DNA from: Prochlorococcus sp. AG-355-N16
GTDB taxonomy: Bacteria; Cyanobacteriota; Cyanobacteriia; PCC-6307; Cyanobiaceae
DNA: 64,000 nucleotides
Direction: 5' to 3'
NCBI GenBank assembly: GCA_003278545.1
Contig: QCEF01000003.1
Coordinates: 62,001-126,000, forward strand
Part shown: positions 1 through 64,000 of the stretch, in pieces
How positions within the stretch are numbered: the first letter of the stretch is position 1
How the letters are laid out: every line of letters starts with the position of its first letter
Program-made: the position numbers and the translations under genes
Notes under the pieces: model-generated
The model's input: the letters and a program-made list of their open reading frames with translations, nothing else
Told to the model about the DNA's origin: nothing
The model's database searches: none

Positions 1-749
1 TATAATGCCTGCTTTACAGAAGCGTTGACATTTTCAACAACTAACTGCAAGTCATTTTTTATTGTTGAATGTTTATTATCAAAATTTAAGTTATTTAAAC
101 AATTATCTCTTAAATTTTTTCTTTTGTTTTCAATCAATTCTCTATTAGTAAGATAATGATCACAAAATCTATTACTATATTTTTTATAAGTTTCAGCAGT
201 AGATACTGATACATTTGGATCTTTTAAAAGAATTACTCCATATTCAAAGTTTGAATCTAGTTTCTCCAAAATTTCGCCTCTTCCAAAACATAATTGAATA
301 CCACCATTTATAAAAAAGGGAATATCAGATCCTAAAGTTGATGCTAATGAACATAATATTTCTTGATCTAAGTTCAAACCCCATAATTTATTAAGACCAA
401 TTAATGTTGCTGCTGCATTACTTGATCCACCAGCTAATCCTGCACCAATTGGGATATTTTTTCTTAAAAATATATTTGCACCGAAATCTATATTTGATTT
501 TTTCCTTAATAGATTTGCCGATTGAACAATTAAGTTATCACTAGATAAGCTTAAATCATTACAATCAGAATCTAGTTTAATTAAACCTTCATTGTTAATT
601 TGAAATTCTAAATAATCAGAAAGATCAATATTCTGCATAATCATTGCTAACTCATGGAATCCATCCTTTCTTTTACCAATAACTTCAAGGTGTAAATTTA
701 TTTTGGCAGGAGATTTTATAATAATTTTCCTTTTAGCTAAATCTTGCAT
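1..749 (-). CDS. ispE: 4-diphosphocytidyl-2-C-methyl-D-erythritol kinase, 3' end outside window
   Basis: GHMP-family kinase of the MEP isoprenoid pathway; it phosphorylates the 2-hydroxyl of CDP-methylerythritol in the cytosol. Translating the minus strand from the ATG at 749 gives MQDLAKRKIIIKSPAKINLH, the typical IspE N-terminus with the PAKINLHL motif. The GHMP ATP-binding loop GAGLAGGSSNAAA lies about 100 residues in (around position 420-450). About 249 codons are inside the window and the family is near 310 residues, so the C-terminus lies beyond base 1. It starts 12 bases after the rsmA stop, so the two are probably one transcript (rsmA-ispE). Confidence 0.93.
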   Translation of the reverse strand, partial: MQDLAKRKIIIKSPAKINLHLEVIGKRKDGFHELAMIMQNIDLSDYLEFQINNEGLIKLDSDCNDLSLSSDNLIVQSANLLRKKSNIDFGANIFLRKNIPIGAGLAGGSSNAAATLIGLNKLWGLNLDQEILCSLASTLGSDIPFFINGGIQLCFGRGEILEKLDSNFEYGVILLKDPNVSVSTAETYKKYSNRFCDHYLTNRELIENKRKNLRDNCLNNLNFDNKHSTIKNDLQLVVENVNASVKQAL

Positions 750-761
750 ATATTTAAATTT

Positions 762-1586
762 TTATTTTTTAATTTTAATACAATTTTCTGCAAGCTTTAT
801 CCATTGGTCAATTGAAATATCTTGTGGTCTTAAATTAAAACAAACTTTTGAATATTCAGATAATTGATTTATCTCTTCATTTGAAAGTATTGAATTAAGA
901 GTATTTCTAAGCATTTTTCTTCTTGAATTAAATGAAATTCGAAGAAGTTTATCTATATATTTTTCTAGACTAATGTCTAATCTTAAATCATTTTTAATTG
1001 GTTCGAAAACTACTAAAGAAGAAAAAACTTTTGGAGGCGGACAAAAAGATGAAGGCGGTACATCACAAATTTTTTTTATTTTTGATAAGAGTTGCATTCT
1101 TACACTAAGCGCACCAGCATTCGGACTTCCTTCTTTTGACAAGACCCTATCTACAACGTCTTTCTGCATTAAAAAAATTATTTTTTCGTAATTATGTTTT
1201 CTTTTAATGCCCAATCGCCCTATGAAAATATCCAATATTGGACCAGTTATATTATAAGGAATATTTGCAACCACTTTTGTAATCTTCTTATTAATTGAAT
1301 CTAAATTTACGGTAAGAATATCTCCCTGCTGTAGTGAAAACTTATCATTATTATTGAATTTATCATTCAATAAATTTATTAAATCTTTATCTAATTCAAT
1401 AGCATGTAATTTTTTAATTTCTGAATCTAACAACTTAGATGTTAAAGCTCCTTTACCTGGACCAATTTCTAAAATAAAGTCATTTTCATTAAGAACAGCA
1501 ATTTCTTTGATTTTTTCTAATATTTTTTTATTTACCAACCAGTGTTGTCCAAATCTCTTTTTTTGATGATGGTTTTTAAAATTCAT
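762..1586 (-). CDS. rsmA: 16S rRNA (adenine1518/1519-N6) dimethyltransferase
   Basis: Dimethylates the two adjacent adenines in the 3'-terminal hairpin of 16S rRNA using S-adenosylmethionine (RsmA/KsgA). The 274-residue protein has the family length. It shows the N-terminal KKRFGQHWL motif, the SAM-binding [10 protein letters not shown] loop (about residues 40-50) and the catalytic [10 protein letters not shown] motif (N6-adenine methyltransferase NxPY type, about residue 108). The C-terminal domain has the usual [10 protein letters not shown] stretch. It precedes ispE in the same direction with a 12-base gap. Confidence 0.97.
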
Positions 1587-1642
1587 CTAAAATATAAATA
1601 ATATGTTTAAATTAAATATGAATTTATTTAATACTTTATATC

Positions 1643-1975
1643 ATGAGCTTATCAAAAAAAAATTTAGATAAACTCAATAAATTTAAAAAAAATAAAAATT
1701 TAAATAACGAAAGCGAAAATATAAGTAATTACACAAATATATCTAACAATGATAATTTAATCTCTAATTCAGTTAATTCAGATGATCCCAATAATATTTT
1801 TTATTCGTTAATTGATAATTCAGAATCTTTAGAAGAGACTTCTTACTCTAATAATTCACTAAGAAAAAGTGAGCTTAATCAAATTAATATGAATTCTAGA
1901 AAAGCTAATTTTTCTAAGAATTTAACAACCGAAGAGGAACTATATGATGAATTTAATTATCTTCTTGATGAATAA
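1643..1975 (+). CDS. Asn/Ser-rich hypothetical protein
   Basis: A 110-residue protein of unknown function, divergent from rsmA and 19 bases upstream of rlmH. It begins with a Lys-rich segment (residues 1-20) followed by a long Asn/Ser/Asp-rich stretch with little hydrophobic content, then an acidic tail (TEEELYDEFNYLLDE). No domain was recognised; composition suggests a largely disordered protein. The tight spacing to rlmH and a plausible ATG support a real gene, but low-complexity AT-rich ORFs can also arise by chance. Confidence 0.6.
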   Translation: MSLSKKNLDKLNKFKKNKNLNNESENISNYTNISNNDNLISNSVNSDDPNNIFYSLIDNSESLEETSYSNNSLRKSELNQINMNSRKANFSKNLTTEEELYDEFNYLLDE

Positions 1976-1994
1976 TTAGTTTTAATATTTACTT

Positions 1995-2411
1995 ATGCTT
2001 CAGAGTAATAGATTAACAATTTATGCTATCGGCAAAATAAAAAAACTTTGGATTAGAGATGGAATTAATCAATACAAAAAAAGAATGCCTGAACTTATCA
2101 TTAATGAGTTAAAGACTTTTAATTTAAATAATCTTAGATCTAATAACAATATTATTATCTGCCTAAGTGAAGAAGGAAAGCAGTTTAATTCTGTTGAACT
2201 ATGTTCTTTTCTCTTAAGTTTTAAAAATAAAAAAATTAATTTCCTAATCGGTGATACTGATGGAATAAGTTCAGATATTAAAAAAAATTCAGATCTAATA
2301 TTAAGTTTGTCTCCTTTAACTTTTCCTCATGAATTAGCTAGATTAATTCTAATCGAGCAAATCTATAGAGCTGTTTCTATATCTAACAACTTCCCTTACC
2401 ATCGTTCTTAA
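1995..2411 (+). CDS. rlmH: 23S rRNA (pseudouridine1915-N3)-methyltransferase
   Basis: SPOUT-class (YbeA) methyltransferase that modifies pseudouridine 1915 in helix 69 of 23S rRNA in assembled ribosomes. At 138 residues it is slightly shorter than the usual ~155. It keeps the family signatures: [20 protein letters not shown] near the N-terminus, the SAM-binding knot segment [10 protein letters not shown] (about residues 83-92), [17 protein letters not shown], and the C-terminal [17 protein letters not shown] motif. Confidence 0.95.
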
Positions 2412-2483
2412 AAAGATTAGATTTAATCTAAAATTAATCTATAAAACTTTAATAACTAACTATTTTTTGAATTTTTATTATAT

Positions 2484-2497
2484 AGTACATATATACT
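2484..2497. promoter_or_regulatory. LexA (SOS) box candidate upstream of umuDC
   Basis: AGTACATATATACT, ending 13 bases before the umuD start. Against the cyanobacterial LexA consensus RGTACNNNDGTWCB it matches at every position except position 10 (A instead of G), and it is nearly palindromic. Location in front of an error-prone polymerase operon fits SOS control. That LexA controls this gene is inference. Confidence 0.65.
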
Positions 2498-2510
2498 ATT
2501 AATTTAAATC

Positions 2511-2924
2511 TTGGATTCCTTTGATTCAGCTACTAAAAAGTTCAGAATACCCTTATTAAATGATTCGGTATCTGCAGGATTTCCTTCTCCCGCAGATGAC
2601 TATACGGAAGAAAATATCGATTTAAATGAACATCTAATATCTAATCCGTTTAGCACTTTTTTTCTTAGAGTTAAAGGTGACTCAATGATAAATGCAGGAA
2701 TTAAAGATAAAGATTTAATAATAGTAGACAAGAGTTTAATCGCCAAGCCAGGGAATATTGTCATCGCAATGATAGACGGAGAATTTACAATAAAAAGATT
2801 ATCTATAAAAAATGATGAATTATATTTAAAAGCAGAAAATCATAATTATCCTGATTTTAGCTTTAAAAACAATATTGATGTACAGATATGGGGAGTTGTT
2901 ATTTATTCAATACATAGCTATTGA
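2511..2924 (+). CDS. umuD: UmuD-like self-cleaving S24 peptidase
   Basis: LexA/UmuD-type serine peptidase that self-cleaves on contact with RecA filaments and then acts as the partner of the UmuC polymerase. In the 137-residue product the cleavage site is Ala22-Gly23, the catalytic serine is S58 in GDSM, and the general-base lysine is K95 (FTIKR); spacing matches E. coli UmuD (S60, K97). No DNA-binding domain is present, which separates it from LexA. Translation probably starts at TTG 2511. The LexA-like box at 2484 lies just upstream, and umuC starts inside its stop codon. Confidence 0.93.
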   Translation: MDSFDSATKKFRIPLLNDSVSAGFPSPADDYTEENIDLNEHLISNPFSTFFLRVKGDSMINAGIKDKDLIIVDKSLIAKPGNIVIAMIDGEFTIKRLSIKNDELYLKAENHNYPDFSFKNNIDVQIWGVVIYSIHSY

Positions 2925-4210
2925 TGAGAATTTCAAGTAATGATGCTATAGCTCTTATAGATGCTAATAATTTTTATGCGTCGTGCGAACAAAATATTAA
3001 TCCTAATTTGAGAAATAAACCAGTAGTAATTTTATCTAATAATGATGGATGTATCATCGCGAGAAGTCCTGAAGCGCGAGCTTTAAAAATTAAAATGGGA
3101 ACTCCTTATTTTAAGATCAAAGAAAAATTAAATAAATTAGATGTAGCAGTCTTAAGCTCAAACTACTCTCTTTACGGCGATATGAGCAGAAGGCTAATGA
3201 ATTTACTAAAAAACTACTGTGAAGAAATAGAAATTTATTCTATTGACGAAGCATTTGTCTCAATTTCCAGACCTAATGATAAAAATCTATATCCTTGGGC
3301 AAGAAACATAAGATCATTAATATATCAGAATCTAGGGATTACGATAACAGTAGGAATAGGAGAAAATAAAGTAAGAGCAAAAATTGCTAATAAATTAGCT
3401 AAAAATATTGATTATTCAGCTGGAATATTTGATTTAGCTAGAACAAGAAATGAGAATAATTATTTAAAAAGAATTAGTGTAGATAAGATATGGGGAGTCG
3501 GGAAACAAACCTCTAATTGGTTGCAAAGTAAAGGTATTAAGAATGCGAAAGAATTAAGAGATATGAAAGAAAATGAAATCATCAAGAAACTAGGCATAGT
3601 AGGAAAAAGATTGCAATTAGAACTGAAAGGTTATAAATGTCTGCCTATAGAAAAAAACAAGAAATCAAAAAGAGAAATTCAGGTAAGCAGGAGTTTCGGT
3701 ACTCCTGTTACAAAATTAGAAGACTTAACTCAAGCACTAGCGACTCACGCAATAAAAGCATCTGAAAAAATGAGAAGTCAGAATTTGCAATCATCTAATA
3801 TTAGAGTATTTGCAAGAACCAGTCAGTATTCAAGTCAAAGTTATCAAAGAAGTGCTCATAGAAAACTTACAAATGCAACAGTCGACACAAATACTATTTT
3901 AAAAATAGTAGTTGAATTATCTAAAGAAATTTATAATCCCGAATATAAATTTTCAAAAGCCGGCGTTTTAATGCAAGATTTAACTAATAGCGAATATTTA
4001 CAGCAATCAGTTATCAATTACAAATCTCAGAAAGATCTAAAAAAATCAGCAAATCTAATGAGAACTATTGATTTATTAAATAAAAGATTCAATAACAATG
4101 CAATTACATGGGCTATTACAAAAACGTCAAAAACTTGGACGATGAATAAGAATTTCTTAAGTCGCTCATCTACAACTGATATAGACCACCTCCCAACTAT
4201 AATAAAGTAA
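2924..4210 (+). CDS. umuC: UmuC-like Y-family DNA polymerase V subunit
   Basis: Error-prone translesion polymerase. The 428-residue protein shows the Y-family active-site motifs LIDANNFYASCEQ (residues 10-22), the conserved SNNDGCIIARSPEAR segment and YSIDEAF with paired catalytic acidic residues near residue 105, followed by a thumb/HhH region (VDKIWGVGKQT) and the little-finger domain; it ends with the UmuC-specific C-terminal region. I chose ATG 2924, which overlaps the umuD stop by one base (TGATG); a TTG three bases earlier is possible. Translational coupling with umuD supports a two-gene SOS unit. Confidence 0.95.
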   Translation: MRISSNDAIALIDANNFYASCEQNINPNLRNKPVVILSNNDGCIIARSPEARALKIKMGTPYFKIKEKLNKLDVAVLSSNYSLYGDMSRRLMNLLKNYCEEIEIYSIDEAFVSISRPNDKNLYPWARNIRSLIYQNLGITITVGIGENKVRAKIANKLAKNIDYSAGIFDLARTRNENNYLKRISVDKIWGVGKQTSNWLQSKGIKNAKELRDMKENEIIKKLGIVGKRLQLELKGYKCLPIEKNKKSKREIQVSRSFGTPVTKLEDLTQALATHAIKASEKMRSQNLQSSNIRVFARTSQYSSQSYQRSAHRKLTNATVDTNTILKIVVELSKEIYNPEYKFSKAGVLMQDLTNSEYLQQSVINYKSQKDLKKSANLMRTIDLLNKRFNNNAITWAITKTSKTWTMNKNFLSRSSTTDIDHLPTIIK

Positions 4211-4216
4211 AAAAAA

Positions 4217-4684
4217 ATGGAATTTATAATATTTTTAAGCAAATTAGATAAAGAGATTCTTAACTTATTAATAAAAGCAAATTACATAGTTGAAGAAAAT
4301 AAAATTGAATGTCTCTTAAATAAAGAAATAAAAGGCCTACATAATTTTGTAGAAAATAAAATAATAATATGTACTGAAAATGCAAAAAGGAAAACAAATT
4401 ATAGAAATAAAAAGAAGCGACCAAACAAAGATAACTTCAAAACAGAATTGGCAATAAGAAAAGCATTAAGGCATGAAGCTACTCATGCCATACAAAAATG
4501 TAACAACAATAAGACCGTAGGGGATATAAAAAATTTAGAAGGTAAATTACATAAAAGTAAGAGGAAATCATTAGAGTTCTCTACTTCAAATTTTTCTGGA
4601 ACTTATGCAAAAGAAGTGGAAGCTTATATTCTTGAAGACAAGCCTAAAAAAGTAGCAAAAATGATTAAAAAATACTGCTTATAA
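4217..4684 (+). CDS. putative zinc metallopeptidase (HExxH) in the umuDC operon
   Basis: A 155-residue protein of unknown function, six bases after umuC in the same direction. It contains LRHEATHAIQKC, a textbook HExxH zinc-binding motif (H86, E87, H90), and 43 residues later KEVEAYI (E133/E135), a plausible third ligand for a gluzincin-type site. The middle is Lys/Asn-rich. The layout (short cytosolic protein, HExxxHAxxxC, downstream acidic helix) recalls the M76/Atp23-type peptidases, but I do not claim membership. No signal peptide or membrane segment is visible. Co-transcription with umuDC suggests a role in the DNA-damage response (inference). Confidence 0.72.
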   Translation: MEFIIFLSKLDKEILNLLIKANYIVEENKIECLLNKEIKGLHNFVENKIIICTENAKRKTNYRNKKKRPNKDNFKTELAIRKALRHEATHAIQKCNNNKTVGDIKNLEGKLHKSKRKSLEFSTSNFSGTYAKEVEAYILEDKPKKVAKMIKKYCL

Positions 4685-4698
4685 ATTTAAATAATATG

Positions 4699-6732
4699 TT
4701 AACTAGCAATAAAATTGCCACAGCGTTGTTTATCCAAAAAATTTATATGTTGTCTTTCCAAGTAATATAATTCCTGAAATTTAATAGCATCTGAGTTTAA
4801 ATCCTTAAAAAGATCATCGATCTCTTTATTAGTGTCAGAAAAACCTGAAGAGGGATTATCAATCAAGATAGATATACAATTTTCTAAAGTTTTTAATCTT
4901 TGAGATCCCCAAGATTCGATCAAGTGTCTACATCTTTTTAAAGAATTATATTTCTCAAGAAGTGATAAAGATCCAAGTAAATTATCTTTAGGATTACTCA
5001 GCAATGTTAAAAACAATTCATTTGGGTTAACAAAACTATTAATTTTATTTGATGAATCAGGATTATTAAGGGCTAAGTAGTCAGGTAGAAGAGAAATTAG
5101 GTCAATGGCAGAAAACTCTTTTTGAAGAATTTGACTATTTGATTGTTTTAATTCATTTAAATAATCTAAACCAAAATTATTTTGCTCAATTTTTGAAATA
5201 GCTTCCCATAAATTTTGAATATAATTAGTATTAAAGCCATTAATTTCTCTTTTGAGAAATTCATCACGAATAAAAAGCCGAAGATCAGGACAATGTAAAT
5301 AATAAAAAATTATTTCCGATTCATTTTTTTCACGTCGAGAAATTTCATTGGGTTGTTCAAATTTTTTTGATCTGCCATGCCAACGAAATCCCTTAACTTG
5401 ATTTCTTAAATCTTGTTCAAACTGTATCGCCAACCTTGCTTGTCCCTTACTCAATCGTTCGGAAACTTTTTGTAAGTAATGGGTTCTTGTTGATGATTGA
5501 GGTAATTTGCTCAACAATTTTACCAATGAAGAAATAACACTCTGGAAGTTTTCAGACTTACTTATATCTTTATCTTTAAAGATCTGATCAATCTCCCAAT
5601 CAATCCAAAAGGATGAATTATCAATTAAATTAAAATAATCTTCAGGGGTATGACTATTCAAAAATTCGTCAGGATCTTTGAAATCATTAAGTTGAAGTAT
5701 CTTAAGATTAATTTGATCATGGAGAGATAAGCTTTCGACTTCTTTTATTACCCTTTTTGTAGCTGATATCCCTGCATTATCAGAATCAAAATTCAAAATT
5801 ATATTTTTATTATCTGTACATCTACATAGTTGAGAAATTTGATACTTATTTAATGCGGTACCAAGGGAAGCTACAGAATTAGCGATACCTTTTGAATGAA
5901 GAGAAATCACATCAAAGTAGCCTTCAACAATAATAGCTTTATCCCTTTTTCTAATATTGCTAGAGGCTTTTTCGAATGCAAACAACATTTTTCCCTTTTC
6001 AAATACCTCTGATTCAGGAGAATTAAGATATTTAGGTTCCTGACCATCAAGAGATCTTCCACCAAAGGCAACTACTCTTCCCTGCATGTCATGTATTGGA
6101 ACGATTAATCTATTTCTAAAACGATCATAAATCTTGTCAGAATTATCTTTAGAAATTGCTAGGCCAGAAGCTAATATTAAATTAATAGGAAGTTTTTCTA
6201 CATTGGATAAATAGTTAAATAAATCATTCCATGAATTTGGGGCAAACCCCAATTCAAAGTCATCAATAATTTTATTACTCAAGTTTCTCTTAGATGTTAA
6301 ATATTTCATAGCCTCTAGGCCGAGAGAATTATTTAATTGAGACTTAAACCAATTTTTAGTGATTCTTAATATTTTATAAAGCTCTTCCTTTCTTGATAAT
6401 TGTTTTTTATAGGCTTCTACTTGAGGACCCTCAAGATTTTCAACATTAATATTATTTTTTTTAGCGAGAGAAAGTACAACATCTGAAAAATTTGCACGAG
6501 TAAATTCCATTAAAAATTTAATAGAGTTACCACCAGCACCACAAGAAAAACAATAATAGAATTGTTTACTTGGTGATACTGTCATAGATGGCTTAGTATC
6601 ATCATGAAAAGGACAAATACCAACAAATTCCTTACCTTTCTTCTTAAGAACAATATGTTCAGATATGACGTCAACAATATCTGCCTTTTCCTTAACCTCT
6701 TGAATAGTTCTTGGGTGTATAGAATGAACCAT
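4699..6732 (-). CDS. dnaG: DNA primase
   Basis: Synthesises RNA primers at the replication fork. The N-terminal CHC2 zinc-binding domain is clear: C-P-F-H near residue 40 and C-F-S-C-G-A-G-G near residue 61. The catalytic TOPRIM domain shows IIVEGYFDVISLHSKG and the metal-binding NFDSDNAG; the C-terminal third is the divergent helicase-binding region. I chose the ATG at 6732 (MVHSIHPRTIQEVKEKADIV), because the conserved family N-terminus begins there; an in-frame ATG 15 bases upstream (6747) is possible. Convergent with the umuDC operon. Confidence 0.95.
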   Translation of the reverse strand: MVHSIHPRTIQEVKEKADIVDVISEHIVLKKKGKEFVGICPFHDDTKPSMTVSPSKQFYYCFSCGAGGNSIKFLMEFTRANFSDVVLSLAKKNNINVENLEGPQVEAYKKQLSRKEELYKILRITKNWFKSQLNNSLGLEAMKYLTSKRNLSNKIIDDFELGFAPNSWNDLFNYLSNVEKLPINLILASGLAISKDNSDKIYDRFRNRLIVPIHDMQGRVVAFGGRSLDGQEPKYLNSPESEVFEKGKMLFAFEKASSNIRKRDKAIIVEGYFDVISLHSKGIANSVASLGTALNKYQISQLCRCTDNKNIILNFDSDNAGISATKRVIKEVESLSLHDQINLKILQLNDFKDPDEFLNSHTPEDYFNLIDNSSFWIDWEIDQIFKDKDISKSENFQSVISSLVKLLSKLPQSSTRTHYLQKVSERLSKGQARLAIQFEQDLRNQVKGFRWHGRSKKFEQPNEISRREKNESEIIFYYLHCPDLRLFIRDEFLKREINGFNTNYIQNLWEAISKIEQNNFGLDYLNELKQSNSQILQKEFSAIDLISLLPDYLALNNPDSSNKINSFVNPNELFLTLLSNPKDNLLGSLSLLEKYNSLKRCRHLIESWGSQRLKTLENCISILIDNPSSGFSDTNKEIDDLFKDLNSDAIKFQELYYLERQHINFLDKQRCGNFIAS

Positions 6733-6826
6733 TGAGATTTTTATCAAAAAATAAATAATGATTTATTTGTTATAGGACAAAATCAAATAAGAATCTACTT
6801 AATTTCACAATAAAACTATTTTTCAA

Positions 6827-7717
6827 ATGATTACTATTGCAAAATTAGAAAAAAATTTTAATTCATTGAATAAGTTTAATTTGGTCTTTGCCTCATTCTT
6901 CTTTAGTTTGATGACTTTGTGTGTAAAAAATATTGACAAAAGGATCCCTATTTATGAATTAGTTTTATTCAGATCATTAATAAGTTTAATAATTACATTA
7001 TTCATTATTAAATTAAAAAATATAAATCCATGGGGCAAAAATAGACCATTACTTATCCTAAGAGGTGTTTTAGGAACTTTAGCTTTAGTTTGTATTTTTT
7101 ATTCGATAAGAAATATGCCCCTTAGTATATCTACCGTCATTCAGTACACATATCCTATCTTTATATCTATATTTGCGGGTATATTTATAAACGAAAAAAT
7201 AACTCGGAATATAATTTTTGCCATAATTTTTGGCTGGATTGGAATATTAGTAATATTAAATCCAAGTCAGTTATCAAATATAGACGTTGAGATTGAAAAT
7301 TTCTCGATTTCGTTAGCGTTTCTTGGAGCAATCTGTACCGCATTGGCTTACGTTACAGTTAAGAAACTTTCATTTACTGAAGATGTTTATGTAATTATTG
7401 AATATTTTCCACTTATTTCTTTTATAACTTTATTGCCAATTGTATTAGTGAACTGGGTTACCCCAAATTGGAGTGAATTAGTTTGGATACTTGGCATTGG
7501 TTTATTTACTCAATTAGGTCAGACATTTTTAACTATAGGATTAAAAAATTTACCTGCCTCTGAAGCTTCAATAATTAACTATTTGCAAGTTTTATTCGGA
7601 TCAATTTGGGGGATTTTGTTTTTTAAAGAAATAATAAACATAAATTTTTTATTAGGCGCCTCACTAGTTTTATTAGGAACTTTTATATCTACAACCAAAA
7701 TACGTAAAAAGATATAA
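6827..7717 (+). CDS. EamA/DMT-family membrane transporter
   Basis: A 296-residue, strongly hydrophobic protein with about ten transmembrane helices arranged as two EamA repeats (roughly residues 15-140 and 155-290). This is the drug/metabolite transporter superfamily pattern, including the first-repeat ELVLFRSLISL and RGVLGTLALVCIFYSIRNMPLS motifs, which resemble the RhaT/S-adenosylmethionine-type carriers. Substrate cannot be told from sequence. It is divergent from dnaG and followed 25 bases later by a small secreted protein. Confidence 0.85.
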   Translation: MITIAKLEKNFNSLNKFNLVFASFFFSLMTLCVKNIDKRIPIYELVLFRSLISLIITLFIIKLKNINPWGKNRPLLILRGVLGTLALVCIFYSIRNMPLSISTVIQYTYPIFISIFAGIFINEKITRNIIFAIIFGWIGILVILNPSQLSNIDVEIENFSISLAFLGAICTALAYVTVKKLSFTEDVYVIIEYFPLISFITLLPIVLVNWVTPNWSELVWILGIGLFTQLGQTFLTIGLKNLPASEASIINYLQVLFGSIWGILFFKEIININFLLGASLVLLGTFISTTKIRKKI

Positions 7718-7742
7718 AATGTAGAAAACAATTTGCTTAGTG

Positions 7743-8093
7743 ATGAAATTCCTATTATTTGCAATATTTTTCTTTTCTCCATTACTCCAAGCGAATGCAT
7801 CAACACCAAAAGCTGCAACGTGTACCAGAAAAGAATATAGAGAAGAATATATTCCTGGAACACAATCAAGCCCAGGCTACGTTAAAAATTACATAGTTGA
7901 TATAGAAATACCTTGTGGAGGAGAAGAAGCAAAAAAGGTTGATAATAACGATTGCAGCGAAGGTTCAGTTATTGGGGGCCTTCTTGGTGCTGGAATAGCA
8001 CTTTCCTCCTCTAAAGGTAAAGATAGATTTTGGGCTGTGCCTGCTGGCGGAGCGGCAGGAGCACTAATTGGTTGTCAGGTGGATGGTGGTTAA
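7743..8093 (+). CDS. small exported glycine-zipper protein
   Basis: A 116-residue protein with an N-terminal signal peptide (MKFLLFAIFFFSPLLQANA, probable cleavage after ANA), four cysteines in the mature part and a C-terminal Gly/Ala-rich stretch (GGLLGAGIALSS, AGGAAGALIGC) typical of glycine-zipper domains that insert in or pack against membranes. I chose ATG 7743; a GTG three bases upstream is also in frame. The stop abuts the TTG start of ruvA. Function unknown; probably periplasmic or envelope-associated. Confidence 0.75.
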   Translation: MKFLLFAIFFFSPLLQANASTPKAATCTRKEYREEYIPGTQSSPGYVKNYIVDIEIPCGGEEAKKVDNNDCSEGSVIGGLLGAGIALSSSKGKDRFWAVPAGGAAGALIGCQVDGG

Positions 8094-8771
8094 TTGATTA
8101 GTTGGATAAATGGAGAATTGGTTGAGTTATGGCAAACTAATCAAAAATTTTTTGTTTTAATAAATTGTCAAGGATTAGGATACGAAATACAAATACTAGA
8201 ATCCTTTTTTCTCAAATTAAAAACAAATCAGATATCTAATAAAAAAATTGCTCTTTGGTTAAAACATATTAAGAAAGAAGATTCAGATTTATTATTTGGT
8301 TTTACATCAAAGGAACAAAAGAATTTCTTTATTGAAATTTTAAGTGTCCGAGGTGTTGGCTCTCAAATCGGTATGGGGATATTAAATAAATTCTCCATTG
8401 GTGAAGTTATCAATGCAATAAATACACAAAACAAAAAATTAATTTGTTCCGTACCTGGTATAGGACAAAAAATGAGTGATCGGTTAATTTTAGAACTAAA
8501 AAATAAATTTAAAAATGAAATACAATTTGAAGAAGAAAAAACCAAAGATGAATTTGAGATTAAGGATCAAGAAATTAAAAAAATGATCGAGGATGTTCAG
8601 TTAACTCTTCAATCATTAAATTACAAAAATAAAGAAATCAGAACTATTTTGCCAATTATTATTAATGAAGTAGATCTCCTTGCAAAAAAAGAAAATAATT
8701 TATCATTTGAAAATTTATTGAAATTAGCTATGAATTATCTAGATAATGATAGTAGTAATATAGCTAGCTGA
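8094..8771 (+). CDS. ruvA: Holliday junction branch-migration protein RuvA
   Basis: Tetrameric junction-binding subunit of RuvAB. The 225-residue product has the N-terminal OB-fold (ISWINGELVELW...GLGYEIQI), two helix-hairpin-helix motifs (LSVRGVGSQIGMGIL and CSVPGIGQKMSDRLILELK) and a C-terminal domain III. The start is TTG at 8094, directly after the preceding stop (taa|ttg), and gives the expected first residues. It is slightly longer than the E. coli protein (203). Confidence 0.93.
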   Translation: MISWINGELVELWQTNQKFFVLINCQGLGYEIQILESFFLKLKTNQISNKKIALWLKHIKKEDSDLLFGFTSKEQKNFFIEILSVRGVGSQIGMGILNKFSIGEVINAINTQNKKLICSVPGIGQKMSDRLILELKNKFKNEIQFEEEKTKDEFEIKDQEIKKMIEDVQLTLQSLNYKNKEIRTILPIIINEVDLLAKKENNLSFENLLKLAMNYLDNDSSNIAS

Positions 8772-8803
8772 CGTAGTATCATAGAGTAAAAGAAATAAAA
8801 TTT

Positions 8804-9073
8804 ATGTCATTAGATACAGCTGAAAAACAGAAGCTGATTGAGACTCATCAAGTACATCCGACTGATACAGGTTCAGCCGAAGTTCAAGTAGCACTACTTT
8901 CAAAAAGAATATCGAAATTAAGTGACCACCTCCAAGGAAACATTCATGATTTCGCTTCAAGGCAAGGATTATTAAAAATGATTGGTAAAAGGAAAAGATT
9001 ACTTTCTTTCATAAAAGACAAAAACGTTCAAAGATATCAAGAGCTAGTAAAGAAAATTGGGATAAGAGGATGA
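8804..9073 (+). CDS. rpsO: 30S ribosomal protein S15
   Basis: Binds 16S rRNA early in assembly of the small-subunit platform. The 89-residue protein has exactly the family length and the signatures [24 protein letters not shown] and [17 protein letters not shown]. The conserved length, start and spacing (32 bases after ruvA) leave little doubt. Confidence 0.98.
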
Positions 9074-9082
9074 TTTCAATTA

Positions 9083-9532
9083 ATGAAAAAAAAGCAATCA
9101 AAAAAAAAGGCAAACTTTAAAAAGAAAAAAAATTATCCTGAGAAAACTGCATTTGCTAATCTAGAAAAAGCATCAAGTACTGTAACTATCCCAAAAAGAT
9201 CATCAACTGGGATACCTAAATATGTTGCTGATAGAATGGCAAGAAGAATATTTTTTACAGCAGGAATTCCCACAATATTAGGGATGTCGGTTTTCGTTGT
9301 TAGCTATATTATAGTTACTAGAAATATTGCTGAGATACCTCCTTCATCAACAATTGCAATTTCAGCACTGTTTTTTTTGTTAGGTCTAGCAGGATTGAGT
9401 TTTGGAATATTATCAGCTAGTTGGGACAAAGAGCCTGGATCTTTTTTTGGTATTGAAAATATTCCAATGAACATTAAACGTGCAAAAGCTGCATTTAAAC
9501 CTGCAACTCAAAATTTCGAGGATAAAAGTTAA
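9083..9532 (+). CDS. PAM68-like protein (DUF3464), photosystem II assembly factor
   Basis: A 149-residue protein with a Lys-rich N-terminus (MKKKQSKKKANFKKKKNY), a conserved IPKYVADRMARRI segment and two transmembrane helices (about residues 60-82 and 88-112), then a WDKEPGSFFGIEN motif. This is the DUF3464/PAM68 architecture, found in cyanobacteria and chloroplasts, where PAM68 takes part in early photosystem II assembly in the thylakoid membrane. It follows rpsO by nine bases. The family assignment is strong; the role here is by homology. Confidence 0.85.
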   Translation: MKKKQSKKKANFKKKKNYPEKTAFANLEKASSTVTIPKRSSTGIPKYVADRMARRIFFTAGIPTILGMSVFVVSYIIVTRNIAEIPPSSTIAISALFFLLGLAGLSFGILSASWDKEPGSFFGIENIPMNIKRAKAAFKPATQNFEDKS

Positions 9533-9533
9533 T

Positions 9534-12500
9534 CTAGGAAACTAAGGATTTCAAATTAACTTTGAATGATTTATCTTCTAATAATTTGCATACCCCTTGA
9601 ATATCTCCAATGCAGAATTGTTCACCAAATTTAACGTAGGTAACACTATTTTTATTTTTCACTGCCGCTAAAACTGGAATTTTGATTCCACATTTTTCTT
9701 TATCTGGTTTAAATTTAGTTAAACAGTTTCTCAAGGTATTTTGTACTCTTACATCTGATGCTTGAGAACTTTCAAGATTAATGATAAGTAATTTAAGGTT
9801 ATCTATTTCTCTACAATCATCAATTATTAATTGAGTCTTATCACTTTTTTTATCTATTGTTCCCCACACCAATAATCTAGTATCAGTCAAAAGAAATTCT
9901 GATAATTTTAAATAGGTTTTTGGAAAAACTATTGCCTCGCAAGTTCCAGAAAGATCTTCTAGCTGAACTATAGCCATCCTATCTCCTTTTCTCGTTGTAA
10001 TTTGCTTCAAATCAGGGATCATTCCAACTAAAGAAACTTTGGTTCTATCTTTTGTTTCTTCTAATTGAGAAATGCTTATAGGTGATACAAGTTTTGCTGG
10101 CTTAGTTAAATGCTTGAGAGGATGATCAGATAAATAAAAGCCTAATAGCTGCTTTTCTAACTTTAACTTCTCAATAAGTGAATAATCATCAACCTTAGCT
10201 AATTGTGAATCTGAAAAAGCAACATTAGAAAATTCTTCTTTAGAGTAAAATAGATTTCCTTGGCCTGATAATCTATCACGATTTCTTGAAGAGGCCCAAT
10301 CAATAACATGTTCAAGATCTGACAATAACTGAGCTCTATTATTATCATTTGAAAACTCGTCTAGTGCTCCACAATGAATTAGGGATTCAAGACTTCTTTT
10401 GTTAAGAATATTAGAAGGCAAACGGTCGCACAAATCCGATAATGACTTAAAGGTTCCCGAGCTATTTCGATTTTCAATTATATTTCTTATTGCAGAATCT
10501 CCTAGATTCTTAATTGCAGATAACCCGAATAAAATCTGATTGTTCTTAATAGTGAAATCAACCCCAGAAAAATTAATACTCGGTGAAATAACTTCTATTC
10601 CCATGGAATAACAATTAGCAATATATCTTTGCATCTTATCGCTAGAGCTGGAATTTACGCTTAAAAGGGCTGCCATATATGCAACAGGAAAATGAGCTTT
10701 TAAAAATGCAGTTTGATAAGTTACGACACCATAAGCAGTTGAGTGACTTTTATTAAAACAATATTCTGCGAATAAAACCATCTGATCAAAAAGATCATTT
10801 GCTAATTTTTCATTTACACCTTTCTTCATAGAACCATCTACAAAAATATTCCTATGCTTTACCATTTCAGAAACTTTCTTTTTACCCATCGCTCTTCGAA
10901 GTAAATCAGCATCACCTAGGGAATAACCGGCTAGGTCTTGAGCAATTTTCATGATTTGTTCTTGGTAAACCATAATTCCATAGGTTTCAGTGAGTATTGA
11001 CTTAATAAAAGGATGAGGGAAATCAATCTTTTCGTTCCCATTTTTTCGATTTATGAATTTAGGTATAAGGCCTGCATCAAGAGGGCCAGGTCTATAAAGA
11101 GCAAGTATGGAAGAAATATCCTCTAGAGAATTAGGCTTGAAATCCTTAACCACCTGTTTCATTCCGGAAGATTCAAGTTGAAAAACACCTTCAAGATCTC
11201 CTCTCCCGATAAGCTCAAAAGTTTTACCATCATTTTGTGGTAACTCATCAATGTTTATTTTCTTTCCAGTAGATTGATTAATAAGAGAAACTGTCTTTTC
11301 AATCATCGTAAGATTCTTAAGACCTAAGAAATCCATTTTCAATAACCCAAGTGATTCGATATCGTCCATAGAATATTGGGTTATTATTTGTCCTTCATTA
11401 TTTCTTTGAAGAGGCACAAGCTCGTCAAGAGGATCTGATGCAATAACAACTCCAGCAGCATGAACTCCATATGTTTTATTAGTTCCTTCAATTCTCAAAG
11501 CCAAATCAACCCATTTTTTCACCCTGTTATCATTAATATATTTCTCTCTAAACTCTTGACTAGGAGAATTCTTATCAATCATTTCATTTAGTTTAAAAGG
11601 TTTCCCTCTTACCACCGGTATTAACTTAGCTAATTTATCCGCCTCTCCATATGGTATATCTAGAACCCTTGCAACATCTTTTAAAACCGCCTTAGAAGTC
11701 ATCTTATTGAAAGTAATTATTTGCGCAACTTTATCCTCTCCATAACGATTAGTAACATAATCAATAACTTCATTTCTCCTATCAATACAAAAGTCGGTGT
11801 CAATATCTGGCATTGATTTTCTTGCTGGATTTAAAAATCTCTCAAACAACAATCCATGCTCAACAGGATCTATATTTGTAATTTGAAGAGCATAAGCTAC
11901 TAGTGAGCCTGCGGCAGAACCTCTGCCTGGTCCTACAGGAATAGAGTTATCTCTAGCAAATTTGATGTAGTCCCAAACAACCAAAAAATAATCAGGGAAG
12001 CCCATATCTTTAATAATTTTTAATTCGGAAGATAGTCTTTTTTTATAGTTCTCATCAACTTCTGAAAGATCATTTTTTTTAAGTCTTTCTAAAAGGCCTT
12101 TATTAGATAACTGTTTGAGAAAGGAAAATGAATCTGTATCTTCGATAAGAGGGAATTTTGGCATTCTATAATTACCGAACAAATCAAATACTTCAACTTT
12201 TTGAGAAATTTCCACTGTATTGTTCACTGCCTCAAAAATTGATTCATCATCAATATGATCTTTAAAAAGTTCAAGCATTTCATTTTCACTTTTAATATAT
12301 TCTGTACCGGTATATCTCAATCTTTTTTCATCACTTATTAGTTTTCCTGTTAAAACACAAAGCAAAGCGTCATGTGCTTCAACATCCATACTTGATAAGT
12401 AGTGTGCGTCGTTGGTTGCAATAACTTTTATTTGGTGCTTCTTCCCAATTTTTATTAATTCAACGTTAACAATTCTATCCTCAATAGAGCCGTGATCTTG

Positions 12501-13031
12501 TATTTCTAGATAAAAGTCATCTGCAAATAATTTTTTATACCAAAGAGCTATATCCTCTGCTACGTCCAATCTACCTTTTAAGATAGCTTGAGGTATTTCT
12601 CCACCAAGACAAGCTGTGGAAACTATCAATCCATCACTATATTTGCTTAAAAGAGATTTATCAATACATGGTCTTGAAAAAATGCCTCGACCTCTCATCC
12701 CGTTTAGGTGACTAATTGTTGTCAACTTCACTAAATTCTTATAACCAGTATAATTTTTTGCTAAAACAACCAAATGATATCTTTTTTCTTTTTTTGGTTG
12801 AGGATCATCAATAGATCCATTAATCACGTACATTTCATTACCAATAATTGGTTTTATACCTTTCTCTTTACACTTCTTGACTAAATCAAGAACACCATAC
12901 ATAACTCCATGATCAGTAAGCGCTATCGACTCCATTCCAAGATCACAAGCTCTTTCTACAATTTTTGAAATTTGACTGGCACCATCAAGTAAACTGTAGT
13001 CACTATGATTATGAAGCGGAACGAAAGCCAT
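9534..13031 (-). CDS. dnaE: DNA polymerase III alpha subunit
   Basis: Replicative DNA polymerase catalytic subunit. The 1165-residue product begins with the PHP domain (PLHNHSDYSLLDGA) and carries the C-family polymerase signatures GPGRGSAAGSLVAYAL and PDIDTDFCIDRR (catalytic aspartates near residue 395-397), YGVHAAGVVIA, GVFQLESSGM, and a C-terminal OB-fold. Length matches cyanobacterial DnaE that are not split by inteins; in several other cyanobacteria dnaE is divided by a split intein, and here it is clearly contiguous. It ends two bases from the end of the PAM68-like gene. Confidence 0.98.
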   Translation of the reverse strand: MAFVPLHNHSDYSLLDGASQISKIVERACDLGMESIALTDHGVMYGVLDLVKKCKEKGIKPIIGNEMYVINGSIDDPQPKKEKRYHLVVLAKNYTGYKNLVKLTTISHLNGMRGRGIFSRPCIDKSLLSKYSDGLIVSTACLGGEIPQAILKGRLDVAEDIALWYKKLFADDFYLEIQDHGSIEDRIVNVELIKIGKKHQIKVIATNDAHYLSSMDVEAHDALLCVLTGKLISDEKRLRYTGTEYIKSENEMLELFKDHIDDESIFEAVNNTVEISQKVEVFDLFGNYRMPKFPLIEDTDSFSFLKQLSNKGLLERLKKNDLSEVDENYKKRLSSELKIIKDMGFPDYFLVVWDYIKFARDNSIPVGPGRGSAAGSLVAYALQITNIDPVEHGLLFERFLNPARKSMPDIDTDFCIDRRNEVIDYVTNRYGEDKVAQIITFNKMTSKAVLKDVARVLDIPYGEADKLAKLIPVVRGKPFKLNEMIDKNSPSQEFREKYINDNRVKKWVDLALRIEGTNKTYGVHAAGVVIASDPLDELVPLQRNNEGQIITQYSMDDIESLGLLKMDFLGLKNLTMIEKTVSLINQSTGKKINIDELPQNDGKTFELIGRGDLEGVFQLESSGMKQVVKDFKPNSLEDISSILALYRPGPLDAGLIPKFINRKNGNEKIDFPHPFIKSILTETYGIMVYQEQIMKIAQDLAGYSLGDADLLRRAMGKKKVSEMVKHRNIFVDGSMKKGVNEKLANDLFDQMVLFAEYCFNKSHSTAYGVVTYQTAFLKAHFPVAYMAALLSVNSSSSDKMQRYIANCYSMGIEVISPSINFSGVDFTIKNNQILFGLSAIKNLGDSAIRNIIENRNSSGTFKSLSDLCDRLPSNILNKRSLESLIHCGALDEFSNDNNRAQLLSDLEHVIDWASSRNRDRLSGQGNLFYSKEEFSNVAFSDSQLAKVDDYSLIEKLKLEKQLLGFYLSDHPLKHLTKPAKLVSPISISQLEETKDRTKVSLVGMIPDLKQITTRKGDRMAIVQLEDLSGTCEAIVFPKTYLKLSEFLLTDTRLLVWGTIDKKSDKTQLIIDDCREIDNLKLLIINLESSQASDVRVQNTLRNCLTKFKPDKEKCGIKIPVLAAVKNKNSVTYVKFGEQFCIGDIQGVCKLLEDKSFKVNLKSLVS

Positions 13032-13115
13032 ATTCAGTTAATTTATATATATAAGATAGAGAAAATTTCTAAAAGATCTATACTTTGTGATTACAAATTA
13101 ATTTTTAATACAAAT

Positions 13116-14564
13116 TTAAAATAAAGGTCTATTTTTAATTACCTGGGCATCAATTTCAAAGATATTTGAGGCATTCAATATTCTATATTCTTCTAAAACA
13201 TTTCCTATCAATTGCATTCCAATAGGTAATCCTTTAGTATCAAAACCACAAGGAATACTGATTGCTGGGAGGCCTGCTAAATTAGCAGGAACAGTTAAAA
13301 GATCAGACAAATACATTGAGAGTGGATCATTGACAAAATCCCCCTTCAAAAAAGCAGTGGTTGGGCATGTTGGAGTTAATAAAACATCAACTTTCTTAAA
13401 AGCATTATCAAAATCTCTTCTTATGAGTGTCCTAACTTTTTGTGCCTTTTTGTAATATGCATCACTGTACCCAGCTGACAAAGCATAAGTACCTATCAGA
13501 ATTCTTCTTTGTACCTCATCTCCAAAACCTTCTGCTCTACTTTTTGAAGTCATATCTATAAGATTTGAACCTTCATTCGATCTGTAGCCATATTTAACTC
13601 CATCATATCTAGCTAAATTTGCGGAGGCTTCAGATGGTGCAATGACATAATATGTTGCAATTCCATCATTAAATCTAGGACATTTAACTTCGCTAATTTC
13701 AGCCCCTAAAGCTTGGAATCTATCAACTCCAGAAAGAACAGATTCCTTAACTTCTGGATTAAGCCCTGGGTGTTCAAAACATTCTTTAATTATTCCAATT
13801 TTTAAACCATTTATAGATTTATTTAAGTCAGTCAAGTAATTTGGTACTGTTTTATCAAGACATGTTGAGTCAAAGGGGTCTTTACCAGATATTGAATAAA
13901 GAACTTCAGCAGCATCTGAGACATTATTTGTAATAGGGCCAATTTGATCAAGAGAGCTAGCAAATGCTACAAGTCCCCATCTGCTAACTCTGCCATAAGT
14001 AGGTTTAAGACCTACAACACCACAAAAAGAAGCTGGTTGCCTTATTGATCCTCCTGTATCAGAACCTATGGCCGCAGCACAAAAACCAGCGGCAACTGAA
14101 GCAGCACTACCGCCTGAGCTGCCTCCTGGAACTCTATTAATATCCCAAGGATTTGAAGTGACACCAAATACAGAAGTTTCCGTTGAACTGCCCATTGCAA
14201 ATTCGTCTAAATTTGTTTTTCCTAAACAAATTCCCCCTGAAGACCATAATTTACTCGAAGCGGTGGATTCATAAGGTGCAACAAAGCTTTTGAGCATCTT
14301 ACTGGCACAAGTTGTTACAACCCCTTTTGTGCAAATATTATCCTTAATTGCTATTGGCATCCCCGCTAAAGGAGGTAGTTTTTCTTTATTTTGAATTAAT
14401 TTATCAATCTTCTCTGCTTGCGAGAAAGCATTCTTTCTTGTAGTACAGATATATGAATTGATTTCAGGATCTTTTTGATCAATCTTAGCAAATATGTCAT
14501 TAACTAATTCCTTAACAGAAGCATTATTGCTAGTAATTTCTTTTCTTAAAGAATTAAAATTCAT
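13116..14564 (-). CDS. gatA: Asp-tRNA(Asn)/Glu-tRNA(Gln) amidotransferase subunit A
   Basis: Amidase subunit of GatCAB, which converts Glu-tRNA(Gln) and Asp-tRNA(Asn) to the cognate aminoacyl-tRNAs. The 482-residue protein has the amidase-signature catalytic triad: the lysine in [14 protein letters not shown], and the two serines in the [14 protein letters not shown] and [15 protein letters not shown] motifs. Family length is normal. It lies on the minus strand between the DUF1816 gene and dnaE; gatB and gatC are not in the window. Confidence 0.98.
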
Positions 14565-14594
14565 TTCTTAATTTATTTCTTAAAATCAAAGTAA

Positions 14595-14810
14595 TCAAAA
14601 AGTTAATGGTTCTTCTTTTTTGCAACGTACTAAACTGTGTTTAATATTTTTAGACCCTTCATCAGAAAGATCTTTAATAAAAGAGGACATATTTTCTTTT
14701 AAACTACGTTTAGTAATAAATGGGCCGTACCAGTAAGTACCACTAGGTAGCTCAGTCTCAATTTTAGCCCACCAGGCTAAACCTAGTTTGTTTCCAAAAT
14801 TTCTAATCAA
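14595..14810 (-). CDS. DUF1816 small protein
   Basis: A 71-residue protein with the cyanobacterial DUF1816 pattern: AWWAKIET (aromatic pair near residue 13), a PSGTYWYGPF core near residue 22-31 and a helix carrying charged residues (SFIKDLSDEGSKNI). DUF1816 resembles the CpcD/phycobilisome linker-type small proteins in layout, but no function is established. The only in-frame start giving the full domain is TTG at 14810. It lies 30 bases upstream of gatA on the same strand. Confidence 0.78.
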   Translation of the reverse strand: MIRNFGNKLGLAWWAKIETELPSGTYWYGPFITKRSLKENMSSFIKDLSDEGSKNIKHSLVRCKKEEPLTF

Positions 14811-14956
14811 TTTTTTCGGCCTGTTAAACCGTTAATTCTTGTTAAATTCTATACAATTTTGTAGTGAAAATTCAATATATCTTTATTAATCATATAAATA
14901 TATTGAAACAACAACATTTTAGTGGTCTTTAAAAACAGTGTTCATTAACAATAAAA

Positions 14957-15961
14957 TTATTTACCTGTCAAGTGAAATAGGGATATGGCGGCAGCCACAG
15001 AGGCGTTTAAACTTGAAGTCTTGCCCTTAAGAGAAATACTTAATATAAAATCGCATTTTTTTTGAGTAAGCAAAGAAATACCTTTATCTTCAGAACCAAC
15101 TACAACTACCAAAGGTGCTTTTTCTCGAAAATTTGAGATAGATATTTGACCATCTCCAGATAAGCCAACAACAAGAAAACCATTTCTCTTAAGTTCATCA
15201 AGTGCTCTATTTAAGTTAACAACTCTGCTTACATGAAGGTGTTCTAAGGCTCCTGCAGCTACCTTGGCGACTGTTCCAGTCAATCCTGCAGATCTTCTCT
15301 GAGGAATAATTACACCCTTACAATCAAATGCTTCCGCTGATCTTATAATGGCACCAACATTATGAGGATCAGTTATACCATCTAATGCGACAATTATAGG
15401 ATTTGGACAATTGTATTTAGAAGAATCGATTAATTGTTGAAGGGATATTGTTTTAGAGCATGCTAACTGCAATGCGACACCTTGATGTGAAGCACCATAT
15501 GTCAATTGGGAAAGCCTGTTCCAAGAAACTTCTTCAATAAGAACTCCTTTTGACTTAAGATCCTTAAGTAAAATATAGTATTTCTCTGAAGAAAAAATTT
15601 CCGAAGTACACCAAATCCTATTAATGGCTCTATCACCACTTAGAGCCTCATAAACCGAATGTTTGCCCCATATCCAATCATCAAAATTTCTCTTATTGGA
15701 AAACTCATGATGCATATCAGAATTTTTATTAGGAAATTCTGTATTAGATTTAAATCTTAGATTTCTTCTTTTTAAAGACGAAAAAGTATTATTTTCATCA
15801 TTTATTTTTAAATTCTCAACTTTCTTATTTTTAGCGGAATTGTTCAAAAATCTATCATTTTTTTCTGAACGATTTGTATTTTTTGAGTAAAAACCAAAAT
15901 CTGAATTTTTTTTGTACTCTTTATTATTTTTTCCGCGAAATTTATTTGAGGAGTTTTTCAT
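14957..15961 (-). CDS. rlmB: TrmH/SpoU-family 23S rRNA 2'-O-methyltransferase
   Basis: SPOUT-class RNA ribose methyltransferase, most like RlmB (G2251 of 23S rRNA). The first ~90 residues are a Lys/Asn-rich, probably disordered extension typical of marine picocyanobacterial copies. Then come the substrate-binding L30e-like domain (WGKHSVYEAL) and the catalytic domain with motifs IVALDGITDPHNVGAIIRSA, VVGSEDKGIS and ISLKGKTSSLNASVAAAISL. The start lies five bases after the mini-RNase III stop, so the two are coupled. The exact rRNA target is by homology. Confidence 0.9.
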   Translation of the reverse strand: MKNSSNKFRGKNNKEYKKNSDFGFYSKNTNRSEKNDRFLNNSAKNKKVENLKINDENNTFSSLKRRNLRFKSNTEFPNKNSDMHHEFSNKRNFDDWIWGKHSVYEALSGDRAINRIWCTSEIFSSEKYYILLKDLKSKGVLIEEVSWNRLSQLTYGASHQGVALQLACSKTISLQQLIDSSKYNCPNPIIVALDGITDPHNVGAIIRSAEAFDCKGVIIPQRRSAGLTGTVAKVAAGALEHLHVSRVVNLNRALDELKRNGFLVVGLSGDGQISISNFREKAPLVVVVGSEDKGISLLTQKKCDFILSISLKGKTSSLNASVAAAISLFHLTGK

Positions 15962-15965
15962 GGAT

Positions 15966-16364
15966 TCAATTCATTTTTAATTCTAAATATTCAAAAAGTG
16001 TTGATAATCTTTTAGGATCTTTTAAAAATAGCCAGCCAATGAGAGTTTCAAAACCAGTTGCTCTTGAGTATATGGCGGGATCTGAAGATTTTGGATATCT
16101 TTTTGTTTTATTTCTAGCACGCCTAATTAGATCCATTTCATTTGAATTTAATAAATGTTCAATTTGACTTAATGATTTTGACTGAGATTTTGCTTTTACT
16201 TCGTTTACTACAGATAAATGGAGGTCTTTGGATTTTAAAGGAAAATGAACATACCTTAGTCTTTGGTGGAGCTCCCACACCGAATCTCCAAGCCAAGCAA
16301 GTTGAATAACACCTATATCCTCGGGGGATCCATAAGGAACCAAGTTTTGAATCCAATAATTCAA
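15966..16364 (-). CDS. mrnC: Mini-ribonuclease III
   Basis: A 132-residue protein consisting only of an RNase III catalytic domain, without a dsRNA-binding domain; such proteins mature 23S rRNA in Bacillus and exist in cyanobacteria and plastids. The signature is LAWLGDSVWELHQRLRYV (residues 22-39) with the metal-binding acidic D-S-V-W-E; a second acidic region is near KDPKRLSTLFEYLE at the end. The start is TTG 16364, overlapping the STAS gene stop by four bases. It sits between STAS and rlmB. Confidence 0.88.
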   Translation of the reverse strand: MNYWIQNLVPYGSPEDIGVIQLAWLGDSVWELHQRLRYVHFPLKSKDLHLSVVNEVKAKSQSKSLSQIEHLLNSNEMDLIRRARNKTKRYPKSSDPAIYSRATGFETLIGWLFLKDPKRLSTLFEYLELKMN

Positions 16365-16660
16365 TTCTTTAAATAATTTAATGCATCTTCAAGGCTTGAC
16401 TTCAAGTTAAGAAAATCCCCTAATCGAACAAGTTTAATTGTTTGGGCCACTCTCGAATTACCAACGACAGAAAACCCAAGTTTCGATTTTTTACATTCTT
16501 TTGCAGTTTGAACGAGTGCTCCAAGACCCGAGGAATCTAAAAAATCTATTTTTGTAAGATCAATTACGAATGGAAGGTCATTTTTTAAATTATCAACAAC
16601 AAAAGTCTTAAATTGTTTTTCGGAGAAAGCATCAAGTTGGCCTTTAAAAGTAAAAACCAT
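16361..16660 (-). CDS. STAS-domain anti-sigma-factor antagonist-like protein
   Basis: A 99-residue stand-alone STAS domain. The core FVIDLTKIDFLDSSGLGALV (residues 31-50) contains the DSSG loop, where the phosphorylatable serine of SpoIIAA/RsbV proteins lies (S43 or S44 here). Such proteins act in partner-switching with a serine kinase/anti-sigma factor; no kinase gene is nearby, so the partner is unknown. The stop overlaps the mrnC start by four bases. An RNA-processing partner rather than sigma control cannot be excluded given the neighbours mrnC and rlmB. Confidence 0.88.
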   Translation of the reverse strand: MVFTFKGQLDAFSEKQFKTFVVDNLKNDLPFVIDLTKIDFLDSSGLGALVQTAKECKKSKLGFSVVGNSRVAQTIKLVRLGDFLNLKSSLEDALNYLKN

Positions 16661-16787
16661 AATGTTTGTTGTAACCTCAAGGTTTCCTCTTAAAGAAACG
16701 GTTAACTTCTGAAAATCTTCTATGATCTAATACCTCCAAAAAATTAATATATCAAATGTAATTATCAAATCAAAAGAAAACAATATG

Positions 16788-17927
16788 TCAACATCTTTCT
16801 AACATTAGAGAAACAAATTTTTTAAATAAATAATCTGAATCATGTGGGCCAGGTCCTGCTTCTGGATGATATTGGACACTGAATATAGGCTTATTATTAA
16901 CCTCTAGGCCAGCCACAGTATTATCGTTAAGGTTATAGTGGGTAATTCTAACTATATCCTTTGAAAGAGAATTGGGATCAATAGCAAAACCATGATTCTG
17001 ACTAGTTATTTCAATTTTATTATTTTCACCACAAGGATGATTTAAACCACGATGTCCAAAAGGTAATTTATAAGTTGATCCTCCTAATGCTAATCCAAAT
17101 ATTTGGTGACCAAGGCAAATACCAAACATAGGTATTTCACCATATTCAATTAGTGATTTTGCTAAGTCTATACCTTCAGAAACAGAAGAAGGATCGCCCG
17201 GACCATTTGAGAAAAATATACCATCTGGCTTGTTAGAGAGTACTTCATTTAGAGAAGATCGAGAAGGTAGAACTAAAACTTCACAACCATGGGATACAAG
17301 TCTATTTAGAATTGAATTTTTAATTCCAAAATCAATTGCTACTATTTTTAACTTTTTAGATGATTCATCATATCTATTTCTCAGATCAAAAATTGTTTGC
17401 GTATGACTTTTCCATAAAAATTTTTTCTTTGTTGAAACAACTTTTGATAAATTTAAACCCTCCATCTTTGGAATATCCTGAATTATCTTTAAACAACTTT
17501 CATCGGTTTTATCTAGAGAGGTAATAACTCCATTCATCGCGCCACTAGATCTTAAAATTTTAACAAGAGCCCTTGTATCAATTCCGTATAGACCTATGAT
17601 ATTTTTCTCAACCAACCATTGATTAAAATTCTTTTTAGATCTCCAATTGCTACTATTAGATGAAAAATTTCTAACAATTATACCTTTAACATTAATGTTA
17701 GATTCTGAATCTTCAAAATTAATACCAGTATTTCCAATCTCTGGATAAGTGAAAGTTAATATTTGTCCATAATAACTTGGGTCAGTAATAACTTCCTGAT
17801 ATCCGGTCATTCCAGTATTAAAAACTATTTCACCAATCGCTGTACCAGAAGCCCCAAAAAAGAATCCTGGGAATACAATTCCATTACTTAAAACCAATTT
17901 AGCGTTTTTCTTATATGGATTAATCAT
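16788..17927 (-). CDS. carA: carbamoyl-phosphate synthase small (glutaminase) subunit
   Basis: Class I glutamine amidotransferase subunit that supplies ammonia for carbamoyl phosphate (arginine and pyrimidine synthesis). The N-terminal domain shows the conserved NTGMTGYQEVITDPSYYGQI. The C-terminal GATase domain contains the nucleophile cysteine in GICLGHQIFG and the His/Glu of VQYHPEAGPGPHDS. I chose ATG 17927 (MINPYKKNAKLVLSNG); a longer frame reaches 17987 but would overlap trpD by 46 bases, and the family starts near this Met. It follows trpD by 14 bases. Confidence 0.96.
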   Translation of the reverse strand: MINPYKKNAKLVLSNGIVFPGFFFGASGTAIGEIVFNTGMTGYQEVITDPSYYGQILTFTYPEIGNTGINFEDSESNINVKGIIVRNFSSNSSNWRSKKNFNQWLVEKNIIGLYGIDTRALVKILRSSGAMNGVITSLDKTDESCLKIIQDIPKMEGLNLSKVVSTKKKFLWKSHTQTIFDLRNRYDESSKKLKIVAIDFGIKNSILNRLVSHGCEVLVLPSRSSLNEVLSNKPDGIFFSNGPGDPSSVSEGIDLAKSLIEYGEIPMFGICLGHQIFGLALGGSTYKLPFGHRGLNHPCGENNKIEITSQNHGFAIDPNSLSKDIVRITHYNLNDNTVAGLEVNNKPIFSVQYHPEAGPGPHDSDYLFKKFVSLMLERC

Positions 17928-17941
17928 CAATTTGAAATTAA

Positions 17942-18976
17942 TTAATTTGTATCTAAATAATTTTTTAAAAGTAAAAACTTTTTCCAAGGATCTCCTTGAT
18001 TTATCGAAATTAAAGCTTTATTAAATCCTTCATTTAAATCCTCCTCAATGCCTGCGGCCCAAAGCACTAAAGCAGAGTTCAAGGCAACCACATTAATATG
18101 AGATTTTTGTCCAGAACCATTTAAGACAGCCTTTAATATTTCCTCGTTAGACTCAGAATCAGAAACCACAAGTTTTTCGTTAGAGATATTTTCATGGTTA
18201 AAGTCTGAAATATTTATTTCTGAAAAACGTAATTCACCATTATCTACAAATACTAATTTATTTTCTCCTTGAAGCGAAGCTTCATCAAGGCCACCAGAAC
18301 CATGAACGACTATTGCTCTATTCATACCCATTTTTAAAAGCGCGGTTCCCATAGGTTTTAAAAGATCCTCAGAAGCAACACCCAAAACTTGAGCATTGGG
18401 TTTCAAAGGATTTACCAATGGTCCCAGTTGATTAAATACTGTCCTTATTCCAAGAGTCTTTCTTAATGGAGCAAGTTTTATTAAGGATTTATGCCAAACA
18501 GGTGCGAACAAAAAAGTTATACCGATTTCACTTACGGCTTTGATTACTTTTTCTAATGAACAATCTAAATTCAAACCAAGATTCAACAACACATCAGCAG
18601 AGCCAACTTTTCCACTAGCACTTTTATTTCCGTGTTTAGCAATTTTTACACCACAAGATGCACTTACAAATGCAACTGCAGTTGAAATATTGAATGTATT
18701 AGCTCCATCACCTCCTGTTCCACAAGTATCTACCAAATACAAATTTGGTCTTGATATTGGCAATTCGCAAACATTTAAAAGTTCCTCAGCCATAGAACTT
18801 AGTTCGACACCTGTAGAACTCTTTGCTCTTAAAGCACTCAAAAAAGCTCCTGTTTCAACATCAGAAATTTCATCATTAAGCCATCTTTGCATTAAAGATC
18901 TAGAAGTTAATTCATCAAGGTTCCTTCCCTCCAACAAATTATTTAGGATTTCAGCGTTTGATAGATTAGAAGACAT
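17942..18976 (-). CDS. trpD: anthranilate phosphoribosyltransferase
   Basis: Transfers the phosphoribosyl group of PRPP to anthranilate in tryptophan synthesis. The 344-residue protein has the PRPP-binding [18 protein letters not shown] motif (about residues 82-99), the [17 protein letters not shown] loop and [11 protein letters not shown]. Family length is normal. It reads into carA, so the two biosynthetic genes are probably co-transcribed. Confidence 0.97.
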
Positions 18977-19009
18977 TTATTTATTGAAGTAAAATTATGC
19001 AAATAAAAT

Positions 19010-19306
19010 TCAATTTGAGGTGTCAAAACCTGAGCCAACCAAATCTTTATTTGTATTAGAAGGCCTGAAGCTTTTTGTCCAAATATTTTTTGTTTTTGAA
19101 AAAAGTTCATTTCTAGTGATCTTCCAAAAATTTAAAATTTTTTCAATATCGGTTTTAATTTCAATTTCTCCTGGGAAATTGTTATAACGATTTATTAATC
19201 TAGCTAAATTTACATAGTCAAGATCTTCTGGTGTTTTTTTAGCGATAAGGGAATCTATAATGTTCTTGTCTGTTTCATGTAATGGATGAGTTTGCTCGTT
19301 ACCCAT
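19010..19306 (-). CDS. DUF3288 family protein
   Basis: A 98-residue soluble protein of the cyanobacterial DUF3288 family: it opens with a QTHPLHETDKNIID segment, followed by a conserved LARLINRYNNFPGE core and a helix ILNFWKITRNELFSKTKNIW. I chose the ATG at 19306 (MGNEQTHPLHETDKNII) rather than the one 18 bases upstream because homologous proteins begin near it. It ends 34 bases before the trpD start on the same strand. Function unknown. Confidence 0.8.
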   Translation of the reverse strand: MGNEQTHPLHETDKNIIDSLIAKKTPEDLDYVNLARLINRYNNFPGEIEIKTDIEKILNFWKITRNELFSKTKNIWTKSFRPSNTNKDLVGSGFDTSN

Positions 19307-19386
19307 AAATAAATACTGAATCATTTATAAAATTAGCTCACATATTCAAAAATGAAACATTATCTTAATCATATCGGCAAAATAAA

Positions 19387-21132
19387 ATGGAAAATTTAAA
19401 GATAAAAGTTATATCTAAATACCTAAGTCCTTACAAAAAAGAATTCTTATATGGAGCTTTAGCTCTCTTTTTAGTAAACATACTAAGTGTTGTAATACCC
19501 TTGGAAGTAAAAAATATTATTGACCAATTGCAAAATGGGTTTTCTTCGGATTTTGTTATTTCTAAATCTTTATGGTTAATATTTTTAGCAACTTGTATGG
19601 GTTTAATAAGATTATTTTCAAGACAGATTGTCTTCGGCATAGGTAGAAAAGTAGAAGTAAATCTTCGTCAAAAACTTTTTGACCATTTACTTATTCAAGA
19701 TCCAGAATGGATTCAAAAAAAAGGTAGTGGAGACATTATTAGTAGAGCTACAAGCGATGTTGAAAACATAAGAAGACTTTTAGGTTTTACAGTTTTAAGC
19801 TTGTGCAATATTGTCTTAGCTTATTCATTCACTATTCCTTCAATGTTTTCTATTAATAGGACATTAACAATTTCAGCTTTAATGATATTTCCATTAATCC
19901 TTGGAATTGTAAGTCTATTTGGCGGCAAAATGGTTAAACAAAGAAAAGCTCAACAAGAATCATTATCAAAACTTAGTGATCTAATACAAGAAGATTTATC
20001 TGGTATAAGCGCCATTAAAATTTATGCCCAAGAGAATGCCGAGAAAAAAGAATTTAACATATATAATAATGACTATCGAAATTCAGCGATAAAACTTGCA
20101 AGAACAGCAAGTACATTATTCCCTTTGTTACAAGGAATTTCCTCAATTTCATTGTTAATTTTATTATCATTAGGAACTTTTCAATTAGAAAGTGGATTTA
20201 TTACGATAGGTGGTTTAGTAGCTTTAATTCTGTACGTAGAAAGACTTGTCTTCCCTACAGCTCTATTAGGTTTTACCTTAAATACTTTTCAACTTGGTCA
20301 AGTAAGTTTAGATCGTGTGGAAGAAATCTTTCAGAACAAACCAAACATTGTAGATAGAGAAGAAACTAAATTTTTAAAAAGAAACGTTAAAGGATTCTTG
20401 GAAGCAAAAAATTTAACCATAAAATATCCAGGATCAAAATTTAATTCATTAAATAGTCTCAATTTTAAAATTTATCCTGGGGAACTTATCGCAATAGTTG
20501 GCCCAGTAGGTTGTGGCAAGACAACACTAGCAAAGTCTCTAGGACGGACTATTGAAATTCCAGACAATCAATTATTTTTAGATGAAATTGATGTAAAAAC
20601 ATTAAAATTAAGCGATCTTAGAAAAAATATTTCAATCGTTCCTCAAGAAGCATTTTTATTTACTTCCACAATCTCAGAAAACCTAAGTTTTGGAGAACCC
20701 AAGGCTGCAAAAAATTTAGTTAAAGAAAGCGCTACAAAAGCTGGATTGATTGATGATATCAATAGTTTTCCACAAAGATTTAAAACTATTGTTGGTGAAA
20801 GAGGTATTACATTAAGTGGTGGACAAAGACAAAGAACTGCATTAGGAAGAGCACTACTCGTTAATTCTCCTATTGTTGTTCTTGATGATGCTTTAGCAAG
20901 CGTAGATAATAAAACAGCAGCAAGAATAATAGATGAAATGAGTGATAGAAGTAATAAAACAATCATAATGATTAGTCACCAACTTTCTGTTGCGGCTACC
21001 TGTGATAGGGTATTAGTAATGGATAAAGGAGAAATAGTACAAGAAGGGGCTCATAAAGATTTAGTAAAAGTGAATGGTCTATATAAACAGCTTTGGGAAA
21101 GAGAACTAGCTAACAGAATTATTAAGAACTAA
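19387..21132 (+). CDS. ABC exporter half-transporter (MsbA/MdlB type)
   Basis: A 581-residue fused permease-ATPase. Six transmembrane helices occupy residues ~15-300, then a nucleotide-binding domain with Walker A GPVGCGKT, Q-loop VPQEAFLF, signature LSGGQRQRTALGRAL and Walker B IVVLDDALASVD, followed by the ISHQ switch histidine. After Walker B the usual catalytic glutamate is aspartate (LDD), as in the degenerate half of heterodimeric exporters, so a second partner encoded elsewhere is possible. Substrate (lipid, drug or peptide) cannot be told. Confidence 0.92.
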   Translation: MENLKIKVISKYLSPYKKEFLYGALALFLVNILSVVIPLEVKNIIDQLQNGFSSDFVISKSLWLIFLATCMGLIRLFSRQIVFGIGRKVEVNLRQKLFDHLLIQDPEWIQKKGSGDIISRATSDVENIRRLLGFTVLSLCNIVLAYSFTIPSMFSINRTLTISALMIFPLILGIVSLFGGKMVKQRKAQQESLSKLSDLIQEDLSGISAIKIYAQENAEKKEFNIYNNDYRNSAIKLARTASTLFPLLQGISSISLLILLSLGTFQLESGFITIGGLVALILYVERLVFPTALLGFTLNTFQLGQVSLDRVEEIFQNKPNIVDREETKFLKRNVKGFLEAKNLTIKYPGSKFNSLNSLNFKIYPGELIAIVGPVGCGKTTLAKSLGRTIEIPDNQLFLDEIDVKTLKLSDLRKNISIVPQEAFLFTSTISENLSFGEPKAAKNLVKESATKAGLIDDINSFPQRFKTIVGERGITLSGGQRQRTALGRALLVNSPIVVLDDALASVDNKTAARIIDEMSDRSNKTIIMISHQLSVAATCDRVLVMDKGEIVQEGAHKDLVKVNGLYKQLWERELANRIIKN

Positions 21133-21169
21133 AAGTAATTTTTTAACTTATAATTAAAAGATTTAAATT

Positions 21170-21898
21170 ATGTTTAAGTTCCTAAAAAATATTATGAATA
21201 ATAAGGAGGTAAATTTAACTAATGATTCTTATTTATTACATAGAATATTAAAAACAGAAATCAAAAAAGATCCTAGTGTAGAAGAAGATGAAATAATTTT
21301 TGGATGTGGTTGTTTCTGGGGAGCTGAAAAATGTTTTTGGAAACTCCCTGGAGTTGTCACAACTTCTGTTGGTTATTCTGGAGGAGAAAAAAATAATCCA
21401 ACTTATTATGAAGTATGTTCTGGCTTAACTGGTCATTCAGAAGTTGTAAGAGTTATATGGGACAAAAGGAAAATAGACGTGAGTGATTTATTAAAAATGT
21501 TTTGGGAATGTCATGACCCTACTCAAAAAAATAGGCAAGGAAATGATGTAGGAACACAATATAGATCAGCAATATATTACAAAAATGAACATAATCTTAA
21601 AGCCATATTAGCCAGTAAGGAACAATATCAAGCTGAACTAAGCAAAAAAAATCTTGGTTTAATTGAAACGGAAATAAAAATGATTGATTCATATTTTTAT
21701 GCGGAACAATACCATCAACAATATCTTGCATCAGCTGGAAGCAGGCAGTATTGTTCTGCTTCACCGACAAAAGTTAAGTTAGGAGTTTTTACTGGAAGCA
21801 ACTATAAATTAGAGGACCATATATGGGAAAACTTTAATTGGGAAGTTGAAAAGTGTGTATTGAGATCCGATAACAATCCTATAAAGAATAACATTTAA
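21170..21898 (+). CDS. msrA: peptide-methionine (S)-S-oxide reductase
   Basis: Repairs oxidised methionine. The 242-residue protein has the MsrA catalytic motif GCFWGAEKCFW (nucleophile cysteine near residue 47) and the conserved GYSGGEKNNPTYYEVCSGLTGHSE, plus YYAEQYHQQYLA-like C-terminal motif and a recycling cysteine region near SRQYCSASP. The first ~35 residues are an extension not in the core domain. ATG 21194 is an alternative start, but a purine-rich AAGGAGG at 21202 lies after it, not before. Divergent neighbours give no operon context. Confidence 0.95.
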   Translation: MFKFLKNIMNNKEVNLTNDSYLLHRILKTEIKKDPSVEEDEIIFGCGCFWGAEKCFWKLPGVVTTSVGYSGGEKNNPTYYEVCSGLTGHSEVVRVIWDKRKIDVSDLLKMFWECHDPTQKNRQGNDVGTQYRSAIYYKNEHNLKAILASKEQYQAELSKKNLGLIETEIKMIDSYFYAEQYHQQYLASAGSRQYCSASPTKVKLGVFTGSNYKLEDHIWENFNWEVEKCVLRSDNNPIKNNI

Positions 21899-21925
21899 AT
21901 CAATCTTATCTTTATAGTAAAGATA

Positions 21926-21999
21926 CGGGGCGTAGCGCAGTTTGGTAGCGCACCACTTTGGGGTAGTGGGGGTCGTGGGTTCAAATCCCGCCGTTCCGA
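21926..21999 (+). tRNA. tRNA-Pro (GGG)
   Basis: Folds as a full cloverleaf of 74 nt without an encoded CCA: acceptor CGGGGCG with CGTTCCG (two G-U pairs), D-arm GCGC/GCGC, anticodon stem CCACT/AGTGG with loop TTGGGGT giving anticodon GGG, five-base variable loop, T-arm GTGGG/CCCGC with loop TTCAAAT, discriminator A. It reads CCC/CCU proline codons. Its 3' end directly touches the stop codon of the convergent small gene at 22000. Confidence 0.95.
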
Positions 22000-22152
22000 T
22001 TACTTATCTTCTTCATTTACAAGCGATTTGTATAGTTTATATGAACTTATGCCTACTGCTATGAATGTAAAAGAAGAAAAAAAAGCTAAAACCAATATAG
22101 TAAGATTTGAGACTTCTACTTCACCAAGTTGTAAAGATATAAAAATGTTCAT
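22000..22152 (-). CDS. 50-residue single-helix membrane protein
   Basis: A small ORF reading from ATG 22152: MNIFISLQLGEVEVSN, then one transmembrane helix (LTILVLAFFSSFTFIAVG, residues 17-34) and a charged tail ending LVNEEDK. Its stop codon abuts the 3' end of the convergent tRNA-Pro. Topology and size resemble the minor subunits of photosynthetic or NDH complexes but I could not match it to a named one (PetM, PetN, PsbX, PsaI and similar do not fit). Hypothetical. Confidence 0.6.
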   Translation of the reverse strand: MNIFISLQLGEVEVSNLTILVLAFFSSFTFIAVGISSYKLYKSLVNEEDK

Positions 22153-22211
22153 TAGAAAGAATCTATTTTAAAACCTTAACATAATTGCAAAAAATTTTTT
22201 TTCACATCCAA

Positions 22212-23012
22212 TTATAAATTCAAAAGAATTACTACACCAAAAATAACTCGATAGATAATAAATATTTTCAACCCATTGGAAGAAAAATACTTTAATAAGA
22301 AATCTATAGCTAATAAAGATGACAAAAATGTAGTAATAAGACCAACAAAAAGAGGGATGAAGCCTAATGAAAAAAAATCATTAAAAGAAGAAATAAACTC
22401 AACAATCGCAGCAAGTGAAATAGCTGGCAACCCTAAAAGAAAAGAAAATTTCGCAGCTTCGCCTCTTTCCCATCCTGATATTAGAGCGCTAGAAATAGTA
22501 ACCCCCGATCTTGAAACACCTGGGAAAATGGCAAATGCCTGAAAGAAACCTATTAAAAAACTATCTGAATAATTATGGTTTTTAATATTAATAGAACCTC
22601 TTTTGGAACGATCTGCCAAGTACATAAAAAAAGCCATTAGAAATGAAACCAATGCTATTGATAAATTTGAACGAAGAACGTTTTCAAAAAAAGAAGGAAT
22701 AAATATTTTTATACTTCCACCAAGCAAAACAATTGGAATAGTACCAATCAAAATGGACCTTAATAATCTTTCATGTAAGAGATATTCAAGAAATTTTTTG
22801 GAAGATTGACTTCTGAAATTAAAAATATCATTCCTAAAATACCAAGCTATGGCAATAACACTTCCAAGTTGAATAGTAGCGGACAAAGATGCTCCAGGAT
22901 CATCAATACCTAAAAAAAGAGATATAACTTTTAAATGAGCTGTACTACTTACAGGAATAAATTCCGTCAAACCTTGAATTAATCCATATAAAACAAGTTT
23001 TAGATATTCCAA
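22212..23012 (-). CDS. uppP: undecaprenyl-diphosphatase (BacA/UppP)
   Basis: Membrane enzyme that dephosphorylates undecaprenyl diphosphate, recycling the lipid carrier for peptidoglycan. The 266-residue protein has about eight transmembrane helices and both catalytic repeats: GLTEFIPVSSTAHL (residues 15-28) and AIFPGVSRSGVTISSAL (about 163-179) with the essential Glu, Ser and Arg. Family length is normal. Confidence 0.97.
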   Translation of the reverse strand: MEYLKLVLYGLIQGLTEFIPVSSTAHLKVISLFLGIDDPGASLSATIQLGSVIAIAWYFRNDIFNFRSQSSKKFLEYLLHERLLRSILIGTIPIVLLGGSIKIFIPSFFENVLRSNLSIALVSFLMAFFMYLADRSKRGSINIKNHNYSDSFLIGFFQAFAIFPGVSRSGVTISSALISGWERGEAAKFSFLLGLPAISLAAIVEFISSFNDFFSLGFIPLFVGLITTFLSSLLAIDFLLKYFSSNGLKIFIIYRVIFGVVILLNL

Positions 23013-23080
23013 AAAATTATTAAATTACCTGATTAATTAATAGCAATTTACATTTAAAAATTAAAAGCTAGTATAGAAAA

Positions 23081-23353
23081 ATGAAAAAAAAATTTATCTT
23101 AATATTATTTTTTCTCTTTTCCTTAATCTTTTCTGATTCCGTAAAAGCTAACTATTGGTTAATAATTGGAACTTATAGACAAGGGCCTGGAGGAAGGCCT
23201 GAGGTTAGTGGGATAACAAGTCCTTCATTACATTCTATTCCCATGAAAGATTTAGATACTTGTAAAAAGGCAGGTGAAAAAATTACTAATGATATATACC
23301 AACCTGTTTGGCAATTTGATAGTAGATGGACTTGTGTATTTAGAGGTGATTAG
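23081..23353 (+). CDS. small secreted protein, unknown function
   Basis: A 90-residue protein with a clear signal peptide (MKKKFILILFFLFSLIFSDSVKA, probable cleavage before NYW) and a mature region of about 66 residues with WLIIGTYRQGPGG, two cysteines (DTCKKAG and WTCVF) that could form a disulfide, and a terminal WQFDSRWTCVFRGD. Probably periplasmic. No named domain recognised; such short Cys-pair exported proteins are common in picocyanobacteria. Confidence 0.75.
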   Translation: MKKKFILILFFLFSLIFSDSVKANYWLIIGTYRQGPGGRPEVSGITSPSLHSIPMKDLDTCKKAGEKITNDIYQPVWQFDSRWTCVFRGD

Positions 23354-23361
23354 TAATTAAT

Positions 23362-23496
23362 TCACCTTTTAACATCGTGAGCACAACCATCTCCTTTATA
23401 GTTTTCACTCTCGTAAAAATCATTTTTTGTCCCAAAATAAACTGTTAATAAAACGAAAGGTAGGCTTAATATAAATAAAATAGTTGTTAAATCCAT
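23362..23496 (-). CDS. 44-residue single-helix protein
   Basis: ATG at 23496 opens MDLTTILFILSLPFVLLTVYFG, a membrane helix at the very N-terminus, followed by a hydrophilic tail TKNDFYESENYKGDGCAHD with one Cys-Ala-His. It ends at TGA 23362, eight bases from the convergent secreted-protein gene. Strong hydrophobic-then-polar pattern and compact fit between neighbours favour a real gene. Function unknown. Confidence 0.55.
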   Translation of the reverse strand: MDLTTILFILSLPFVLLTVYFGTKNDFYESENYKGDGCAHDVKR

Positions 23497-23559
23497 AGTG
23501 TTAACTTGTTCAAGAATGTTATGAAAAATTTAAATTACAATCTGTTCATAAACTCATGT

Positions 23560-23685
23560 TTAATAATCTGTGGGTCCTTTAATACCAAGATAAAAAAAGG
23601 CTCCTAGCCCAATTAAAAGTAAAACTCCAGCGATAGCTGCAGAAGGAACAAAACCTCCTATTGCAAAGGAAGAAAAATAATACAT
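23560..23685 (-). CDS. 41-residue single-helix protein
   Basis: Opens MYYFSSFAIGGFVPSAAIAG and carries one transmembrane helix (AAIAGVLLLIGLGAFFYLGI, residues 16-35) with a short KGPTDY tail. The layout (short lumenal/periplasmic head, Gly-rich helix, 6-residue cytosolic tail) resembles minor subunits of thylakoid complexes, but no specific identity could be assigned. The ORF is complete with an in-frame TAA at 23560. Confidence 0.55.
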   Translation of the reverse strand: MYYFSSFAIGGFVPSAAIAGVLLLIGLGAFFYLGIKGPTDY

Positions 23686-23774
23686 TTATAAAACTAAAAC
23701 TAGTTTGATAATATCAATAAAAACTAGGTATTTGTAAAAAATTTTGACTCGAAGACAATTAGACAATATCAGTT

Positions 23775-24002
23775 TTAAGCCACTAAAGTCGAATCTTCGT
23801 TATCAGCAGAAATTCTTATTCTCTCTTCCAACTTGGGGCCATATAATTCGTTTCCCCAGATTTCAACTCTTGAATCATTTGGGGCCATAAAAGTAAGAAT
23901 GTCAGTTGGGAATAAAACTCTCTCCAAGAAAAAATTTGATGGACCAATACATCTCAAGACAACCATCCTACAACCTTCATTTTTGTAAGAAAACTCAACC
24001 AT
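23775..24002 (-). CDS. DUF1830 family protein
   Basis: A 75-residue soluble protein matching the cyanobacterial DUF1830 pattern: FSYKNEGCRMVVLRC, a central GPSNFFLERVLFPTDILTFMAP segment (N-F-F-x-E-R-V-x-F-P) and an acidic VEIWGNELYGPKLEE end. Function of the family is unknown. It reads away from glyK with about 90 bases between them on the same strand. Confidence 0.8.
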   Translation of the reverse strand: MVEFSYKNEGCRMVVLRCIGPSNFFLERVLFPTDILTFMAPNDSRVEIWGNELYGPKLEERIRISADNEDSTLVA

Positions 24003-24094
24003 CCCTAAACAGCAAAAATATGTTTAATTAAACACTATTTGGAGCAAAAAAAAATGTATAAAAAATTACTGAAAAAAAAGAATTTTAGAAAATG

Positions 24095-25039
24095 CTACAA
24101 ATTCAATCTAGCTTCAACTAAATTTCTTTCTTGATCAATTAATAAAAGCGCGTAGGATTTTATCATGTCAAAACTTTTATGCGGGATTGAGACATTAAGC
24201 ATTCTTAAGAAATTAGATAATTTTTCATCTTGAAGGGCGTTACCTTTATGTAAAAACATTTCTTTTTCCTGATTTGTTTTCCATATATTCATATATTCAA
24301 TCTTCAATGGCTTTAAGTGCCAAATATTGTCTATTAAAGTCCAAATATCTAAATATTCGTTTAAGTTATTTTGAATCTTTAATACATAAGATGATTCATC
24401 AAGGGTCAAATTTGTTGAATTTGTGGGTCGATCATTTATATCAATAGAATAAGGTTTTATACCCAAAAACCATCCCTCAAGAATTAATAAATCAGGTTTA
24501 TCTAATCTCCAATGAGATCTATCTCCTAAACCATTTCTTAATGATTTATCGAAAACTGGTACATTTAATTCTCCATTTTTCTTCCAATTTAATAATTTTT
24601 CATGCATTAATTTTACTGAGTGACTTCCAGGAAACCCTCTTGAAACATTCCAAGGGTTATTCTTAATTGCTAATTTCATATCATTTGATGGGAGATAAAA
24701 GTCGTCAATTGAAATAACCGCAATTTTGAAGTTTAATTTTAATGATATAGCTTCGAGCCATTTACCTAGTGTTGTTTTACCTGTGCCAGGTAGAGCTGAG
24801 ATTCCAATAATTTTTCTATCAGAAAAATTATTTTGAAATTTATAAGCCTGAGATAAAAGAGGTAAAGCCAAACCCCAAATCCAATCATCATTTACTTTAT
24901 TGTTCCAATATTGATCAATTGCAAGAATATTTCTTTTATTATTCCAAAAATTGAACCAATCATCCAAGGATTCCCAACCAATATCAATAACTAATTTTTC
25001 AAATTTATCAAGAGGAAAATTAATATCTAAATCTTTCAT
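24095..25039 (-). CDS. glyK: glycerate kinase (plant/cyanobacterial D-glycerate 3-kinase type)
   Basis: P-loop kinase that phosphorylates D-glycerate to 3-phosphoglycerate, the last step of photorespiratory recycling. The 314-residue protein has Walker A ISALPGTGKTTLGKW (about residues 82-96), the FKIAVISIDDFYLPSND segment, the NNPWNVSRGFPGSHS loop and the DLLILEGWFLG Walker B-like motif, all typical of plant-type GLYK. It is the last gene of a three-gene minus operon (phosphorylase-phosphatase-kinase; gaps of 2 and 4 bases). That context suggests it also salvages glycerate released from glucosylglycerate. Confidence 0.9.
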   Translation of the reverse strand: MKDLDINFPLDKFEKLVIDIGWESLDDWFNFWNNKRNILAIDQYWNNKVNDDWIWGLALPLLSQAYKFQNNFSDRKIIGISALPGTGKTTLGKWLEAISLKLNFKIAVISIDDFYLPSNDMKLAIKNNPWNVSRGFPGSHSVKLMHEKLLNWKKNGELNVPVFDKSLRNGLGDRSHWRLDKPDLLILEGWFLGIKPYSIDINDRPTNSTNLTLDESSYVLKIQNNLNEYLDIWTLIDNIWHLKPLKIEYMNIWKTNQEKEMFLHKGNALQDEKLSNFLRMLNVSIPHKSFDMIKSYALLLIDQERNLVEARLNL

Positions 25040-25043
25040 CTTT

Positions 25044-25841
25044 CTAACTTAGATCTCGCTTATTTATTAATTTATTGATTTCATTTTTCCAACCATATCC
25101 ATTTGGTTCAGAAGCCAATGTAAATTCGAAATCTTTTAGTTGATCTAGTAAATTTAAGTTAGGTCCATCTATTCCAGGAATGACTATTTTAATATCTGAG
25201 TTTAAAAGTAGAGGCAAATCATTTGGAGAATCGCCTAAACCTATAATTTCAATATTATGAACATTTGAATATTCTTTAAGAGCATTTATTGCTTTTCCTT
25301 TATTTGATTTTGTAGATAATAAATGACTCATTCTATTGCCCTTAAAAATATCAACATTGAATTTTTTACAACTGATATTAATTTTCTCTTCTAGATAACT
25401 TGGCGGATTTAAAAAAGGCATGCTCCAATGTCTATCACGCATTAAGTTCAATGAGTTGCCTTCTAAACCTGTAAGCTGAGTGGCTTCTTGATCAGTGAGA
25501 TTATTAAGAGGAGTAAGTTTATAATCAATTTCTTTAGAAATAAAATTTAAGATTTCTTCAAGAGATTCGTATTTTATTCCAAGAATAATTTCTCCATTTA
25601 CTCTTTTAAGAGATTCACCATATATTGCCGCACCATTCTCAACAATATAAGGATCCGTCAAGTTAAGTTCCTTTCTAATAACTTTTACTTCAGAAGCGGT
25701 TTTGCTTGTACAAAGAATTACGGGTATTGATAATTTTTGTAGTTTTTTTATAGTTTCTTTAGCAGGTGATAAATCATATGAGTGATCCATTAAAGTACCA
25801 TCTAAATCACTTACTACCCAAACAGAAGAATTTTCTATCAT
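25044..25841 (-). CDS. gpgP: glucosyl/mannosyl-3-phosphoglycerate phosphatase (HAD)
   Basis: HAD-superfamily phosphatase of the MPGP/Cof class, 265 residues. It shows motif I SDLDGTLMDHSY (nucleophile Asp near residue 12), motif II CTSKTASE, and motif IV GLGDSPNDLPLL. The context next to gpgS and a GH13_18 enzyme indicates removal of phosphate from glucosyl-3-phosphoglycerate to give glucosylglycerate. The family name covers both mannosyl and glucosyl substrates, so the sugar is inferred from the neighbour. Gap to the upstream gene is two bases. Confidence 0.87.
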   Translation of the reverse strand: MIENSSVWVVSDLDGTLMDHSYDLSPAKETIKKLQKLSIPVILCTSKTASEVKVIRKELNLTDPYIVENGAAIYGESLKRVNGEIILGIKYESLEEILNFISKEIDYKLTPLNNLTDQEATQLTGLEGNSLNLMRDRHWSMPFLNPPSYLEEKINISCKKFNVDIFKGNRMSHLLSTKSNKGKAINALKEYSNVHNIEIIGLGDSPNDLPLLLNSDIKIVIPGIDGPNLNLLDQLKDFEFTLASEPNGYGWKNEINKLINKRDLS

Positions 25842-25843
25842 TT

Positions 25844-27604
25844 TTATAAAGCACTAAGCCAAATTACTTGAAAAGGATCAAGACTAATATTTTTGCAATT
25901 ATATTTAGTGGATGTTAAAAAATCATTGGTATTGAAATCATTATCAATTATTTTTGGTAGATCATTATCATTCAATTGATAATTAATTTTATTTTCAGTC
26001 ATATTATGGATTGCAAAAACAGACTCAGGACCTTTACCTCTTTTGATTACAACAATATCACTTCTCCCTTTAGACAAACATTTCATTTGTGAACAAGGGT
26101 GAAATTGCTTTAATTCTGATCGGACATCCATAGCATTACGAAGATATTTTAAGTTTTTATTAGCATTAGATTCAGGATTATTTAAAACAGCTGAAAGATT
26201 TTCTGATTTAAACTTTTCTCTGTTTAGATCTCTTCTTTGACCTGTCATAGAAAAGCTTTTGATATCATTTTCTGAAGCTAGTAATGCTGGCAAATAAAAT
26301 GCAGGGACTCCTTTCAGAGCCATAACTAATAATTGGCTCAAAATAAATCTCTCATACTGAAATCTTTTAGCATCTCTACTGGAGTCTTCCATTGCACTCC
26401 ACCAACTAATATTCAATTCATAAGGTTTATCATCACCATTTGATAAACGTCTATGACTTACTAATCCTCCTCTTTTCTCACAATTAATTAATAAATCCTT
26501 AATTCTCTGCTCATTCATTAAACCCTCAAGAGCTCTTAGCCCAACACCATCATGCGATGCAGTGAAATTAAATAAAGTAGTTTCTTCAGGTAATTTGGGC
26601 CAATCAAAAATCCATGAGTTTAGAATATCAGCTCTTGAAGTAATAATTGCCTCTAGGAGAAGAGGAGGCAATGGGAAATTATATGCCATGTGGGCTTCAT
26701 CATCAGGAATGAGATAAGATAGATTCTCCTTCTGAGGAACATTGGTTTCTGTTATTAAAACGCCATCATCAAGAAGATTATTTAAAAGAACTCTTAAGAG
26801 TTTCACAATTGAATGTGCTTTAGGTAAATGCAAGCATGTAGTTCCTGATTCCTTCCAAATAAAACCTACAGCATCAAGCCTTAACCATTTAATTCCATTA
26901 GATAAATAAGTAACAATTAAATTTAAGAACTCAAGATTCATTTTAGGATTATGCCAATTCAAATCAATTTGATCTGGCCCAAAAGTTGTCCAAACTTGTT
27001 TAGGGCCATCATCAGTATTTATTTGAGAAAACAAAGAGGAACTTCTAGGCCTAACTACATTTGACCAATCAAGATTTTGCTTCGGTGAAAAAACATTTGA
27101 TATACCCGGTTCTTGGGATTTAATAAATTGTTGAACCCATGGGTGAGATGATGAGACATGGTTTAGTACTAAATCAGCCATCAAATCATGATTTTTAGAA
27201 ATACTTTTAAGATCATCCCAACCACCAAATTTTTCTTCTAGAGAATCATAACTTGAAACTGCGAAACCTCCATCGCTTGTGGATTTCAGAAAAGGAAGAA
27301 TATGTACAACTTTAGAAAGACTGCCAAAATGTTTACTTAACAACTTCCTAAGAGTTATTAATGTTGCCTCCCCATTTTTATAAATACTATCTGCATAAGT
27401 TATCAAAACTGAATGAGATTCATTCCACCTTTCCTTATCTCTTATTTCTTCATAAGCAGATTTCTCTGAGAAATCATCTAAAATCTGTAATAATTGGTTT
27501 GAAATAAAATTAATTTCTTCTGTAGTATGATTTGAATAAATTGTTTTTAACAATTTATCAATTTTTAATCTATCTAATTTTTTCTCTGAATCAATTTGCT
27601 TCAC
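25844..27604 (-). CDS. GH13 glucoside phosphorylase (glucosylglycerate or sucrose phosphorylase type)
   Basis: A 586-residue GH13 enzyme of the sucrose-phosphorylase subfamily. Motifs include LMADLVLNHVSSSHPWVQQF (region I), IKWLRLDAVGFIWKE (nucleophile Asp in RLDAVGF), ITETNVP (acid/base Glu) and FTASHDGVGLRALEGL (transition-state Asp). Such enzymes cleave an alpha-glucoside with phosphate, giving glucose-1-phosphate. Its operon position ahead of gpgP and glyK favours glucosylglycerate as substrate (products glucose-1-P and glycerate), but sucrose cannot be excluded from sequence. Confidence 0.85.
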   Translation of the reverse strand: MKQIDSEKKLDRLKIDKLLKTIYSNHTTEEINFISNQLLQILDDFSEKSAYEEIRDKERWNESHSVLITYADSIYKNGEATLITLRKLLSKHFGSLSKVVHILPFLKSTSDGGFAVSSYDSLEEKFGGWDDLKSISKNHDLMADLVLNHVSSSHPWVQQFIKSQEPGISNVFSPKQNLDWSNVVRPRSSSLFSQINTDDGPKQVWTTFGPDQIDLNWHNPKMNLEFLNLIVTYLSNGIKWLRLDAVGFIWKESGTTCLHLPKAHSIVKLLRVLLNNLLDDGVLITETNVPQKENLSYLIPDDEAHMAYNFPLPPLLLEAIITSRADILNSWIFDWPKLPEETTLFNFTASHDGVGLRALEGLMNEQRIKDLLINCEKRGGLVSHRRLSNGDDKPYELNISWWSAMEDSSRDAKRFQYERFILSQLLVMALKGVPAFYLPALLASENDIKSFSMTGQRRDLNREKFKSENLSAVLNNPESNANKNLKYLRNAMDVRSELKQFHPCSQMKCLSKGRSDIVVIKRGKGPESVFAIHNMTENKINYQLNDNDLPKIIDNDFNTNDFLTSTKYNCKNISLDPFQVIWLSAL

Positions 27605-27654
27605 TTTGAAAAAATCATCGAAGTATTAATACCATTCTGCACATCAATTAGAAA

Positions 27655-28881
27655 ATGGACTTTCAACAAGGTTTAATCACAACAATACATGAATATGGAG
27701 TTACAGGAAATTTACTTAAAGAATTAAACAAAAGTCTTAAAAGAAGATCAACTAGCATTTTAATACCTTGCTTATATGAAGAGTTTGAGCGTCCAGCATT
27801 AAAAGATATAAGAGAAGTTTTAAAAAACCTTACAGGCTTAAATGAATTAGTAATTGCTCTCTCAGCAAAAACTGTTGAGCAAGTAAAGGCAGCAAAATCA
27901 TTTTTTGACTCAATGCCATTCCCAGTTCACGTTCAATGGACTAATTCTCCCTCTGTAATTGAGCTATTAAAAAGCCAAGAAAAAAATGGATTAGAACTTT
28001 TAGGAACTCCAGGTAAAGGATGGGCTGTATGGCAAGGCATAGGAGTTGCGACTAGAAAATCAGAAGTTGTTGCTCTTTTTGATGCTGATATAAGAACTTT
28101 TAGTCCTTTGTATCCTTCAAGAATGATACTTCCACTTCTGGATGAATCATATGGCATATCATATGTAAAAGCTTTTTACAGTAGATTATCTCTAGAAACA
28201 AATCAATTGCAAGGTAGAGCAACAAGATTATTCGTGGGTCCTTTACTAGCAAGTCTTGAGCAGTTAGTTGGTAAAGGTCCGTTTTTACAATATCTTCAAT
28301 CATTTAGATATCCATTAGCAGGTGAGTTTGCTTTTACTAAAGACCTTGCTATGAATTTAAGAATACCTTGTGACTGGGGTTTAGAGATAGGTTTATTATC
28401 AGAGGTTTATAGAAATGTAAGGACCTCTAAAATAGCCCAGGTTGACCTAGGTTTATTTGACCATAAACATAAAAATATTGGAGATTCTTCTAAAGAAGGA
28501 TTGCAAAAAATGTGTACAGAAATACTTTCAAGTGTTTTAAGAGGTCTTATGGAACATCAAGCCGAGACGTTAACTAGCACTCAACTAGCAACTTTAGAAG
28601 TTCTCTACAAAAGAGTTGGAGAAGATCGGGTAAAACAATTTGGATTAGATTCAGCAGTTAATCAACTTCCATACGATAGGCACGAAGAAGAATTATCAGT
28701 GCAAAAGTTTGCGAAACTTTTAAGACCTGCTACAGAAGATTATCTAGCTTGTCCTACGACACTTCAATTACCAAGTTGGTCAAGGGTTCTATCTTGTGAG
28801 AACAAACTGCAAGAAGATTTAGCTATTGCAGGGTCAAAAGACATAAAAACAAGTGAAAAAGAATTAATTAAAAACTTCTAA
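27655..28881 (+). CDS. gpgS: glucosyl-3-phosphoglycerate synthase
   Basis: GT81-family transferase that joins glucose from a nucleotide sugar to 3-phosphoglycerate, the first step of glucosylglycerate synthesis. The 408-residue product has the [17 protein letters not shown]-terminus, the [10 protein letters not shown] metal-binding DxD motif (about residue 140-149), [14 protein letters not shown], and the acceptor-binding YPLAGEFAF and [10 protein letters not shown]. It is divergent from the phosphorylase/gpgP/glyK operon with only 50 bases between starts, and its stop overlaps the convergent ureC stop by four bases. Confidence 0.92.
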
Positions 28882-30587
28882 AGCAAAAAATACCTTTGAG
28901 CCATTGGAACTTCATCAAGTGGTTCACAAGTAAGAAGTTCTCCATCAGAAAAAACTTCATAAGTTTGAGGATCAACTGAAATATTTGGTAGTTTACTATT
29001 AAGTTTTAAGTTTGATTTATTGATATTTCTGGTATTTTCTACGGCAATACATTTCTTTTGTAAGCCTAATTTATTTGGAATATTTTGTTCAATTGAATTT
29101 TTACTTAAAAAGGTAAAAGAACTCTTAATTAGAGATTGGCCGAAACTTGCAAACATAGGTCGACCATGTACAGGACCTGGAGTAGGAATTGAAGCATTTG
29201 CATCACCCATTTGGGACCAAACTATAGATCCTCCTTTAACAACTAATTCAGGCTTTACCGCAAAAAAGGAAGGTTTCCACAATGCCAAATCCGCAATTTT
29301 ACCCTTTTCTACAGACCCAACATGTTTATCAATACCATGAGCTATTGCAGGATTAATTGTGACTTTAGAAATATATCTCTTTACTCTATGATTATCGTTT
29401 CTGTCAGAATCCTGAGCTAGCGGCCCCCTTTGGACTTTCATTTTATGTGCGGTTTGAAAAGTTCTTGTTATTACTTCACCAACTCTTCCCATAGCTTGAG
29501 AGTCACTGGCAATAATTGAGAAGGCGCCAATATCATGTAGGATGTCCTCTGCAGCAATAGTCTCTCTTCTGATCCTTGATTCAGCAAATGCAATGTCTTC
29601 TGGGATTTTAGAATCTAAATGATGACAAACCATTAACATGTCAAGATGTTCTTCTAATGTGTTCCTTGTATAAGGTCTTGTTGGATTTGTACTACTAGGA
29701 AGAACATTTTTTTCTCCACAGATTTTTATAATGTCTGGAGCATGCCCACCACCTGCTCCTTCGGTATGAAATGTATGAATAGTTCTTCCTGCAATAGCGT
29801 TGATAGTATCTTCAACAAAGCCTGCCTCATTCAAAGTATCAGTATGAATACATACTTGGACGTCAAACTTATCTGCAACATTTAGACAAGAATTTATTGC
29901 AGAAGGAGTGGTTCCCCAATCCTCATGAAGCTTCAATCCACATGCACCAGCCTCAACCTGATCAATAAGATTTCTCTCGTTTGTTGAGTTTCCTTTTCCA
30001 AAAAAACCTAAATTCATTGGAAATGCTTCTGCAGATTGAAGCATTCTTGAAATATGAAAAGAACCCGGAGTACAAGTAGTAGCATTTGTGCCAGTTGCAG
30101 GTCCAGTTCCTCCTCCCAACATGGTTGTAATCCCAGAGGCTAGTGCTGTCTCAATTTGTTGGGGACAGATAAAGTGAATATGGGTATCTATTGAACCTGC
30201 AGTAAGAATATGCCCCTCTCCAGCTATTACTTCTGTTGATGCACCAATAACAATATCAACATTATCCTGGATATCAGGATTGCCAGCCTTACCAATTTCA
30301 AAAATCATTCCATCTTTTATACCCACATCAGCCTTAATTATTCCCCACCAATCTACGATCAAAGCATTAGTTATTACGGTATCTACAGCTCCATCAGTTC
30401 TTCTTACTTGAGACTGTCCCATCCCATCTCGAATAACTTTACCTCCACCAAATTTAACTTCATCTCCATATGTAGTTAAATCCTTTTCTACTTCTATAAA
30501 AAGTTCGGTATCAGCGAGTCTTACTCTATCTCCGGTAGTAGGTCCGTAAGTTTGAGCATAAGTTTTTCTATCAATTTTATAAGACAT
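28878..30587 (-). CDS. ureC: urease subunit alpha
   Basis: Catalytic subunit hydrolysing urea to ammonia and carbamate. The 569-residue protein has every nickel ligand at standard positions: His136 and His138 (DTHIHF), the carbamylated Lys219 (GLKLHEDWG), His248 (VCIHTDT), His274 ([15 protein letters not shown]) and Asp362 ([10 protein letters not shown]); the flap Cys321-His322-His323 is present. It is the last gene of the ureDABC set on the minus strand, five bases after ureB, and its stop overlaps the convergent gpgS end by four bases. Activity requires the accessory proteins encoded nearby. Confidence 0.98.
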
Positions 30588-30591
30588 AATT

Positions 30592-30912
30592 TTAACTATC
30601 TAAAGAACCATTAACTATTGAATTAAAACCATATGCATTTCTTAAACCAGAAAATGGCACTAATTTGACATCTGTTGTATCACCCGGTTCAAATCTAATT
30701 GCTGTTCCTGCAGGAATGTCGAGACGCATACCATGTGTTATTTCTCGATCAAAAATTAAAGCCTTGTTTGCTTCATAAAAGTGATAATGAGATCCAACTT
30801 GCACAGGTCTATCTCCAGAATTAGAAACCGTTACTGTTTTAACTTGCTTACTAAGATTTAGTTCGATTTCACCAAGTTCAGGAATTATTTCGCCAGGAAT
30901 TAAATTACTCAT
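30592..30912 (-). CDS. ureB: urease subunit beta
   Basis: Structural beta subunit of urease, 106 residues, typical length. Recognised by [16 protein letters not shown] at the start, [21 protein letters not shown] and [24 protein letters not shown]. It lies between ureA and ureC with gaps of two to four bases, as in most bacterial urease operons. Confidence 0.97.
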
Positions 30913-30914
30913 AA

Positions 30915-31217
30915 CTAATTAATCGGATTGTGAATAGTAACTAATTTAGTCCCATCAGGGAAAACCGCTTCTATTTGAACTTCATCAACCATTTCAGGAA
31001 TGCCCTCCATAACTTGTGATTTTGAAAGCCAGGTAGTTCCCTCTGACATTAATTGACTTACACTTTTACCATCTCGTGCTCCTTCAAGAACTTGAAAACT
31101 TAAAAAAGCAATTGTTTCAGGATAATTAAGCTTAAGACCTCGACTAAGCCTTCTTTCAGCTAAGAGTGCAGCAGAAAAAATCAATAATTTATCCTTTTCT
31201 TGAGGTGAAAGATGCAT
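30915..31217 (-). CDS. ureA: urease subunit gamma
   Basis: Gamma subunit of urease, 100 residues, typical length. It starts with [20 protein letters not shown] and contains [21 protein letters not shown] and [21 protein letters not shown]. First structural subunit downstream of ureD; two bases separate it from ureB. Confidence 0.98.
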
Positions 31218-31267
31218 AATAAAAAATTAATCTATAAATTCTTAAAAAAGGTTCTTTCTGAACATAA

Positions 31268-32170
31268 TTAATAATTCATAGAATCTTGTAAAGGCCATAC
31301 ACCTTGATATTTTGGCTCACAAAATCCACAAACAGACCTAATTTGTTTCCAAATACAAAAAAAACATTTTCTAGCATCTTGAGAAGAACTCCCTAGAAAT
31401 CTTACAGAGATTCCATTTTCAAGGATTCCAATAGATAAATTATTATTAGTTTCATTGAAAATCTTTTTTATATTTCCTACAAGATTATTTATTTTTGACT
31501 TGGAAAAATCTTTTTCGCAAATCCAAATTAAGGATCCAAAAACGGGCATGTAATCCATGCCTGATTTCGCCACAAAACTTGCTTTAGATAATTCAATCTG
31601 ATCAACATATTCCCAATCATCAAGTAAATCATTATTTCTCATAATTTCTAACTTAGACCTAAAAACTCCACTCTCAATAGATTCTCCGGAAGAAGATCTT
31701 CCAAGTCTTATTAAATCAGTAAATAAAAAACTTGAAGTTTTTGAAATAGATACTTTAAAAATTTGCTCATATAAACCATTTGCAAAGATTATTGTTTCTT
31801 GGGGAAGATACTCTAAATGAGAATTGTCAAGAATGGTTATGAGATTCTTTTGCTTTGAAAAACTTCCTTTTGGATTTATTTTAGATCTTCCAACTGATCC
31901 ATATACTTTCTGAGCTGAAGAAGTCGTCAATAAAACCTTAGAGTTTTTTTCAAGATTTACCTGAAAGTCGAGTAAATCACCTCCTACCAATCCCCCTGCA
32001 GTATGTAGAACAGGCAAAATGCATCTGCCCTCTTGATCATGAGTAGACTTTAATAACTTATAAGGAGAAGTTGATTTAGATTTAAAGATTGTTTTATCAA
32101 CATTTCCTAAACTAGCTTTATTATTGAAAAAATTTAAGATACAATTACCTACCCATGAAGTTTTAATCAT
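31268..32170 (-). CDS. ureD: urease accessory protein UreD
   Basis: Scaffold protein that binds apo-urease and, with UreF and UreG, drives nickel insertion. The 300-residue product has the family markers [45 protein letters not shown] and [12 protein letters not shown]. The length is somewhat above the E. coli/Klebsiella protein (~270-280). It begins the minus-strand ureDABC unit and is divergent from ureEFG with about 48 bases between. Confidence 0.95.
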
Positions 32171-32218
32171 AAATTGTTTTCTTTAATCACTAAATTAAAG
32201 TAACCAAAAATTTTGATT

Positions 32219-32668
32219 ATGAGAATGAATAAACAAATTGTTGTAACTGATTGGACTAAGGAAAAACCGAAATTAGGTTTATTTTTAAAACTTACCTTAA
32301 GTTCTGATGAAAGAAGAATCTTAAGAGGTAAAAGATTAACTGATTGTGATCAAGAAATAATATTACAACTACCTAGAAAAGGAAAATTAAATGATGGAGA
32401 TATACTTTCAACTAATAAGTCCAATTTTTATGTAGAGATAATTGCCAAAACAGAAGATTTAATTGAAATAAGTTCAAATTCTAAAATTGAACTTATTAAG
32501 ACTGCTTATCATCTAGGAAATAGGCATGTGGAAGTAGAAATTGAAGAAGATATTCTTCTAACAAAAAGTGATTATGTTATTAAAAATATGCTTCTTAATT
32601 TTAAAGTTAATGTAAAAAATACGAAAAAAAAGTTTTTTCCTGAAAGAGGTGCCCATAGTCATGAGTAA
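32219..32668 (+). CDS. ureE: urease accessory protein UreE (metallochaperone)
   Basis: Nickel-delivering chaperone. The 149-residue protein has the N-terminal peptide-binding domain with LTLSSDERRILRGKRLTDCDQEIILQLPR and the C-terminal metal-binding fold with YHLGNRHVEVE, and it ends in a short His-containing tail (GAHSHE) rather than a long poly-His tail. I chose ATG 32219; TTG 32213 and ATG 32225 are alternatives. Its end overlaps the ureF start by eight bases. Confidence 0.94.
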   Translation: MRMNKQIVVTDWTKEKPKLGLFLKLTLSSDERRILRGKRLTDCDQEIILQLPRKGKLNDGDILSTNKSNFYVEIIAKTEDLIEISSNSKIELIKTAYHLGNRHVEVEIEEDILLTKSDYVIKNMLLNFKVNVKNTKKKFFPERGAHSHE

Positions 32669-33347
32669 AAGTCACTTATTAAAATATTTATTAATAAGTC
32701 CTAACTTACCCGTTGGAGGATTTTGTTATTCGGAGGGAATGGAGAGTTATCTTCATAATAAAAATTTAACAGATTCAAGTTCGGTAAAAGACTTAATCAT
32801 AAGTGAACTAAAAATTGGTCAGATAAGACTAGATGCAAAACTTTTACTAGATTTTTTTGATATTTTCAATGAGCTTAATGACCGCAAAAATTTAAAAGTT
32901 AATTTGCAAAAGCTAATGAGTTTGAATAAATGGATCCTCTCATCAAAGGACTCTCTCGAAATGAGAGAACAACAAATTCAAATGGCAAAATCTCTCTTTG
33001 ATTTAACCAAAGAATTTGGATTTGAATATCTATATGAAAATAATAAAAAAAGCTCCTGGTCATTAGCGTGGAGTTGGGCTTGTTATTGTTTTGAAATTAC
33101 CAAGTTAGAAATGGTTGAGAATTTTTTCTATTCGTGGAGCGCAAACCAACTTAATGCTGCATTAAGAATTATTCCTATTGGGTCAACAAAAGCACAATTA
33201 ATTCAGAGAGACTTATTAGAAATAATTTCAAAAGTTTCTAAAGAAATTATGGACAAAGCAATTGATGACATCTATTTTGGCAACGTAGGTTTAGCTATGG
33301 CACAACAAAATCATAATGACCTTTATACAAAACTTTTTAGAAATTAA
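32661..33347 (+). CDS. ureF: urease accessory protein UreF
   Basis: All-helical partner of UreD and UreG in urease activation, 228 residues from ATG 32661. It has the typical SPNLPVGGFCYSEGMESYL start and SWSLAWSWACYCFEI, LNAALRIIPIGSTKAQLIQRDLL near the C-terminus. An upstream GTG at 32649 is possible but unlikely. It overlaps ureE and lies three bases before ureG. Confidence 0.95.
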   Translation: MSKSHLLKYLLISPNLPVGGFCYSEGMESYLHNKNLTDSSSVKDLIISELKIGQIRLDAKLLLDFFDIFNELNDRKNLKVNLQKLMSLNKWILSSKDSLEMREQQIQMAKSLFDLTKEFGFEYLYENNKKSSWSLAWSWACYCFEITKLEMVENFFYSWSANQLNAALRIIPIGSTKAQLIQRDLLEIISKVSKEIMDKAIDDIYFGNVGLAMAQQNHNDLYTKLFRN

Positions 33348-33350
33348 TTT

Positions 33351-33962
33351 ATGAGCAGCAAATTGAGAGTAGGGGTTGCTGGGCCTGTAGGTTCAGGAAA
33401 AACTGCATTAGTAGAGACTCTATGCTTAAACATGAAAAAAAATTATGAGATAGCAGTTGTCACCAATGATATCTACACCAAAGAAGATGCTAACTTTCTA
33501 ATAAATAAAAAGGTTTTAGAGGAAGGAAGGATTATTGGTGTAGAAACAGGAGGTTGTCCTCATACCGCGATAAGAGAGGATTGTTCACTAAATAAAAATG
33601 CAGTTTTAGATTTAGAAAATAAATATAATCCTTTAGATTTTGTTTTTGTAGAAAGTGGAGGAGATAATTTAGCATCTAGTTTTAGTCCAGAACTTGTAGA
33701 TTTATCAATATATGTGATTGATGTATCTGCCGGAGACAAAATTCCTAGAAAAGGGGGGCCAGGGATAACGAGGTCGGATTTATTATTAATAAACAAAATT
33801 GACTTAGCAGATAAAGTTGGTGCAAATTTAAATATTATGAAAAGTGATACTGAATTTATGAGAAAAGGGAAACCTTGGTTTTTTACCAACCTAAGTAGCG
33901 GCATAGGAGTTGAAGAAATAACTCAATTTTTAGAATCACATATACCCAACAATCGAAACTAG
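33351..33962 (+). CDS. ureG: urease accessory GTPase UreG
   Basis: SIMIBI-class GTPase that powers nickel insertion into urease. The 203-residue protein has the P-loop [15 protein letters not shown] (residues 10-24), [28 protein letters not shown] with the Ni-binding Cys-Pro-His, [10 protein letters not shown] and [12 protein letters not shown] (NKxD). Length is standard. It ends 128 bases before urtA, which has its own NtcA-type promoter. Confidence 0.98.
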
Positions 33963-34000
33963 AAAAATGTTTATTACTAATATATTGGATTCAACAAAAA

Positions 34001-34042
34001 GTTACGACTGATACAAAACTAATCCTCACTCGTTAATAACTT
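34001..34042 (+). promoter_or_regulatory. NtcA-type activated promoter of urtA
   Basis: GTTACGACTGATAC at 34001-34014 is a GTT-N8-TAC variant of the NtcA box GTA-N8-TAC, and a -10 element TAACTT (pattern TAN3T) at 34037-34042 follows after exactly 22 bases, the class II NtcA promoter spacing. It lies 49 bases upstream of urtA. NtcA, with 2-oxoglutarate, activates nitrogen-scavenging genes in cyanobacteria. The first half-site has one mismatch; regulation is inferred. Confidence 0.65.
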
Positions 34043-34090
34043 TTATTTTATCCCCCTAATGAGGGTCAATTACCTAATTTATCCTAATTC

Positions 34091-35368
34091 ATGAGAATTT
34101 CAAGGCGTATTTTGGCAGGTTTAGCTACTGCCTCACTTGCTGTCACAGCAACTTCCTGTGGTGGAGGCGGAACCTCCGGAAGTTTCGATGACACAGTAAC
34201 CGTTGGTATTTTGCATTCGTTATCCGGAACAATGGCTATTTCTGAATCAACTCTTGTTGATACAGAAAAAATGGCTATTGAAGAGATAAATGCTGCTGGT
34301 GGTGTTACAGTTGGCGGCAAAAGCTACAAAATAGAATACATAGTTGAAGATGGTGCATCTGACTGGCCAACTTTTGCTGAAAAATCAAAGAAACTTATAG
34401 ACCAAGACGGAGTCCCTGTCGTATTTGGTGGATGGACATCTGCAAGTAGAAAGGCAATGTTACCTGTCTACGAATCAAAAGATGCATTCCTCTACTACCC
34501 AATTCAATATGAAGCTCAGGAATGTTCTAACAACATTTTCTATACAGGAGCCACACCAAACCAACAATCGGAACCCGCTACAGATTTCATGTATAAGCGT
34601 TCTCCTGCAGCTGGTGGAGATTTCTTCCTTGTAGGTTCTGATTATGTTTTCCCAAGAACCTCAAACACAATAACAAAAGCTCAGGTACAACAGCTAGGCG
34701 GTAAAGTTGTTGGAGAAGATTACCTTCCATTAGGAAATACTGAAGTTGCTCCAATTATCTCAAAAATCAAAAAAGCTTTGCCTGAGGGAGGAATAATCAT
34801 TAATACTCTTAATGGTGACCAAAACGTTGCATTCTTCAAACAGATTCAAGACGCAGGTATCACACCTTCAAGTGGGTACTACGTAATGAACTATTCAATT
34901 GCTGAAGAAGAAATTAGTACAATTGGTCCTGAGTTCCTTGAAGGTCACTACGGCGCTTGGAACTACATGATGTCAATTGATACTCCTGCATCTAAGAAAT
35001 TTGCTGCAAGTTTCAAGAAAAGATGGGGAGCAGATCGAGTTGTAGCTGATCCTCAAGAATCTGCTTATAACATGGTCTACTTATGGAAACAGGCAGTAGA
35101 AGATGCTGGAACATTCGACGACAACGCAGTAAGGGAAGCCCTTGTTGGACAAAAGTTTGATGCTCCTCAAGGTCCTGTTGAAGTTATGCCTAATCACCAC
35201 TTATCTCAAACAGTAAGAATTGGAGAGATTAATGCAGAGGGTGGATTTACAATCCTTGAAGAGACAGGAGTTGTTCTTCCTCAAGCATGGAACCAAAAGC
35301 ATCCAAGTTCAAAAGGATTTGCATGCGATTGGACAGATCCTTCAAAAGGAGAAAAGTATAAGCTTTAA
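34091..35368 (+). CDS. urtA: urea ABC transporter substrate-binding lipoprotein
   Basis: Periplasmic urea receptor, 425 residues. The N-terminus MRISRRILAGLATASLAV is followed by a lipobox (TATSC, about residues 19-23), so the mature protein starts at a lipidated cysteine. The mature part has the Leu/Ile/Val-binding-type fold markers of UrtA: VGILHSLSGTMAISE, DTEKMAIEEINAAGG, VFGGWTSASRKAMLPVYE, YPIQYEAQECSNNIFYTGATPNQQ. GC content and codon use look more regular than the surroundings, as expected for a highly expressed gene. First of urtABCDE. Confidence 0.97.
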   Translation: MRISRRILAGLATASLAVTATSCGGGGTSGSFDDTVTVGILHSLSGTMAISESTLVDTEKMAIEEINAAGGVTVGGKSYKIEYIVEDGASDWPTFAEKSKKLIDQDGVPVVFGGWTSASRKAMLPVYESKDAFLYYPIQYEAQECSNNIFYTGATPNQQSEPATDFMYKRSPAAGGDFFLVGSDYVFPRTSNTITKAQVQQLGGKVVGEDYLPLGNTEVAPIISKIKKALPEGGIIINTLNGDQNVAFFKQIQDAGITPSSGYYVMNYSIAEEEISTIGPEFLEGHYGAWNYMMSIDTPASKKFAASFKKRWGADRVVADPQESAYNMVYLWKQAVEDAGTFDDNAVREALVGQKFDAPQGPVEVMPNHHLSQTVRIGEINAEGGFTILEETGVVLPQAWNQKHPSSKGFACDWTDPSKGEKYKL

Positions 35369-35389
35369 GCTAATTAAAACCTATACTTC

Positions 35390-35423
35390 AAAATAAAAGG
35401 AGGTTAGCGCCTCCTTTTATTTT
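35390..35423 (+). terminator. 14-bp inverted repeat after urtA (terminator/attenuator)
   Basis: AAAATAAAAGGAGG (35390-35403), loop TTAGCG, CCTCCTTTTATTTT (35410-35423): a perfect 14-bp stem whose 3' arm ends in a T-rich run. It lies between urtA and urtB, 29 bases before the urtB start. It can act as a partial terminator so that more urtA than urtBCDE mRNA is made, or protect the 3' end of the urtA transcript. The stem is seen; its effect is inferred. Confidence 0.8.
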
Positions 35424-35451
35424 ATATAATCAAATAATTTCTTTTTCTAAA

Positions 35452-36606
35452 TTGGAGTTACTTCTCGATAGTCTTTTTAATGGTGTTGCAATCGGTTCTG
35501 TACTACTTGTTGCTGCATTAGGTCTAGCAATTGTTTTTGGTCTTATGGGTGTAATAAATCTTGCCCATGGAGAACTTATGATGCTTGGGGCTTACACAAC
35601 ATATGTAACACAATTAATTTTCAAATTACCTATATTCAAACCTTTCTACAATTCGTACATAATAGTTTCCATTTTCCTTGCTTTTATTGTTAGTGGAGTA
35701 GTAGGTATTCTCCTTGAAAAAACTATAATAAGAAAGCTTTATGGAAGTCCACTAGAAACACTTCTCGCAACTTGGGGTGTAAGCTTAATTCTTCAACAAT
35801 TTGTCAGAAGTGTACCTTTAGCTTATGGGACCGGTCTAGTTATAAGTCTGTTAATTGGTTTATTCTTACCAACAACATTTCCTTCAAAAATAAAAGAATC
35901 AATAAATTTCAAATATTTTAAATTTAGTTCTTGGATATTTGCTGCTTTAACTGGGGTCCTGACAGGTAGCGTAATCTCATCCTCTGTCAGCAAACTTAGT
36001 AGAGCCAGCGCTCGAAATGTTGATGTAACAGCACCCTCATGGATGAGAGGTCAAGTTGAAATTATTGGCACTGCATTTCCTAAAACAAGATTAATGATAA
36101 TTGTCATTACTCTAATCTCTGTAATAGCAATTACATTATTTCTTAATCAAAGCGCTTGGGGGATGCGTATAAGAGCAGTTACTCAGAACCGACAAATGAG
36201 TGATTGTCTTGGTATATCTACTGAAAAAGTGGATATAATTACTTTTGGAATTGGATCTGGCTTAGCAGGAGTTGCTGGGGTAGCAGTATCTCTTTTAGGT
36301 TCTGTAGGACCTAATGTTGGCGGAAACTATATAGTTGGTTGTTTTATGGTTGTAGTGCTGGGAGGAGTAGGAAATTTATTAGGAACAGTACTTGCTTCAT
36401 TTGGAATAGGAATAATGACAGATTTAATTGGAGCTGGCAGGCTTTTATCAATATGGCCAGATATGCCTTTACCTTTATCAAATACAATTAACTTTTTTGC
36501 GACCACAAGTATGGCAAGAGTAATGATATTTGCACTAATTGTTATATTCTTACAATTTAAACCTACAGGTTTATTTCCTCAAAAAGGAAGGATGGTTGAA
36601 AACTAA
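35452..36606 (+). CDS. urtB: urea ABC transporter permease UrtB
   Basis: LivH-type inner-membrane permease, 384 residues, with about eight to ten transmembrane helices and the family signature VFGLMGVINLAHGELMMLGAY near the start and GSGLAGVAGVAVSLLGSVGPNVGG. The start is TTG 35452 (MELLLDSLFNGVAIG). A periplasmic loop holds an insertion around residues 145-200 typical of UrtB relative to LivH. The stop overlaps the urtC ATG by one base (TAATG). Confidence 0.95.
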   Translation: MELLLDSLFNGVAIGSVLLVAALGLAIVFGLMGVINLAHGELMMLGAYTTYVTQLIFKLPIFKPFYNSYIIVSIFLAFIVSGVVGILLEKTIIRKLYGSPLETLLATWGVSLILQQFVRSVPLAYGTGLVISLLIGLFLPTTFPSKIKESINFKYFKFSSWIFAALTGVLTGSVISSSVSKLSRASARNVDVTAPSWMRGQVEIIGTAFPKTRLMIIVITLISVIAITLFLNQSAWGMRIRAVTQNRQMSDCLGISTEKVDIITFGIGSGLAGVAGVAVSLLGSVGPNVGGNYIVGCFMVVVLGGVGNLLGTVLASFGIGIMTDLIGAGRLLSIWPDMPLPLSNTINFFATTSMARVMIFALIVIFLQFKPTGLFPQKGRMVEN

Positions 36607-37736
36607 TGTCCTTAAGTAAAATTAAATTTGATAAAAAAATAGTATTATCATTTTGGATAATATTAATAGCTTTAATTATTGCAGCACCAACTCTACTCCC
36701 TGTATTTAGACTAAACCTCCTAGGAAGATACTTGTCCTTATCCATAGTTGCACTTGGTGTGGATCTTATCTGGGGTTATACAGGTTTACTAAGTCTTGGA
36801 CAAGGTATATTTTTTGCACTAGGTGGATATTGTGCAGCAATGTATTTACAAATAACCAGCTCCTCTGAATTTCCAAATAATATTCCTGAATTTTTTGCTT
36901 TATATGGTGTTGAAAAATTACCTTTTTTCTGGGAACCCTTTAGATCTCCTGTTTTTACCTTCTTCGCTATCTGGATAATTCCAGCATTTGTTGCTGGTTT
37001 AATTGGATTTCTTGTTTTCAGAAATAGAATCAAAGGGGTTTATTTTTCTATACTTACTCAAGCTTCTCTTCTTGTATTCTTTAACTTCTTTAATGGACAA
37101 CAAAAACTTATAAATGGAACAAATGGATTAAAAACAGATGTAACACAGCTATTTGGTCAGATGGTAGGTTCTGAGTCCATGCAAAGAGTATTCTTTTGGA
37201 TAACCGCCATAATAGTAATAGCCGCATGGTTTTTTGCAAAGTGGGTAGTTAAAGGAAGATTTGGAAATATCCTTATAGGCATACGTGATGATGAACCAAG
37301 AGTTAGGTTTACAGGTTACAACCCAGTTATATTCAAGACAATAATATTTTCTATTGCTGGAGGTCTCGCAGGAATTTCGGGAGCTTTATATACCGTTCAG
37401 TCTGGAATAGTATCACCACAATTTATGACGGTTCCCTTTTCTATAGAAATGGTTATATGGGTTGCTGTTGGAGGAAGAGGAACTTTATTGGGAGCGATAC
37501 TAGGAGCAGTATTCATCAACTATGCAAAAAGTTTAGTAAGTGAAGCTCTACCTGCTAGCTGGATGTTTATTCAAGGAGGGTTATTTATCTTAGTTGTAAC
37601 AGCTCTGCCAGAAGGAGTTTTAGGATGGATTCAAGGAGATGGGCCTAGGAATCTTCTTCAAAGATTTGGTTTGAAAAGGAAAATTGAAACCTATCCAAGC
37701 TTAGAAATTAACAATAAGGAGGGGAATAATGAATAA
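36606..37736 (+). CDS. urtC: urea ABC transporter permease UrtC
   Basis: LivM-type second permease, 376 residues, with about nine transmembrane helices. Markers: LGVDLIWGYTGLLSLGQGIFFALGGYCAAMYL and the C-terminal FSIAGGLAGISGALYTVQSGIVSP with EMVIWVAVGGRGTLLGAILGA. It overlaps urtB by one base and urtD by eight bases, so translation is coupled. Confidence 0.95.
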   Translation: MSLSKIKFDKKIVLSFWIILIALIIAAPTLLPVFRLNLLGRYLSLSIVALGVDLIWGYTGLLSLGQGIFFALGGYCAAMYLQITSSSEFPNNIPEFFALYGVEKLPFFWEPFRSPVFTFFAIWIIPAFVAGLIGFLVFRNRIKGVYFSILTQASLLVFFNFFNGQQKLINGTNGLKTDVTQLFGQMVGSESMQRVFFWITAIIVIAAWFFAKWVVKGRFGNILIGIRDDEPRVRFTGYNPVIFKTIIFSIAGGLAGISGALYTVQSGIVSPQFMTVPFSIEMVIWVAVGGRGTLLGAILGAVFINYAKSLVSEALPASWMFIQGGLFILVVTALPEGVLGWIQGDGPRNLLQRFGLKRKIETYPSLEINNKEGNNE

Positions 37737-38478
37737 TAAAGATCTTCTAAATTTAATAAATATTACTGTTAGTTTCGAGGGTTTTTTAGCTCTCAACAAA
37801 CTTAATTTAAATTTAAAGAAAGGAGAATTAAGAGCTGTAATAGGACCCAACGGCGCAGGTAAAACAACATTTCTTGATGTAATAACTGGAAAGGTTAAGC
37901 CAACAAAAGGTGAAGTGATTTTTAAAGGGAAATCTTTAGTAGGTAGAAAGGAACATAAAATAGCTAGACTTGGAGTTGGAAGAAAGTTCCAAAGTCCAAG
38001 AATCTTTGAAAATCTAACCGTTAAAGAAAATCTTGAAATATCCGTGACGACTCCTAAAAGTCCCTTAAATCTTATTAACAAAACTATTAGGGATGAGCAG
38101 CTCAATGAGATTGAACGTCTTATGAAGATTGTAAACTTAGCTCAAAAAGTTGATTCTAAAGCTGGATCATTATCACATGGCCAAAAACAATGGCTAGAAA
38201 TAGCCATGTTAGTAGGACAGAAGCCAGATTTAATGTTAGTAGATGAACCTGTTGCCGGTTTAACTGATGAAGAAACTGATCTTACAGCTGATTTATTAAA
38301 ATCTTTATCAGGAGAAAATACCGTAGTGGTAATAGATCACGATATGGAATTTATAAGAAGACTTGATAGTAATGTTTCAGTATTAAATCAGGGCACTGTA
38401 TTATGTGAGGGAACGATGGAAACCATACAAAAAGACAAAAAAGTTATCGATGTTTATTTAGGAAGACCTGAAGACTAG
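37729..38478 (+). CDS. urtD: urea ABC transporter ATPase UrtD
   Basis: LivG-type ATP-binding subunit, 249 residues. Walker A GPNGAGKTTFLDVITG (about residues 38-53), Q-loop GRKFQSPRIFENLTV, signature LSHGQKQWLEIAM, Walker B LMLVDEPVAGLTDEE and switch His in VIDHDMEF are all present. Overlaps urtC by eight bases; urtE follows by two bases. Confidence 0.96.
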   Translation: MNNKDLLNLINITVSFEGFLALNKLNLNLKKGELRAVIGPNGAGKTTFLDVITGKVKPTKGEVIFKGKSLVGRKEHKIARLGVGRKFQSPRIFENLTVKENLEISVTTPKSPLNLINKTIRDEQLNEIERLMKIVNLAQKVDSKAGSLSHGQKQWLEIAMLVGQKPDLMLVDEPVAGLTDEETDLTADLLKSLSGENTVVVIDHDMEFIRRLDSNVSVLNQGTVLCEGTMETIQKDKKVIDVYLGRPED

Positions 38479-38480
38479 TT

Positions 38481-39191
38481 ATGGAAAATTTACTCGAAAT
38501 AAAATCGTTAAATACTTATTATGGCGAGAGTCATATTCTTAGAGATGTAGATTTAAATGTTAAATCAGGAGAAATGGTTTGTTTGATTGGAAGAAATGGA
38601 GTTGGCAAAACAACTTTATTGAAATCACTAATTGGCTTGTTAAAACAAAAAAAAGGCGATATTTATTTGATTGGTGAAAATATCAATAGAAAAGCACCTC
38701 ATCAGAGAGCGAGGAAAGGAATGGCTTACGTTCCTCAAGGCAGAGAAATCATTCCATATCTATCAGTTGAAGAGAATCTGATGTTAGGGATGGAGTCTCT
38801 ACCGGGTGGATTATCTAAGAACAAGAAAATAGATCCATTTATTTACGATCTCTTCCCAATCCTAAAAGATTTTCTTCAAAGGAAAGGAGGAGATCTTAGT
38901 GGAGGACAACAACAGCAATTAGCTATTGCAAGAGCATTGCTGGGCAAACCTCAACTTCTATTGCTTGATGAACCAACAGAGGGAATTCAGCCTAATATAG
39001 TTTTAGACATTGAAAATGCAATCAATCAGATAATTAGAGATACAGGAATCGGAGTTTTATTAGTTGAACAACATTTGCATTTTGTGAGACAAGCTAATAG
39101 ATATTATGCGATGCAGCGTGGGGGTATTGTAGCTAGCGGAAATACTAGTGAGTTGAGTCAAGCAGTTATTGATAAATTCTTGAGTGTATAA
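38481..39191 (+). CDS. urtE: urea ABC transporter ATPase UrtE
   Basis: LivF-type ATP-binding subunit, 236 residues. Walker A GRNGVGKTTLLKSLIG (about residues 38-53), VPQGREIIPYLSVEENL, signature LSGGQQQQLAIARALL, Walker B LLLLDEPTEGIQP and switch motif LLVEQH. It ends the urt operon. No strong terminator hairpin was seen directly after it. Confidence 0.97.
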   Translation: MENLLEIKSLNTYYGESHILRDVDLNVKSGEMVCLIGRNGVGKTTLLKSLIGLLKQKKGDIYLIGENINRKAPHQRARKGMAYVPQGREIIPYLSVEENLMLGMESLPGGLSKNKKIDPFIYDLFPILKDFLQRKGGDLSGGQQQQLAIARALLGKPQLLLLDEPTEGIQPNIVLDIENAINQIIRDTGIGVLLVEQHLHFVRQANRYYAMQRGGIVASGNTSELSQAVIDKFLSV

Positions 39192-39225
39192 AAGATTCTT
39201 GTCTTAAATTAATAAAATACTTTAT

Positions 39226-39405
39226 TCATTTTTCGCATCTTATAAGGTCAATACTGTTTGGATGCGCATAGATATATTTATTAAATTCCATTGCTAGTGT
39301 TCTAGCCTCGTAAGCGTCAAAAGCATAAAAACAATTTTCTAATCTTATATTTTGAAAATCACGGTAATGCACTGTATATGGCTTCAAAATATTATTATTG
39401 TTCAT
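39226..39405 (-). CDS. 59-residue hypothetical soluble protein
   Basis: From ATG 39405: MNNNNILKPYTVHYRDFQNI, then a helical region LENCFYAFDAYEARTLAMEFNKYIYAHPNSIDLIRCEK. Two cysteines, balanced charges, no membrane segment. The look of a folded alpha/beta mini-protein (rather than poly-K/N noise) and the complete frame support it. The phrase FDAYEARTLAMEFN suggests a conserved core; I could not assign a family. Confidence 0.6.
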   Translation of the reverse strand: MNNNNILKPYTVHYRDFQNIRLENCFYAFDAYEARTLAMEFNKYIYAHPNSIDLIRCEK

Positions 39406-39545
39406 TTTAATTTGCTAAAAAGCAATTATCTTATATTTCAACCATGCATATATTTATAAATCTAAGCATAACTTTTGTTGTTATCAAAATATATTGACTT
39501 AAATTATGTATTTAAAAATACTTTATAAAGAAAAAAATAATAAAT

Positions 39546-39656
39546 CTATTTTTTTTTATTTTTAGAATCTTGCTTTTTACCTTCTATTAAAAAAACAAAT
39601 TTTGATAAAATAAAACCAAAAACTGGAACCCAAAACTTCTCATAAAAAAATTTCAT
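39546..39656 (-). CDS. 36-residue hydrophobic mini-protein (tentative)
   Basis: From ATG 39656: MKFFYEKFWVPVFGFILSKF, a single amphiphilic hydrophobic helix, then FLIEGKKQDSKNKKK. Very short and in AT-rich sequence, so it may be chance; the positive tail after one helix is typical of small membrane proteins. Confidence 0.35.
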   Translation of the reverse strand: MKFFYEKFWVPVFGFILSKFVFLIEGKKQDSKNKKK

Positions 39657-39661
39657 AAAGG

Positions 39662-39835
39662 TTAAGCAGCTAATGATTCATTATTTTCAATTTCAGTTTT
39701 ATTCATAAGCTTCAAATCTATAGAGTTAAATAAATGCTGCATAAGCAGAAAATCAAGTTCCCCTCTCAATAAATTAACATCTGATGAAAGAAGATCATCA
39801 ACAAAATCATCAAAAGTATCTGAAAGAGGATTCAC
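39662..39835 (-). CDS. 57-residue acidic helical protein (tentative)
   Basis: From GTG 39835: NPLSDTFDDFVDDLLSSDVN followed by LLRGELDFLLMQHLFNSIDLKLMNKTEIENNES. Acidic N-terminus, amphipathic helices, no membrane segment. There is no ATG upstream in frame before a stop, so the start would be GTG (or ATG inside, giving about 26 residues). Composition looks like a folded helical mini-protein. Function unknown. Confidence 0.5.
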   Translation of the reverse strand: MNPLSDTFDDFVDDLLSSDVNLLRGELDFLLMQHLFNSIDLKLMNKTEIENNESLAA

Positions 39836-40014
39836 AACTAAAAATTTATTTTCGTTATTATCAACGCATTATCAATAAAAGTCAACAAAATTTAGATATT
39901 AATTTTTAAATTCTTCGAAATTAATAATTAAAGAATGAAAATCTAAATAATAAATATAAAAAAACAAAATAATAGATTTAAGATTAAACTTAAGGTCTTT
40001 GAATTAAATTTCAT

Positions 40015-40107
40015 TTATCTTGCTTTTCTTAATTTGATATCTCTCCTAATAAGCATTATCAAACCGACAATACAAAAGTTTTCATACAAGGAATTTAAAG
40101 TAATCAT
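40015..40107 (-). CDS. 30-residue mini-protein (tentative)
   Basis: From ATG 40107: MITLNSLYENFCIVGLIMLI then RRDIKLRKAR: a short hydrophobic helix followed by a strongly basic tail, complete with a TAA. Size makes it uncertain. Upstream and downstream bases (39836-40014, 40108-40236) show nothing else recognisable. Confidence 0.35.
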   Translation of the reverse strand: MITLNSLYENFCIVGLIMLIRRDIKLRKAR

Positions 40108-40236
40108 TGTAAAACCATTTAATTAATTTATAGCAAAACTATTGTTGTGCCAATTCAAAAAGAATCACTTAAAAATCTTTTATTTGCTTTTAGATAGCAA
40201 CCTAATTTAATTTAAAAAAAACTAATTTTTTTAAAT

Positions 40237-40551
40237 TTATTTCTTAATTAGTTCAAAATAACCATTTTTATTTAACAAGTACTTATCAAACCAAAGGCTT
40301 AATAGATTATCTAATCCTATTCCATTCATTTTATTTATTTGCGAAGTCCTATAGTCTGAAAGTGCAAGCAATAAATACGGAAAAATCATGTCAGAAACAC
40401 CTTTTGGTAGTTTTTCTAAAGGTACTCCATGCGCTCTATCCCATAAAATTTGCATATCATTAGAGAACAAAGAACTCCAATAACTAAAATTACAATATAA
40501 TTTTTCTGGAGGGAGGAGATTTAGAGATAAAACTGGGAGAGATGAATTCAT
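40237..40551 (-). CDS. hypothetical protein, 104 aa
   Basis: A soluble, Leu/Trp-rich 104-residue protein: MNSSLPVLSLNLLPPEKLYC, then WSSLFSNDMQILWDRAHGVP, LEKLPKGVSDMIFPYLLLAL, and LLSLWFDKYLLNKNGYFEL. Non-repetitive sequence with several aromatic and Pro residues suggests a genuine folded domain; no family recognised. A CARCACT repeat that also occurs near the next gene lies about 110 bases upstream of its start. Confidence 0.65.
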   Translation of the reverse strand: MNSSLPVLSLNLLPPEKLYCNFSYWSSLFSNDMQILWDRAHGVPLEKLPKGVSDMIFPYLLLALSDYRTSQINKMNGIGLDNLLSLWFDKYLLNKNGYFELIKK

Positions 40552-40660
40552 AGAAATAGATATTTTATAGAAAAATTGAATTTGTTTTTTTAAAAAAGAT
40601 GAAAATTAATTTTTAATATGCAAATCTCCCATAAATACAAATTAAATTTACCGCACAGTA

Positions 40661-40677
40661 CAGCACTTTGCAACACT
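40661..40677. promoter_or_regulatory. CAGCACT/CAACACT direct repeat, possible operator
   Basis: CAGCACTTTG at 40661 and CAACACT at 40671: the heptamer CARCACT repeated at exactly 10 bases, one helical turn. The same octamer CARCACTT occurs as an inverted pair upstream of the ribbon-helix-helix gene (41097-41121). It lies just after that gene's stop and upstream of the 40237-40551 gene. Operator function is inference. Confidence 0.45.
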
Positions 40678-40679
40678 AT

Positions 40680-41078
40680 TTAAGAATTATATTTATCTAT
40701 CATTTCCTGAAATTTAAGAAATAATAAAAACTTTTTATAAGTTTGCAAGTCAAAAGCCTCCAGATTTGGATTATTTAAATGGGTTGAATTACCAGGAATA
40801 AAATGATTTGCAAATTTAGTATCAATTGATATTTTTTCATTATCTATAAAGTTAGGAGAATTATCAATTAAGTTCTGTTTATCATTGTTATTTAGCTGAT
40901 ATGATTGAGTTACTTTACCCTTTTTTTTATTAAATATACCTCTTACAGAAAGTGCCTCTTCCACTAAAATACTTATTATTTTTGAATTACTTAAATTGTT
41001 CTCTATGCTTAATTTGTCTATTATTCTCATAACATCTTCTCTAGGAATAAAACCAACTCTTTTTTTCTTGGTAGGCAT
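40680..41078 (-). CDS. ribbon-helix-helix DNA-binding protein (putative regulator)
   Basis: A 132-residue protein whose first ~48 residues fit the MetJ/Arc ribbon-helix-helix fold: a basic start (MPTKKKR), a beta strand VGFIPRED, helix VMRIIDKLSIENN, the turn LSNSKI and a second helix IISILVEEALSVRG. The remaining ~80 residues are polar and Asn-rich with no known domain. Likely a small transcriptional regulator. A CARCACTT inverted repeat at 41097-41121, 19 bases upstream of its start, could be an autoregulatory operator. Confidence 0.7.
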   Translation of the reverse strand: MPTKKKRVGFIPREDVMRIIDKLSIENNLSNSKIISILVEEALSVRGIFNKKKGKVTQSYQLNNNDKQNLIDNSPNFIDNEKISIDTKFANHFIPGNSTHLNNPNLEAFDLQTYKKFLLFLKFQEMIDKYNS

Positions 41079-41096
41079 TTAAAATTAATTAAAGTT

Positions 41097-41121
41097 CAGC
41101 ACTTGACTGTCATAAGTGTTG
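41097..41121. promoter_or_regulatory. CAGCACTT-N9-AAGTGTTG inverted repeat, possible RHH operator
   Basis: CAGCACTT (41097-41104), nine bases, AAGTGTTG (41114-41121): arms complementary at 7 of 8 positions. It sits in the divergent region between the RHH gene (start 41078) and the small gene starting at 41154, a classic position for a two-way operator. The related heptamer recurs at 40661-40677. The pattern is seen; the binding protein is inferred. Confidence 0.5.
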
Positions 41122-41153
41122 CACTATATTCATTATAAGTCAATTAATTGCTA

Positions 41154-41303
41154 ATGATCCTACCAACAACCTTACTTTTAGGAGCTCTTGGATATCTTTT
41201 CTACACCTCAAAAAGTGAACTTTCACTAGATCACCATGACCTTATGGAAAACCAAAAAGAGAATGATGATTTGTATAAAGATTTGGAAGATCTATTTATC
41301 TAA
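41154..41303 (+). CDS. 49-residue single-helix protein
   Basis: From ATG 41154: MILPTTLLLGALGYLFYTSK, one short membrane helix at the N-terminus, then an acidic tail SELSLDHHDLMENQKENDDL and YKDLEDLFI. Divergent from the RHH regulator and downstream of the shared inverted repeat. Complete frame, TAA at 41301. Function unknown; probably membrane-anchored with a cytosolic acidic tail. Confidence 0.55.
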   Translation: MILPTTLLLGALGYLFYTSKSELSLDHHDLMENQKENDDLYKDLEDLFI

Positions 41304-41396
41304 AATTTCTTCATCAGCACTAAAGAACTTTATTTCTTGACTAAAGATATACAAAACCTTAAACATAATTAGAATAAAATTAAAGATACAAAATTA

Positions 41397-41693
41397 ATGA
41401 CTGTACATCAAGATTACGAAATAAAAATCAATCTAAATGAATTGATTGAGAAAAGAATTCCATGTTGTGATTTACTTCATCCAGATCATTGTCTAACAGA
41501 ACAACAAGTCTCAGAAATTGCACATGATATTCGTATGGATTTAAATTTACATGATCTTTACAAGCAAGTGGATCAACACATTATGAATTATGTTAATGCC
41601 GCTGGTATTGATAACAAAGACCATTGGGTTGAACCACATCTTCCAGATTTAGAGAGAGATTTAAAAGAAGAAGTTGGTATAGAATTTGATTGA
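41397..41693 (+). CDS. hypothetical His/Asp-rich soluble protein, 98 aa
   Basis: A 98-residue acidic protein: MTVHQDYEIKINLNELIEKR, then CCDLLHPDHCLTEQQVSEIA, HDIRMDLNLHDLYKQVDQHI and a C-terminal DNKDHWVEPHLPDLERDL. It has three cysteines, two of them adjacent (CC) plus one after HPDH, and about nine histidines, so metal binding is conceivable. The sequence is non-repetitive and looks conserved, but no family was recognised. Confidence 0.7.
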   Translation: MTVHQDYEIKINLNELIEKRIPCCDLLHPDHCLTEQQVSEIAHDIRMDLNLHDLYKQVDQHIMNYVNAAGIDNKDHWVEPHLPDLERDLKEEVGIEFD

Positions 41694-41713
41694 TTTTTTT
41701 CCTATAAAAGATG

Positions 41714-41863
41714 TTAATAAATGTATTTTTTTTCTAAATCATCTATCAATTTATAAATACTTTTAGCTGATCTCTTTCTTTTCTTTAAAATTCTAAAAAC
41801 TATAAATCCAATCAATACTGCAAAAATAGGTGTGAAAATAATAATTTCATGATCCATAACCAT
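41714..41863 (-). CDS. 49-residue single-helix protein
   Basis: From ATG 41863: MVMDHEIIIFTPIFAVLIGF, one membrane helix (residues 7-26), then a strongly basic stretch RILKKRKRSAKSI and a coiled tail YKLIDDLEKKYIY. Alternative start ATG 41857 removes two residues. The basic residues after the helix follow the positive-inside rule. Convergent with the preceding gene (21 bases). Function unknown. Confidence 0.6.
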   Translation of the reverse strand: MVMDHEIIIFTPIFAVLIGFIVFRILKKRKRSAKSIYKLIDDLEKKYIY

Positions 41864-42028
41864 CAAACAGAAGCCTATAATTAAAATTATTAAAAATTCT
41901 GAATCAATAAAATAGGTACTTTATACAAATTATATTTCACTAAAAACAATTAAGATTTTTTATAAAGAAGTGAAAGAATTAAAATTTTTTGTAAATTATG
42001 AAGATATAATTTTTATTCAATAAATATA

Positions 42029-42211
42029 ATGATTAATTATTTTGCCTTAACATTAACTGAGATGGGTCTCGGTAAAATAGAGTTAGCAGTTATTGGCGCA
42101 GTAATTTTAATATTCCCAATTTTATTTGTTTATGCATCTAAAAACCTTGATGCTAAGGGTGTTTTCGAATGGATGATGGAGAAACCCAATGATTGGATAG
42201 GTAAAAAATAA
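42029..42211 (+). CDS. small membrane protein, 60 aa
   Basis: MINYFALTLTEMGLGKIELA is followed by one transmembrane helix (VIGAVILIFPILFVYAS, residues 21-37) and a polar end KNLDAKGVFEWMMEKPNDWI. Well-behaved sequence with a Trp-rich tail; likely conserved in picocyanobacteria. Function unknown. Confidence 0.68.
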   Translation: MINYFALTLTEMGLGKIELAVIGAVILIFPILFVYASKNLDAKGVFEWMMEKPNDWIGKK

Positions 42212-42233
42212 GATTTTAACAATTTACACTTTT

Positions 42234-42575
42234 CTAATTAAATTTTAAATTTTCTAAATTACTTATAACAAAATCATAAACCTGGCAATTATTTTCTAAA
42301 TCATTAACTATTGAATTTTTTAGAAGAGAATAATCTATCAACTTATTGAGTTTATTATTTTTAAATTCCTTATTAGTCTCTCCTATAGCAAATGCCAAAG
42401 CTCCCTCATAAGAAATACCGAATTTGGAAGTGTTACAGTAAGTTCTTGTGAACTTATTAGAAATCTTTTTAGTATACTTTTCAAGAGTTTTAGAAGAAGT
42501 ATCCAATGAGTAAACTGGGCTATTAAAAAGAAGAAGCAAAGTTAAAGTGAATATCGTAAAAACTCTTTTGATCAT
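42234..42575 (-). CDS. small exported protein, 113 aa
   Basis: The N-terminus MIKRVFTIFTLTLLLLFNSP is a signal peptide with probable cleavage after VYS. The mature ~90 residues hold two cysteines (YCNTSKFG and NNCQVYDF), suited to a disulfide, and a central ISYEGALAFAIGETNKEF segment. Probably periplasmic. No domain recognised. Confidence 0.7.
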   Translation of the reverse strand: MIKRVFTIFTLTLLLLFNSPVYSLDTSSKTLEKYTKKISNKFTRTYCNTSKFGISYEGALAFAIGETNKEFKNNKLNKLIDYSLLKNSIVNDLENNCQVYDFVISNLENLKFN

Positions 42576-42935
42576 AATATTTCATAAATTGCAAGTTTAA
42601 TATAGTTTAGAATCCAGCTCTGCCGACTATGTTTTATTAAAAAATTTAAAAATTTTTAACCACAACAGCTAATTCATATTTTGGAAGATAAAAACTCTCT
42701 AAATGAGTATTTTATAGTTTGAATTTTTTTTGGTAGTTTTTTTAGAAAACGCCTAAATGCTTTTGGCATAATAAAAAATCCATATCAATAATTAATAGAT
42801 AACAAAAAAAACTTGGGGATTCAATAAATAATTATCCAAACATAAGTAAATTAATTATTAAATATATTGTTTGAGCTATGGAAATGTATTTGAACATGAA
42901 TTATTGTTTAGATAAGTATTAAATACAAAATTAAT
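42576..42935. other. 360-base stretch without a recognisable gene
   Basis: Very AT-rich. The only frames opening here are short (for example a 14-codon frame from ATG 42878) and none looks coding. No tRNA, clear terminator or operator was recognised. It presumably holds the promoter of the 42936 gene and that of the divergent exported protein; an unrecognised small RNA cannot be excluded. Confidence 0.5.
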
Positions 42936-43121
42936 ATGGCACTACCAGAACTTATTTATGCTCCTATAGATGGTGGAACAATTCATAGATACGAAATTAG
43001 TGGTGGCAAGAGAAAATTTCTAAGATTTATAGGTTGTTATTTGGGTCAATGCAATTTTCACAAAAATATTGATGATGCAATTGATTACATAAAAAATTTG
43101 AAAGAATCACAAAAAACATGA
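42936..43121 (+). CDS. hypothetical protein, 61 aa
   Basis: A compact soluble protein: MALPELIYAPIDGGTIHRYE, ISGGKRKFLRFIGCYLGQCN, FHKNIDDAIDYIKNLKESQK. Two cysteines, Gly-rich turns and a C-terminal helix suggest a small alpha/beta fold. No family recognised. Together with several other short ORFs from 39.2 kb on, it forms a cluster of tiny genes. Confidence 0.65.
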   Translation: MALPELIYAPIDGGTIHRYEISGGKRKFLRFIGCYLGQCNFHKNIDDAIDYIKNLKESQKT

Positions 43122-43278
43122 AATAAAGATACATAGATTTCGACAGAGACTGAAAATTTTAAATAACTACATAATTATTGCTACAAATAATAGAGAATTT
43201 TCTTTTTATAAGAAATTGATTATTTACTTGGGTTATAGTTCCGAAAGATAAACAGTCAATTAAAAAAGAAATTAATTT

Positions 43279-44601
43279 ATGGAAAACAGACAAATTAATT
43301 TTTTTAAATCAAAAGACTTAAATACCGTTCTTAAGCCATTTAAAAAAGGAACGGTAGTAAAGATTGACTCGTTTGATATTAGAGAAAATCAAAATGAATT
43401 AAAAATAGGTTTATTTGGTTGGTACGCTATTTGTCCTTCGAAAGAACTAAAAAAAAATAAGCTATATTATTTTTCACTCTATGATGAGCCTCTTGTTCTT
43501 TATAAAGATGAAAATGAAAACGTTAGGTGCATAAAAAATATTTGTCCACATAGGGGGGCCTCTTTTTTTGAAGGAACATTATCAGATGGAGTAATAACCT
43601 GTCCATATCATGGAGCTAAATTCTCATCTGGTGGAAGTTGCCAAAATCTCGATAGAATAACATGCAGTCATATAGTAGATAATAACTACGATAACTACGC
43701 CAAAAGAATTCACTTATCTCAATACAAAGCTTTAGAAAAGAATGGATATATTTTTGTACATTTTTCTAAAAAATCTGAAACTGATTTAAACAACATAAGT
43801 GAAGATGCACCAATAAGTAACTACGAATTATATGAAAATGGTTTTACACATAAGGATTATGTGTTTGAAGAGGTATTAGTTGACTTTAAATGTGATTGGT
43901 CAAGGATAATTGAAAATCACTTAGATATCCTTCATCTATTTTGGGTTCATGGCGATACAATTCCTGATAAAGATGTTAATAAAAACGTTCTAGTTAGTTT
44001 CAACCAGAAAATTAATGTTAACCCCAAATACATTGAAAGTATTTATTACTATAAAAATGAACCTACAAAAGAATTTATCCGGATAAAATACATACCACCT
44101 GGAAGGATATTAATATATAAAGGTGATCCCTCTGCAGCTAGATATTTACAAGTTTTAGATCATATTCCACTAGGAAAAAACAAAGCAAGAGTAATAGTGA
44201 GACATTACAGGAAATTTTTAAAAAATAAACTACTTAATAACGTCATGTTGTTTAAAGAGAATCAAAGAAAGATTTTTTATAAGATATTTGATGAGGATTA
44301 TATGATTCTAAAAACACAAACATATAATCATAATATGGGATTTATAAATAAGGATGAAATAAAATTATTGGGAGAAGACAGAATAATAAATTATTTTTGG
44401 AAATGGTACAAAAAGTCTGAAGATAAAGATGAACCATGGAAAAATAATTTAAAATCCCAAAATCTTGATGTATATGAAAAAGTAATATTGAAATATCCTC
44501 CTGAAATAAAGAAGTTAGAAATTGCAAATAATTTAGATATTATTAGAAAAACATTTGTGCGATTTGCTGCTCCGCTTATATTTTTTATGTTGATAATATA
44601 A
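43279..44601 (+). CDS. Rieske non-heme iron oxygenase, membrane-anchored
   Basis: A 440-residue oxygenase. The Rieske [2Fe-2S] ligands are C89-P-H91 and C108-P-Y-H111 (16 residues between). The catalytic mononuclear iron motif is D216-x2-H219-x4-H224 in IENHLDILHLFWVH. The C-terminal region resembles the pheophorbide/chlorophyllide a oxygenase group in layout, but the C-terminal CxxC of PaO/Tic55 proteins is missing. The last ~15 residues (FAAPLIFFMLII) look like a membrane anchor. Substrate unknown. It is followed by a 33-residue membrane protein and an ABC ATPase in the same direction with almost no gaps. Confidence 0.87.
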   Translation: MENRQINFFKSKDLNTVLKPFKKGTVVKIDSFDIRENQNELKIGLFGWYAICPSKELKKNKLYYFSLYDEPLVLYKDENENVRCIKNICPHRGASFFEGTLSDGVITCPYHGAKFSSGGSCQNLDRITCSHIVDNNYDNYAKRIHLSQYKALEKNGYIFVHFSKKSETDLNNISEDAPISNYELYENGFTHKDYVFEEVLVDFKCDWSRIIENHLDILHLFWVHGDTIPDKDVNKNVLVSFNQKINVNPKYIESIYYYKNEPTKEFIRIKYIPPGRILIYKGDPSAARYLQVLDHIPLGKNKARVIVRHYRKFLKNKLLNNVMLFKENQRKIFYKIFDEDYMILKTQTYNHNMGFINKDEIKLLGEDRIINYFWKWYKKSEDKDEPWKNNLKSQNLDVYEKVILKYPPEIKKLEIANNLDIIRKTFVRFAAPLIFFMLII

Positions 44602-44604
44602 TTT

Positions 44605-44706
44605 ATGAAGAAAGTAAATAGACCTTCATGGTTGAATTGGCTTTATCTTTTTATATTTATTTTAAGCTCAATTCAATTGATTATATTTTGGAGTAATAAG
44701 TTTTAG
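44605..44706 (+). CDS. 33-residue membrane mini-protein between Rieske oxygenase and ABC ATPase
   Basis: From ATG 44605: MKKVNRPSWLNWLYLFIFIL then SSIQLIIFWSNKF: a short basic head and one transmembrane helix. It begins three bases after the oxygenase stop, and its TAG overlaps the GTG of the ABC ATPase by one base (TAGTG), which argues strongly that it is translated and coupled. Function unknown; it may anchor or assemble the neighbouring proteins. Confidence 0.65.
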   Translation: MKKVNRPSWLNWLYLFIFILSSIQLIIFWSNKF

Positions 44707-45494
44707 TGTTTAATAAATTTTGGTTTGACGCAAAAAATATAAATTGTTTTAAAAATGGCTTTAGAGTAATTAAAGATTTAAATTTAAAGATAGCGTATTC
44801 AGAGAATGTAATATTAATTGGGCCAAATGGTTCAGGGAAATCATCCTTAATTGAAATAATTAATAGAAACATACACCCAGTAGTAACTAATGAATCGAAA
44901 CTGAAGATATTTGAAAAAGAACTTATAAATTTATGGGAACTAAGAAAAAAAATAAGTACTGTAAATAATGATATAAAAAATAGAATAAATCCAAATTTAA
45001 AAGTTTTTGATTTAATTTTAAGTGGACTATATGGAAAATATTGTTACGTGCAAAATAAATCTGAAAGAGATTATCACAAGGTGGGAAAAATCATGAAGAA
45101 AATGAATATATCTAATTTATCTAAAAAGAACTTTTCCTATTTATCTGATGGAGAAAAACAAATTTCTCTCATTGCAAGGGCATTAATCAAAAAACCAGAA
45201 ATCTTAATCCTAGATGAACCAATTGCAAATTTAGACTATAAATCAAAGTTTTTTGTAGTTGATAAGGTTAATGAATTATCAAAATTAAATACCAAAATTT
45301 TTTGCGTCACTCATGATATTTCAACGATCTCGAAAATTTATGACCGGGTCATAATGCTAAAAAATGGCAAAATTATCGCTGATGGAGATCCAAATAAGGT
45401 TATAAATAGCGAAAATCTTAATAAGTTATATGGTATTCAAGTAGAGGTAACTAATAATAATGGACTTTGGAATATAAACAGATTATCTAAATAA
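44706..45494 (+). CDS. orphan ABC-transporter-type ATPase
   Basis: A 262-residue ATP-binding protein starting at GTG 44706. Walker A is GPNGSGKSSLIEIINR (about residues 40-55), the signature is the unusual YLSDGEKQISLIARAL (LSDGE instead of LSGGQ), Walker B is ILILDEPIANLD and the switch His lies in CVTHDIST. The closest types are the ModF/YlmA-like and iron-siderophore-like ATPases. No permease gene is adjacent. It overlaps the mini-membrane gene by one base and the convergent zinc-ribbon gene by eight bases. Confidence 0.88.
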   Translation: MFNKFWFDAKNINCFKNGFRVIKDLNLKIAYSENVILIGPNGSGKSSLIEIINRNIHPVVTNESKLKIFEKELINLWELRKKISTVNNDIKNRINPNLKVFDLILSGLYGKYCYVQNKSERDYHKVGKIMKKMNISNLSKKNFSYLSDGEKQISLIARALIKKPEILILDEPIANLDYKSKFFVVDKVNELSKLNTKIFCVTHDISTISKIYDRVIMLKNGKIIADGDPNKVINSENLNKLYGIQVEVTNNNGLWNINRLSK

Positions 45495-45675
45495 TAATTA
45501 TGAAAATAGCTATCGCAATAACAAGAAATACTAATTTTTTACTTTTAAAAAATGAAGAGGATCTATTTTTAAATGAAGAAGATCCACATTTAGAGCACAC
45601 AATCTTACCTCCTAAGGAACGATCTGAGACGAATGAAGAACTTCCGCAATTAAAACAAACTCTATTTAAGCTCAT
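45487..45675 (-). CDS. zinc-ribbon, C-terminally anchored membrane protein, 62 aa
   Basis: MSLNRVCFNCGSSSFVSDRS begins with C7-x2-C10 and continues to a second pair C27-x2-C30 (GKIVCSKCGSSSF), a four-cysteine zinc ribbon in which CGSSSF is repeated. A Ser/Phe/Lys-rich linker leads to one C-terminal transmembrane helix (LVFLVIAIAIFIIII). I chose ATG 45675; a TTG three bases upstream is in frame. The opposite strand has an open frame too (45500-45682), but it lacks any motif. Confidence 0.72.
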   Translation of the reverse strand: MSLNRVCFNCGSSSFVSDRSLGGKIVCSKCGSSSFKNRSSSFFKSKKLVFLVIAIAIFIIII

Positions 45676-45750
45676 CAAATAAAATATCTAAAAATTATAA
45701 CTAAATTATATTCCTAAATACTATGTAAAGAAAAACTTCAGAAATACGAT

Positions 45751-45814
45751 GATAATGAGAATCTATTGCAATAAATATTTTTTTAGTGCATAATTGATAA
45801 TAATTCTCATTATC
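45751..45814 (+). promoter_or_regulatory. promoter flanked by two Fur-like boxes (Crp-type regulator gene)
   Basis: GATAATGAGAATCTATTGC (45751-45769, 14 of 19 matches to GATAATGATAATCATTATC) and GATAATAATTCTCATTATC (45796-45814, 16 of 19) bracket a sigma-70-like promoter TTGCAA (45766)-N17-CATAAT (45789). Two boxes overlapping the -35 and the -10/start region are the classic layout for iron-dependent Fur repression. The gene begins at 45827. Boxes are seen; Fur binding is inferred. Confidence 0.7.
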
Positions 45815-45826
45815 ATATTCAAATTA

Positions 45827-46414
45827 ATGCATTTTTATAGCTATGGAGAATCTCTGTCAAAATCAGTAAGTGTAATAACTGGGCAATCCGTATTAATAGA
45901 TCCTTCATCAAGACAAAAAGGGACATGCCTAGAAGTTGTAAGTGGAATTGCTCGAGTTTATTGCCCTTGTCAAGAAACGGAAGGAATGACACTTGCATTC
46001 TTACAATCAGGAGATCAATTAAGAACTGACCTTTTATGTAGTGAAGGTGTCTGTGTTGAAGCTTTAACAGATTTGTCTTTTCATAGCAATGTAAATATTG
46101 ATGAGAATATTGGTTTCGATGCAGTAAATGAATGGACTTTGCAACTCCTTAGGATTAGACACTTAGGAAATGCAGAACAGAGATTAAAAGCCTTGTTTTC
46201 AATACTAGTAAATCGTCTAGGTAGAAGATGTGGTCAATGGTGCGAGTTACCTTTTAGGTTAACTCATGAAAGGATTGGCGAATTAATCGGTTCTACACGA
46301 GTAACTTCAACAAGATTAATTTCTAAATTAAGATCATCTGAGTTATTAATAGCTCCTATCGGAACCCAAACAGTCAGTGTCGCCCCTTCTTTTATTGAAA
46401 CATCGCCGCTATAA
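45827..46414 (+). CDS. Crp/Fnr-family transcriptional regulator
   Basis: A 195-residue regulator: an N-terminal cyclic-nucleotide-type beta barrel (about residues 15-105, with CLEVVSGIARVYCPC and FLQSGDQLRTDLL) and a C-terminal winged helix of the HTH_Crp type (FRLTHERIGELIGSTRVTST, recognition helix VTSTRLISKLR). The effector pocket of Crp is not well conserved and there are several cysteines (CPC, CVE). I chose ATG 45827 because a TTG at 45794 would place the Fur-like box inside the gene. Fur-like boxes upstream and ferritin downstream suggest an iron-response role. Confidence 0.88.
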   Translation: MHFYSYGESLSKSVSVITGQSVLIDPSSRQKGTCLEVVSGIARVYCPCQETEGMTLAFLQSGDQLRTDLLCSEGVCVEALTDLSFHSNVNIDENIGFDAVNEWTLQLLRIRHLGNAEQRLKALFSILVNRLGRRCGQWCELPFRLTHERIGELIGSTRVTSTRLISKLRSSELLIAPIGTQTVSVAPSFIETSPL

Positions 46415-46418
46415 AAAC

Positions 46419-46709
46419 ATGAAGGAATCACAATCACTTACAAACAACTTGTTAATGGAAGTTGATGTTTTATCGAATAGACTCAGAAATATCAAGCAAT
46501 CCTACAAAACAACAGAAAATAAAGCATTGAAGGGTAGGTTATTTACTGAAAACAGAAATCTTTTTAAAAGAGTTAATGAGATTTATAAAATAGCTGAACT
46601 CTTAAATAAAAACAATACTGATAATATTAACTTTTCTAATTTACTTGTTGAAATAACGAAAAGAACATTGAATGAAAATAAATTTGAAAGTAATCTATTT
46701 TTTCTTTAA
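46419..46709 (+). CDS. coiled-coil hypothetical protein, 96 aa
   Basis: Starts four bases after the regulator stop (MKESQSLTNNLLMEVDVLSN) and is almost entirely helical with heptad-like Leu/Ile spacing (RLRNIKQSYKTTENKALKGR, LFKRVNEIYKIAELLNKNN). Probably co-transcribed with the Crp-type gene. Its 3' end overlaps the convergent ferritin gene by 15 bases. Function unknown. Confidence 0.68.
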   Translation: MKESQSLTNNLLMEVDVLSNRLRNIKQSYKTTENKALKGRLFTENRNLFKRVNEIYKIAELLNKNNTDNINFSNLLVEITKRTLNENKFESNLFFL

Positions 46710-47249
46710 ATCACTATCTATCAATAAGATTGCAGAAGGTTGATTAGAAGCAAACTTTACTTTACCAAGTATGTTTGCGAATTCATCTTCTGATTTAGTT
46801 TGAGCCTCAATGATTGGATCTAGAAATACATTAGTTCTTGTATCTGAAATTCTTTCTGAAATAGAATAAAGCTGTTGCAGAGATGAAGTTAAATCAGCCT
46901 CCATGTTGAAAGAATAAGAAATCAGATCCTCTATTGAATCCCATGCTTGAACTGGTGCAGGAATTTCATCTAATTTTACGCTTTGTCCTCTTGCGATTAA
47001 GTAATCTGCAAATTTCTGAGCATGTTCCATTTCACCTTGTGATTCACTTAGAAAATGAGAAGCAAATCCATTTAAATCACGTTCTTGGAACCAGAGGTAT
47101 ATGGAAAAATATTGAACATTGGCGTATCTTTCCATTGTTAAATGTTCAAAAATATTATCCAATAAACTTTTGTCAATTGGTTGTGCTACAGCTCTTCCAG
47201 ATGGACCAAAATTAATTAATTTCTTTAACTTTAGATTATTTTCTTTCAT
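46695..47249 (-). CDS. ferritin (non-heme iron storage)
   Basis: A 184-residue four-helix ferritin that oxidises Fe(II) and stores iron as a mineral core. The ferroxidase-site glutamates and histidine are in LFDNIFEHLTMERYANVQYF-like helix A (LTMERYANVQYFSIYLW) and helix B (SESQGEMEHAQKFADYL, ExxH), with QTKSEDEFANIL in helix D. I chose ATG 47249; a TTG six bases upstream is in frame. A Fur-like box lies 85 bases upstream. It resembles the ferritins known from marine cyanobacteria. Confidence 0.92.
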   Translation of the reverse strand: MKENNLKLKKLINFGPSGRAVAQPIDKSLLDNIFEHLTMERYANVQYFSIYLWFQERDLNGFASHFLSESQGEMEHAQKFADYLIARGQSVKLDEIPAPVQAWDSIEDLISYSFNMEADLTSSLQQLYSISERISDTRTNVFLDPIIEAQTKSEDEFANILGKVKFASNQPSAILLIDSDLKKK

Positions 47250-47333
47250 TGCCAAATAAGAAACTAATAAAATAATACAACATTTTGTATAAATTAGTAA
47301 TTAATTAATCCTTTAAATTAAATTAAATAATAT

Positions 47334-47352
47334 GATAATGAAAATCAATCTC
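47334..47352. promoter_or_regulatory. Fur-like box between ferritin and the Lys/Cys-rich peptide
   Basis: GATAATGAAAATCAATCTC matches the Fur consensus at 16 of 19 positions. It lies upstream of ferritin (minus strand) and ends 10 bases before the ATG of a 40-codon ORF on the plus strand, so it could control either or both. For ferritin genes both repression and activation by Fur are known in bacteria. Confidence 0.6.
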
Positions 47353-47362
47353 AATACTATAT

Positions 47363-47485
47363 ATGAATTTACAGTGCAGATTTTCTGAACTGCTATTAAC
47401 TAATAAAATATATAACAGTAAAAAAAAGAAATGTAAAAAGAAAAAATGCTCTAATTGGAAGGGGGGCAAGTGTAATTGCCTATAA
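47363..47485 (+). CDS. 40-residue Lys/Cys-rich peptide
   Basis: From ATG 47363: MNLQCRFSELLLTNKIYNSK, then KKKCKKKKCSNWKGGKCNCL and TAA. Five cysteines, four of them in the last 17 residues as C-x4-C-x7-C-x-C, with two KKKKC repeats. This is an unusual metal-binding or nucleic-acid-binding composition. It begins 10 bases after a Fur-like box and ends 8 bases before the convergent futC-like stop. No family recognised; because it is short, coding status needs support from conservation or expression. Confidence 0.5.
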   Translation: MNLQCRFSELLLTNKIYNSKKKKCKKKKCSNWKGGKCNCL

Positions 47486-47492
47486 AAAAAGT

Positions 47493-48569
47493 CTATATAT
47501 ATTCCTTATATGCTCCAGGATATAAAAAATAATAACTCTTTCTATTAATAGAAAGAGAACATTTATCGCCATTATTAAGGAGATTATTAATATCAGTTCT
47601 AACCCTTAATATGTTTCCATTAATAGATACTTTATATATAAGAAATTCTCCAAGAAATTCTTTAGATATAACAATCGCATCACCAGATTCTGATCTTTTA
47701 ATTGAAATAAATTTAGGCGAAATTGACATACTTTTGATAGTTATATTTTTCAAATACTCTGAACAATTTATTTCACCTAAACAAGAAATATATGAATTAC
47801 CATTTTTTTTGAGATTAATAATATTATTACCCAAAATAAAACTACTAACAAATATTGTCTTGGGATTATTTATAAGGTTAATTGGCGTATCAATTTGATG
47901 TATTTTCCCATCATTCATAACCGCGACCTTATCACAAATTGACATCGCTTCTTCCGGATCATGAGTAACCATCAATCCGCTCGCATTACAACCTTTTAGG
48001 ATATTAGGGAGTTCACTTCTCAATTTTAGTTTGACATGCATATCAAGACTACAAAAAGGTTCATCTAATAAAATAAAATTTGTACCTGGAGCAAGAGCTC
48101 TCGCAATTGCGAGTCTTTGTTTTTGGCCTCCAGACAGTTCATGTGGGTACCTTTCAACAAAACTATCAAGACCAACAACATTCAATAAATAATCAACTCT
48201 AGATCTGTCTTTTTTGTTTTTCAAACCAAAAATTACATTTTCCAAAACAGTTAAGTGAGGGAAAAGTGCATAGTCTTGAAAAACCATACCAATATTTCTT
48301 TTCTCAGGATTAAGAATTTTTTTCCTACTTGAAATTTCCTTATCATTTAGAGAAATCACTCCTTTAGAGGGATATTCGAACCCAGCGATTAATCTTAAAA
48401 GAGTAGTTTTTCCGCAACCAGAAGGACCAAGCAAACCTAACAATTCGCCATTTTCAATTTTCAGGTTAATTTTGTTTAATATCCAATTTGAACATTCTCG
48501 CTTATCATATTTATGATGCAAATCATCAATTATTAACGCATCATGTTTCACAAAGTTCTTCTTATTCAA
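47493..48569 (-). CDS. futC: ferric iron ABC transporter ATPase (FutC/FbpC type)
   Basis: A 358-residue ATPase of the FbpC/FutC class that energises ferric iron import. Walker A GLLGPSGCGKTTLLRLIAGF (about residues 44-63), Q-loop GMVFQDYALFPHLTV, signature ELSGGQKQRLAIARALAP, Walker B FILLDEPFCSLD, switch MVTHDPEEA, then a C-terminal TOBE-like beta domain of ~110 residues. The iron specificity is inferred from the class and from ferritin next door; related sulfate, spermidine and thiamine ATPases look similar. Permease and FutA genes are not in the window. Confidence 0.8.
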   Translation of the reverse strand: MNKKNFVKHDALIIDDLHHKYDKRECSNWILNKINLKIENGELLGLLGPSGCGKTTLLRLIAGFEYPSKGVISLNDKEISSRKKILNPEKRNIGMVFQDYALFPHLTVLENVIFGLKNKKDRSRVDYLLNVVGLDSFVERYPHELSGGQKQRLAIARALAPGTNFILLDEPFCSLDMHVKLKLRSELPNILKGCNASGLMVTHDPEEAMSICDKVAVMNDGKIHQIDTPINLINNPKTIFVSSFILGNNIINLKKNGNSYISCLGEINCSEYLKNITIKSMSISPKFISIKRSESGDAIVISKEFLGEFLIYKVSINGNILRVRTDINNLLNNGDKCSLSINRKSYYFLYPGAYKEYI

Positions 48570-48646
48570 ATATTTTAAATTAGCAGAAAATATTCACCTA
48601 AAATATCCCATGTATAATTTTATACACCATTTAATTTTCAAATTTA

Positions 48647-49300
48647 ATGAGAAAGTCTGAAAGAGCTGAAATAATACGCAAGGAACTCAAAAAGCTATAT
48701 CCATCGCCTCCAATACCCCTTAATCATACAAATGCATATACACTTCTAGTCGCAGTAGTTTTAAGTGCTCAATCAACAGATAAGAAAGTTAATGAATTAA
48801 CAAACAGCTTATTTAAAGTTGCAGATAATCCAGAAAAGATGATGCAGCTAGGTATTAATGGCATTTACGAATACATAAAATTTTTAGGTCTATCTAATCA
48901 AAAATCAAAGAACATCTATAACTTATCTAAATTATTGATTGAGAAGCATAATGGCATGGTCCCAGATTCTTTTGAGAAGCTTGAATCTCTTCCAGGGGTA
49001 GGTCATAAAACAGCATCAGTTGTAATGTCTCAAGTGTTTAACATACCCTCATTCCCAGTAGATACTCACATACACAGGTTGGCACAAAGATGGGGCCTAT
49101 CAAATGGCGATAGCGTAGTTCAAACAGAAAAAGACCTAAAAAAAATATTTCCTGTTAATGATTGGAATACCTTACATTTGCAAATAATCTTTTATGGCAG
49201 AGAATACTGTACAGCAAGAGGTTGTGATGGAACAAAATGTTATTTATGTCGCAATCTTTATCCCAAAAGAAAAAAGAAATTTATATGTAAAAAGCCTTAA
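48647..49300 (+). CDS. nth: endonuclease III (DNA glycosylase/AP lyase)
   Basis: Removes oxidised pyrimidines. The 217-residue product has the HhH motif LESLPGVGHKTASVVMSQ with catalytic Lys121 and the catalytic Asp139 (FPVDTHIHRLAQRWG). The C-terminal [4Fe-4S] region reads C188-TARGC193-DGTKC198-YLC201: four cysteines are available, but spacing is C-x4-C-x4-C-x2-C rather than the E. coli C-x6-C-x2-C-x5-C. Such ARGCDGTKC versions occur in cyanobacteria. Divergent from futC. Confidence 0.95.
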   Translation: MRKSERAEIIRKELKKLYPSPPIPLNHTNAYTLLVAVVLSAQSTDKKVNELTNSLFKVADNPEKMMQLGINGIYEYIKFLGLSNQKSKNIYNLSKLLIEKHNGMVPDSFEKLESLPGVGHKTASVVMSQVFNIPSFPVDTHIHRLAQRWGLSNGDSVVQTEKDLKKIFPVNDWNTLHLQIIFYGREYCTARGCDGTKCYLCRNLYPKRKKKFICKKP

Positions 49301-49335
49301 GAAATTTATATAATAATTAAATTAGTTTTTTAATC

Positions 49336-49995
49336 ATGAAAATAGCAATTACTGGTGCATCGGGGAAAACAGGTTATAGAATTTCCGAAGAAGCAGTTAA
49401 GAAAGGATATAAGGTAAGGCAAATCATCAGAAAGAATTCAAAAGTCTCAGCAGGACTAGAGCGTTTAGAAACAATTAGGGTTTCGTTAGACAAAAAAGGA
49501 GAACTTGATGAAGCTTTAAAGGATATTGATGCTTTGATAATTGCGACTGGAGCGAGAGCATCATTAGATTTAACTGGTCCTGCAAAGGTTGATGCATTAG
49601 GTGTATACAGGCAATTAGAGAGTTGCAAAAGAGTTGGTATTAAAAGAGTTATTTTAGTTAGTTCCCTTTGTACTGGTAAATTATTTCACCCATTAAACTT
49701 ATTTGGTTTAATTCTTATTTGGAAGAAATTAGGTGAAAACTTTCTACGAAATTCAAATTTTGAATGGACTATTATTAGACCTGGAGGATTAAAGGAAAAT
49801 GAAGATATTAAATCAGAAAATATAAATTATTCAAAAGAGGATACACAAATTAATGGATCAATCCCAAGAAGATTAGTTGCGCAATGTTGTATAGATTCTT
49901 TAAAAAACAAAGAATCCATAAATAAATTAATAGAAGTTACAAGTTCGAATGATAATAAAAAGATATCTTTTAAAAAAGCTATGCAAATGATTTAA
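49336..49995 (+). CDS. NAD(P)-binding SDR-like protein (Ycf39/Tic62 type)
   Basis: A 219-residue atypical short-chain dehydrogenase with the NAD(P) loop MKIAITGASGKTGYRISEEA, followed by LIIATGARASLDLTGPAKVD, VKRVILVSSLC and WTIIRPGGLKEN. It lacks the classical YxxxK catalytic pair, as is usual for the NmrA/Ycf39/Tic62 branch that has regulatory or assembly roles in thylakoids. Exact role unknown. Confidence 0.82.
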   Translation: MKIAITGASGKTGYRISEEAVKKGYKVRQIIRKNSKVSAGLERLETIRVSLDKKGELDEALKDIDALIIATGARASLDLTGPAKVDALGVYRQLESCKRVGIKRVILVSSLCTGKLFHPLNLFGLILIWKKLGENFLRNSNFEWTIIRPGGLKENEDIKSENINYSKEDTQINGSIPRRLVAQCCIDSLKNKESINKLIEVTSSNDNKKISFKKAMQMI

Positions 49996-50021
49996 AAGAT
50001 GTAAATATATAAATTAAAACT

Positions 50022-50210
50022 ATGAAAATAAATCCCAAAATTGACGCATTACAATTAATGCTTACTGATTTAAGAACTAGAAATGAGCCCATAAGACATA
50101 AAGCTGCATTTAAAGGCTGTCAACCAGAATTTCAAAGTCTTGTATCAAGATTAATAAAGCAGTTAGAGGACGAATTAGTTGCTGAAAAGCTTACTAATCG
50201 TAATAGTTAA
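50022..50210 (+). CDS. conserved hypothetical protein, 62 aa
   Basis: A short helical protein: MKINPKIDALQLMLTDLRTR, NEPIRHKAAFKGCQPEFQSL, VSRLIKQLEDELVAEKLTNR. Balanced charges and a good start 26 bases after the SDR gene; no family recognised. Probably in the same transcript. Confidence 0.7.
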   Translation: MKINPKIDALQLMLTDLRTRNEPIRHKAAFKGCQPEFQSLVSRLIKQLEDELVAEKLTNRNS

Positions 50211-50220
50211 AAAATTTATA

Positions 50221-50832
50221 TTACTTAAATGAAATTAAGTTATCCAATTTTGCTTGTTCTGAAAGTTCATCATATCCTCCAAAAAATTTATTATCCAAAA
50301 ATATTTGAGGGAAAGTATTATGGCTACTTAGAGCCATAATTTTTTGAAAGCTCTCATCATTGTCTATTAGATTAACTTCATGAGGGATAGATAAAGAATT
50401 AAGCAACCTAATTGCTCTTTTAGACCAAGGACAATCCTTTAAAATATATGCTTTTACACGTGATTCATTAGAGAATAAATCATGATTCGAGATATTAATA
50501 ATTTTCTGTTCAAAAGAAAGTAATAATATATCAGTACCTTTTTTTACAATACATCCCTCCTCAAGATGCCCGCCAAACACATTACATCCCTCATCTGCAA
50601 AACTCAAATGTAAATGAACATCTCCTTTATTAAAGTGTCCGTTTAAAGAAACTATCTCTAGATTTCCTTCAAATTTATTTATCTCTTGATTACCTGGGCA
50701 TTGAATACAAACTGTTCTAAGATTACCAACCACTCCAGAAATATACCCGTATAAATTATTCGATAAAGAATATTCTTTAATTGAATTTATCAAATCAGAT
50801 TCTGGAGATAGCTTTAGGCTATGAGGCTGCAT
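50221..50832 (-). CDS. PPC/DUF296 domain fused to a glutaredoxin-like domain
   Basis: A 203-residue two-domain protein. Residues ~1-120 carry a PPC/DUF296 domain (YGYISGVVGNLRTVCIQCPG, DVHLHLSFADEGCNVFGGHL, GCIVKKGTDILLLSF), seen in plant AT-hook proteins and bacterial stand-alone forms; residues ~128-203 are glutaredoxin-like with CPWSKRAIRLLNSLSIPHEV (single-cysteine active site C-P-W-S) and NTFPQIFLDNKFFGGYDEL. The PPC part binds small ligands or DNA in other proteins, so redox control of that domain is possible. Convergent with the preceding gene (10 bases). Confidence 0.82.
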   Translation of the reverse strand: MQPHSLKLSPESDLINSIKEYSLSNNLYGYISGVVGNLRTVCIQCPGNQEINKFEGNLEIVSLNGHFNKGDVHLHLSFADEGCNVFGGHLEEGCIVKKGTDILLLSFEQKIINISNHDLFSNESRVKAYILKDCPWSKRAIRLLNSLSIPHEVNLIDNDESFQKIMALSSHNTFPQIFLDNKFFGGYDELSEQAKLDNLISFK

Positions 50833-50971
50833 TAGATATAAGGAATAATTTTGTAATATAAAACATCATCATTCATAAAGAAAAGATGAGTTTATAATCT
50901 TTAGGATTCAGATTTATATTAAATTTCAGAATCTAGCATCAAAAATCATTTAAAATTTTTACTAAAAATAT

Positions 50972-51556
50972 ATGCTTGTTGAGAGTGTAATATATTTTTT
51001 ATATACAAAAACTAATTTGTTATTAAGAAAAAATCTTAAAAATTTGGCATTGAATATTCCCAATTTATTATCGATATCTCGCCTTTTCCTTGTATTTCCA
51101 TTAATACTTTTTTTAGAAATTAACAAACCTTTTTATGTCTTTATATTGATTATTATTGGAGGTTTAACTGATTATTTTGACGGGTTAATTGCAAGGAAAT
51201 TTAATCTTAAAACCAGATTAGGAGCTATCCTTGATCCCTTAAGCGATAAAGTATTCTATTTAATTCCTTTGACCTTCCTTTGTAAAAATAATTTTATACC
51301 CTTCTGGTCTTTGTCATTAATTTTATTTAGAGAATTAATTATCTCCAGCCTAAGGAACTCTACAAAAGACGGTTTACCAGCATCAATGTTAGGAAAATAT
51401 AAAACATTTTTCTTTTTTATTTCAGTAATTACCTTCTTTACACCATTAAAAATTAGCTTATTGAATAATTTGGCTTTAATTTTTTATTGGTCAGGATTCA
51501 TCCTGACTTTTGTGACTTTATTAGGCTATTTAAGAATTAAAAAGAATATTATCTGA
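50972..51556 (+). CDS. pgsA: CDP-diacylglycerol-glycerol-3-phosphate 3-phosphatidyltransferase
   Basis: Makes phosphatidylglycerol phosphate, precursor of PG, an essential thylakoid lipid. The 194-residue protein has several transmembrane helices and the CDP-alcohol phosphotransferase signature D-x2-D-G-x2-A-R-x8-G-x3-D-x3-D in TDYFDGLIARKFNLKTRLGA and ILDPLSDK. The N-terminus before IPNLLSISRLFLVFP is longer than usual, so a later start (TTG near 51040) is possible. The 3' end overlaps the convergent gene by 27 bases. Confidence 0.9.
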   Translation: MLVESVIYFLYTKTNLLLRKNLKNLALNIPNLLSISRLFLVFPLILFLEINKPFYVFILIIIGGLTDYFDGLIARKFNLKTRLGAILDPLSDKVFYLIPLTFLCKNNFIPFWSLSLILFRELIISSLRNSTKDGLPASMLGKYKTFFFFISVITFFTPLKISLLNNLALIFYWSGFILTFVTLLGYLRIKKNII

Positions 51557-52450
51557 ATTTTCATCAAACTCCTCAATCTTTTTATTATTGAAATCATTCA
51601 CAAAACTATCCTTTAGACCATTTAGTAGATCAAAAGTTGGCGCCCACTCTAAATCACGTTTTATCTTAGAGATATCAGTCTGATAATGATTTAATCTAAT
51701 TGGAAATCCCTTTCGAGACTTAGGATCTAATTTTTGATAATCAAATGTTCTTAAAGAAATCTCATTTTGGTTTAATCCAAGAACATTCGCACAGAAATAA
51801 ATTAAACCCTTAATTGTTACTCCTTTTTCACCTGAACAATTGTAAATATTATTTTTGGAATTTTCAAAATTTATGCACCTAATCATTACATCAGTTAGAT
51901 CCGAAACATGGCCTAGCTGAGTAATTAAAGAACCGTCACCAGGTATTGGTATAGATTTTTTAGTAAATAACCTTTCAAAAAACCAATTTTCAATTTTATT
52001 ATAATTTCCTGGTCCATATATATAAGTAGGTCTAAAACTTGTAAAAGGAATTTTTTGTTTTTTTAACCAATTTTCTGTCTCAAACTTTCCTTTATGCCTA
52101 CTTTCTGGATCAATTGGATCAACTTCGGATAAGGGTAGTTCACAATTATCTTTATAAACACCTGCAGAGCTGACATATATATATCTCTGGAAAGAGTTAT
52201 CTAAATTTTCTATAAGAAGTTTGGTTTGTTCTAACTCTCGTCCAGAAATATCAAAAACAACATCATACTTTTCATTTCTTAGCTTGAAGATATCTTCTGA
52301 ATTATTTCTATCACCCTTAATTAAATTTGTTTTTTCAGGATTACTTTTATTACCTCTCGTGAAAATATCAATATCATATTTTTTACTTAATAACTTTCCA
52401 ACCAAAGACTTGCCAACAAATCTAGTGCCACCCATTACAAGAATTTTCAT
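51530..52450 (-). CDS. NAD-dependent epimerase/RNA-binding SDR protein (CSP41-like)
   Basis: A 306-residue extended SDR with MKILVMGGTRFVGKSLVGKL (NAD-binding G-x2-G-x2-G type loop), DVVFDISGRELEQTKLLIEN, YIYVSSAGVYKDN and RPTYIYGPGNYNKIENWFFE. This pattern matches cyanobacterial/plastid CSP41-type proteins, which bind RNA and help chloroplast rRNA maturation, although sugar epimerases look similar. I chose ATG 52450; a TTG six bases upstream is in frame. Confidence 0.8.
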   Translation of the reverse strand: MKILVMGGTRFVGKSLVGKLLSKKYDIDIFTRGNKSNPEKTNLIKGDRNNSEDIFKLRNEKYDVVFDISGRELEQTKLLIENLDNSFQRYIYVSSAGVYKDNCELPLSEVDPIDPESRHKGKFETENWLKKQKIPFTSFRPTYIYGPGNYNKIENWFFERLFTKKSIPIPGDGSLITQLGHVSDLTDVMIRCINFENSKNNIYNCSGEKGVTIKGLIYFCANVLGLNQNEISLRTFDYQKLDPKSRKGFPIRLNHYQTDISKIKRDLEWAPTFDLLNGLKDSFVNDFNNKKIEEFDENSDNILFNS

Positions 52451-52542
52451 ATTCAAAAAATATTTAACTGAAGTAGTAATCTTAAATAGAATTACATATT
52501 GAATAGTACTACTAATAAGTAATTAATGAAAAGGATGATTCT

Positions 52543-53310
52543 ATGGACCTAATTCCAGCAATTGATTTAATGAATGGTAAGTGTGTGAGGCTTTTTAAAG
52601 GCGACTTTAATAAAAGAAAAGACTTCACCAAAGAGCCTCATGAGCAAGCTAAATTTTGGGAAAGCGAAGGGGCAAAATATATACATATAGTTGATTTGGA
52701 TGCTGCAAAATCTGGATCCCCAACAAACGATGAATCAATAAAAAAGATTGCAAAAACAGTTAACATACCAATTCAAATAGGTGGGGGGATAAGGTCTCAA
52801 GAAAGGATAGAGCAATTATTTTCTTATGGTATTGAGAAAGTTATCATGGGAACCTCTGCAATAGAAAATAAAGAGCTAGTTAAAGACTTATCAAATAAAT
52901 TTCCTGGAAGGATAATTGTTGGGATAGATGCAAAAGATGGAAAAGTTAGTACTAGGGGTTGGCTTGAGCAATCTAATATTTTTGCCACAGATCTAGTAAA
53001 GGAGTTTTCTTCATTTAAAATTGCTAGTTTTATTGTTACAGATATAAATACAGATGGGACGTTAGAAGGGACAAATGAAGAATTCATAAAAAGCATACTT
53101 GAAATTACAGATATTCCAGTAATAGCCTCAGGAGGTGTTGGTTCAATTTCTGATTTATTATCGTTAGTAAAATTTGAAAACTCTGGACTCTTTGGAGTAA
53201 TTGTAGGTAAAGCTCTTTATGAAAATAAATTCACGATCAACGAAGCGAATAATGTATTGTCATCAGAGAGATTAAATGACTTTGATTTAAACAGAAATTA
53301 CTACGCCTAA
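52543..53310 (+). CDS. hisA: phosphoribosylformimino-5-aminoimidazole carboxamide ribotide isomerase
   Basis: Fourth-step isomerase of histidine synthesis, a (beta/alpha)8 barrel of 255 residues. The catalytic Asp8 is in MDLIPAIDLMNGKCVRLFKG, and the phosphate-binding IQIGGGIRSQERIEQLFSYG, VGIDAKDGKVSTRGW and VTDINTDGTLEGTNEEFI (second catalytic Asp) are all present. Confidence 0.97.
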   Translation: MDLIPAIDLMNGKCVRLFKGDFNKRKDFTKEPHEQAKFWESEGAKYIHIVDLDAAKSGSPTNDESIKKIAKTVNIPIQIGGGIRSQERIEQLFSYGIEKVIMGTSAIENKELVKDLSNKFPGRIIVGIDAKDGKVSTRGWLEQSNIFATDLVKEFSSFKIASFIVTDINTDGTLEGTNEEFIKSILEITDIPVIASGGVGSISDLLSLVKFENSGLFGVIVGKALYENKFTINEANNVLSSERLNDFDLNRNYYA

Positions 53311-53389
53311 AAGAGTATAAAAATCGATTTAAGGCTGGTATTTGCAGTAATTGTTAGTTAATTTTGTATAAGAGATAAGAAATCTACTC

Positions 53390-55006
53390 TTGGAATTAAT
53401 TTCAAAAAAACCGATATTGATTATTGCTCCAAGCTTAATAGCAGAATCTTTATCGCTTAAATTAACATCACTAGATCAAAATTTAGACATTAATTTTAAT
53501 GATGGAACAGCTGATAAAACTCCGGATTTAGTTATATGGAATGTTCTTAATTTCCAATCAGAAGATCTTATAAGGTTAGAATTATTAAAATTAAGAGAAA
53601 GATATGATGAGTCAAAGTTTCTTATAATTCTCTCTGGAGAATTTGTTTATGAAGCAAATAACCTTCCATCGTTAAATGCTGAAGGTTTTCTTTTAAATCC
53701 CAGTGCAGAAAAAGTCCTTGAATCTATTGGTACCATTTTAAATGGAGGAAGGGTATTTGATATTGAAAATAATTCCCAAGTTAAATTTAACAAAAATAGA
53801 CCTCTCTCTTTTAGTCAAAAAATTCTAACTTCAGGTCTTAAACAAATAGATTCTGAAATTAATTATATTTTCAAATATGTCAACTCTGATTCAACACCAG
53901 AATTTTATAAATTCATTTTAAAAGGAAGATTAAGAGAACTTATTACTGCAAAATCTTTTCTAATTTTCTTATGGGGTAATTCACTAGAACTTTATACAGA
54001 GGCAGTTTACAGTGAAAACAAAATTAATCTTGAAAATAAGAACACTGTATTCATTAAAGATAAAAACACCACAGAAATATTTAATTTAATTTTAGATAGA
54101 CTAAAAGAAAGGTATAGCTCAACTAACTTACAGGTTGAATTTAATAATTCATCAATAATTCTTTCTGGGATAAAGAAAGAATTTATTTCACGACTAATTT
54201 GCAAAATGTTAGATGAGTTAGATAATTTAGTAAAAAATATTAAGGAAAACTATAAGGATAAAGATTTTAAAGATGATTTAAAATCTCTTATAAAAGAACT
54301 TAAAGTCAATACAATTTCAAATATCACAGACAGCTATTTTAGATTAAAAAAAGGAGGGGTGTCTATTTCAATAAATGATTTTATTTATAGTGAAGTAAGT
54401 TGCGAAGAGATAGATAGAGAATCACATGAATCAATAATGTTTATTGAGCCAATTATTAAAAATGAAGCTCTTGACTATGATGGGAAATTACTCCCTCTGT
54501 ATGAAACAGAATCGTTTTTGATCCTTGAAAATATTATTTCAAATTGGACAATAAGGAACTGTAATTTATTAGCTTCTGAAATCTTTAATATTTGTTCTTC
54601 TTGGCCTGAATTAAGGACTGTACTTATAAATCCTGAATTACAATCGACAAGAAATTTTGAAAGATATAGAAATAATATTAATAACTACAATCGCTGGCAT
54701 GATTATATTTATATGCCTATCTACTTGTATGAGAGTAAACGAGAATATATTGATATTATCGATAAGAAATTTACCCGATACTTCAAAAATGAAAATAGGG
54801 AGAAAGAATTAGAGAATCTAGAATGGCTACAAAAACAAGTTACATTGTTAGTTGAGATAAGAGATGCCGTAGCACCTCAGTTAGAAGTTGCTGTAAAATA
54901 TATCGGTAATCTTTTCGTAACTTTCCTTACTAAGGTCGTTGGCAAAGCTATCGGTTTAGTTGGGAAAGGAATCCTTCAAGGATTAGGAAGATCAAGTTCA
55001 AAGTAA
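53390..55006 (+). CDS. Ycf55/DUF3685-like protein
   Basis: A 538-residue protein of the DUF3685 type found in cyanobacteria and as Ycf55 in red-algal plastids. The first ~115 residues resemble a degenerate response-regulator receiver (KPILIIAPSLIAESL, DLVIWNVLNFQSEDLIRLEL, GFLLNPSAEKVLESIGTIL) without a clear phosphoacceptor. The large helical middle and C-terminus (EWLQKQVTLLVEIRDAVAPQ, KVVGKAIGLVGKGILQGLGR) form the DUF3685 region. Start TTG 53390. Function unknown, possibly membrane-associated at the C-terminus. Confidence 0.8.
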   Translation: MELISKKPILIIAPSLIAESLSLKLTSLDQNLDINFNDGTADKTPDLVIWNVLNFQSEDLIRLELLKLRERYDESKFLIILSGEFVYEANNLPSLNAEGFLLNPSAEKVLESIGTILNGGRVFDIENNSQVKFNKNRPLSFSQKILTSGLKQIDSEINYIFKYVNSDSTPEFYKFILKGRLRELITAKSFLIFLWGNSLELYTEAVYSENKINLENKNTVFIKDKNTTEIFNLILDRLKERYSSTNLQVEFNNSSIILSGIKKEFISRLICKMLDELDNLVKNIKENYKDKDFKDDLKSLIKELKVNTISNITDSYFRLKKGGVSISINDFIYSEVSCEEIDRESHESIMFIEPIIKNEALDYDGKLLPLYETESFLILENIISNWTIRNCNLLASEIFNICSSWPELRTVLINPELQSTRNFERYRNNINNYNRWHDYIYMPIYLYESKREYIDIIDKKFTRYFKNENREKELENLEWLQKQVTLLVEIRDAVAPQLEVAVKYIGNLFVTFLTKVVGKAIGLVGKGILQGLGRSSSK

Positions 55007-55020
55007 GTTTTTAAACTTTA

Positions 55021-55569
55021 ATGAAAATAGTTCAATGGATCCTAATAGCATTAATTTTCTTAAGTCCATATAAAGCAAATGCCTCAAGAGATTCTGATAG
55101 TTACGATGGCAACATCTTTCCTATATACGCAGGTAATGGGGCTATAGTTCCTCCCCAGACAACTCTTCAGGAATCATTAAAAAATAAAAGAGTCGCAGTT
55201 TTATTTTTTTATCTTGACGACAGTTCAGATAGTAAAGCTATGGCTCCTGTAATATCCGGTTTAGATTTGATATGGAGAAATAATATAGATATCATTGCTC
55301 TAACTACTGATGAATTACAGGATAAAGCAAAGTCTGATCTTAGAAATGAACCTAATTATTATTGGAACGGATTAATTCCACAAACCATTATTTTAAATAG
55401 TGATGGGGAAGTGCAATATGATAAAAATGGAATGATTAATATAGATGAATTAAACAAAGTTATAGGAGAACTAAAGGGAATTGATATAGAAGATACGACA
55501 TTTTCTCTAGAAAGTTTTAATGAATACAACAGTATTATTTCTGAAAAAAAAGATAAAAACAAAAATTAA
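55021..55569 (+). CDS. exported thioredoxin-fold protein lacking CxxC
   Basis: A 182-residue protein with a signal peptide (MKIVQWILIALIFLSPYKAN, cleavage near ANA). The mature part has a thioredoxin-like order, VAVLFFYLDDSSDSKAMAPV and TIILNSDGEVQYDKNGMINI, but where the WCxxC active site would be there is LDDSSDSK, so it cannot be a dithiol oxidoreductase. Similar cysteine-less thioredoxin-fold proteins sit in thylakoid lumen or periplasm of cyanobacteria. It lies 15 bases after the DUF3685 gene and 10 bases before the CofE-like gene. Confidence 0.72.
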   Translation: MKIVQWILIALIFLSPYKANASRDSDSYDGNIFPIYAGNGAIVPPQTTLQESLKNKRVAVLFFYLDDSSDSKAMAPVISGLDLIWRNNIDIIALTTDELQDKAKSDLRNEPNYYWNGLIPQTIILNSDGEVQYDKNGMINIDELNKVIGELKGIDIEDTTFSLESFNEYNSIISEKKDKNKN

Positions 55570-55578
55570 TTTAAAAAA

Positions 55579-56745
55579 ATGATATTAATAAATATCCTCT
55601 TAGTCTTTTTAATTTTTTTAATTCTTTCAGATTTATATATTAAAAACTCACCCAAATCAAAGTTAAATCTGGTACCTATAAATTACAAAATCAAAAAAAA
55701 GGATGGTTTAAACGAATTAATTATTGATTTAAAAATAACTAATAAAAGTAAAACCAAAGAGACGATGGTTTCTAATATAAATTTTGAATTAGATTTTTTT
55801 AAAAGTAAAGGTAACGAATATTGCCAAAATTTTAATTATCAAGAAGATATTTATATATATGAAAATAATAAAATTAAGAATTTAAATAATTACTGGCCAA
55901 CAACAATTATCAAGTCAAATTCAGAATTATTTGTAAGAATCATATATAAATTTAGTAATAATAATTTTAGAAAAAAAATAAAATATCTATGGTTAAAAAT
56001 ATATTGGGAGAACTATGGACATTTTGGCATTTCAAATAATAAGGATTGTTTCTTAATTAATTTAGATGGTCAAAAACAAAGGACGAAAGAAGTTTTTGAA
56101 ATTCCAATAAATAATAAATATAAAGCTTTTGCTATTAAAACTGATTTACTTGGTTGCTTTGATAACCCAGTAAATACTGTGATTGAATACTGCAAAGAAA
56201 TTGTAGAAAAAAATGATATTTTAACTATCGGTGAGAGTCCGCTAGCGATTATGCAAAATAGATATATTTCCCCTCAAAATTTAGAATATAGTTTATTTTC
56301 GAAAGTTTTATGTTATTTTTTTCACCCTACAAGCAGTCTTGCAACTGCTTGCGGCATGCAATTATTAATAAATAGAATCGGAGTCACAAGAATAACCTTT
56401 GCACTTTTTGTTGGATGTCTCTTCAAATTAGTTGGGATTAAAGGTATGTTTTATAGATTAACTGGTTCAGAATCATCCCTCATTGATGATATAAGCGGCA
56501 CAGTTATACCTTACGACAAGAGTATAGTTATGGGTCCTCTCAATGCGGATTTATTTTGTAAGGAGGTCTCGAGCTATCTAAATATAGATGTTGCTGTAGT
56601 CGATGTTAATGATCTTGGAGGTGTAAAAGTCTTAGCTAGTTCAAATAAAACATTAAATAAAATACTCAAAAGAAACTTAATATCTAATCCAGCTGGCAAT
56701 GGAGATGAAAAAACCCCTATAGTATTAATAAGAGAAAAAAAGTAA
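55579..56745 (+). CDS. coenzyme F420:L-glutamate ligase-like protein with N-terminal extension
   Basis: A 388-residue protein. Residues ~1-180 are a membrane helix (ILINILLVFLIFLILSDLYI) plus a beta-rich domain with Asn/Lys-rich segments. Residues ~180-388 look like the CofE/F420-0:gamma-glutamyl ligase domain: YKAFAIKTDLLGCFDNPVNT, ILTIGESPLAIMQNRYISPQ, GSESSLIDDISGTVIPYDKS and VMGPLNADLFCKEVSSYL. Cyanobacteria of this group do not have a known F420 pathway, so the ligated substrate is unknown. It lies inside a run of co-oriented genes with tiny gaps. Confidence 0.75.
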   Translation: MILINILLVFLIFLILSDLYIKNSPKSKLNLVPINYKIKKKDGLNELIIDLKITNKSKTKETMVSNINFELDFFKSKGNEYCQNFNYQEDIYIYENNKIKNLNNYWPTTIIKSNSELFVRIIYKFSNNNFRKKIKYLWLKIYWENYGHFGISNNKDCFLINLDGQKQRTKEVFEIPINNKYKAFAIKTDLLGCFDNPVNTVIEYCKEIVEKNDILTIGESPLAIMQNRYISPQNLEYSLFSKVLCYFFHPTSSLATACGMQLLINRIGVTRITFALFVGCLFKLVGIKGMFYRLTGSESSLIDDISGTVIPYDKSIVMGPLNADLFCKEVSSYLNIDVAVVDVNDLGGVKVLASSNKTLNKILKRNLISNPAGNGDEKTPIVLIREKK

Positions 56746-57801
56746 ATGAAAAAAGATACCTCTTATTCTTTGCAATCTAAAAAAGGAATGGAAGTAACTT
56801 TTGAAGAACTCCATATAAGGCACATTAATCTTTTAATAGATATTAAAAATAAGGAATTGAATAATTGGTTTTTAAAGATGGCAATTATAAATACCTTTGA
56901 TGACTTAAAAATTTTTTTAAATAATCTTAAGAAAAATAAAAATAAATGCATAATTGCTATATATGGAAACGAAATTATTGGTTATTTGAATATTTTTCCT
57001 TTAAACAAAAAAGAGACTTGCTTAAAAATATCTAACCCCAAGTTGATTAATAGCAAGTGTTCTTTAACAGACAAACAATTAACATTAGGTTTGATAAAAA
57101 AATCTATCTCAATAAAAGAAATCAAAACTTCAAGTTGGATAATTAATTCAGATATAAATAATGTTGACCTCATATCAAACTCAAGAGAATTAGGCTTTCA
57201 ACCGTTAGGAGAGATAATCCTTTGGGATGGTTCTGATCTAAATAAACCTACAAATCAAAATACCAATGCCTTTACATTAATTAATGAATTCCAAAACATT
57301 AATAAACAAAATATATTAAAAATAGTTAATTTCATAAGATCAAATCAATCTCCCTTAATAAGAAATATATTAGATTTTGATCAAGACGACATTCTTAAAA
57401 GAAATAACTCTAAGAGTGGTGCCTTAATATATGAAAATTCAGTATTATGTACAATTTTAAAAGATATTAATTATCAAAATGAGGAAATATATACTTTAAC
57501 CATAAGTAGATATTGGGATAAGAGATTCGATTCTATTTTAAAAGAATTTATAAAAAGATTTTTTAAAAAATCACCTGTTTCATATTTAAAAACCTATAAA
57601 GAAAATTCTCAGTTAAATGTTTTTCTCGAAGAGTGTAATATTAAAGAAAAAAATCAAGAAATAATTCTTATTAGGAACACAATAATTAAGAATGAAGCCA
57701 AACAAGTAAATAGAATAAATCAATCTTTAGAATCAATCTTTGAAAAATTAGGACCACAAGGTAATCCATATCCATCTCCTTTTCCATTAAAAACAAAGTG
57801 A
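56746..57801 (+). CDS. hypothetical protein, GNAT-like N-terminus
   Basis: A 351-residue protein directly abutting the previous gene and overlapping ruvX by four bases. The N-terminal ~160 residues have an acetyltransferase-like pattern ([60 protein letters not shown]), and the second half (NIDEIYT-like strands, [20 protein letters not shown]) may be a second degenerate GNAT domain. The terminal part ([19 protein letters not shown]) is Pro-rich. No catalytic residues can be named; function unknown. Confidence 0.7.
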
Positions 57802-58259
57802 AATTTTGCAAACCCAAACCCAAGTCAATTTTGAGTTTGGATATAGGTACCAAAAGAATAGGATTAGCTTATTGTGATCCGCTCTGCATAACATCAAATA
57901 TACTTCCAGCTGTAAAACGATTTGAAAATAATCAAGAGATTAAAATCATTAGAAATTATATTAATAAATTTAATTTGACTGGATTTATTGTGGGTATTCC
58001 GCTAGATGAGGAAGGTCAAATGACCACTCAAGCTATTGACTGTAAAAATTACGGTCAATTACTTTCAAATGAATTAAAGCTTCCATTTTCTTATGTCAAC
58101 GAACATAGTACAACTTGGGAATCTTCAGAAAGATTTGGAATAAAAAAAGATAAATCCGGATTGATTGATAGTTATTCAGCAAAAATAATACTTGAACAAT
58201 GGATCGAAGAGGGTCCTGAATTAGAAGAAATAGCTGGTAAACGTCAGATAAAATATTAG
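57798..58259 (+). CDS. ruvX: RuvX/YqgF-family RNase H-fold nuclease
   Basis: RNase H-like enzyme implicated in 16S rRNA 5' processing and possibly Holliday-junction resolution. The 153-residue product shows [20 protein letters not shown] (first catalytic Asp), [17 protein letters not shown], and [20 protein letters not shown] followed by a [16 protein letters not shown] end. Start GTG 57798, overlapping the previous gene by four bases. Confidence 0.92.
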
Positions 58260-58285
58260 TATTAAAAAGGATAAATAATTTTTAA

Positions 58286-58822
58286 ATGAAAGAAGCCAAT
58301 TCAAATGATAATTATGATGCACAGACTATTTTATTAAATGACTCAAATGGAAACGAGCTATTTTGTTATCTTGAACAATTAGTAAGTGTTGAAGGCCAAG
58401 AATATGCTTTATTAACCCCAGTTGATACTCCAGTAAGTCTTTTTAAGATAAATGAAAAAGATGAACCTGAATTAATTGAGAAAATAGATAAAAATGAACA
58501 AATACTAAAAAATGCTGAAGCAGTTCTTCAAGAACATGATTTAAGACTTATCAGATCAGCAGTTACATTAACAGTTTCAGGAGAACTTGAAGAACCAATT
58601 TACGATGAATTAGAAGAAGATTACGTCGATGATGATAGTGAGAGTTATGAATTGCTCGTTAACTTTAATCTTTTTGATCAAGAATATGGTTTATACATAC
58701 CACTAGATCCTTTTTTTATTGTGGGTAAATTAAAAGACAAAGGTGCCTTATTAGTTGAAGATGATGAGTTCGATAGAATTCAACCTTTGATTGAAACTGA
58801 GCTTGAAAAAAGTAGTTCTTAA
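58286..58822 (+). CDS. DUF3727 (DUF1292-like) protein
   Basis: An acidic 178-residue protein: AQTILLNDSNGNELFCYLEQ, EGQEYALLTPVDTPVSLFKI, ILKNAEAVLQEHDLRLIRSA, VTLTVSGELEEPIY and a C-terminal LFDQEYGLYIPLDPFFIVGK. The two halves (about residues 10-60 and 120-178) look like a repeated beta-rich DUF1292/DUF3727 arrangement present in cyanobacteria. Function unknown; it sits between ruvX and the YqeG-type phosphatase in a tight run. Confidence 0.8.
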   Translation: MKEANSNDNYDAQTILLNDSNGNELFCYLEQLVSVEGQEYALLTPVDTPVSLFKINEKDEPELIEKIDKNEQILKNAEAVLQEHDLRLIRSAVTLTVSGELEEPIYDELEEDYVDDDSESYELLVNFNLFDQEYGLYIPLDPFFIVGKLKDKGALLVEDDEFDRIQPLIETELEKSSS

Positions 58823-58827
58823 AATCA

Positions 58828-59322
58828 ATGAGATCTATCCTAAAAGTAAATTGGGATTCAAACTTACCAATATATAATATTTCACAATCTGAATTGCAAA
58901 AAAAAGGAATTAATACTTTATTGCTAGATGTGGATGGGACTCTAGTAAATAGAAAATCTAATAAGATTCCAAAAGCTGTAAAAAATTGGATCATAGAATC
59001 TAAAAAACTTTTCTCCTTATACCTAATAAGTAATAATCCATCAAAAAAAAGAATCGCAAAAATAGCGAAAGAATTAAATTTAAGGTATAAATACAATGCA
59101 TCAAAACCAAGAAAAAAAGTAACTTTGTCTGCTATCAAAGAAATTGGCAGAGAGCCAAAAAATATAGCCATTATTGGCGACAGAATTTTTACAGATATTA
59201 TTGTTGGGAATAGATGTGATATAAAAACAATATTAGTTAAGCGATTAAATAGAGATGGCTTGCCTATAAAATTTAATTTAACTTTGATAATAGAAAAATT
59301 AATTTCTCATTTTATAAAATGA
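58828..59322 (+). CDS. YqeG-family HAD phosphatase
   Basis: A 164-residue HAD type IIIA phosphatase with [20 protein letters not shown] (catalytic DxDGT near residue 34), [20 protein letters not shown] (motif II Ser), [20 protein letters not shown] (Lys) and [18 protein letters not shown] (motif IV). In plants the plastid relative PGPP1 removes phosphate from PG-phosphate; whether this one does so is inferred. Its stop overlaps proB by four bases. Confidence 0.88.
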
Positions 59323-60401
59323 AAACTTGGGTTATAAAAATTGGTACTAGTATTTTAAGAGGAACAGAGGAAACATCTACAGAAGAAGTTATTGAAAACC
59401 TTTCTAGATCCTTTACAAGTTTTCTTTCAAAAGGAAACAAATTAATTTTAGTAACTAGTGGAGCCGTTGGATTAGGTTGCCAGAAATTAAATATTAAAAC
59501 GAGGCCAAATGATTTAAGTACCCTTCAAGCTACTGCTGCAGTAGGTCAAGTTAATTTAATGTCCTTATACGATAAAGTATTTAATAAATTAGGTCATAAT
59601 ATTGCTCAAATTTTAATAACTAAAGCTGATTTCAATTCAAGAGAATCCTTTAATAACGCTTCTAAAACTTTAAAAAAATTAATCGATTTAAATGTTATTC
59701 CAATAGTAAATGAAAATGATACCGTGGCAAATGAAGAGCTTAAATATGGAGATAATGATACCCTCTCTGCTTTAGTTGCCTTGGCTATAAATGCTAATAA
59801 GCTTATTTTATTGACCGATATTGAAAATCTATACTCAAAAGATCCACGTAATAATAAAGATGCGCAACCTATTAAAGAAGTTCATAATAGTGAATTAAAG
59901 GAAATTAAAGATAAAAATATTCAAAACTCAAATAATGAATGGGGAACAGGAGGAATTTCTACAAAATTAATTTCTGCAGAAATAGCAACAAAAGGAGGAG
60001 TCGAAGTCCAACTAGTTGATGGAACTAATAAAGATAACTTAATTGAAATTTTTAATAATAATAAAATTGGAACTTTATTTTATCCAGTAGAAAAACCTAT
60101 AGGGAACAAAAAAAGTTGGCTTTCACATGCAATCCAAACAGTAGGAAAAATTACCTTAGATGATGGCGCTTCTTTTGCAATTAAAAAAAAAGGTGCATCA
60201 CTTTTAGCGGTTGGTGTTAAGAATGTAGAAGGAAACTTTACGATTAATCAGGCAGTTAAAATCGTAAATACAAATGATAAAGAGGTTGCAAAAGGTTTAG
60301 TATCAATAAGTAGCGACAAATTAAGAAGTATTTTAAATAATAAAGAAAATAACAACTCCTCGATAATTGTCGTACACAGAGATGTTCTTGCTCTCTCTTA
60401 G
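59319..60401 (+). CDS. proB: glutamate 5-kinase
   Basis: First enzyme of proline synthesis, feedback-inhibited by proline. The 360-residue protein has an amino-acid-kinase domain ([108 protein letters not shown]) and a C-terminal PUA domain (from about residue 275, [20 protein letters not shown]). Translationally coupled to the preceding phosphatase gene. Confidence 0.97.
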
Positions 60402-60421
60402 AAAAAAATTAAAACTGAAAA

Positions 60422-61456
60422 ATGCTTTTAAGTGATTTAGTTGATCTAATAAAAAAAGGAAATTCAAATTTTATTAGTGCCAATATTTTTGAAGATTTAT
60501 ATATAGATGATGCTGCCTCATTAGATGCTGCAGTTAAACATCAAATATCTTTTTTAGAAGAAAATAATATCCTTAAAGAAAAATTAGATCAAACTAAAGC
60601 ATCAGCAATAATAACTACTAATAACGATGAAATCGTTAGTGCCCTAAAGAAACTCAATATATCAAACATAATCGTTAAAAACCCAAGAATTGCATTTGCA
60701 GAAGTATTGGATTGTTTATATAAAACTATCAATTTCAAACCGGGAATTCACGCTTCAGCAGTTATAGATAAAACAGCAATAATTGGAGCAGATTGCCATA
60801 TTGGGCCTAATGTATATATTGGAGAAAATACTGTAATTGGTGACAATAATCATATTCTTGCTGGAGCATCAATTTTAGGCAATGTTCGAATGGGGAATAA
60901 TAATATAATTCATCCAAATTGTGTTATTTACGAAAATACCACTCTAAAAAATAATTGTGTAATTAATTCAAATTCTGTTATTGGATCAGAGGGATTTGGT
61001 TTTATTCCTAAAAATGGCAAATGGGTAAAGATGCCTCAAAAAGGTGGTGTAAAAATAATGAGTTTTGTAGAAATTGGAACGAATTGTTGTATTGATAGGC
61101 CCGCAGTTGGATTTACTTTTATTGATGAGGGAACAAAATTGGATAATTTAATACAAATAGGTCATGGAGTTAAAATTGGAAAGAATTGTGCATTTGCAGC
61201 TCAAGTTGGTATAGCTGGAGGAGCAAATATTGGAGATGGTGTTATTTTGGCAGGGCAAGTAGGAGTCAATAATAGAGTAAAAGTTGGTAATAATGTCATT
61301 GCGAGTTCAAAATGCGGAATCCATTGTGACATAGAAGATGGCAAGGTAATTAGTGGTTTCCCCGCGATGGAAAATAAATCATGGCTAAGGAGTTCAAGTA
61401 TTTTTAAAAAATTACCAGAATTAGCAAAAAAACTTAGACAATTAGACAAGCAATAA
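60422..61456 (+). CDS. lpxD: UDP-3-O-acylglucosamine N-acyltransferase
   Basis: Adds the N-linked hydroxy fatty acid in lipid A synthesis. The 344-residue protein has the N-terminal uridine-binding domain (residues 1-100) and a left-handed parallel beta helix of hexapeptide repeats (GADCHIGPNVYIGENTVIGD, ... GSEGFGFIPKNGKWVKMPQK, IGHGVKIGKNCAFAAQVGIA). The catalytic His is in LIQIGHGVKIG. Shows that the organism makes a lipid A-type outer membrane. Confidence 0.96.
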   Translation: MLLSDLVDLIKKGNSNFISANIFEDLYIDDAASLDAAVKHQISFLEENNILKEKLDQTKASAIITTNNDEIVSALKKLNISNIIVKNPRIAFAEVLDCLYKTINFKPGIHASAVIDKTAIIGADCHIGPNVYIGENTVIGDNNHILAGASILGNVRMGNNNIIHPNCVIYENTTLKNNCVINSNSVIGSEGFGFIPKNGKWVKMPQKGGVKIMSFVEIGTNCCIDRPAVGFTFIDEGTKLDNLIQIGHGVKIGKNCAFAAQVGIAGGANIGDGVILAGQVGVNNRVKVGNNVIASSKCGIHCDIEDGKVISGFPAMENKSWLRSSSIFKKLPELAKKLRQLDKQ

Positions 61457-61485
61457 TTTATTGTTCTTAATAAACAAAAATTCAA

Positions 61486-62559
61486 ATGAAGAAATATAAG
61501 ATAGTTTTATTGTCAGGGGACGGAATTGGACCAGAGATTTCAGAAGTTTCAAAAAAAGTTTTAAAAAAGCTTTCAAAAAATCATAATTTCGATATTGAGA
61601 TTATTGAAGAATTATTTGGAGGGATAGCTTATGAAAAATATGGGAGTCCTGCTCCAGATAAGACACTTGATCAATGCAAAAAAAGTGATGCTGTACTTTT
61701 AGCATGTGTAGGAGATATTAAATATGACTCTCTTGCAAGAGAATTAAGGCCAGAAAGTGGATTACTAAAGTTAAGATCCGCCCTAAACCTCTTCGCAAAT
61801 ATCAGGCCTGTCAAAATAAGAAAATCTCTACTAGATGCAAGTACATTAAAAAAAGAAATCGTTGAGCATGTAGATCTTATTGTTGTAAGAGAATTAATAG
61901 GTGGAATTTATTTTGGAAAACCAAGAGGACATATAACAGATACAAAAATTCCAAAAGCTTTCAATACGATGGTTTATGATTCGGCCGAGATAGAGAGAAT
62001 AACAGAAATAGCAATAAAAATTGCTAACCAAAGAAATAGAAAAATATGTTCTGTTGATAAATCAAACGTTCTTGAGGTTAGTCAATTGTGGAGAGATACA
62101 GTTTTAAATATCACCTCAAAAGATAAAAATATATCTTTAAGCAATATGTACGTTGATAATGCAGCAATGCAATTAGTTAGAGATCCTGGTCAATTTGATG
62201 TAATTTTAACAAGTAATTTATTTGGAGATATTTTAAGCGACTTAGCCGCAATGTTAACTGGTTCTATTGGTATGCTTCCTTCTGCTTCTCTAAACAATGA
62301 TGGTCCAGGAGTTTTTGAACCGGTTCATGGTTCGGCTCCTGATATAGCTGGTAAAAACATAGCGAATCCTATTGCAATGCTTTTATCTACTTCCATGATG
62401 TTAAAAATTGGATTAAATGAAGAAGAAGCTGCAGAAAATTTAGAAACTGCCATTGATAAAGTTTTATCAAAAGGATTTAGAACAGCCGATTTAGCTGATG
62501 GGTCTTCCAAAGTATTATCTTGCTGTGAAATCGGAGATAAAATAATGGATGAAATTTAA
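61486..62559 (+). CDS. leuB: 3-isopropylmalate dehydrogenase
   Basis: Oxidative decarboxylase of leucine synthesis, NAD-dependent. The 357-residue product has ILLSGDGIGPEISEV-like start, LRSALNLFANIRPVKIRKSL, VVRELIGGIYFGKPRGHI, VDKSNVLEVSQLWRDTV, the metal site SNLFGDILSDLAAMLTGSIG and EPVHGSAPDIAGKNIANPIA. Standard length. Followed by prk after 89 bases. Confidence 0.98.
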   Translation: MKKYKIVLLSGDGIGPEISEVSKKVLKKLSKNHNFDIEIIEELFGGIAYEKYGSPAPDKTLDQCKKSDAVLLACVGDIKYDSLARELRPESGLLKLRSALNLFANIRPVKIRKSLLDASTLKKEIVEHVDLIVVRELIGGIYFGKPRGHITDTKIPKAFNTMVYDSAEIERITEIAIKIANQRNRKICSVDKSNVLEVSQLWRDTVLNITSKDKNISLSNMYVDNAAMQLVRDPGQFDVILTSNLFGDILSDLAAMLTGSIGMLPSASLNNDGPGVFEPVHGSAPDIAGKNIANPIAMLLSTSMMLKIGLNEEEAAENLETAIDKVLSKGFRTADLADGSSKVLSCCEIGDKIMDEI

Positions 62560-62648
62560 AAAAAAATTAATAAATAAAAAAATATTTTTAAGTAAAACAT
62601 AAAGTTGGCATATGACCTGTCAGAATCATTAGATATTGTTTTTAAAAA

Positions 62649-63545
62649 ATGTCAAAACGTCATCCAGTAGTCGCTGTAACAGGATCTTCAGGAGCAGGAA
62701 CAAGTACAGTAAAAAGAGCCTTTGAGCATATTTTTGCCAGAGAAGATATTGTTCCCGCAGTTGTAGAAGGTGATAGTTACCACAGATTTGAAAGAATGCC
62801 TATGAAAAAAGCGATGGCAGACGCTCTTTCAAAAGGTGAAAATTTCTCTCATTTTGGTCCCGAGGCTAATCTTTTTGACAAATTAGAAGAACTTTTTAAA
62901 ATCTATGGTGAAACTGGAGGAGGAAAAAAAAGATATTATCTACATAGTCTTGAAGAAGCAGAAGAACATAATACAAGACTTGGGACATCCCTAGAACCTG
63001 GGCAATTTACTCCATGGGAAGATATTCCTGAGGGAACAGACGTACTTTTTTATGAAGGTTTGCATGGCGGGGTAGAAGGTGATGGATATAATGTGGCATC
63101 CTATGCTGATTTACTTGTTGGCGTTGTTCCGATAACAAATTTAGAGTGGATTCAAAAAATCCATAGAGATAACGCAGAAAGAGGTTACTCAGCGGAAACC
63201 ATTGTGGATACGATATTGAGAAGAATGCCTGATTATATAAATCACATCTGCCCACAATTCAGCAAAACTGATATTAATTTCCAAAGAATTCCCACAATTG
63301 ACACTTCAAATCCTTTCATATGCAGAAATATCCCAACTCCTGATGAGAGCTTTGTGATCATACATTTCAGAAAAGGGGCAAGAGAGAAATGGGGTATTGA
63401 TTTTCAATACTTGCTTGGAATGATTAACGATTCATTCATGTCAAGTCCAACAAGTATCGTTGTAAATGGTGGAAAGATGGGATTCGCAATGGAACTAATT
63501 CTCACTCCAATAATTCATAAAATGATTGAGGAGAAAAATAAATAA
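62649..63545 (+). CDS. prk: phosphoribulokinase, class I (proteobacterial/PrkB type)
   Basis: Calvin-cycle kinase making ribulose-1,5-bisphosphate. The 298-residue product begins HPVVAVTGSSGAGTSTVKRA and continues EGDSYHRFERMPMKKAMADA, NFSHFGPEANLFDKLEEL, TDVLFYEGLHGG, VGVVPITNLEWIQKIHRDNA and SFMSSPTSIVVNGGKMGFAM. These are class I (E. coli PrkB/Rhodobacter) signatures. The class II cyanobacterial/plant PRK has a regulatory cysteine in the P-loop (GCGKST); here the loop is GSSGAGTST without one, so thioredoxin/CP12 disulfide control of that site is not possible. Located between leuB and accD. Confidence 0.9.
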   Translation: MSKRHPVVAVTGSSGAGTSTVKRAFEHIFAREDIVPAVVEGDSYHRFERMPMKKAMADALSKGENFSHFGPEANLFDKLEELFKIYGETGGGKKRYYLHSLEEAEEHNTRLGTSLEPGQFTPWEDIPEGTDVLFYEGLHGGVEGDGYNVASYADLLVGVVPITNLEWIQKIHRDNAERGYSAETIVDTILRRMPDYINHICPQFSKTDINFQRIPTIDTSNPFICRNIPTPDESFVIIHFRKGAREKWGIDFQYLLGMINDSFMSSPTSIVVNGGKMGFAMELILTPIIHKMIEEKNK

Positions 63546-63684
63546 TAATTAATTTTCGATTATCAACTCAGATCATTATTTTTTAACTTTGAGAAGTTTT
63601 TAATCTAGAGGATCTCAAATTTTTATATATCTTTCTTGATAAAAGTACCTTACTTAGATTTAAATAGAAAAAACAGGAAAAGTT

Positions 63685-64000
63685 GTGTCATTAATCGACT
63701 GGTTTGCCGCAAGGCGTAAAGATCAATTTGTTGGGAAAGTTTCCCAAGATACTGACGAAGGAGATGGTTTGTGGGTTAAATGTTCAGAGTGTTCGCAAGT
63801 AGCCTATAGAAAAGACCTAATTTCAAATTTCAATGTTTGTAGTAATTGTGGACACCACAATAGGATTAATAGCGATGAAAGGATAAATATAATTGCTGAT
63901 AAAAATTCATTCAAAGAATTTGATAGTTCACTAAGTCCTACAGATCCTTTGGGTTTTAAAGATAGAAGAGCGTATGCTGATCGAATTAAAGAAAGTCAAG
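63685..64000 (+). CDS. accD: acetyl-CoA carboxylase carboxyltransferase subunit beta, 3' end outside window
   Basis: N-terminal 105 codons of AccD, the zinc-ribbon subunit that transfers carboxyl to acetyl-CoA in fatty-acid synthesis. From GTG 63685: [20 protein letters not shown], then the zinc ribbon [14 protein letters not shown] and [20 protein letters not shown] with two CxxC pairs, and [20 protein letters not shown]. The rest continues past base 64000. The start could also be a nearby ATG-less TTG at 63684 in another frame, which I reject. Confidence 0.93.

Follow-up and report, generated by a model that had tools for sequence, protein, structure and literature searches.

A conserved lysine- and cysteine-rich mini-protein of picocyanobacteria, very probably coupled to ferritin: a possible starvation-induced partner for iron return

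A large part of the photosynthesis in the ocean is due to Prochlorococcus and marine Synechococcus, for which iron is often limiting. To our knowledge the way iron is returned from non-heme ferritins is an open question, and we know of no dedicated protein partner described for a bacterial non-heme ferritin. In Desulfovibrio, desulforedoxin and rubredoxin, whose metal knuckles are C-x2-C, are redox partners of ferritin. The cysteines of Bfd are spaced C-x-C ... C-x2-C, and the cyanobacterial metallothionein SmtA is a small Lys/Cys protein with nine cysteines. According to the available parts of the sources, Bfd is a small [2Fe-2S] protein, employed when iron is deficient, whose expression differs from that of the neighbouring bfr (PMC7762939), and bfd expression falls when Fur rises (PMC12363616). 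For the ferritin SynFtn, iron uptake and oxidation have been studied, and the accessible portion of that work names no release partner (PMC8743623); an excerpt of another text doubts its storage role (PMC7762939, section 17), and the extract available for Synechococcus ferritins gives mixed iron responses (PMC9723758). The accessible portion of PMC10545762 adds nothing to this.

The window (the whole stretch of DNA analysed, 64,000 nucleotides) contains a short ORF between a ferritin gene and an ABC ATPase gene, in the following arrangement.

45827 to 46414, plus strand: Crp-family regulator belonging to the conserved neighbourhood; a 17/19 Fur-like box of its own lies at 45796-45814
46695 to 47249, minus strand: ferritin of the SynFtn class (PF00210), the divergent neighbour; its best PDB matches include 5ouw
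47363 to 47485, plus strand: mini-protein gene, 40 aa, ATG to TAA, supported by conservation and a pN/pS of 0.26 over 109 distinct versions
47420 to 47485, plus strand: C-terminal module, residues 20-40 and stop, KKKKCKKKKCSNWKGGKCNCL, with a pN/pS of 0.03 and 11 invariant columns
47493 to 48569, minus strand: ABC ATPase ("futC"), the convergent neighbour (PF00005)

The original prediction described a 40-residue ORF with two KKKKC units and a C-x4-C-x7-C-x-C tail, starting 10 bases after a 16/19 Fur box and fitting the gap before the ATPase gene. Each of these points is confirmed: the translation of 47363-47485 (+) is MNLQCRFSELLLTNKIYNSKKKKCKKKKCSNWKGGKCNCL, its cysteines 24, 29, 37 and 39 form the tail, the box lies at 47334-47352, and the ORF ends 7 nt short of 47493, the stop end of the convergent ATPase gene. 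Residue 5 is a fifth cysteine and is atypical (Y in 94/103 and C in 2/103 distinct orthologous ORFs). The proposed neighbours hold as a ferritin and an ATPase; the entry 5ouw is wild-type SynFtn, according to the accessible text of PMC8743623. The name futC is only contextual, because the match to the NCBIfam model for ferric-transporter ATPases stays under the cut-off. The Crp-family regulator is kept in the ferritin neighbourhood in many fetched loci of many genera, and the box directly preceding it in the window scores better than that of the peptide gene. At 45487-45678 (-) a further ORF encodes 63 aa that include two C-x2-C pairs and end in a hydrophobic tail; zinc-ribbon models match it below their cut-offs.

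The 40-aa frame is matched in 196 of the 249 genomes of the genus Prochlorococcus (E<=1) and in 80 of the 83 of good quality; among the matches listed its length is mostly exactly 40 residues. The best named relatives of the peptide are Prochlorococcus single-cell genomes, with strain MIT 9401 among them, which places the window in this genus. For the coding test we used 174 loci of the genus, the better-scoring among the matches listed, the weakest not being included; many are the same genome repeated, which leaves 110 distinct versions, collected by tblastn without any motif pattern. All have an uninterrupted frame over the last 40 codons, except one, the paralogue of the window's own genome. 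Over the remaining 109 the pN/pS is 0.256 for the full frame, 0.70 for residues 2-19 versus 0.028 for residues 20-40; thus the function resides in the C-terminal half. None of the 109 departs from the four cysteines, W32 or G34, and most lysines of the module change at most once. The alternative frames are interrupted in every version, by at least one stop in +1 and at least five in +2. A set of 103 versions, chosen by a pattern demanding the lysines, cysteines and tryptophan of the module, gives a pN/pS of 0.24 overall and 0.022 in the module, but its invariance is partly built in because the pattern required these residues. The prediction would have been refuted by a frame that is unconserved while the flanking genes are conserved; the opposite is found, and it is virtually certain that the ORF is a real, conserved gene. 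Codons 22 and 26 (AAG, within the lysine runs) are nearly frozen, in 215 of 218 cells; at 20 nearly invariant lysine sites of the ferritin and the ATPase the AAG share is 0.91 at most. This freezing indicates some constraint at the nucleotide level too; perhaps these codons interrupt A-runs and guard against slippage.

The module has the consensus KKKxCKxxKCSxWKGGxCxC and stands at the C-terminus after a variable N-terminus, which is loosely kept in Prochlorococcus, differs in other genera, and is often MAQPIG-like in Synechococcus-like genera. Searching with the last 21 residues as a single sequence (E<=1) finds the module in 229/271 Cyanobiaceae genomes and 31/34 genera, and a 20-column profile (E<=0.01) in 221/271 genomes and 29/34 genera. 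Eleven columns are invariant in an alignment of 28 hand-chosen sequences, but module columns do vary in other copies (P for S in L260, W-T-G-G in L037). In a class-wide sample of 291 genomes (E<=0.1), 44 match, 32 of them Cyanobiaceae. The 12 outside this family reach a best E of 0.0019; the matching stretch was inspected in nine of them, without the four cysteines being in place in any, and we treat these matches as chance. Neither Pfam, NCBIfam nor PHROGs holds a relative of the module; the peptide matches no Pfam family up to an E of 10, and only chance-level entries in the PDB. A viral origin was rejected in the absence of any confirmed relative in viral contigs, phage records or PHROGs (15 stretches of viral contigs fit a short pattern, none was confirmed). 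Our literature search found no description of the peptide, which does not exclude that one exists.

The genome of the window also carries a 28-aa paralogue of the module, MADKKKKKKCKKKKCSNWKGSKCICYGQ (L002/L124, G000:C14:19241-19306, minus strand), present in several Prochlorococcus. It lies behind an amidohydrolase-like gene and directly adjoins a polysaccharide-lyase-like one (Pfam assignments made for the L106 copies); at the loci examined no Fur box was detected and no iron-gene neighbours were seen.

The position of the peptide gene was compared in a panel of 53 Cyanobiaceae genomes, hand-picked and mostly complete. The window ferritin or a homologue (E<=1e-5) is present in all 53 and the peptide in 52, with 54 copies. 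Ferritin lies within 500 bp of 35 of these copies, 32 divergent and 3 convergent, and within 5 kb of 39. The 15 copies that are not near ferritin comprise two 28-aa paralogues, each accompanied by a ferritin-linked copy in its genome (one is the second copy of the window's own genome); the sole, paralogue-like copies of G347 and of six g22 genomes, all six with ferritin; and the copies of six genomes from g14, g18 and g28. Five of the g14/g18 loci were fetched. In L091, L094 and L119 the peptide gene converges with the gene of a two-domain permease, and in L094 and L119 a FutA-like gene comes next, whose product has iron-binding proteins as best PDB matches; the copy in L118 lies near katG, and that in L122 adjoins a Crp-family gene only. 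The permease matches NCBIfam transporter models below cut-off only and is called futB by context. None of the searched-for genes is near the peptide in the g28 locus L101. The g15 locus L092, in the order futA, futB, peptide, ferritin, joins the ferritin context and the FutA/permease context. In genomes where a ferritin of another class replaces SynFtn, the peptide gene is 134-163 bp away and convergent in 6 of the 8 placed cases; in the remaining 2 that ferritin is elsewhere. At one locus (L256 of G424, 1724-2841) an other-class ferritin and a Dps-like gene stand tail to tail beside the peptide, with a ZnuA-like gene near, names being given by inspection. In L104 the ferritin match (G370:C1:431234-431758) has one internal TAA, and no Fur-like box can be detected for its peptide.

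Outside the window's genus we scored 184 Cyanobiaceae genomes for the peptide and for SynFtn-type ferritin (E<=1e-30): 124 have both, 15 the peptide alone, 5 the ferritin alone (G253 and four g22 genomes, all without a peptide match) and 40 neither, three of these being placed there by subtraction. Some "neither" genomes gave weak peptide matches (E 0.29-0.92, single-sequence search). Fisher values on this co-occurrence ignore phylogeny. With PF00210, and a limit of 100 bits for a "24-mer ferritin" that is our own choice, 10 of the 15 peptide-alone genomes, all checked, carry another ferritin above the limit (the 8 placed cases are those of these ten for which both positions were known), and five peptide-bearing genomes have none over it. 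Among the "neither" genomes, 0 of the 19 tested (of 40) reach 100 bits; we read the lower-scoring PF00210 members found in most of them as Dps-like.

Within nine genera, the peptide and SynFtn-type ferritin are concordant in 98/111 genomes, the best of 20,000 within-genus shuffles giving 86; for any 24-mer ferritin the concordance is 107/111 and the best shuffle 91. Under either definition none of the 20,000 shuffles is as good as the observation. Excluded from this test are g22, whose copies apparently belong to the paralogue type, and four genomes whose genus is inferred; a count that keeps them in gives 123 and 114 of 132 concordant genomes for the two definitions of ferritin. The SynFtn-only count is the cleaner, because PF00210 was applied to only 19/40 "neither" genomes versus all 15 peptide-only ones. 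Joint absence occurs in g3, g9, g14, g15, g20, g28 and g31, including in single-contig genomes (G310, G334, G338, G406, G407, G410, G413). For adjacent genes one deletion can suffice for such a co-loss; yet joint absence is also seen in g20, where the two genes are 4.2-4.5 kb apart in four panel genomes, and in g14, where they are unlinked in two. In the window's genus 82/87 genomes have both genes and the same five lack both, which a missing contig would explain. Taken from gene content and order, a coupling of the peptide to ferritin thus appears very probable. A peptide kept or lost with ferritin is therefore possibly a missing factor for regaining stored iron under iron shortage.

The region between the two divergent genes has the following elements.

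47250 to 47362, no strand: ferritin/peptide intergenic region, compared over 100 distinct upstream sequences
47334 to 47352, plus strand: Fur-like box GATAATGAAAATCAATCTC, 16/19, 10 nt before the ATG, with 15-16/19 in 102/103 Prochlorococcus versions
47334 to 47339, plus strand: likely -10 element, GATAAT, overlapped by the Fur-like box; from sequence comparison, the promoter reading being an inference

Scores refer to GATAATGATAATCATTATC, which we take to be the Fur consensus. A score of 16/19 is attained by 3 listings in the window, at 2 places, against an expectation of 0.13 from shuffling. In 95/103 Prochlorococcus versions the box begins at position -29 relative to the ATG, and 14/2060 mononucleotide shuffles of these reach 15/19; the 102/103 and the upstream counts rest on the pattern-selected set. 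The ~95 nt nearest the peptide gene are nearly invariant within Prochlorococcus. Across loci, copies were counted at p<=0.06 against 300 dinucleotide shuffles per locus, L236 being left out. The box is then found in 3/4 ferritin-linked copies of the window's genus and in 9 of the 16 divergent ferritin-linked copies scored in other genera (7/16 not detected). These nine come from seven genera, and in each of them the site stands 97-113 nt ahead of the first KKK codon; g7, an eighth genus, shows a weaker one at the equivalent position (p=0.15). It is found in 5/13 convergent, 4-kb and unlinked copies, and in 0/6 scored paralogues. The site opens with TATAAT in loci of g2, g3, g8 and g21, so that Fur would cover the -10 element, as we infer TATAAT/GATAAT to be. 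We regard control of the peptide gene by Fur as likely, its expression being inferred. The suggestion of an iron-responsive mini-protein between a ferritin and an iron-import ATPase is thereby upheld, by the ferritin link and the Fur-like box, as far as sequence alone can do so. On the ferritin side, 47274-47292 is a nearly invariant element, AATACAACATTTTGTATAA, with a TACAA-N4-TTGTA inverted repeat; several other genera have a AAATGATACAAG-like sequence at its position. It is a possible ferritin operator.

The Bfd profile PF04324 matches 0/53 panel genomes while it is positive in 7/14 of a control set, so the role of Bfd is vacant in these genomes. The peptide has a charge of about +10 and a pI of 9.9, the ferritin about -8 per subunit and a pI of 4.9, as calculated from their sequences. 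Our main reading, to which we give a probability of roughly 0.4, is that the peptide is a metal-binding micro-partner of non-heme ferritin, induced by iron starvation, Bfd-like in action and unrelated to Bfd. When iron is plentiful, Fur-Fe on the box overlapping the -10 site would keep the gene off; when iron is exhausted, Fur would depart and the peptide be produced. The four conserved cysteines would hold one metal centre, which may be a single Fe, a small Fe-S cluster or Zn. The positive peptide would dock on the acidic ferritin shell and might there help to reduce or extract stored ferric iron, as happens elsewhere with Bfd and bacterioferritin. Low iron switches a Fur-repressed gene on, and a ferritin partner made then should therefore aid release or stop storage; the four cysteines and the opposite charges lead to the model of a metal-holding cation docking on ferritin. 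Metal binding is only inferred, from the conserved cysteines, and so are docking and the direction of action; the iron-release mechanism, drawn by analogy with Bfd, remains tentative. The 28-aa paralogue without a detectable Fur box, which is the only kind of copy in the g22 panel genomes, the five genomes with ferritin and no peptide match, and the five with the peptide and no clear 24-mer ferritin count against this reading, as do the 7/16 divergent copies without a detected box, the possible loss of adjacent genes in one deletion, the weak structure model and the unfamiliar cysteine spacing.

The genomic facts would be met almost as well by a peptide that blocks iron loading or buffers metal. 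We cannot exclude that the partner acts in reverse and blocks or redirects loading, for instance with its cationic tail plugging the threefold channels, so that scarce iron stays unstored. Such a blocker would have the same ferritin linkage and co-occurrence, the same Fur logic and the same opposite charges, it needs no redox centre, and the accessible part of PMC8743623 states that Fe2+ enters SynFtn through these channels. It seems unlikely, nevertheless, since the four conserved cysteines are then unexplained unless they bind Zn or Fe2+ in a purely structural way. Slightly less probable still is a metallothionein-like buffer or chaperone for Fe2+, Cu+ or Zn2+ that delivers metal to ferritin, takes it from there, or protects against metal set free in stress. 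Lysines adjoin cysteines throughout, one copy is near katG (L118), another (L256) has a ferritin and a Dps-like gene as neighbours and a ZnuA-like gene close by, and copper raises SynFtn according to the available text of PMC7762939 (section 17); but only four cysteines are conserved, there is no Pfam match, and the upstream box is Fur-like.

Two further readings are improbable. The original prediction had allowed for binding of nucleic acids, and a small, very basic peptide, with a Crp-family regulator nearby in many genera, could be a zinc-knuckle-like regulator of iron genes; this is not excluded, but it has no specific support, as the distribution of the peptide tracks ferritin and nothing observed points to a DNA or RNA target. 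Alternatively the module could be a general metal-binding tag, its link to ferritin being purely regulatory through a shared low-iron stimulon, as the paralogue with neither detectable Fur box nor visible iron neighbours would suggest; the joint absences within genera, even in g20 (~4 kb apart) and g14 (unlinked), speak against it. That the ORF is no gene, merely a chance frame or a conserved RNA, can be set aside: it has the nearly frozen AAG codons 22/26 in its favour (215/218 cells), whereas the matches in the genus with purifying selection (module pN/pS 0.03), the identical module residues over 29 genera and an empty Rfam scan of 46600-48700 rule out the one and leave the other without a match.

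We therefore return to the reading of a release partner. If it serves both SynFtn and another class of 24-mer ferritin, the peptide would be a dedicated partner of bacterial non-heme ferritin. Somewhat more speculative is the wider idea that in picocyanobacteria, where we found no Bfd, iron is released from non-heme ferritin (or its passage gated) by an unrelated minimal metalloprotein of ~20 functional residues that iron starvation induces. With a ferritin-coupled gene, a Fur-like box and a four-cysteine cation, the question of iron return from ferritin becomes directly testable with a synthetic 40-mer.

Homology of the peptide to Bfd, rubredoxin or metallothionein is unsupported by Pfam, NCBIfam and PDB searches. 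Its AlphaFold model is weak (pLDDT 66, pTM 0.27), with a low-confidence helix at 3-20 and a better scored but irregular C-terminus, and Foldseek finds no structural match to it. The cysteine spacing fits no Fe-S or rubredoxin motif that we can recall. Like MntS-type small proteins of a metal system in E. coli, the peptide is small and, by inference, metal-regulated, but it has another metal and other neighbours. It shares with SmtA-type metallothioneins the lysines beside cysteines and the scarcity of hydrophobic core, and differs in having four cysteines, a ferritin link, a Fur-like box and no match to Pfam; no curated metallothionein family of Pfam or NCBIfam matches it. Like desulforedoxin and rubredoxin it is a tiny four-cysteine protein that could hold one Fe, but it lacks C-x2-C pairs and any match in sequence or fold. 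From Bfd it is distinguished by the absence of a match to the Fer2_BFD profile, by its C-x4-C-x7-C-x-C spacing, by a cofactor that is undetermined and by its partner, a non-heme ferritin; thus there is no heme to receive electrons, unlike in the Bfd system. With Bfd it has in common its very small size, four cysteines, a neighbour gene of the ferritin superfamily and an expected expression at low iron. The first Bfd-type trait of the locus, a gene beside a ferritin-superfamily gene, is met by 35/54 copies within 500 bp; the second, control by Fur, is predicted by the box in 102/103 Prochlorococcus versions and in 9/16 divergent copies elsewhere, a prediction made from the DNA only.
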